A stretch of DNA of 24,427 bases from a virus: positions 1-24,427 of IMG/VR virus record IMGVR_UViG_3300037585_000006. One strand, 5' to 3'. This document shows positions 1 through 24,427 of the stretch, in pieces. The first letter of the stretch is position 1; every line of letters starts with the position of its first letter. Under the pieces are notes generated by a model. That model made no database searches, was not told the DNA's origin, and was given only the letters and a program-made list of their open reading frames with translations. Position numbers and translations under genes: made by a program.

Positions 1-337
1 CTCGTTGTTCCTTACGCATCCTAGCCTCAGTGCGTACTATTTCATCCCAAGCTGAGGGTCCGTAAACGAAACTGATATGGCTACGGAGTTCTTCCCTCAT
101 CTGGGTCGCCTGTTGTTTAGCTGACCAGGCCTCTAGTGCCTGAGATTGTGTGTCAGAAAACATCTTGTACATGGGTGGCTTAGATGCCTTTTCGTGTACA
201 AAATCAAGATCACTCAAAGCCTTTGACCATTGTTGCAACTGGGAACCCATTGAGGATAGCTCCTTGCCCACAGCAAAGCCTTTCTTTAGGGCTGTGTATG
301 CTGTACTGGCTGCTGCTATACAGCTAAGGGGGTCCAT
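1..337 (-). CDS. Conserved phage protein of unknown function, C-terminus outside window
   Basis: Reading leftwards from an ATG at 337-335, the frame stays open to the window edge, giving 112 codons of an incomplete protein. It starts MDPLSCIAAASTAYTALKKG and includes GPSAWDEIVRTEARMRKEQR just before the edge. The N-terminus is Ala-rich and weakly hydrophobic; the rest is charged and helical in character, with no signal peptide or clear membrane span. The start overlaps the stop of the preceding gene as TAATG, which argues for translational coupling with the lysis block. I recall similar short proteins next to lysis genes in marine phages, but I know no function. A virion-associated or lysis-accessory role is only a guess. 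Confidence 0.75.
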   Translation of the reverse strand, partial: MDPLSCIAAASTAYTALKKGFAVGKELSSMGSQLQQWSKALSDLDFVHEKASKPPMYKMFSDTQSQALEAWSAKQQATQMREELRSHISFVYGPSAWDEIVRTEARMRKEQR

Positions 338-612
338 TACCGAGGTTCGTCTTTGTGGGCTACTCTCTCCATCATAACTCTGATAGACTTTATATTCTCA
401 TCTATACGAGCTAGAGTAAGAGCCTGAGCTTGTACTACACCTTCTAGTGTATTAATACGTACATCCTGTCTTAGCAGTTCCTTCTCGTTGTTCTTGATAG
501 CGTTATCCATTGACGACACATACCATACTAACGATACAGTCTGAATGAAGATAGCGACGACAAAGGTTAGAGGAACAGATTTAGATAAGTGCCATTCAGT
601 TTGGTTTTCCAC
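337..612 (-). CDS. Small membrane protein with coiled-coil tail, lysis cassette
   Basis: A 91-residue protein starting at GTG with a well placed AGGAAG five bases upstream. Residues about 13-33 (VPLTFVVAIFIQTVSLVWYV) form one membrane segment. The remainder is a charged helix with heptad-like spacing (NNEKELLRQDVRINTLEGVV) and the stretch TLARIDENIKSIRVMMER. The layout, N-terminal anchor plus coiled coil facing outward, matches inner-membrane spanin-like or holin-accessory proteins. It overlaps the upstream spanin-like gene by 17 nt and the downstream gene by one base. Because the neighbour already looks like a complete one-piece spanin, I prefer an accessory or holin-regulating role over i-spanin, but the sequence does not decide it. 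Confidence 0.75.
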   Translation of the reverse strand: MENQTEWHLSKSVPLTFVVAIFIQTVSLVWYVSSMDNAIKNNEKELLRQDVRINTLEGVVQAQALTLARIDENIKSIRVMMERVAHKDEPR

Positions 613-976
613 GGTATCTTCCTAGTGTTATTAGTTTCAAAAGACCTCTACCCATCTCTTGAGGAGTAGGTAGCATCCAACCAAGAACTAATAGTAGGAT
701 GACCCAAGGTGGGATTTCGTTGATTGTTAAGTTGTCTACCGATTTAGTGCTAACTTTATTGTCGTCGTTAGACTGTTCAATCTCACCAGTTAAGGTCTCT
801 ACTACTATCTTTTGTTCAGTGTTCTTTGTAGTACCGATTGTCTGAGTGTTAGTTTTACCTATCTGAGTATTTGCAGCTACGTTAGTTCCTTTCCCCGATA
901 GAAAACTGAGGGGATTGAGACTGGTACAATTACTTAGAAGGAGTATCGACAGGAGTGCTAATGTTACTCTTACCAT
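596..976 (-). CDS. Predicted unimolecular spanin (lipoprotein with C-terminal membrane segment)
   Basis: A 126-residue protein read from ATG 976-974, chosen because GGGA lies nine bases upstream; an upstream ATG at 982 and a longer frame to 1027 also exist. Residues 1-17 are a signal peptide ending in a lipobox-like LSNC (Cys17). About 70 polar, Thr/Asn-rich residues follow, then a hydrophobic span at about 91-103 (WVILLLVLGWML) and a basic tail ending RYRGKPN. Outer-membrane lipid anchor, periplasmic linker and inner-membrane anchor in one chain is the known architecture of u-spanins such as T1 gp11, which fuse the two membranes at the last step of lysis. It overlaps the holin gene by 47 nt and the next gene by 17 nt. 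No sequence homology to T1 gp11 is claimed; the call rests on architecture and position. Confidence 0.7.
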   Translation of the reverse strand: MVRVTLALLSILLLSNCTSLNPLSFLSGKGTNVAANTQIGKTNTQTIGTTKNTEQKIVVETLTGEIEQSNDDNKVSTKSVDNLTINEIPPWVILLLVLGWMLPTPQEMGRGLLKLITLGRYRGKPN

Positions 977-1157
977 TGACATATATCCCAAAGAAGCCAG
1001 CACCAGCACCAACGATAACTGAGACAAACCCAGCTTGTGCGTTAGTGGGGTCTGGAAGGTTCATAAACCAGTTAGTTGTTTGGTAGAAAGCTATGCCATA
1101 CAGAGTGATAATCAGACGGGGCCATATACGCCACTTATCTAACCACTCAGGTGTCAT
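930..1157 (-). CDS. Holin-like small membrane protein
   Basis: A 75-residue protein with two hydrophobic segments: about 13-33 (PRLIITLYGIAFYQTTNWF) and about 43-60 (GFVSVIVGAGAGFFGIYV). The N-terminus MTPEWLDKWRIWPRL and a short polar C-terminus complete it. Two membrane spans, small size and direct coupling to the endolysin by an ATGA overlap (1154-1157) fit a class II-type holin that opens the inner membrane to release or activate the endolysin. The gene downstream overlaps its end by 47 nt in another frame. The call is from topology and context; I recognise the RIWPRL/LPDPTNAQ pattern as common in marine phage holin candidates, from memory only. Confidence 0.75.
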   Translation of the reverse strand: MTPEWLDKWRIWPRLIITLYGIAFYQTTNWFMNLPDPTNAQAGFVSVIVGAGAGFFGIYVNGKSNISTPVDTPSK

Positions 1158-1531
1158 GGGTAGGTCTTTCTGTCCAATTCAAAGTGGGGAGCGTCATAAA
1201 AACTCTTCCAGTCACCACCCCATACGATAGGAATGTCGAGTTCTTTTGCCGCTTCTTTCATAGCCTCAGCCATCAATTCAAAACGATCAATGTCTTCCCA
1301 ATCAACAGGGTAAGGAACCATGTCTACAGCATGACCTGTAAGGTGACGGGAGTTAAGTGTTGTAGACTTTCCAGCCTTCACTAGCTCTCTCTGACGATTG
1401 ATATTACGGATACCTTCAATGACTGTGAAGTCAACTTCAGTTATCTCTATTGCTTTGCTAACTACAGCAACCATGTCTGGGTTTACCCCTGATAAGTTCT
1501 GTAGACTACGTGTTCCTAATTTATAAGCCAT
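1154..1531 (-). CDS. Endolysin, M15-family peptidase (D-Ala-D-Ala carboxypeptidase/endopeptidase type)
   Basis: A 125-residue single-domain enzyme predicted to cut peptidoglycan peptide stems. The M15 zinc site is visible: SRHLTGHAVD at residues 61-70 supplies a His and an Asp ligand, and DAPHFEL at 113-119 supplies the final His plus a preceding acidic residue. The N-terminal IEGIRNINRQRELVKAG and the central WGGDW are also typical of the phage M15_4/VanY-like group. No signal peptide, membrane anchor or wall-binding domain is present, so export depends on the holin encoded next (ATGA overlap). The ATG has AAGGA seven bases upstream. Length is near the minimum for the family. Confidence in the enzyme class is high; the exact bond cut is unknown. 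Confidence 0.92.
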   Translation of the reverse strand: MAYKLGTRSLQNLSGVNPDMVAVVSKAIEITEVDFTVIEGIRNINRQRELVKAGKSTTLNSRHLTGHAVDMVPYPVDWEDIDRFELMAEAMKEAAKELDIPIVWGGDWKSFYDAPHFELDRKTYP

Positions 1532-1541
1532 GTTTTATCCT

Positions 1542-2246
1542 TTATTCCCAAGCTTGAAAAATAAGATTCCATTTAGAGTTTGTTAGTGCTGTAACCCCAG
1601 TGGCTGTTTTTGGTTGAAGGAATACAGAATATCCAGCTACTGTAATCTGTGTGGCGTTAGCAGACACAGTAGTTCCACGAAGACCGCTACCTTCGTTGTG
1701 TGAAGTTATGCGGATAACATCTCCAACAGCATAGCCCAGATTTGCTGACGTGCATACAATATTTACTTCCCAGCGTGAGGGTAATGCACCCAATCCATGC
1801 GAAACAGAGGTGACATTATTGGCAAATGATGTTTGTGTTGTGAAGTCAGGGTCAGGGGAGTATGATAGGGCAAGAATAGCAGCCTTTATCTTCGCGGGAC
1901 TAACTAAGCTCTCAGTTGTGCCTGTGCCAGCTTGCCAAGTCCCTGCGCTTTGACTACCAAGGAGTCCCTTTTGTGATCCAGCGGTATTAACAACCTGTGT
2001 GTTATCTAGTATTCTAAAGGCATCAGCACTCTGGTCTAAATAGCCAATGTTGATCCAAGCATCATCAGCCTCTGCCCTCATCTTTAACTGGTTGTTACCC
2101 GTATCATACCAAAGCATATTTGCATATGTTGTGCTAGGTGCTGTAGTTCCAGACGACGTACTAGCTAAAGCCTTTAAAGCATTATTGATGTCGGCTCTTG
2201 CATTGGATGATGTCTGGTTTGCAATATCAAAATCGTGTTGGCTCAT
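1542..2246 (-). CDS. Putative tail fibre / virion protein
   Basis: A 234-residue protein lying between the central tail protein and the endolysin. The N-terminal part (MSQHDFDIANQTSSNARADI, then PSTTYANMLWYDTGNNQLKMR) is a motif I associate with phage fibres and tail-tip appendages, where a short strand-rich segment ends in WYDT...LKMR. The middle (residues about 75-125) is Ser/Thr/Gly-rich, and the C-terminal 100 residues look beta-rich, ending KWNLIFQAWE. No enzymatic motif is visible. AAGGG precedes the ATG. Its place after the hub gene suggests a receptor-contacting or tip-decorating protein. Host-range function is inferred from position and composition only. Confidence 0.7.
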   Translation of the reverse strand: MSQHDFDIANQTSSNARADINNALKALASTSSGTTAPSTTYANMLWYDTGNNQLKMRAEADDAWINIGYLDQSADAFRILDNTQVVNTAGSQKGLLGSQSAGTWQAGTGTTESLVSPAKIKAAILALSYSPDPDFTTQTSFANNVTSVSHGLGALPSRWEVNIVCTSANLGYAVGDVIRITSHNEGSGLRGTTVSANATQITVAGYSVFLQPKTATGVTALTNSKWNLIFQAWE

Positions 2247-2261
2247 GTTAAGCCCTTTCTG

Positions 2262-4883
2262 TTAATACTCTACGTCAACACTCAGTGCTGTGACGGTTGG
2301 TGTATATGTACTGTTCTCGCTGCTTAATACGGCCTTAAACCTAAAGGCACGACCTGTTAAGAAACCACCGTTTGCTAATTCATAAGAACCCCATGTAGGG
2401 GAACCAGAGGGATCGTCGTTTGTAGCTGAAACATATACTATAACCGATACATCACCAAACTCAGCAGTTTCGTTTGTCCACGTATCCCAGTTGTCAGGCC
2501 AAGTGTCCCAATTCTGAGGGATGTTATCCCACAACAAAGTGCCACCATCAAACTTTCTGGTAAAGGTACGTGCGCCTGTTATTCTAGCATTACGAGCCGA
2601 CCCTGTATCAATGTAAGCACTAAAGAAATAGTCACCGGTTGGTTCTGCTGCACTTGTGTTGTCTATCTCTATTGCACTGCCAACCTTGATGACATTTGTT
2701 TTAGAGCCAGTGAAATTAGGGTTCTCTGTTAATGTGTCTTTTTGACCTAGCTGTGGTATTTGTGAGGGATCAATTACAACCGTCGTTACGTTCTCACTAA
2801 AGTTACCCTCTTTGTCGTAAGCCCTAATTAAGAATGTTCCTGATCTAGCTGGTACAGAGGCAGAAGTAGATGGCCTAGCGACCTTTTCAATGATAGTGGA
2901 TGAGTTGCCCCACGTAGCCCCAGTTGTGTTTGAGTTGTGTTTAATCTCGTAGTGGCTCAAGTCAGGGTCAGGTATAGCTGGCCAGGTTAGAAACAGAGTA
3001 CCACCAGAAATCTCTGCAAGTAAACTACCTACATCAGAAGGGTCACCAATAAATGCGTTGATCTCTTGGTTCTCCAGTAGTGTAAACTGTCCTTTAATCC
3101 CGAAGGTGTTGATAGCCCTAGCTCTAAAGTCATAGAAGTCTACTTCTAAGTCTCTTACTTTAAACTCCCCAAGTGGCCCCTGACCAAATGCAGAGAAGAG
3201 TGCTTCACTTGCTAGTTTGTACTCAACCTCAACATAGTCGATAGCCTCTGCCCTACCTGATGTTACATTAGCAACAGCAATGTTTGATACCTTCTGATTG
3301 CTTACTTTAGCTTCAGCGGATACGGCAAGACCGACCTCTGGTACATCAAAAGGTGACAGTAGGTTAGTGTTGTCTCTCTCGTAGACGATACCATCACTAA
3401 CTTCATCAAAGACTGTTTCAGCAGTCTCACGTAGGGTCATGTTGATCTGTAGGTCTAGTCCGTCTGATAGACCAAACGACCAAGCTATTACTTGGAACTC
3501 TTTGTTAGTCCAACCAAAACGTGTGTTGGTAATCCTTACGTTGTCACCAACTTGTAGTTCTAGTGTTCTCAGACCAAAGGCTGCATTGACCGTAAGCTGT
3601 TGCCTGTTAGACTCTAGGCTGATTAGAGCTATACGTCTAGCCTCAATAGAGTTGTCAGTGAACGGCAAGTCTACGTCAGCAACAGATTCTTGGCTATTAT
3701 CTGCTGTAAGAAAAGCTGAGTTAGTAACTTCTGGATAGTCAGTAACTTGCCAGTTAGACTCTGACCCACGGAAAGTACCTTTTACAGTATTGAAGTTGTT
3801 ACGACGAGAATGTCGTGTACTTACATTTATTCCAGATCGTAAGTCATCGTCTGTCAAGTCCATCACTGGGTCTGTCCAGTAGGCAGGTTTCATACGCCAC
3901 TTACCCTGAGCATACCACAGAGACCCACCCATACAGGTCAATAGATCAGACAGAAGGTCGTAAGGTGTAAGTGAAGTAGTGAAAGCACCATTACAAGTAT
4001 AACGTGTCGTACCTGCAATAGTGTTAGTCTGGTTACATACAGCAGCAGCACTGGTAACTAAATCGTCGTCTATGTTAGCAGCTTCCTCGTTCAGCCCATA
4101 CTTAGAAGTTAGGTAGTCACGTAGGCATAGCGCAGGGTTGTCAGACCAATCTGTTGTCCCATTAGCAGGGTTGTAGACTTTCTTACCTTTTACTACAGCA
4201 GTTATTGAAGGTACACCATTAGGGAAAACATCAGCGTTAAACTTCAGCCTAACATACATATATGCAATACCACGAAGCCTATGTTGGCTCGTCCATTTAC
4301 CAGCAGACTCTTCTACAAGTTCGGGTGATGCGTCTTGATCTGCGCTTCCGTTGTAAGGTAATATTCTAACCAGATAATTTGTAGTGGTCTGAGTTTCGTA
4401 TATAGGGTTACCATTGCCATCTACGCCAGTTTGTACGTTTCTAGTTGTTGTCTTAACGTATTTTTCTGGGGCTGTTACATTACCATCACTATTAACAGTC
4501 ACAAGTTCGTCATCTATGTAATACTCTTCAAACGAGTGTACCTCATGTCCAGCGACAGCAATGATCCTATGAAGGTGTTTGTTGTTAGTACCTGTGGCCT
4601 CGTCGTATAGTATAGCACCACCAGTTTTCATCTTACCGTATATGATCTGATGGTCTAGTGCTGCACCTTTTGAGTTTACTTGATAACCACGGTTGGCTCC
4701 TGACACTCTGGGTTTAGGGGCCAGAGCTTGCAGAGCTAGTCCCATAGCTGTTGAAGCTAGAGCATAGCCTAAAAAAGCTTGAAAACCAGTAAGAGTAAAA
4801 AACGTAAAAGCAGTGCTAGTAGCAACAGCAGTGCCATATGCCATTGCCGCAGAAGCTATGCCAGCTATTAAAGTAGCAGCCAT
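2262..4883 (-). CDS. Central tail hub / tip attachment protein (lambda J-like)
   Basis: An 873-residue protein. Residues 1-55 are strongly hydrophobic and Ala-rich (IAGIASAAMAYGTAVATSTA). Residues about 60-500 carry the tail-hub type region, with HQIIYGKMKTGGAILYDE, LRGIAYMYVRLKFN, LCLRDYLTSKYGL, MGGSLWYAQGKWRMKPAYW and LQVGDNVRITNTRFGW, all typical of phage J-like tip proteins. Two fibronectin-III-like modules follow at about 512-607 and 617-701 (TLFLTWPAIPDPDLSHYEIKH). A tryptophan-rich stretch lies at 785-802 (WDNIPQNWDTWPDNWDTW), then a beta-rich end. It should form the tail tip under the distal tail protein and contact the receptor. It is shorter than lambda J (1132 residues). AGGA precedes the ATG, which sits one base after the acetyltransferase stop. 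Confidence 0.88.
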   Translation of the reverse strand: MAATLIAGIASAAMAYGTAVATSTAFTFFTLTGFQAFLGYALASTAMGLALQALAPKPRVSGANRGYQVNSKGAALDHQIIYGKMKTGGAILYDEATGTNNKHLHRIIAVAGHEVHSFEEYYIDDELVTVNSDGNVTAPEKYVKTTTRNVQTGVDGNGNPIYETQTTTNYLVRILPYNGSADQDASPELVEESAGKWTSQHRLRGIAYMYVRLKFNADVFPNGVPSITAVVKGKKVYNPANGTTDWSDNPALCLRDYLTSKYGLNEEAANIDDDLVTSAAAVCNQTNTIAGTTRYTCNGAFTTSLTPYDLLSDLLTCMGGSLWYAQGKWRMKPAYWTDPVMDLTDDDLRSGINVSTRHSRRNNFNTVKGTFRGSESNWQVTDYPEVTNSAFLTADNSQESVADVDLPFTDNSIEARRIALISLESNRQQLTVNAAFGLRTLELQVGDNVRITNTRFGWTNKEFQVIAWSFGLSDGLDLQINMTLRETAETVFDEVSDGIVYERDNTNLLSPFDVPEVGLAVSAEAKVSNQKVSNIAVANVTSGRAEAIDYVEVEYKLASEALFSAFGQGPLGEFKVRDLEVDFYDFRARAINTFGIKGQFTLLENQEINAFIGDPSDVGSLLAEISGGTLFLTWPAIPDPDLSHYEIKHNSNTTGATWGNSSTIIEKVARPSTSASVPARSGTFLIRAYDKEGNFSENVTTVVIDPSQIPQLGQKDTLTENPNFTGSKTNVIKVGSAIEIDNTSAAEPTGDYFFSAYIDTGSARNARITGARTFTRKFDGGTLLWDNIPQNWDTWPDNWDTWTNETAEFGDVSVIVYVSATNDDPSGSPTWGSYELANGGFLTGRAFRFKAVLSSENSTYTPTVTALSVDVEY

Positions 4884-4884
4884 G

Positions 4885-5334
4885 TCACAAGTCCTTCCTA
4901 AACGAAGTAGAAATCTTAGTGTATCCTAGCCTAAGCATAAGACTATCTATGGGGTTAAGCTCAGTTGTAGTTATCTGTAGGTTGTCGTAGCCATCTTGCC
5001 TTAAGCATTCCTCAGCAAACTTAATTAACTTGATGCCAGCGAAACCTTTGCGATAAGGCTTATCTAGGAATATGGCATCATTACTAAGAAGGACTTTACC
5101 TTTGGAGTGTAGGTTGGGACTAATGAACACGCTGAAGTACCCAACAAGTTTACCTTCGTCACGACAAGTAAAAATAAGTAAGGCTTTCCTCTCCTCAAGT
5201 AACTTATAAAAGTCCCAGTCTATATCTAGTTCTTCTGTGTCACTATTGTGTTGTACTTCTTTCCAGTCTCGTTTAAGTAGTTCAGATAACTCACCCTCAA
5301 CTTGCTGAAGGAACTCTTGCTGGTACTTAAGCAC
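4885..5334 (-). CDS. GNAT-family N-acetyltransferase in the tail module
   Basis: A 149-residue protein if read from GTG 5334-5332, which overlaps the preceding stop by eight bases; an upstream start at 5379 would overlap 53 nt. The C-terminal half has the GNAT acetyl-CoA fold pattern: beta strand GKVLLSNDAIFL, then PYRKGFAGIKLIKFAEECLR, where RKGFAG stands for the pyrophosphate-binding (Q/R)xxGx(G/A) loop, then LQITTTELNPIDSLMLRLGY as motif B. The strand LLIFTCRDEGKLVGYFSVFI before it is the usual central hairpin. It would transfer an acetyl group from acetyl-CoA to an unknown amine. It lies between two tail-tip genes, a slot often used by an NlpC/P60 peptidase in related layouts. Substrate and role are unknown; modification of a tail protein or a host target are both possible. 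Confidence 0.85.
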   Translation of the reverse strand: MLKYQQEFLQQVEGELSELLKRDWKEVQHNSDTEELDIDWDFYKLLEERKALLIFTCRDEGKLVGYFSVFISPNLHSKGKVLLSNDAIFLDKPYRKGFAGIKLIKFAEECLRQDGYDNLQITTTELNPIDSLMLRLGYTKISTSFRKDL

Positions 5335-5959
5335 TCTTACGACCCCAAGATATATTCCTATCCTGTAAGTCTTCAACAAAGTCTAAACCAAGATCGCCAG
5401 GATATATTGACTTTTGATAACCAGATGTAAATCGAGCAACTCTGGCTCTCTCAAGGTCAATCAGTTTGTTCTCTACAGAAAGTTCAATACTAGCTGTCTC
5501 AGCATCTTCAGCTATGTTCATCTGATCCATGTAACCTGAGAAGATACTGTTGAATCCCTTAGAGGTACTCTGTACTTCAATCTTACTACCATCCTGTAGC
5601 AGAATGTAGTCGCTGTTCTCCTGTAGGATATTACCAGAGGTAAATGTACCGAAGTATATATTGCACACACGGCCCTGATAAGGCTGACTGAGAGCCAAGG
5701 AGATGACCTCTGAGGGAATACCAGTCAAGGTTATAGTAGCACCTTTAACGGCTAACTCAGAGGTCTCCTCTACAGTGGAAATATTGAGTAGTGTCCCAGC
5801 CCCAGCCCACTCAGTCCCATCAGCTAGGACTAGAGTGCCTTGACCTGTCCACATACGTAGAACATTATCCCCGTCAAACATTAGCTCTACAGCGAAAAAC
5901 GGATGTACTGTATCATCATTGATGGCTTCTATTGTAAGTGTAGACAGGTCTCTGGACAT
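5327..5959 (-). CDS. Tail tip / baseplate-associated protein
   Basis: A 210-residue protein with a recognisable phage tail-tip pattern: HPFFAVELMFDGDNVLRMWT at the N-terminus, GTEWAGAGTLLNIS, a TSELAVKGATITLTGIPSEV segment, PYQGRVCNIYFG, then SIELSVENKLIDLERARVAR, and an end like YPGDLGLDFVEDLQDRNISW. I recall this family, related in position to DUF2163/GTA orf13-type proteins, sitting just upstream of the large hub protein in phages of Alphaproteobacteria. It probably helps connect the distal tail ring to the hub. GGAG lies eight bases before the ATG, inside the end of the upstream small gene. No catalytic motif is seen. The family link is from memory. Confidence 0.78.
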   Translation of the reverse strand: MSRDLSTLTIEAINDDTVHPFFAVELMFDGDNVLRMWTGQGTLVLADGTEWAGAGTLLNISTVEETSELAVKGATITLTGIPSEVISLALSQPYQGRVCNIYFGTFTSGNILQENSDYILLQDGSKIEVQSTSKGFNSIFSGYMDQMNIAEDAETASIELSVENKLIDLERARVARFTSGYQKSIYPGDLGLDFVEDLQDRNISWGRKSA

Positions 5960-5964
5960 AAGGC

Positions 5965-6174
5965 TTACTCCGCTTCAGCTTCTAAACTACTAGCTAACAT
6001 TTCGATAAACTTCTCACGACCCACTGCAAGCTGGTCTACATTAAACCTAGCGTTGTCCAGTTTACGTCCAAGATCATTCACATGATTAAGCATAGTCTTT
6101 TGCTCATCAGTAAAGCCCTCAATGTTGTATTCTACGTCGTTGATTGTAATGAGGCTCTTTTCATTTTTACCCAT
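5965..6174 (-). CDS. Small conserved phage protein, DUF6447-like
   Basis: A 69-residue protein beginning MGKNEKSLITINDVEYNIEG, followed by FTDEQKTMLNHVNDLGRKLD and VDQLAVGREKFIEMLASSLE. A short beta hairpin (TINDVEYNI) and then two helices with coiled-coil spacing are predicted by eye. I recognise this arrangement as frequent in marine phages and, tentatively, as DUF6447-like. No function is known to me. A perfect AAGGAG stands seven bases before the ATG. It sits with another small acidic protein between the fibre and tail-tip genes, so a role in fibre attachment or assembly is conceivable but not shown. Confidence 0.75.
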   Translation of the reverse strand: MGKNEKSLITINDVEYNIEGFTDEQKTMLNHVNDLGRKLDNARFNVDQLAVGREKFIEMLASSLEAEAE

Positions 6175-6196
6175 GACAATTCTCCTTTTGGTTAAG

Positions 6197-6412
6197 TTAA
6201 GTGTTTGCTGCGATTGCAGCGTTTACAGCGGTCATGTCCTCTGTTGTCCAGTAGTCCTTTGCCACCATCAGTTCCAGATGCTCAACATTACGAGCAACTG
6301 TATCTGTCCAGTCAGCATCTTCCATGTCGTCTGGTTTGCCAGCGTTCAACAAATCAACGGAATGACCCATTGCCGTGTAGTTCTGTGCAATTTCTTCTGC
6401 TGTTAGTTCCAT
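6197..6412 (-). CDS. Small acidic conserved protein of unknown function
   Basis: A 71-residue acidic helical protein: MELTAEEIAQNYTAMGHSVD, then LLNAGKPDDMEDADWTDTVA and VEHLELMVAKDYWT, ending AIAANT. No membrane segment, signal or metal site is present. AAGGA lies seven bases upstream of the ATG, which starts just after the fibre gene stop. I have seen this pattern beside fibre genes of marine phages but know no assigned role. Candidates, both inferred, are a fibre assembly chaperone or a minor tail component. Confidence 0.72.
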   Translation of the reverse strand: MELTAEEIAQNYTAMGHSVDLLNAGKPDDMEDADWTDTVARNVEHLELMVAKDYWTTEDMTAVNAAIAANT

Positions 6413-6416
6413 AGTT

Positions 6417-8747
6417 CTATCCTTCTAATGCTGTTAGTCGTGCTTCAAGAGCATCGTTCTTTGCTGATAGTTCTTGTAGTGCTTTAACCAAGACAGGTAC
6501 TAAAGCTGCTTCTGCTACCTCTTGAGATCCATCCTCGCGGTCATCCCAAAGGGTAAATCCGTCTTTGATCTCAGGGTGGGCATCAATAGCTGCCTTAACC
6601 TCTTGAGCAATGAAGCCGTGGTTCGTGTAGCTATTCTTAAAGGTGTCTGTTGAACCTTCTTTGTAAGCACTAAAGGTATCAGGTAGCTCACCTAAGTTTT
6701 TATACTTAAATGTGCGAGGTGTTAGATCATTGATAAAACTCAGACCCGCTGCGGCATCAGCAATGTCTTTCTTGTAACGCTCATCTGACACGGTTGACCA
6801 AGATGTGCTACCGTGTGCTGTACGTATGTCACTACCTGATTGCCCCAGAGTTGTGTACCCACCAGCGCAAGCCAAATCATAACCTAAACCACTAGCATAG
6901 TTGGAAGAGGCTGAACTGGTTCTACTAAAATTACCAACTATGGTATTTGCAAGACCTGTCGTTGTTCCGACAGTGTAATTACCCGTTTGCCGACCGATAA
7001 AAACATTGTGGTTACCTGTGGTGACATTACCTCCTGCTTGATACCCCACTGATACGTTGCTTAACGCAGTGGTGATGGATGTAAGCGCTTGACGCCCGAA
7101 CGCAACGTTTTGAGTTCCTGTTGTGTTAGCTTGCATTGCATTGCTGCCAACAGCTACGTTATCACCCCCAGTTGTGTTATAAAACATGCTGTTAAAACCC
7201 ACTGTGGTATTGTTGTTACCAGTTGTGGTTGAATACTGAGACTTTCTACCCATTGCGGTATTGCTGTGAGCCGAACCTGACTGACTATAAGAGGCTTGGT
7301 GTCCGACAGCGGTGTTGTCATCTCCAGTGGTGTTCTGGTGTAGTGCTAAATGACCTATAGCTACGTTTGATTCACCTGTTGTGTTAGAGTTCAGGGCTTG
7401 CTTGCCCATTGCATTATTGAATCTCCCAGTAGTATTGCTATACGCTGCTTCCTTACCAATCGCAGTGTTGTTAGATCCAGTGGTATTTGAATATAAAGCA
7501 TTCATACCAATTGCTGTATTTTGCGATCCTGTTGTATTGTCTAATAAAGACTGATATCCAACAGCAGTGTTGTGGCTTGCGGTGGTGTTAGAGTATGCAG
7601 CCTGATACCCAACCGCTACGTTTGCGCTTGCGGTAGTGTTTGATCGTAAAGCATCTCCCCCTACTGCCGTATTACTAGCCCCAGTAGAGTTTAAACCTAA
7701 TGAATCTACACCAACCGCTGTGTTATTACTTGCCGTTGTTGTACTAGACAAAGAAAAATACCCTACTGAGGTGTTTCCGTCACCAGTAGTAATTGCATCA
7801 CCCGACCTGTTCCCAAAAGCAGAGTTTTGAGTTCCTGATGTATTTGCTGATAAAGCGTTGTAGCCCACCCCTGTATTAGCACTAGCAGTGGTTATAGAAT
7901 CACCAGTAGAATAGCCTACAAAAGTATTCTCATCTCCAGTGGTGATCGCAGTACCCGCAAGCCCCCCTATAGCAGTATTGTAGTTACCTGTAGTTATCCC
8001 GCTACCAGCACCAAAACCAATTCCTACATTATAAAAACCTACAGTGTTGTTGCGTAAAGCAGCGTACCCAAGCCCCACATTACGATACCCTGTAGTAGTA
8101 TCTTCTAGCGCGAAAGCGCCGAGGGCGGTGTTGTATTCACCAGATGTTAAGCTATTCAGCGCAGTATCACCCAGAGCCACGTTGGCTGTGCCAGTAGGGT
8201 AATTACCGTCGAGCTTGATTGTGCCGCCATCGACTGACAGGTTGCCAGCTACAGTAAGTCCATCTGTTACGGCTGTGCCAGTAACGTCTACACCTGTACT
8301 GGTGGTTTTCAGTTTTACTGAGCTAGAACCAGATGCAGCAAAGAAAAGTTCTGCGGCCCCTGTCCCGCCATTAGCTTGAAAATACTCGGCATAACTTCCA
8401 TCTTGGTCATCACCTTGTATTCTGACATCTGAATCAGCCGCGGTGCTACGAATAAGTAGGTTTCCTGTGCCGTTTAAGACGCGACCAGAAGACCCAGTAT
8501 GGTCTACAGTTAGATCATTACCATTACCAAATCTTGCTTGGTCACTATCACCAAATGACAAATCACCCGTCATGGTATCGCCAGTGATACGAACAAAACC
8601 TGTTCCAGTATCCAACCCAGTCTTTAGTTCAGCGAATGTGATTGACTTTGTTTCATCAGCCGAAAGGTCTACGACAACAAATTCATCAGTATCAGCTAAG
8701 TTAGCACCTGTGAGTGGGTCTAACTGTGTTATCTTCTTATCAGCCAT
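6417..8747 (-). CDS. Tail fibre with 17-residue repeat beta-roll and S74 intramolecular chaperone
   Basis: A 776-residue fibre. Residues 1-60 (ITQLDPLTGANLADTDEFVV) form the short attachment segment common to phage fibres. Residues about 60-188 are beta-rich. Residues 189 to about 600 hold some 24 tandem units of about 17 residues with consensus NTAVGYxALxxNTTGxx, the pattern of left-handed beta-roll heads such as YadA-type adhesins. The last 123 residues, from SDERYKKDIADAAAGLSFIN at 654, are a peptidase S74 (endosialidase-type) chaperone with NHGFIAQEV and a C-terminal coiled coil. In this family the chaperone helps the shaft trimerise and then cuts itself off at the Ser of SDER. AAGGA precedes the ATG. 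No endosialidase or other glycosidase domain is visible, so it is probably an adhesive fibre. Confidence 0.9.
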   Translation of the reverse strand: MADKKITQLDPLTGANLADTDEFVVVDLSADETKSITFAELKTGLDTGTGFVRITGDTMTGDLSFGDSDQARFGNGNDLTVDHTGSSGRVLNGTGNLLIRSTAADSDVRIQGDDQDGSYAEYFQANGGTGAAELFFAASGSSSVKLKTTSTGVDVTGTAVTDGLTVAGNLSVDGGTIKLDGNYPTGTANVALGDTALNSLTSGEYNTALGAFALEDTTTGYRNVGLGYAALRNNTVGFYNVGIGFGAGSGITTGNYNTAIGGLAGTAITTGDENTFVGYSTGDSITTASANTGVGYNALSANTSGTQNSAFGNRSGDAITTGDGNTSVGYFSLSSTTTASNNTAVGVDSLGLNSTGASNTAVGGDALRSNTTASANVAVGYQAAYSNTTASHNTAVGYQSLLDNTTGSQNTAIGMNALYSNTTGSNNTAIGKEAAYSNTTGRFNNAMGKQALNSNTTGESNVAIGHLALHQNTTGDDNTAVGHQASYSQSGSAHSNTAMGRKSQYSTTTGNNNTTVGFNSMFYNTTGGDNVAVGSNAMQANTTGTQNVAFGRQALTSITTALSNVSVGYQAGGNVTTGNHNVFIGRQTGNYTVGTTTGLANTIVGNFSRTSSASSNYASGLGYDLACAGGYTTLGQSGSDIRTAHGSTSWSTVSDERYKKDIADAAAGLSFINDLTPRTFKYKNLGELPDTFSAYKEGSTDTFKNSYTNHGFIAQEVKAAIDAHPEIKDGFTLWDDREDGSQEVAEAALVPVLVKALQELSAKNDALEARLTALEG
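6948..8183 (-). repeat. About 24 tandem 51-bp coding repeats in the fibre gene
   Basis: Within the fibre gene, 51-bp units encode NTAVGYQAAYSNTTASH-like 17-mers. Units vary at the third and outward-facing positions, while the N, G and hydrophobic positions are kept. One unit (around SQSGSAHS) is a residue longer, and the last units are less regular. Such an array can gain or lose units by recombination or slippage and so change fibre length. Confidence 0.85.
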
Positions 8748-8762
8748 TAGTATATATCCTTA

Positions 8763-9350
8763 CTATGTCAGAGCTTCTACGGCTTCAAACGAAATACCAT
8801 AGACTGACGCATTGTTAATTGACCATGAGGTAACATTTTGAGATAGCCTAAAGAGACCTTTAGGGGAATTAAAGATAACTGTTGAACCACTATACGTTGA
8901 CCTTAGTGAAGGCCAAATCTCAAGTTCGCCGTTACCACTTAAGTCTTGCAGAACCTGATGTAGTTTAGCACTAGAACCTGCCCCTAGTTGAATGTAGTCC
9001 CCTGCCTTCAGTGTACCAGTCATAACTACAGCTACGTGGTCTTCTCCAGCATTACCAGTAGCTGTACAAGAGCTAACGGTTCCTTGAGGTGTAGCGTAGT
9101 CTGGGTCTCCAAGTAGGAATGTACCCTGTGGTCCCTTTAGACCAACCAACATGGCCTTCCATGCAGCAGCTTTATCTCTGTGTACCGAAGGAATATTTAC
9201 GCTTGCTTGCCACTGCTGACCCTGGTGAGCGATAGTCTGTTGTTTGTACGTGAATGGTGATTGAGAGACAGCTACAGCATTAACCGCACGTAACTCAATG
9301 CTCTCAATCCCGATAGTTGTTGGAGTATCTAAGGGATAAGTAAGTGCCAT
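8763..9350 (-). CDS. Putative distal tail / minor tail protein
   Basis: A 195-residue beta-rich protein directly after the tape measure gene. It begins ALTYPLDTPTTIGIESIELR, has FTYKQQTIAHQGQQWQASVN near the start, then AAWKAMLVGLKGPQGTFLLG, and ends INNASVYGISFEAVEALT. The QxW...VxIP...R..AAW..ML..LkG..GtFllGdPd pattern is one I associate with phage tail proteins that cap the tube at its distal end. Position between the tape measure and the fibre/hub genes supports a distal tail (Dit-like) role. AAGGA lies upstream of the ATG. Similarity to a named family is from memory. Confidence 0.72.
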   Translation of the reverse strand: MALTYPLDTPTTIGIESIELRAVNAVAVSQSPFTYKQQTIAHQGQQWQASVNIPSVHRDKAAAWKAMLVGLKGPQGTFLLGDPDYATPQGTVSSCTATGNAGEDHVAVVMTGTLKAGDYIQLGAGSSAKLHQVLQDLSGNGELEIWPSLRSTYSGSTVIFNSPKGLFRLSQNVTSWSINNASVYGISFEAVEALT

Positions 9351-9365
9351 AGTTTGTTCTTTCCT

Positions 9366-11588
9366 TTACCCGAAGGTTGCTTTCATTTGTCCACCACGAC
9401 GACGATCATCAAGCATAGACTTCTTGGTCATGTTAGCAATCTGTGGTGCAGCTTGTGCAATAATCCTCTTAACACTGTCGTCACCGTTAGCTTGGAAGTT
9501 GAAGTTCTGGACGACAGTAGTGCTACCGCCACCCTCTGCCTGTACACCTAGCTTACCGTTAGCACCTCTCTTGAGTGGCATGATAGCCTCTGGCCCAGCT
9601 TCACCCATGAGACCAGTCTTACCGCCAGCCATAGGGAACATAGTAGGTCCACTAAGAACACCACCGTCAGCGAAAGTTCTAATCTTTGGTCTTGGGGACG
9701 TAGCTGGTGCTGCGCTACCTGAGAAAGCCCCCATGATAGCACCTACAATGCCTGAGCCTGTTCCAGCTTTAGCATCGAAACTTCCTACAATCTGTTGTAC
9801 GACAAGAATCTCATATAGTTTTTTAATAATCTCTCTAGCCATGTCTTTAAAAGCATCTTTAACTGATTTAGTGCCTTCAATCATAGCCATAAAACCATTG
9901 CTCATTGAAGACTTAATAGTGTCGGCTAGGTCTTGAACTCTCTGTTGAGCTTCAGTTAAAGCGTCAGTGAGGCTTTTGCCATCTTTATCTTTATCTTTCT
10001 TACCAGTAAACCAAGAGGTTACATCAATACTACTGGTTTCATCCTTCAGTGCAGCAAACGCTTCTTTTAGTTTCTCTACAGCAGTTGTAGGTTTCTTAAG
10101 TCCAGCATCTAAGGATACCGCTTCCTTAAGCGCTTTCTGCATTGATTTGTTAGTTTCGTTTATAGTATTAGTAAGACCGCTTTTAATCGCCCCCACATAA
10201 TCCTTTTCCACAGCAGTCTTAACAGCCGCGCCAATCTTACCCACAGCCTCATCAATTGCCCCCGTAACGTTACCTCCTTCTATCTTAGAAGTATCAATAA
10301 CATCTTTAAAAGTTAGCTTCTCCATACGAAGTTTTTCACGTAGATAGTTGATACCTTGACCAATTAGTCCAGTAAATGCGTTGATTCCATTCGCTACAGC
10401 CATCTTAATGTTTTTAAATACTTCCACAAAAACACTAGGTAGAGTTTTGATATACTCTACTGCACCTGCAATAGCCCCTGCAAAATACCCAATAAACTTA
10501 TTTACGAAATCTGAATTAACTTTTGATAGAAGGTCTCTTAGAGCTTGAAGTACATTTAGTACGATTTGATAGAACGCAGCTTTGTTCATTTCGGAAAGCC
10601 ACTGAAGCCTACCTGCAATTTTACCAAGGATCTCAAAGAAGGCATCTTTAAGGAGTTCTAATAATGGCCCTACACCGCCTACAGCCTTAGACAACTTACC
10701 AAACATTAAAACAGCTTCGGCAACCAACACAATGATAGCCCCTATACCTGTCCTAATTATGGCTTTCCTCAAAAAAGCAAAAGCCCCAGCGAGAGAAAAG
10801 GTTGCAACTCTTGCAGCTATCAAACCCGCAACAAACTTACCACTAAACGCAGCAGCAGCGACTATTACATAAGTAGCTACCCTGTCTAAATTCTCCACTA
10901 ATACCTTCCCAAACTTAATCGCAACATCCGTAATAGCGGCTATAGTTTTTGCAATACCATCCAAGAGTGGTTTAATGGTAGACAGAGAGTCTAAGATATC
11001 TTTTTTCATTGCAGTAAAGCTAAAAGCCAAACCCTCTGCCTGTTCCTTAGATCGCAAGGCGGCTGTGACTAGAGACAGACCAATACCAAGAATAGCACCA
11101 CCGAGACCAGGCAAGAGTCCAGCAAGCTGTGTACCCTGTTGACCGAAAGCTACGAGTGCGTTGGTTCCACTTTGAACTTGAACATTAAAGTCACCAACCT
11201 GATAACCCACTTGTTGAGCTAACATCCCAAACCTGTTAGTAGATTTTCCTGACATTCTTTGTGCTTTTGTCAAGGCTTGTGCAGAGATAGCAGCCTTGCT
11301 GGTAGCAGCCGCTGTAGATTTAACGACAGTCTCTTGTTTCTTAATAGCTGCGTTTGCGTTAAGTAGAGACCCGTAAAGATTATCCTCAGCTTTATCTAGC
11401 TTCTGAATTGCCGCAGAGTATTGATCCCCACTTATTCGACCTTTATTGAAGGCATTATCAAGGAACTCCATAGCGTTTGTAAGTGCTTTAGCTTGAGCCG
11501 CTGCACCAACAACATCTCCAGCCAAGCCTTTTATTTCTTTGCTTACCTGATTTGCATTGGTAGAAATGATAATTGCTACATCAGACAT
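9366..11588 (-). CDS. Tail tape measure protein
   Basis: A 740-residue protein, the longest helical protein in the tail block. The N-terminal third is Ala/Lys-rich helix (NANAAIKKQETVVKSTAAAT). The middle holds hydrophobic segments (about 155-180 and 235-300, e.g. GAIIVLVAEAVLMFG). The C-terminal part ends with a Gly-rich tail: FADGGVLSGPTMFPMAGGKT and GEAGPEAIMPLKRG, the standard end of tape measure proteins. It sets tail length and helps DNA cross the inner membrane. At the usual 1.5 angstrom per residue, a tail of about 110 nm is expected (inference). It follows the chaperone frames with an 8-nt overlap and has GGGGGTG before the ATG. Confidence 0.93.
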   Translation of the reverse strand: MSDVAIIISTNANQVSKEIKGLAGDVVGAAAQAKALTNAMEFLDNAFNKGRISGDQYSAAIQKLDKAEDNLYGSLLNANAAIKKQETVVKSTAAATSKAAISAQALTKAQRMSGKSTNRFGMLAQQVGYQVGDFNVQVQSGTNALVAFGQQGTQLAGLLPGLGGAILGIGLSLVTAALRSKEQAEGLAFSFTAMKKDILDSLSTIKPLLDGIAKTIAAITDVAIKFGKVLVENLDRVATYVIVAAAAFSGKFVAGLIAARVATFSLAGAFAFLRKAIIRTGIGAIIVLVAEAVLMFGKLSKAVGGVGPLLELLKDAFFEILGKIAGRLQWLSEMNKAAFYQIVLNVLQALRDLLSKVNSDFVNKFIGYFAGAIAGAVEYIKTLPSVFVEVFKNIKMAVANGINAFTGLIGQGINYLREKLRMEKLTFKDVIDTSKIEGGNVTGAIDEAVGKIGAAVKTAVEKDYVGAIKSGLTNTINETNKSMQKALKEAVSLDAGLKKPTTAVEKLKEAFAALKDETSSIDVTSWFTGKKDKDKDGKSLTDALTEAQQRVQDLADTIKSSMSNGFMAMIEGTKSVKDAFKDMAREIIKKLYEILVVQQIVGSFDAKAGTGSGIVGAIMGAFSGSAAPATSPRPKIRTFADGGVLSGPTMFPMAGGKTGLMGEAGPEAIMPLKRGANGKLGVQAEGGGSTTVVQNFNFQANGDDSVKRIIAQAAPQIANMTKKSMLDDRRRGGQMKATFG

Positions 11589-11925
11589 TGTTTGTCACCC
11601 CCATATAGACGACATCTACTCTCTTAATTGTCTCCACTTCCCACGGGCTTAATGGAGTCTGCGTTGCCTGTTTCCAAGACTGTATTTCTGTATATGTAAT
11701 AGGGCTAGGACCAGAAAAACCAGAACCCCTTGTGTTGCTTAAAGTGATAAAGGCAGACCAGACATTAGCTAGGAGCAAAGGGAAGTCTGTCGGGGGTTCC
11801 AGTGCTTCAGGTCTACGTCCAATCTGCCTTTCTACTTGTTCTAGGTGTTCACGTTCTGTAATGCCATCTTTGTCAGGTAAGTTAAGTTTAAAGTTAAACT
11901 CAGCCCACGTACAAAGCTCTGACAC
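11581..11925 (-). CDS. Tail assembly chaperone, downstream (T-like) frame
   Basis: A 114-residue frame beginning at GTG 11925-11923, overlapping the stop of the upstream chaperone as TAGTG. It reads SELCTWAEFNFKLNLPDKDG, then HLEQVERQIGRRPEALEPP, DFPLLLANVWSAFITLSNTR and SWKQATQTPLSPWEVETIKR, a pattern matching small tail chaperone-type proteins encoded just before tape measure genes. The GTG has no well spaced Shine-Dalgarno. The same frame is open upstream to 11964 and encodes plausible sequence (NLSGFYEEVVSELCTWAEFN), so it may be made mainly as a -1 frameshift extension of the upstream gene, as in lambda G/GT. Independent coupled initiation at GTG remains possible. Confidence 0.78.
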   Translation of the reverse strand: MSELCTWAEFNFKLNLPDKDGITEREHLEQVERQIGRRPEALEPPTDFPLLLANVWSAFITLSNTRGSGFSGPSPITYTEIQSWKQATQTPLSPWEVETIKRVDVVYMGVTNNV

Positions 11926-12320
11926 TACTTCTTCGTAAAATCCAGAGAGGTTTTTAGAGCCTCCTCAATCTGATCTTTTATCCAGAACACCTCTTCGTAC
12001 ACTTCTTTAGCTTTAGTCAACTTAGGTGTCTCACCTTTATAAGTAATGTTCCAAGCCTTAGTTGTCTTAACAAGAACATCCAAAGACGACTGTTCGATAT
12101 CCTCAGCAGTAAAGTCTAATTCGTTCTTTCCAACACGCACCTTCTTCAACTGCTTGTTTGTCTGTTCGTGCATTGCAGATTTATAAACTTTAGAATGTGG
12201 TGCATACATAGTAATAACCATCGGGGTTTTATCATCATTCTTTAGCACTTCTTCTGTGTTTGGGTGAAGCAGTGTGACATCAACTGTGTCTTCAGAGGGT
12301 GTTAAATCTTGTAAATCCAT
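11925..12320 (-). CDS. Tail assembly chaperone, upstream (G-like) frame
   Basis: A 131-residue mostly helical, charged protein between tail tube and tape measure genes, the standard place of the G-like chaperone that coats the tape measure during tail assembly. Visible stretches: VDVTLLHPNTEEVLKNDDKT, MYAPHSKVYKSAMHEQTNKQ, KNELDFTAEDIEQSSLDVLV, WNITYKGETPKLTKAKEVYE and a helical end. AAGGA lies eight bases before the ATG. The upstream 140 bp contain a predicted pseudoknot and a duplicated 19-bp repeat, so its expression may be uncoupled from the tube protein. A minor fraction of ribosomes may shift to -1 near codon 123 to give a fusion of about 246 residues with the next frame. Confidence 0.82.
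   Translation of the reverse strand: MDLQDLTPSEDTVDVTLLHPNTEEVLKNDDKTPMVITMYAPHSKVYKSAMHEQTNKQLKKVRVGKNELDFTAEDIEQSSLDVLVKTTKAWNITYKGETPKLTKAKEVYEEVFWIKDQIEEALKTSLDFTKK
11949..11957 (-). other. Candidate -1 ribosomal frameshift site in tail chaperone genes
   Basis: On the minus strand the zero frame reads CTA AAA ACC. The run of five A lets the AAA codon re-pair after a one-base slip, and the -1 frame then continues through 11925 into the downstream chaperone. The -1 frame is closed by a TGA at 11967-11965 and the zero frame by TAG at 11927-11925, so any shift must occur in this window of about 40 nt. It is not a perfect X XXY YYZ heptamer. Confidence concerns the exact site; the shift itself is more likely than the site. 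Confidence 0.4.
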
Positions 12321-12338
12321 GTCGAGTTCCTTCGGGAG

Positions 12339-12384
12339 TTATGATTTTTACGCCATAACGTAAGTTTATGATTTTTACGTCATA
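12339..12384. repeat. Two direct copies of a 19-bp operator-like element
   Basis: TTATGATTTTTACGCCATA at 12339-12357 and TTATGATTTTTACGTCATA at 12366-12384 differ at one base and are spaced 27 bp start to start. Each is itself a partial dyad (TATGA...TCATA). Between them TTACG and CGTAA form a further inverted repeat. They lie in the leader of the tail chaperone gene, 19 to 64 bp upstream of its start. A protein-binding site pair or an RNA hairpin pair are both possible. Confidence 0.7.
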
Positions 12385-12393
12385 GAGTAATTT

Positions 12394-12443
12394 GTCGGGT
12401 GATTAAAACGTGGAGACCCCCGACCCGACTCAGGAGTCCCCAC
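12394..12443 (-). ncRNA. Predicted H-type pseudoknot / terminator-like structure after the tail tube gene
   Basis: On the minus transcript the bases from 12443 down to 12433 pair with those from 12420 down to 12410: an 11-bp stem with two G-U pairs. Its 12-nt loop contains GUCGGGU (12429-12423), which is fully complementary to ACCCGAC (12400-12394) downstream. Loop 1 is UGA, the junction is CG and loop 3 is GUUUUAAUC, a geometry suited to an H-type pseudoknot. The first stem followed by GUUUU also resembles a weak intrinsic terminator. It is in the 140-bp gap between the tail tube and chaperone genes. Folding is by eye. Confidence 0.55.
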
Positions 12444-12461
12444 TTACCTAGCTAGGTATTC

Positions 12462-13373
12462 TTATGATGGGCGTGTGATCTTAAGGTTAGTATCTTCTGT
12501 TGTGTCATATAGAGCAACAAAAGACATATTAACCATACGGCTAGTTGGTCCATCGACGCCAACATCAGCAGAGTTAATCTTGACCCGTGGGAATTGGAAT
12601 GTGTGTGCATTAGCTCCTGTAGGGTCATCCACAGACACTTCAATCTCAGTTTCAGTCTCGTTGAGGAAACGGTTGATAAGTGCTGCATCCTCAAAGTAGG
12701 CTGTGAGCGTACCTTCGACTTCTGCACGACCATACTCAAGTGATGGTGCGCTATCATCGCCAATTACGAAGGTGGGGGCAAAAGAGTTAGTTAAGGTGAA
12801 GTCTAGTGCAGTTACGATAGCTACAGCAGATGCACCACCTACGTTACCGATAGAAATGTCACCTGAGTAAGCATCAAAGGGTGCAGCACCAGATGCAGCG
12901 TTCTGTGTCTTCTGTGTAGCACCGATAGTCATGTCCTTACCAACCATGCCGAAGGTAGTTGCTACCATCTGGTTAGGCGCAAGAGATATACCCATAGTGG
13001 AAACTGACAGACCCGTGAATAAACGAGCTTGGTCAATGTCAGCAGCGTAGTCTTCTATAGAGAAGAACTTAGGTGCAACGCCAACTTTAAGGACATTAGT
13101 TGCCCAAGTGTTTAACATAGCTGACTCAAGGAAAGCATCGTAGTCGCCATCTCGTAGGTCAACTACAATATCACCGCCTACTTGACGGTTACCGTGACGA
13201 TCTACGCGAGGCATACGGTCAGCTTGAATATCATTACCAGCTACACGATCTTTAGTGAGGTTCAAAGAGTGTGTGCTGAAGGGAAGATTAGTAAAGTCGC
13301 CAGCAGGTGTTGTACCAAACGTAGATTCTACGATGAACGACAGACTGGAGCGTGAGCCTTGTGCGAAAGCCAT
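12462..13373 (-). CDS. Major tail tube protein
   Basis: A 303-residue protein with the signature of siphovirus tail tube proteins of the TTP_13-like type: it starts MAFAQGSRSSLSFIVESTFG, continues with STHSLNLTKDRVAGNDIQAD and DRHGNRQVGGDIVVDLRDGD, and has the paired beta-sandwich halves (MVATTFGMVGKDMTIGATQK; ALDFTLTNSFAPTFVIGDD). It polymerises as rings around the tape measure to form the tail tube. AGGAG lies seven bases before the ATG. It follows the tail terminator gene and is itself followed by a gap with a strong RNA structure, as expected for a highly expressed gene whose transcript is insulated from lower-level chaperone genes. Confidence 0.9.
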   Translation of the reverse strand: MAFAQGSRSSLSFIVESTFGTTPAGDFTNLPFSTHSLNLTKDRVAGNDIQADRMPRVDRHGNRQVGGDIVVDLRDGDYDAFLESAMLNTWATNVLKVGVAPKFFSIEDYAADIDQARLFTGLSVSTMGISLAPNQMVATTFGMVGKDMTIGATQKTQNAASGAAPFDAYSGDISIGNVGGASAVAIVTALDFTLTNSFAPTFVIGDDSAPSLEYGRAEVEGTLTAYFEDAALINRFLNETETEIEVSVDDPTGANAHTFQFPRVKINSADVGVDGPTSRMVNMSFVALYDTTEDTNLKITRPS

Positions 13374-13394
13374 ATTGTTTCTCCTAAAGGGAAG

Positions 13395-13817
13395 TTATTT
13401 GTAAATGTACCATCCAATGTCTACACGGACGTAGTACCAAGGGCTGTCTATAATACCCTGCTGTCGTTCTGCGTAGTCGATAGATACTTTGATAGTTTCT
13501 GTGTCAGAGTTAGTAAAGGATATGTCAGTTGTGGCTTCAAACGCTTCTATCAATATATTAGCGTAATCATCAGCCGCCTTTGGTCCTTTACCCTCTGGAG
13601 TGTGTGCCAAGATAGAAAACACACCTTGGTATCTTTGTTGTGGATTTAAGCCCCTTGCAGCAGGGCGTCTTTCTACTGGTAAGAACATAACTTGTAAAAA
13701 GCTAGTTCCAGTTGTAGGCTCAAAAGTTACGTTCTCATAAGCCACACTAGGTATGCCTGACACATTGGAAAGGTGACTTTCAAGTGCAGCCCTAATATCA
13801 TTGTATATACTAGCCAA
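13395..13817 (-). CDS. Tail terminator protein
   Basis: A 140-residue protein between neck and tail tube genes. It starts MASIYNDIRAALESHLSNVS, has FEPTTGTSFLQVMFLPVERR, then QRYQGVFSILAHTPEGKG and ANILIEAFEATTDISFTNSD, and ends YYVRVDIGWYIYK. The helix, beta-sheet with IxVxxxG/A and DDYANILIEAF helix layout matches tail terminators of the lambda gpU/DUF4128 type, which stop tube growth and join tail to head. It overlaps the upstream gene by eight bases. Position and pattern agree; the family name is from memory. Confidence 0.85.
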   Translation of the reverse strand: MASIYNDIRAALESHLSNVSGIPSVAYENVTFEPTTGTSFLQVMFLPVERRPAARGLNPQQRYQGVFSILAHTPEGKGPKAADDYANILIEAFEATTDISFTNSDTETIKVSIDYAERQQGIIDSPWYYVRVDIGWYIYK

Positions 13818-14226
13818 ACTTATTCCTCACCTTTGCAAAAACCCCATATCCGTAGGTATCCTCAACATCCCTAGCGTGGGTTGAACGATTTATCAGGGTA
13901 ATCTTATCAGAAGTCTCTAGGTTAAACTTATTAATGTCTCCGTAAAGGTTTTTTCTTGCTTTAGAAGCAAAGGTTTCCCTCTTAGCTTCACCTTCTTTAA
14001 CACTATCAGACCTAGCTGAACGACTTTTCATACGACCACCACCTTGACCAGCAGGTATCATAGAAAAACTTTCTACATAAGCACCAGTGTCAACAGGGGA
14101 AATAGCTACAGCGTAGTTAGCAATATGCTCAAGCTGATCTTTAATAGCTTCTTCAATACTGCCATTTGCCTTGTCTAGCTTTTGCTGTAAAGTTTTGTTT
14201 ACTTTAACTGTTGATTGTACTGACAT
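13810..14226 (-). CDS. Neck / tail completion protein (HK97 gp10-like)
   Basis: A 138-residue protein with the usual HK97-gp10 hallmarks: an N-terminal helix ending in a segment IANYAVAISPVDTGAYVESF, where SPVDTGAY is the conserved SPvdTGxL-like turn, and the C-terminal THARDVEDTYGYGVFAKVRN. An unusually basic, Gly/Ser-rich central insert (GQGGGRMKSRSARSDS) is probably a flexible loop. It sits between stopper and tail terminator genes in the canonical order. GAGG lies before the ATG. It should act in the neck or in tail completion. Confidence 0.83.
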   Translation of the reverse strand: MSVQSTVKVNKTLQQKLDKANGSIEEAIKDQLEHIANYAVAISPVDTGAYVESFSMIPAGQGGGRMKSRSARSDSVKEGEAKRETFASKARKNLYGDINKFNLETSDKITLINRSTHARDVEDTYGYGVFAKVRNKFG

Positions 14227-14227
14227 A

Positions 14228-14587
14228 CTATTCCCTCACATCACAGAGGTAACAAATACGAGTACCAGCAGAGAAGATAGTAACTACAGAGATAATCTTT
14301 ACGTTGTCTCCATTGCCAACAACAAGGTCATCAGTATCTGGTTCGACAGCAAGACCAAGTGCAGGTATAACACACTTACGAATACCCCTAACGACCATAT
14401 CCATGTTTCCAGAGATGCCATTATCGTAGTTGTACATATAGCCCGTGAAGGAATAGTCCGTAGTAGCTGAACCATCAATCTCACCAGTAGCAGGGTTGTA
14501 AGTCCCACCTGTAGTCACCTTACGAAGAGTTAGGCTTTCACCAAAGTCTTGTACAAGTTTTAGCAAGTCATAGGAGCGAAAAGACAT
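14228..14587 (-). CDS. Head closure / stopper protein
   Basis: A 119-residue beta-rich protein. The stretch SLTLRKVTTGGTYNPATGEI is the recognisable start of head-closure proteins (SPP1 gp16 / HK97 gp7-type), followed by DYSFTGYMYNYDNG, VRGIRKCVIPALGLAVEPDT and a C-terminal VKIISVVTIFSAGTRICYLC strand pair. It would plug the connector after packaging and receive the tail. It lies between connector and neck genes, with AGGAG seven bases before the ATG. Two Cys near the C-terminus (ICYLCDV) are unusual for the family but no metal site can be claimed. Confidence 0.82.
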   Translation of the reverse strand: MSFRSYDLLKLVQDFGESLTLRKVTTGGTYNPATGEIDGSATTDYSFTGYMYNYDNGISGNMDMVVRGIRKCVIPALGLAVEPDTDDLVVGNGDNVKIISVVTIFSAGTRICYLCDVRE

Positions 14588-14598
14588 CTTACCTCTCC

Positions 14599-15054
14599 TT
14601 ATTCATACTCTGGTGTTTGGTAACTTGGGGGGTTCTTGAAACGGTCTCTACGGAATGAACCTTCGATACGGTTAGTGTTATCACGTACAGAGTTTACCTT
14701 AGACTTGGTAATGCCACCAGCAAGGATACCGACAGATGCACCAGAGGTCTTACCTTGGTACTCTAGGTTATCAGCTAGTGTTGAGTAGTGCTTCATAAGG
14801 TCAGAGTAGTCAGCCTTAAGTGCGCCATCTAGGGACGTGTTTACCTTACGGGCATACTGAGAGGATATGGTACGGGCTATCCACCCAGCAGAATAGTAAA
14901 CGTTGTCACCGTTCTGAGACAACCCGAAGGTAATCTCTGAGTCTTGTACCTGTTGATCTTGAGTGTCGGTATCACCAACCAGAAGACGAACAGTGTTGAG
15001 GCGACCAGAAGCCGTAGTAGTGTTTAGATCAGATGGATCATATGTCCAAGCCAT
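14599..15054 (-). CDS. Head-tail connector / adaptor protein
   Basis: A 151-residue helical protein: TASGRLNTVRLLVGDTDTQD, DQQVQDSEITFGLSQNGDNV, AAGWIARTIS-type helix (YYSAGWIARTISSQYARKVN), then LMKHYSTLADNLEYQGKTSG. The pattern (R...VR.LvGDTd......l.DeEI...L) is typical of gp6-like head-tail connector proteins that dock beneath the portal. The C-terminal half is polar and probably extended (GSFRRDRFKNPPSYQTPEYE). AAGGGA precedes the ATG. Gene order, connector then stopper then neck, is canonical. Confidence 0.85.
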   Translation of the reverse strand: MAWTYDPSDLNTTTASGRLNTVRLLVGDTDTQDQQVQDSEITFGLSQNGDNVYYSAGWIARTISSQYARKVNTSLDGALKADYSDLMKHYSTLADNLEYQGKTSGASVGILAGGITKSKVNSVRDNTNRIEGSFRRDRFKNPPSYQTPEYE

Positions 15055-15078
15055 TCAAGTCGTCCCTTCGTTTTACTA

Positions 15079-15501
15079 TTATCCGAGAACCTCATCCCGA
15101 ATGCGGTAGAAGTCTTCACTGATCCATGCGCTGTTGTTTAGGAAGCGACGGATGAGACCTCTTTGTTTGTCGTCGATCTTAGACTTTCGACACTTCTTTG
15201 TGTTGTACTCAGATGTACTTGAAGTCCTGTCTTTGACGATGACATTAAGTAAGCTAACAAGGGTATCTAGCTGCTTGCTAGAGAACTCAGACAACCTGTC
15301 TCCAACCTTGTTCTGTACTTCTAATTCTTTGTTGTGGTAGAGGTAACCAGAGGTGTAAAGACTAGCGACCTTATCTTGATCTATGCTTTGCTCCAACCAG
15401 TTAAAATGTTCACCACGTTTCCAGTTCTTGCCATTAGCTGACACTGGTAATTTAATAAACACAGGCCAATCAACCTGCCAACCCAAATATGTAGGGTGCA
15501 T
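15079..15501 (-). CDS. Conserved phage protein of unknown function
   Basis: A 140-residue protein. It starts MHPTYLGWQVDWPVFIKLPV, then GKNWKRGEHFNWLEQSID, KVASLYTSGYLYHNKELEVQ, FSSKQLDTLVSLLNVIVKDR, a basic segment KKCRKSKIDDKQRGLIRRFL, and ends WISEDFYRIRDEVLG. I recall close relatives between capsid and connector genes in marine phages but no assigned function. The basic C-terminal helix could bind nucleic acid or the portal; that is inference. GGAG stands seven bases before the ATG. The 98-bp gap upstream contains the hairpin that follows the capsid gene. Confidence 0.75.
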   Translation of the reverse strand: MHPTYLGWQVDWPVFIKLPVSANGKNWKRGEHFNWLEQSIDQDKVASLYTSGYLYHNKELEVQNKVGDRLSEFSSKQLDTLVSLLNVIVKDRTSSTSEYNTKKCRKSKIDDKQRGLIRRFLNNSAWISEDFYRIRDEVLG

Positions 15502-15552
15502 GAGACTACTCCGTTATGTAAGGATACTGTTATGTTCTTTTATAAGTTGGGT

Positions 15553-15580
15553 GGAACCCCAAGTCTAAGCTCAGGGTTCC
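15553..15580 (-). terminator. Strong hairpin after the major capsid gene
   Basis: On the minus transcript GGAACCC (15580-15574) pairs with GGGUUCC (15559-15553), and the stem extends inward by UGAG/CUUG with two G-U pairs, leaving loop CUUAGA. The wobble pairs work only in the minus-strand RNA, supporting a role in that transcript. There is no U-run after it, so it may be a 3'-end stabiliser, processing site or attenuator rather than a full intrinsic terminator. It lies 20-47 nt past the capsid stop. Confidence 0.6.
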
Positions 15581-15599
15581 CCGTTAGTATAGTGTAGGC

Positions 15600-16580
15600 T
15601 TAAGCTACAACAGCCTCAAAGAAGTAACCCAAGTCATTTCCGACGACTTTCATGTCGTAACACATCTTAACTTGGATATGCTCTGCAACTTGCTGACGCT
15701 TCAGTGCATCGTCGGAGAAGCTCTCGACGGTAACACCAAGGTTGTTTACACCAGGAACATTGTTCCAAGCGAATGTCAGACCTGCTGCTGGTGTCATAAG
15801 ACCAGCGGAGCGTGGCGTGTGAGCCAACAGTGCGTTCTTACCACCGATAAAGGCGTTAGATTCAGCAACACCTTCTACAGAGTTGTTCTTGACAGCTTCC
15901 ATGACGTAGAAGTTTTCTACCTCAAAGATTTCAGCCAATTTAGCGTCTGTGATAAGCGCAGTGTTTGTGACAGTTGCACCGCCGTTAAGACGAGCAAGGA
16001 TGTCTGGGTGGTTGACCAGGACGTCACGTACTTCTTTACCAACAACCATTGTGTTTGGCTTGAAGCCACCAGAACCCAACTGCATTGTACGACGTGCAGT
16101 AGTTACGTCTGTCAATGGTGTGGAGTTGGTGTAGTCAGACCACAGGTTGGATGGTGTAGCATCTGTAGCCCAGATACCAGCAGAGAAGAAGGAAGAAGCG
16201 AACTTCTCTTCACGGTCAATGAGGACACGGTTAATAACCGTCTGTGCGCCAGCGGCACGAATTTCCAGCATTGCGTCTTCGTTAGCAAGTGTTTGCTCAT
16301 CAAAGTCCATGCCAAGTCCATATACGTCAGCAAAGTAGCTGTCGTTGGAGATTGCCATGCCGATGCGGTTTACTTCGGTACGTGGTGCAAGTTTCTTAAC
16401 GTCCCCTGCGCGGTTCATGTTCGCACGGTCGTACTTGTAGAACTTATCGGACTGACGTTGTACACCTACAACTGGAAATACTTTGTCAGCGATAAAGTTT
16501 GTTTGTTCTTGTACATACGCCAGTGTCAAGTTAGACAAAGGCTGGTCAATATGTACAGCGGATGGAGTCAAAAGTGGCAT
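15600..16580 (-). CDS. Major capsid protein
   Basis: A 326-residue protein with the HK97-fold major capsid pattern: SAVHIDQPLSNLTLAYVQEQ and FIADKVFPVVGVQRQSDKFY at the N-arm, EVNRIGMAISNDSYFADVYG, a spine-helix region rich in Asp/Glu (DEQTLANEDAMLEIRAAGAQ), PNTMVVGKEVRDVLVNHPDI in the P domain, and FIGGKNALLAHTPRSAGLMT toward the end. It assembles the icosahedral shell. AAGGAA precedes the ATG. It follows protease, scaffold-like and decoration-like genes, the expected order. No long N-terminal delta domain is present, in keeping with a separate scaffold gene. Family-level assignment is firm; no T-number can be deduced. Confidence 0.92.
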   Translation of the reverse strand: MPLLTPSAVHIDQPLSNLTLAYVQEQTNFIADKVFPVVGVQRQSDKFYKYDRANMNRAGDVKKLAPRTEVNRIGMAISNDSYFADVYGLGMDFDEQTLANEDAMLEIRAAGAQTVINRVLIDREEKFASSFFSAGIWATDATPSNLWSDYTNSTPLTDVTTARRTMQLGSGGFKPNTMVVGKEVRDVLVNHPDILARLNGGATVTNTALITDAKLAEIFEVENFYVMEAVKNNSVEGVAESNAFIGGKNALLAHTPRSAGLMTPAAGLTFAWNNVPGVNNLGVTVESFSDDALKRQQVAEHIQVKMCYDMKVVGNDLGYFFEAVVA

Positions 16581-16603
16581 TATGTTATTCCTTAAATGCT
16601 AGA

Positions 16604-16975
16604 TTAGGCGGCTACGTTGCCACCCTGAATCATTTCGATTTCGATGATCTGTCCATCGACAGCCGCTTCACGGGCATAGCCTAAGATAACATCACCAGTT
16701 GCGGCGGTTAAAGCATCGCCAGATGCGTCTGTTTGTACAGCGGCTCCAGCGGCAATAGTACCACCAGCAGTTACCATAACTGAGCCTGAGACACATACTG
16801 TTACTGCGTTACCAGCAGCAGCACCAGCGAGACATACGCCAATGGCGTTTTCACCAGCGGAGTCAGCCAGATCAACTTGACCATCTGACTCAAGAGTTAC
16901 GAATTTGAATTGTGCTGCGGAGAGGTCTTCGCCAGCAATAAATGTGCGGTTGTCGCGGGATTGCATTACAGCCAT
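16604..16975 (-). CDS. Capsid decoration-like protein (DUF2190-like)
   Basis: A 123-residue Ala/Gly/Val-rich beta protein: NRTFIAGEDLSAAQFKFVTL, AIGVCLAGAAAGNAVTVCVS, GTIAAGAAVQTDASGDALTA, ending QIIEIEMIQGGNVAA. The pattern (tf.Ag.DLs..qy..V.....g.v.la...e..iGvl...a..G..v.V...G) is that of the DUF2190/decoration group found just before capsid genes. It would bind the outside of the mature capsid and stabilise it. AGGGGA precedes the ATG, which begins two bases after the scaffold stop. Two Cys (VCLAG, VCVSG) are noticeable. Confidence 0.8.
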   Translation of the reverse strand: MAVMQSRDNRTFIAGEDLSAAQFKFVTLESDGQVDLADSAGENAIGVCLAGAAAGNAVTVCVSGSVMVTAGGTIAAGAAVQTDASGDALTAATGDVILGYAREAAVDGQIIEIEMIQGGNVAA

Positions 16976-16977
16976 TT

Positions 16978-17799
16978 TTATTCCCCTTTATAGGATTTGT
17001 TAATCAGAGCTTTACCAGCATCAGTCTTAGCTACAGCAGCATAAGCCTTGGCAAACTCACTTTTCTTCAGTTTGTTTTCGTCCATGTAGGACTTTACGAG
17101 GGCATCCAGTTTGTCAGCAGAAGTAGCGAACTCACCGTCTACGTCAGACTTGCCAAATTCTTGCATAGCTGCATCGAATGCTGCATCAGCGGCCTTCAGT
17201 GCTTCCATGATTGCTTCATCTTCGGAAAACTTAGCTACGAGAGATTTAGCGACAGAGATGTCAAAGTGTGGTAGAACTTCACCAGCACGTTTTGCCAGTT
17301 CAATGTCAGCCTTCTCAACAGCAGAAGCTTCAAGTGCTTTAAGAACTGGTGCGGGGATGTCAGACTTAACTACCATCTCGCCTTCGACTTCCAGCATCTC
17401 GACTTCAGCTTTCTTTTCGATAACATCAGATTTGATGACGTAGCCATTTTCAATAAGACCCTTGCGAAGACGCTCGTTCTCAGCCTTGAGGGTGTCAATT
17501 TCGACTTCCTCTGCTGTTGCTTCTTCTGCCTTATCTACTTCTGGAGCTTCTTCCATTTTAGCGGGTTCAGCTTCTTCCTCTTTCATCATGTCGTAGCCAA
17601 GAGCTTTCATAGCTTCTGGTTTACCACAAGACTTTTCTTCCATGTATGCCTTTACTTTGGCTTCCATTTCTTCAGTCATTTTAATAATTTCCTCTTCGGA
17701 ATTGTCACGCTTGAAGAGACTAACCATCGCCTGTGCATTGGCTGGACGGTCCACAAGGGACAGTTCCTCAAGTTGCAAGTTTTTTAGGAGGTTAGGCAA
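16978..17799 (-). CDS. Capsid scaffold-like protein carrying an orphan protease-tail motif
   Basis: Read from TTG 17799-17797 it has 273 residues. This start is chosen because GAGGAG lies eight bases upstream and the TTG begins two bases after the protease stop; a longer frame to 17910 lacks such a site, and an ATG (MTEEMEAKVK) at about codon 40 is an alternative. Residues about 6-25 read KNLQLEELSLVDRPANAQAM, the motif that normally ends XkdF-type proteases. The rest is highly charged and helical: Glu-rich (EEEAEPAKMEEAPEVDKAEE), a coiled-coil-like IDTLKAENERLRKGL, then helices ending DAGKALINKSYKGE. This composition and the position before the capsid gene fit an internal scaffold cleaved by the protease. 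The shared motif suggests that the protease and scaffold were once, or still are, made as one chain. Confidence 0.75.
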   Translation of the reverse strand: MPNLLKNLQLEELSLVDRPANAQAMVSLFKRDNSEEEIIKMTEEMEAKVKAYMEEKSCGKPEAMKALGYDMMKEEEAEPAKMEEAPEVDKAEEATAEEVEIDTLKAENERLRKGLIENGYVIKSDVIEKKAEVEMLEVEGEMVVKSDIPAPVLKALEASAVEKADIELAKRAGEVLPHFDISVAKSLVAKFSEDEAIMEALKAADAAFDAAMQEFGKSDVDGEFATSADKLDALVKSYMDENKLKKSEFAKAYAAVAKTDAGKALINKSYKGE

Positions 17800-17801
17800 G
17801 A

Positions 17802-18989
17802 TTAAATCTCCTCTTTCATAGCACGACCGCCAATGGAGAAGGCCGCAAGTTCGCCAGACTTCACCATAGCCCAGATGCCATCGTCGAATACTTTGTAAGC
17901 AACGACCCATCCTTCACGGTCAGACTGGATACCAAGAGCATCACCGATTTCTTTGGTGATAGGAAGCGAGTGGACTACTGTGCCAACTTGCTCTCCTGTG
18001 TGCATAGCCTTGCCGACACGCACATGCTCCATAAATTCGTTTACAGCTTTCACAAGTGTGCCAGCTTCGATAACATCCCCTTGGCGGTCTACTACAGCTT
18101 CACCCTTTTCGGTTACTACTGAGGCCCAGCCATAGACCATACGCTGTTCTTCGTCGGTCTTAAGGATTTTACCTTCTATATTCTTTGTCATATCACTCAC
18201 TGATGTACCTGCTTCCCACATACGGCATGACCAGTAGCCAGCCTTTGTTTTGTCCTTCTTGGTGTCACACGAATGACGGGAGCGAAAATTGGCACGGGCT
18301 TTGGGGTCATCACGACGGATTTCCATGTTAGGGTCGCCAAAGGTAACTCTCTTAACCTTGCCACCGTCCTGTACGAACACTTCAAACTTCTTGTTGCCAC
18401 CTTTGATGCGACGAGGCTTGTTAAGTGTTACTTTCTCACCTTGGTACTCTGCCTTAGCAAACTCTGTCTTTATTACCTCAGCTACAATAGCCCTGAGAGC
18501 CTCTATACGGTCCACTGAGGAGCCTTCTTCCTCTTCTATAGCCTCATCCCTGCCATAGTGTGCTAGATAAGCCTCATGGCTCTCTGCTGGCATGTAAACG
18601 GCTTGACCGTCGTAGTCGTGAACGTGGATCTTGCCTTCAAGTCCCATATCCATGCTACGAGAGACTGCCTCTGGCTCCGTAGTGAAGATATCGTTGGCGT
18701 ATTGTGCCTTCTTCATGGACTTCTTCTTGCTTGAGGATGGATGTGCAGAAGGTAGAAGGTCTTTATCGTGATTAGCCGACTTAGAACCGCTTACGATCTT
18801 AAGAAAACTGTTGACACGGGCCATAGCCCATTGCTCAGGTGACTTTACGTTAGGACGAACGCTTGCAGGGTTAGTCTTGTAAGCACCAACACCACGGTCA
18901 TATACCGCTTGAAGCATACGCATAGTAACTTTATACTTAGACTTCTTGTTGTGGGCTTCCATCTTGTTTTTGAGGCCAGTCTTTGACAT
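17802..18989 (-). CDS. Prohead maturation protease (XkdF-like) with two N-terminal modules
   Basis: A 395-residue protein in three parts. Residues about 10-80 (MLQAVYDRGVGAYKTNPASV, EQWAMARVNSFL) resemble a DUF5824-like domain. Residues about 185-260 (VTLNKPRRIKGGNKKFEVFV, VTFGDPNMEIRRDDPKARAN, Cys241, YWSCRMW) form a Cys/Trp-containing module I know from marine phages. Residues about 272-395 are the XkdF-type serine protease: MVYGWASVVTEKGEAVVDRQ, GDVIEAG, His330 in GKAMHTGEQVG, and Ser385 in ELAAFSIGGRA as the likely catalytic pair. The protease trims scaffold and capsid in the prohead. It ends right after IGGRAMKEEI, earlier than relatives, whose usual LVDRPAN tail is encoded by the next gene. 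Start ATG overlaps the preceding stop as TAATG. Confidence 0.88.
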   Translation of the reverse strand: MSKTGLKNKMEAHNKKSKYKVTMRMLQAVYDRGVGAYKTNPASVRPNVKSPEQWAMARVNSFLKIVSGSKSANHDKDLLPSAHPSSSKKKSMKKAQYANDIFTTEPEAVSRSMDMGLEGKIHVHDYDGQAVYMPAESHEAYLAHYGRDEAIEEEEGSSVDRIEALRAIVAEVIKTEFAKAEYQGEKVTLNKPRRIKGGNKKFEVFVQDGGKVKRVTFGDPNMEIRRDDPKARANFRSRHSCDTKKDKTKAGYWSCRMWEAGTSVSDMTKNIEGKILKTDEEQRMVYGWASVVTEKGEAVVDRQGDVIEAGTLVKAVNEFMEHVRVGKAMHTGEQVGTVVHSLPITKEIGDALGIQSDREGWVVAYKVFDDGIWAMVKSGELAAFSIGGRAMKEEI

Positions 18990-20371
18990 TATAATACTTT
19001 CGCTAAGTAGCCCTTGAAGATGCCAAACACTATTGCATTGTTGTCTTGTGTCTCACAACGAATACGCAGGTCTGAGTTCTTGGGGGCGATAATTGCTGGA
19101 TCAAGGCTTATGTCTGAGTTTCCGCCAGTGGAAGATGCGGTAAAACAAGCCATTGGTAGGAATACACCATTAGGTTCTCTTATCTCAACGTAGAAATCTA
19201 CGGCTGCTGACGTTTTAGCACTGACTGAGCCATAGAACCCTGTCATAACGTAATAGTCCTGGTCGCTGAACGTGGTTGCAGACTTTAGAGACTGTTGGAA
19301 GCCCAGAGGAATATCGATGTGCATCTTAGTAGCGTCTGAAGGTATACCGCCAGATATTGTTGTATCCTCATATACAGCCACACGACCAACTAACTCTGCA
19401 CCGCCCCCATTACTAATTCTTGATACTCTTGCGAGGGGCGTATCTAAAGTTACCTTGGTCTGTCCACTGAGAGTTACATTCTGTACAACAAAAGTGTATT
19501 TTCCATCTAATACTGTATGACCCTCTACCCTAATAACCTCTGTATCTGATGTAGAGGAGGAAGATATACGAGAGATAGAGTTAGTTGAAACGTAGGCTTC
19601 ATTACCACCAACAGTCCAGACCGTCTGTAAGCCAGAGGTAGAAAGTTGTGCAGACCGTCCAAACTTAAGTAAAGACTTAGCCTTGCGGTCAACAGAAACT
19701 TTATCCCCGTAGGTAGCCTCAATCTCACGTTCAGCTTGTACAAGCCTACCATCAGGGACTTCATAAGCTCTTCTAGGCCAACCACCAAACATCTGATCTA
19801 TTTCCTCTTTTATAACGACGTTAGGGTCGAAGGGTTTACCAACATCAGGTCTTTGTGTTACTATGTTTTCTGGAGATAAGTTATTAACTTGAGTAAGGCT
19901 CGTTGAACCTACTGTCGGGATACCTGTTAATATACTATCGACAGAAAAGTTTTCTTCTTCTGTGAGGGTAGCAAGAGAGACAACAGGGTTTGTTGTGAGT
20001 ATACTGCTTGCTTGTACACTATGATCTTGGGTGATTGCCGTTGGTAAGACGACAACATTACCAGTAGTAATACTTGTGGAAGACAGGTTTTGAGCTTGGG
20101 TTATAGCCGTAGGAGAGACTATAGGTTGACCCGTTACGACAGAATTTACGTTTGTAACGTGATTTTGGGTTATAGCCGTAGTAGAAATTACGGGTTGACC
20201 AGTTACGATGGAAATTACGTTTGTAACGTGGTCTTGAGTTATTGCGGTGGTTTGTAATACTGGATTACCAGTAGAGAAACCATCAGCACCAATGAAATCC
20301 TCATTTATTATGGGTTCACTGGCTTCGGTGAGGATTAGCCCACTATCTTGCTGTAGAATCCTGCTGGTCAT
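18989..20371 (-). CDS. Repeat-containing putative virion protein
   Basis: A 460-residue protein between the portal-linked and protease genes. Residues 1-32 (SRILQQDSGLILTEASEPII) lead into six 23-residue repeats (33-170) with consensus VTGxPVVxxTAITQxHxxxxxSI, followed by a hinge (GKPFDPNVVIKEEIDQMFGG). The C-terminal region (about 250-460) is beta-rich: YVSTNSISRISSSSTSDTEV, KYTFVVQNVTLSGQTKVTLD, VDFYVEIREPNGVFLPMACF, ending DNNAIVFGIFKGYLAKVL. Similar TG-P-V-ALTQ repeats occur in phage and Rhizobiales proteins that I recall, where they form stiff rods. A head fibre or decoration is a reasonable inference, since it lies among head genes. No catalytic motif is visible. Start ATG has only a weak GGA upstream. 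Confidence 0.7.
   Translation of the reverse strand: MTSRILQQDSGLILTEASEPIINEDFIGADGFSTGNPVLQTTAITQDHVTNVISIVTGQPVISTTAITQNHVTNVNSVVTGQPIVSPTAITQAQNLSSTSITTGNVVVLPTAITQDHSVQASSILTTNPVVSLATLTEEENFSVDSILTGIPTVGSTSLTQVNNLSPENIVTQRPDVGKPFDPNVVIKEEIDQMFGGWPRRAYEVPDGRLVQAEREIEATYGDKVSVDRKAKSLLKFGRSAQLSTSGLQTVWTVGGNEAYVSTNSISRISSSSTSDTEVIRVEGHTVLDGKYTFVVQNVTLSGQTKVTLDTPLARVSRISNGGGAELVGRVAVYEDTTISGGIPSDATKMHIDIPLGFQQSLKSATTFSDQDYYVMTGFYGSVSAKTSAAVDFYVEIREPNGVFLPMACFTASSTGGNSDISLDPAIIAPKNSDLRIRCETQDNNAIVFGIFKGYLAKVL
19862..20275 (-). repeat. Six tandem 69-bp coding repeats
   Basis: Six consecutive 23-codon units with pattern TGxPVVxxTAITQ. The first three are nearly alike at DNA level (for example TTACAAACGTAAATT occurs in adjacent copies, near 20150 and 20215), while the last three have diverged. 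Recent duplication at the 5' end of the array is the simplest reading. Confidence 0.85.
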
Positions 20372-20386
20372 GGTCCATAACCCTTA

Positions 20387-20758
20387 TTATGCAGGATCAG
20401 GTATACCGATAGTAAATGATCCTAGTGAGAAAGTGTTTCCAGAGGAAACAGCTTGGCTTGCCGTAAGAGAGCCTGTAGCAAGTAGACGAGAGTTACCTGT
20501 ATCAACTATAGAATAGTGTGTAGCCGTACCACTTCCTGTCACTGAGGCGTCTGCTACAGCAGCTACAACAACCTCACGACCACCACCAGACCTGTCAGAA
20601 GGGGCAGCAATGGAAAGAGAAGTTGAGTTACCTAAAGTGTAGGTAGAAGTCGCCTCTGCATAACTTGCAGCTTCTTGAGAAGTGATGTCAATTCGGTTAG
20701 CCTCAGTATCTAGTACCGTAAGGCCATTGTCGAATACCCTGTTGTTTAGAGTTGCCAT
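20387..20758 (-). CDS. Conserved head-region protein of unknown function
   Basis: A 123-residue protein starting MATLNNRVFDNGLTVLDTEA, then ITSQEAASYAEATSTYTLGN, GGGREVVVAAVADASVTGSG, ATHYSIVDTGNSRLLATGSL and ending FTIGIPDPA. I recall this protein in many phages of Alphaproteobacteria near portal genes, without an assigned role. It looks beta-rich and compact, with no membrane segment or signal. Its ATG overlaps the portal stop as TAATG, so the two are probably translated together, which suggests a head or head-fibre component made in step with portal. Function is not established. Confidence 0.75.
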   Translation of the reverse strand: MATLNNRVFDNGLTVLDTEANRIDITSQEAASYAEATSTYTLGNSTSLSIAAPSDRSGGGREVVVAAVADASVTGSGTATHYSIVDTGNSRLLATGSLTASQAVSSGNTFSLGSFTIGIPDPA

Positions 20759-22095
20759 TATTCTTGATCCTCAGTTGGGGTCTCTTGTTCCACCTCTGGG
20801 TCATAGTCTAATTCAGCAATACCCATAAGGTCACTGATAACTTCTGGGTGACTACTAACGTCAATACCTGCACCATTAAGGTTACGTAGGAAGGAAGAAA
20901 TCTCACGCAGATCGTGTGGAGCGACATCACCAGCCTCAATGGTTGGCATCATGTCATAGTTCAGACCGTTCAACTGCCAAAGACGCTCGACCAACTGTTT
21001 GTTGAGAACATCGACGATTGCTTGGATATAACTCTCAAGCGCACGGAGGAACAGGTCTGTCTTCGACTTGGACAAGGCGTAGGAACCACCAGATGTCCCA
21101 AGAAGAAGAAACTCAGAAAGCATAGAACGTGCAATGTCATGTTGATAACGATTAACGATAGGGTTAATGTCTATGTTACGTTTACCGTTTGATGCCATGA
21201 GTTCTACATCAACAAGGCGTGTGCTACTAGGCGCACCATCTTTATCAGGGTAGGTATCCGAGGGAAGGATAATGTACCCTTGTTCGTTAAACTTAACGTC
21301 ACGTAGGACTTGCTGTAGGTTGTGTACGAAGCCTGACTGTGCAGCGGAAGCATCTCCTGAGAGGTACTCAGCAGGAATACGAGCTACAGGGATACCTGCA
21401 AGTTCACGCTCTACTGCAATAGCTTCTATCGACTGTAAGTTGTTAAGATACTCGTAAGAAGTATAAGCATTGCGAAGTATAGAACGACCACTGGGGTCTC
21501 CATTAAGGCTAGTAGTACGGTAATACAAAGATTTATTGAGGGGAATGTAGTTACGACCACCCATGAACCCCACTTCTTGCTCAATACCTAAGACATCACC
21601 AGTCTTTTTTTCTACGTCAAACTTCGATACAGTCCAAGGCGCACGGGATGCAATCTTACGTACACCAATACGTCCGTCAGTGTACTTAGAGTTCTTCTTC
21701 GGGGAACGCTCAGTAGGACCAACACGACGCTTGTAGATAACCTCAAACCAACCGAAGCCATACGACAAATAAGATAGAGCATCCGATATATGGTCATCCA
21801 GAGTGTGATCCATGTCATCAAGAACACTCTCGACAAACTCTTTCTCTACCCTAGCTGCGTCACTGTCATCAGCAGGTTTTACGTGAAGATCAATATCACG
21901 CAGTATTTGTTCAACAGAATACATGACAGCACCTACGGTACTATCGTTATCACGCATCTCACGATACTTACGGATAGCTTTCTTGCCACGAAGCTCAGGC
22001 AGGAACTCATCAGCACGGATTTGACCGTTGTACGTATTATCGCCAGCTACACCTAATGTGGTTTTAGCTTTCGCCTCTGAGAGTTTCTTTACCAT
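20758..22095 (-). CDS. Portal protein (DUF935/Mu gp29-like)
   Basis: A 445-residue protein from ATG 22095-22093, chosen for its AAAGAAG upstream; a GTG at 22140 would add 15 residues, overlap TerL by 23 nt and lacks a ribosome site. Portal features: KYREMRDNDSTVGAVMYSVE near the N-terminus, LSYLSYGFGWFEVIYKRRVG, KSLYYRTTSLNGDPSGRSIL, YEYLNNLQSIEAIAVERELA, and a long stem region with YIQAIVDVLNKQLVERLWQL and LREISSFLRNLNGAGIDVSS, all typical of Mu-type portals. Twelve copies form the ring through which TerL pumps DNA. The C-terminus is acidic (EVEQETPTEDQE). It sits between terminase and head genes. Confidence 0.9.
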   Translation of the reverse strand: MVKKLSEAKAKTTLGVAGDNTYNGQIRADEFLPELRGKKAIRKYREMRDNDSTVGAVMYSVEQILRDIDLHVKPADDSDAARVEKEFVESVLDDMDHTLDDHISDALSYLSYGFGWFEVIYKRRVGPTERSPKKNSKYTDGRIGVRKIASRAPWTVSKFDVEKKTGDVLGIEQEVGFMGGRNYIPLNKSLYYRTTSLNGDPSGRSILRNAYTSYEYLNNLQSIEAIAVERELAGIPVARIPAEYLSGDASAAQSGFVHNLQQVLRDVKFNEQGYIILPSDTYPDKDGAPSSTRLVDVELMASNGKRNIDINPIVNRYQHDIARSMLSEFLLLGTSGGSYALSKSKTDLFLRALESYIQAIVDVLNKQLVERLWQLNGLNYDMMPTIEAGDVAPHDLREISSFLRNLNGAGIDVSSHPEVISDLMGIAELDYDPEVEQETPTEDQE

Positions 22096-22117
22096 TGTAT
22101 CTATCGCTTCTTTACTA

Positions 22118-23509
22118 TTAGCGTGAAAGTCCCTTAACACTACTGTAAGCGAGGGTCAGTTTGGGTTTCGTGTATCCGTTGAGTGAGAGGTCTGTAATTG
22201 CCCATACGAGGGCATCAAGTCTATCTGGGGAACCAATCGACCCTAGTGGTTCCCATGTTCTCATTTGTGTTTCTAATTCGTTTAGTGTAGCCCCATCAGG
22301 GGGATTAGCTACGTGCTTAACAAGACCACGCTCGTATAAGGCAGATATGGGTTCAGCACGGGCAAACTTACCGCGAGATGCTCGTACAGCTTTATAAGGG
22401 ACAGTCTCATCTTCACCGTGTATGGTTGTTTTAACCATGTCACCACCTTGGTTTACCTCAGCTACAATACGGTCAGCTTGATGGTGGTGGTATAATTCTA
22501 TGGCCTTCATAGCCCATCCCTGGGGAGACAGTCTATCTGTGTAGTCACCCAAGACGTAAGCAACACCGTTGACATCTATACCTGCAACGACAATACCTGT
22601 CATATCACTTTCAGCATTAGATGTAACAGCAGGGTCAAGAGCAACGACAATACGGGCTAAGTCAGGTACATCCTCATGTTTAACTGAGGCATCATCTAAC
22701 ATAGCCGTAGTCCAAAGTGCGCCTTCAGCTTCCTCTAGCACTTCAGCGTAGAGTTCCTGTCTACCAATACGCGTACCTTCGTACTGTTCCCTAACAGCAG
22801 TTAAGTATGTACCAGCAAGGTTAGCAGAGTTATCAAAAGTGCTACCACTGGTAACTGTAGTCTTAGGGTTCTTCAGTAACTCTCTCATCAACTTAGTTGG
22901 CTTGGGAGTTGTCGTTACACAAACACGCGGGTGCTTGCCTAAACGCAGACAGAACTGGAGCATCTGCCAGGTGTCTATATCTTTGTTCCACGCGGCAAGC
23001 TCATCACACCAAGCGGCTGAGAACTGAGGACCACGTAAACGCTCAGGTTCCTCTGCTGAGTAAAACTCAACCTTAGCACCATTGGCCCAGGTAAGTGATC
23101 TCTTAGTAGGGGACCATTCGGGAAAGCCTGTTAGCTTACCGTTGTAATCTTTGTCATGCTTCCAGCATACCGATAGAAAACCACTCTCGCCTTTTACCAT
23201 GACACGTTCTATGTCTGAGTTGGTAGAGGCCACACAAGCTATACGCTTATGTCCTAGCTTGACTTGCTCTCGTACCCACTCAGCACCACAACGGGTCTTA
23301 CCGAAGCCACGACCAGCATTGATTAACCAAGTGTTCCAGTCTTTATCGGGAGGAGGAAACTGAGCATCACGACCCCAGAAACTCCAGTCATGCTGGAGTT
23401 CATCTACTTTGTCTGGACCCAGTGCAGCAAACAGTTCTTTTACCTTAGTTGCTGGGAGACTTCTAAGCGTATCTGCTGTTATCTTGCGGGTCATCTTCTT
23501 GTTGGTCAT
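22118..23509 (-). CDS. terL: Terminase large subunit
   Basis: The packaging ATPase-nuclease. Start ATG 23509 is chosen because AGGA lies ten bases upstream, giving 463 residues; a TTG at 23518 is too close to the same site. ATPase motifs: Walker A INAGRGFGKTRCG at about residues 63-75, Walker B with catalytic acid FSAAWCDELAAW (about 163-174), and coupling segment VTTTPKPTKL. Nuclease: VALDPAVTSNAESDMTGIVV supplies two Asp near 292 and 302, IVAEVNQGGD a Glu, and DRLDALVWAI the final Asp. It cuts concatemers and drives DNA through the portal. The gene overlaps TerS by 47 nt. The order TerS-TerL-portal is standard. Confidence 0.95.
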   Translation of the reverse strand: MTNKKMTRKITADTLRSLPATKVKELFAALGPDKVDELQHDWSFWGRDAQFPPPDKDWNTWLINAGRGFGKTRCGAEWVREQVKLGHKRIACVASTNSDIERVMVKGESGFLSVCWKHDKDYNGKLTGFPEWSPTKRSLTWANGAKVEFYSAEEPERLRGPQFSAAWCDELAAWNKDIDTWQMLQFCLRLGKHPRVCVTTTPKPTKLMRELLKNPKTTVTSGSTFDNSANLAGTYLTAVREQYEGTRIGRQELYAEVLEEAEGALWTTAMLDDASVKHEDVPDLARIVVALDPAVTSNAESDMTGIVVAGIDVNGVAYVLGDYTDRLSPQGWAMKAIELYHHHQADRIVAEVNQGGDMVKTTIHGEDETVPYKAVRASRGKFARAEPISALYERGLVKHVANPPDGATLNELETQMRTWEPLGSIGSPDRLDALVWAITDLSLNGYTKPKLTLAYSSVKGLSR

Positions 23510-23897
23510 CGGGGTCAAGTCCTAAGAGTGTCATAATCTGATCTGCTGCTGACACATCAAGCTCAGGGTCAATCTCTTGCTCAACCTCGTTGATAGTGTT
23601 CTGAGGCGACCAACCAGCTTTAGCTCTCAAGGCCAACTCTTGTGACTTAAATGTGGCAGAGTCTTTAGCATCACCATTGATAGCCTGGTCATAAACTCTT
23701 GAGCCAATACGAGATATGATATCGGAATGCTCTGCATCCCAGAGTTTACCATATATTTTATAGAAGGTAGTCATAGAGCTTGGCGCATTCTGTAGATGCT
23801 GCATAGAACGTAGGGTATCTATTCTAGAAACACCACCACGGACACACTTAACCACATGGTTCTCTATGGTCTTACTGTAGGGTAGTTTCTTTGCCAT
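23463..23897 (-). CDS. terS: Putative terminase small subunit
   Basis: A 144-residue helical protein just upstream of TerL. The N-terminal half (IENHVVKCVRGGVSRIDTLR, NAPSSMTTFYKIYGKLWDAE) has helix-turn-helix character expected of the DNA-binding part. The middle (SATFKSQELALRAKAGWSPQ) is the oligomerisation-type helix, and the C-terminus is acidic (DPDDQQEDDPQDN), as in TerS tails that touch TerL. It recognises the packaging start site. The ATG has only weak GTGAG/GGTAAG upstream, and the leader contains a predicted RNA fold that could limit initiation. Assignment is mainly by position and size, supported by composition. Confidence 0.78.
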   Translation of the reverse strand: MAKKLPYSKTIENHVVKCVRGGVSRIDTLRSMQHLQNAPSSMTTFYKIYGKLWDAEHSDIISRIGSRVYDQAINGDAKDSATFKSQELALRAKAGWSPQNTINEVEQEIDPELDVSAADQIMTLLGLDPDDQQEDDPQDNSRYA

Positions 23898-23920
23898 CTT
23901 ACCAGTCTCACTTATATGTA

Positions 23921-23998
23921 TTCCCCCGTGAACCCCAGCAAGACCGCTTCTGTGAACGATGAAGGGTGTGGAAGTTCGTCTTGGTTGAACAGGGGGAA
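23921..23998 (-). promoter_or_regulatory. Foldable 5' leader of the packaging operon
   Basis: On the minus transcript UUCCCCC (23998-23992) can pair with GGGGGAA (23927-23921). Inside this closing stem further nested pairs are available: AACC/GGUU, AAGAC/GUCUU and GAAC/GUUC. The fold ends 23 nt before the TerS start. It was read by eye and could control TerS translation or protect the RNA end. Confidence 0.4.
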
Positions 23999-24079
23999 AT
24001 AGGGTATGTCGCTCCTGTGAAGGACCACGACAAAAACAAGAGTTATAGCGTATCGTCGTTATCCCCTAACAAGAGATAG

Positions 24080-24153
24080 CTCTAGAGTAACTCTAGTGTT
24101 ATTGTTTATGATGATGACGACGATGTGCTTATAGCACTAGAGCAACTCTAGAG
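24080..24153. repeat. Inverted repeat built of CTAGAG palindromes
   Basis: Arms 24080-24102 and 24131-24153 are inverted copies matching at 20 of 23 positions, with a 28-bp spacer. Each arm is itself a small hairpin: CTAGAG TAA CTCTAG (24082-24096) and CTAGAG CAA CTCTAG (24137-24151). A cruciform, an operator pair or an origin/terminase site would fit. No identity is claimed. Confidence 0.75.
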
Positions 24154-24201
24154 GTTACTTTAGTTAGTGTCTTACTATACTATATAGACATATTCAAGAA
24201 A

Positions 24202-24230
24202 ATTATACCCTAAAAAATAAACTATTTTAT
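24202..24230 (-). promoter_or_regulatory. Possible sigma70-type promoter for the late block
   Basis: The minus strand has a perfect TATAAT at 24207-24202 in an AT-rich stretch. The -35 position 17-18 bp upstream (ATAAAA or TATAAA) matches TTGACA at only three of six bases. Transcription would begin near 24195, giving a leader of about 300 nt before TerS that includes the inverted repeat and the foldable segment. A weak or activator-dependent promoter is possible; phage-specific late promoters cannot be excluded. Confidence 0.35.
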
Positions 24231-24338
24231 ATCTCGTTGATAACTAATGATTCTTTTTTGTTTGTCGTTGGCTTATCGTGTGTAAATGTGGGCGAGGTGT
24301 GTCATTTAGGTTACAGTCAAAAGTAATTTCTTATTTTG

Positions 24339-24381
24339 GATTCGTAGGTGGAGACCCGAATCACCTGATTAGTTGGCCTAC
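24339..24381. repeat. Overlapping inverted repeats (alternative hairpins)
   Basis: GATTCG 24339-24344 pairs with CGAATC 24357-24362; AGGTG 24346-24350 pairs with CACCT 24362-24366; GTAGG 24344-24348 pairs with CCTAC 24377-24381. These are mutually exclusive or pseudoknot-like pairings in 43 bp. The central GTGGAGACCC (24348-24357) recurs exactly at 12410-12419 in the other structured gap. Confidence 0.5.
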
Positions 24382-24427
24382 AATATCTAGGGACCCATGT
24401 CAACCCCTGCCTGGATCACGAATTGTT

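Follow-up and report, generated by a model that had tools for sequence, protein, structure and literature searches.

The window, by which we mean the whole analysed stretch of 24,427 nucleotides from IMG/VR record IMGVR_UViG_3300037585_000006, encodes on its minus strand a tail tube gene (12462..13373). This identity had been proposed from the letters alone and is borne out by matches to Pfam Phage_tube_2 (E=4.9e-45) and phrog_290 (E=1.2e-68). The stop codon of the gene, TAA (12464-12462), is followed on the same strand by the element described here, which makes up the tube 3' UTR, and then by a gene at 11925..12320 with its start codon at 12320-12318. The preliminary description had called this downstream gene a chaperone. 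The ORF itself has no Pfam or PHROG match, but the next one (11581-11925) matches Phage_TAC_18 (E=1.5e-17), and because of this neighbour and the gene order we retain the name and treat 11925..12320 as the presumed gpG-like tail assembly chaperone. The two ORFs overlap by 1 base on the minus strand, and a short T run precedes the first chaperone stop in the window and in relatives (GGATTTTACGAAG, TTTTTTGAAG); a programmed frameshift of the gpG/gpGT type is likely.

Direct reading of the sequence confirmed all the bases of the pseudoknot proposed at 12394-12443. On the minus strand, GTGGGGACTCC (12443-12433) pairs with GGGGTCTCCAC (12420-12410), including two G-U pairs, GTCGGGT lies in the loop (12429-12423), and ACCCGAC (12400-12394) comes 9 nt after the stem. 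The H-type geometry stands, but the proposed stem of 11 bp with loops of 3, 2 and 9 nt has to be replaced by one of 13 bp with loops of 1, 0 and 9 nt, as stem 1 gains two pairs (U-G and G-C; 12431-12443 with 12410-12422) and the loop is reduced to 8 nt (A + GUCGGGU). Read along the minus strand, the predicted fold begins with a short hairpin, P0 (UACCU-AGCU-AGGUA, 12445..12458), followed by the 5' arm of stem 1, P1 (GUGGGGACUCCUG, 12431..12443), and loop 1 (12430..12430, 1 nt). The loop heptamer GUCGGGU (12423..12429), which was invariant in the first 159 gaps read, forms the 5' arm of stem 2, P2. It is followed by the 3' arm of P1 (CGGGGGUCUCCAC, 12410..12422), by loop 3 (GUUUUAAUC, 9 nt, 12401..12409), whose length, sequence and U run are not conserved in relatives, and by site 1, the 3' arm of P2 (ACCCGAC, 12394..12400).

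Among 400 dinucleotide-shuffled windows, a stem of at least 10 bp with a 7-nt loop match arose in 22; raising the minimum stem length to 12 bp left 4. Taken alone, the window makes the pseudoknot mildly improbable by chance, which is suggestive and not decisive; for the reality of the predicted fold, the comparison with relatives is decisive.

Several other repeats and hairpins were observed near this locus. After the pseudoknot stand two 27-nt tandem units (12339..12392, minus strand) of the type TTACG-TATGR-CGTAA-TCATA, the unit reading TTACG-C-TATGA-CGTAA-AGA-TCATA. They are an accessory insertion, found in 0, 1 or 2 copies in relatives. Each unit could form a small H-type pseudoknot or hairpin, and in one relative (L035) a TATGG/CCATA pair within the unit is compensated. 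Such units also occur in other gene gaps of unrelated roseophages (SIO1, NC_002519, 22228-22278; Octadecabacter DB virus 2, MW805364, 25002-25055), and are possibly a small mobile repeat. In L243 and L253, different AT-rich repeat units (TATGACCTAAGTGTCATA) lie between the tube stop codon and P0. The post-capsid gap (window 15502-15599, minus strand) contains a conserved hairpin, GGAACCC...GGGGUUCC, and then ACCCAA, which is complementary to UUGGG of the hairpin's own 3' arm; this gap can form two mutually exclusive hairpins, which are kept across relatives.

Distribution among relatives and covariation of the fold

Relatives were collected by scanning IMG/VR with five tube proteins, which yielded several hundred loci, some contigs being fetched repeatedly. 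The nearest named phage to the window is Roseobacter phage CRP-6, which infects a Roseobacter RCA strain and represents a type reported to be ubiquitous in the ocean (PMC6918029). Of the fetched tube–chaperone gaps, 239 have a recognisable GTCGGGT-type loop, and 236 of these also have the downstream partner. The three copies lacking it comprise two loci cut by the contig end (L005, L141) and one with an inserted gene (L130); a further few loci stop short of the loop (e.g., L107). The insertion in L130 is an ORF with HNH-endonuclease-like residues, as judged by eye, which starts at about 3115 and lies between P1 and the chaperone gene; site 1 is lost there, and part of the chaperone start is duplicated. 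The element is kept down to 44% tube identity (L322), with the loop heptamer sitting 30-63 nt past the tube stop codon among the relatives.

A covariance model run over 82 sources (about 0.49 Mb) recovered the element once per locus and always in the tube–chaperone gap, with a single weak extra hit (E 0.28). The complete CRP-6 genome holds it once, its other hit being at E 5.1, and the search for a second copy elsewhere in CRP-6 or the window gave only matches at E>4. Bacterial genomes searched with the L159 tube gave no match. Six annotated tube relatives of 33-36% identity (Vibrio, Pseudomonas, Acinetobacter, Serratia) have gaps measuring roughly -4 to 28 nt that lack the element; a seventh, an unannotated Variovorax tube relative, had no element match either. 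An ancient trait of all phages with this tube fold is not supported by these 0/7 distant relatives; as far as sequence comparison goes, the element arose in the CRP-6-like lineage or was lost elsewhere.

The sequence of P1 is entirely unlike between clades, as seen in the window (GUGGGGACUCCUG/CGGGGGUCUCCAC) versus CRP-6 (GGGGAGUGUCGG/CUGACGCUCCCC), and in further versions in L137 (GGGGCUGGUGCU/GGCGCUGGCCCC) and L322 (GGGCUACUGGAUU/GGUCCGGUAGCCC). Despite this replacement, 37 of the 39 representatives retain a P1 of 12-13 bp. Loop 1 has a length of 1-2 nt in 37/39 and loop 2 one of 0 nt in 36/39, while loop 3 is mostly 8-15 nt, in a measurement that misplaced some site-1 positions whose true places are visible by eye (L150, L161). 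Exceptions to this geometry are the L243, L201, L315 and L318 types, and a loop 3 of 4-5 nt was assigned in a few representatives (L135, L136), where a second ACCCGAT lies further on. In L034 the stem is different and longer and loop 3 is enlarged by an additional hairpin, with ACCCGAC still coming after it. Counted in this way, loop 1 crosses 6-7 bp with 1-2 nt, loop 2 has 0 nt and loop 3 runs alongside a stem of 12-13 bp, which is sterically possible for an H-type pseudoknot.

Covariation was measured in an alignment of 26 diverse sequences (A1), into which L322 was entered without its loop-3 hairpin. The score was 0.601, compared with 0.191 after shuffling, and slid controls did not exceed 0.263; none of 500 shuffles reached the observed values. 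Two-sided changes were present in 18 of the 24 pairs (5/5 in P0, 12/12 in P1 and 1 in P2). Clades with a 2-nt loop 1 sit one column off register in A1, and the P1 figures are therefore conservative. In their own register, the P1 cells of the 26 copies comprise 234 Watson-Crick, 77 G-U, 0 A-C and 1 other; only the coding-strand RNA would therefore fold, which bears out the minus-strand folding claimed earlier. The P0 stem is also rewritten in relatives, with loops AGCU or ACGU in most clades and GCAA/GUAA (GNRA type) or UUCG in others, and such loop variants favour a hairpin in RNA over a palindrome in DNA. A DNA-level site, whether a dyad, a recombination site or a protein site, was rejected on account of the G-U cells without A-C in P1 and the RNA tetraloops of P0.

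Stem 2 varies little, with 98.9% of its cells paired in the 26 sequences, and is near-invariant outside the following changes. A compensated change joins loop TTCGGGT with ACCCGAA (L215, L217, L220), and L218 (loop GTCGGGT, ACCCGAA) is a plausible intermediate. Changes to G-U pairs give ACCCGAU, AUCCGAC and ACCCGGC, and the loop reads GTCGGGC in the L243 and L315-L318 groups. In the L315-L318 clade, P2 is re-registered and longer (GTGTCGGG with TCCGACAC), the helix being shifted to GUGUCGGG with UCCGACAC. The preliminary description had looked to covariation in both stems for support; stem 1 is rewritten with compensation at all 12 pairs, and stem 2 offers one clear compensated change and the re-registered L315-L318 version. 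Both stems are backed by comparison, which shows a predicted H-type pseudoknot with P0, selected at the RNA level on the coding strand. The predicted element is a conserved, lineage-specific structured RNA of the tube–chaperone gap in CRP-6-like marine phages.

Termination, frameshifting and the complementarity of the loop to start sites

The element was initially interpreted as an intrinsic terminator, perhaps switchable by pseudoknot formation. The GC-rich hairpin of such a terminator is present, and among the terminator-like sites that the scan found in the window the element exceeds all others in length and GC content, with GTTTTAAT after a long GC-rich stem. However, there is no conserved U-rich tract right after the hairpin. 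Of the 39 representatives, 5, among them the window, have at least 5 T among the 8 nt that follow P1, and 25 have 1-3 T, whereas P1, the loop and site 1 are conserved. A switchable terminator is not supported as the conserved function, and we consider this reading quite unlikely; a conserved terminator across the family was rejected for its missing U tract. Local termination in the window is possible, but conservation does not extend to it.

With its long stem 1, the element resembles the IBV-type frameshift pseudoknot and could be imagined to stimulate frameshifting or read-through of the tube gene. Against this, the reading frames after the stop are unconserved in all three frames (0 to 62 codons), no shared slippery site was seen, and P1 is too far past the stop codon. 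Such a role is highly improbable and was rejected, as no conserved reading follows the tube stop.

Further complements of the loop lie at the chaperone start. Site 2, UCCCGA (12337-12332, read directly), continues into the chaperone's Shine-Dalgarno, AAGGA (12332-12328), so that the two span 12328..12337 on the minus strand; CCGA ahead of the Shine-Dalgarno is frequent, not universal, in relatives. Site 3, ACUCGAC (12321..12327, minus strand), lies between the Shine-Dalgarno and the AUG and forms 7 pairs with the loop GUCGGGU, one of them G-U. This further complement of the loop, at the start codon of the chaperone, had escaped the preliminary view of the downstream region, and it is this sequence, not a U-rich tail, that is conserved downstream. 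The corresponding spacers of relatives read ACUCGAC, ACCCGAY, ACCUGAC, AACCGAC or CCCCGAC, all loop-complementary, and the common variants ACUCGAC, ACCUGAC and ACCCGAU are ACCCGAC with C to U changes that preserve pairing. A site-3-like complement is absent from all 26 other listed starts in the window.

Distinct start regions were then compared by class, with ORF starts called by simple rules and class membership approximate. Runs of 5 or more Watson-Crick pairs with the loop of the same genome were present in 35/62 chaperone, 20/53 post-capsid and 1/409 other starts; with G-U allowed and a run of at least 6, the numbers were 57/62, 23/53 and 50/409, the first being the distinct chaperone start regions with the complementarity expected between a translational operator and its start site. 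In L222, the complement has slid across the AUG (AUGCCCGACC), as would be expected of a pairing target and not of a fixed signal. Duplex energies of the loop with site 1 and with site 3 are similar, about -10 to -14 kcal/mol in most. The comparison shows the predicted loop to be complementary to the chaperone ribosome-binding site or start codon in nearly all relatives.

The reading that we favour, with roughly even confidence, is a translational control element whose loop would pair either with the start site or with a decoy arm close by. We infer alternative partners for the loop, site 1 or site 3, and with them both the repression and what shifts it. Pairing with site 1 would leave the chaperone start open, while pairing with site 3 would cover the spacer and the AUG and block initiation. 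In this way one message would yield far less of the low-copy chaperone than of the abundant tube protein, and ribosomes finishing the tube gene, or a factor, might shift the balance. Some points weigh against such translational control. The complementarity of site 3 shows a potential partner rather than one in use; the G-U-allowed background is higher, with the 50/409 other starts reaching at least 6 pairs; and site 1 is nearer, so that site 3 might find no partner if the pseudoknot is a strong default. In addition, the motif at the post-capsid gene (~40% of distinct start regions) has no GUCGGG hairpin nearby, so it may answer to a trans factor.

Relative to the tube stop, this post-capsid gene is at about -2.9 to -3.1 kb. 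Its Shine-Dalgarno–AUG spacer carries a CCCGAC-type motif in L085, L102, L162, L279 and others, with no such hairpin nearby; in L315, L318 and L322 the complement is inside the first codons, and the window and its near relatives have no post-capsid copy (AUGCACCCUACA). A start-site motif without a local loop, as well as the nearly invariant loop heptamer, would suit ACCCGAC and GUCGGGU as binding sites of a trans-acting factor (a phage RNA-binding protein or a host small RNA), with P1 presenting one copy and mutual pairing secondary. We regard this as unlikely, considering that changes in the loop and site 1 (L215, L315-L318) leave the two complementary and that a loop 1 of 1-2 nt and a loop 2 of 0 nt suit an H-type pseudoknot. 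A more far-reaching proposal, which we hold to be doubtful, is that the tube 3' UTR acts as an antisense loop (GUCGGGU) controlling both the chaperone and the post-capsid start ~3 kb upstream, with site 1 as a built-in decoy that hides the loop, and that a small RNA released from this 3' UTR possibly acts in trans. If true, the antisense loop would be an RNA-made dosage governor of structural genes.

It is also possible, though we would not expect it, that P0 and the pseudoknot serve as a 3' UTR stabiliser, blocking 3'-5' exonucleases or marking a processed 3' end and lengthening the life of the tube mRNA relative to the downstream mRNA. The element always stands directly after the tube stop codon, P0 has stable GNRA or UUCG tetraloops in some clades, and the capsid gene likewise ends in stable hairpins, in part UUCG-capped. 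The L315-L318 clade keeps the linkage to the tube gene though its chaperone start is far further downstream. L315-L318 and L326 have a promoter-like TTGACA-N16/17-TATNTA downstream of the element and ahead of the chaperone start; part of the chaperone mRNA there would therefore lack the loop, which also counts against translational control. Because the element hugs the tube stop and is followed by this promoter-like site, the stabiliser stays a serious rival. However, it leaves the site 3 complementarity unexplained, and also the near-invariant heptamer, since any stem-2 sequence would do. Stabilising and translational roles could coexist.

Relation to known elements and significance

No Rfam family reached its gathering score across the whole window, and in the element region at E<=10 only a chance snoRNA hit on the other strand was obtained (E 7.8). 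Literature searches on phage pseudoknots at tail or intergenic sites, which mainly covered non-subscription journals, found no relevant description, and the CRP-6 paper makes no mention of a pseudoknot, terminator, promoter or RNA structure. These searches agree with the initial statement that no element of this kind had been described at this place.

The autoregulatory pseudoknot of T4 gene 32 is ~28 nt long, is bound by gp32, is followed by UUAAA repeats, and can adjoin the homing endonuclease gene segG (PMC535899). Both are compact phage mRNA pseudoknots upstream of a Shine-Dalgarno, that of T4 acting in translational control, and the HNH-like ORF beside the element in L130 resembles the segG neighbour. 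Unlike the T4 pseudoknot, the present element has a stem 1 of 12-13 bp, stands after a tube gene and shows a conserved start-site match to its loop, with no repressor known here. In repZ of ColIb-P9 and IncB, in work of Asano and Mizobuchi from 1998, a loop reportedly pairs with a complement near the ribosome-binding site and activates repZ, and an antisense RNA competes. The arrangement in these IncI-alpha/IncB plasmids is similar in having a hairpin loop and a short complement near a downstream ribosome-binding site, after an upstream reading frame; it differs in that two or three complements are present here, one between the Shine-Dalgarno and the AUG, and an antisense RNA is known only for repZ. 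The T4 gene 32 operator and the loop–ribosome-binding-site pseudoknot of repZ may be regarded as the nearest working analogues.

Conserved phage RNA structures that follow a major structural gene include, besides the present element, the Mu-gpT-DE RNA motif (RF03012), which lies downstream of the Mu gpT head gene, but the host phages and the structure differ and the window has no Rfam match. The GC-rich hairpin after the tube gene resembles the intrinsic terminators that follow abundant phage structural genes; unlike these, it has no conserved U tract, and its loop and partner arm are conserved. The fold, rebuilt many times with compensation, and the match of its loop to the next start site point to a control RNA not described before, and less to a mere stop of transcription.

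Unequal amounts of neighbouring virion proteins made from one message are mostly explained by start-site strength, terminators and frameshifts. The tube–chaperone boundary of abundant marine phages carries a widespread, strongly covarying element with an explicit base-pairing prediction that can be tested by swap mutants, and this element is a ready candidate for a new Rfam family.
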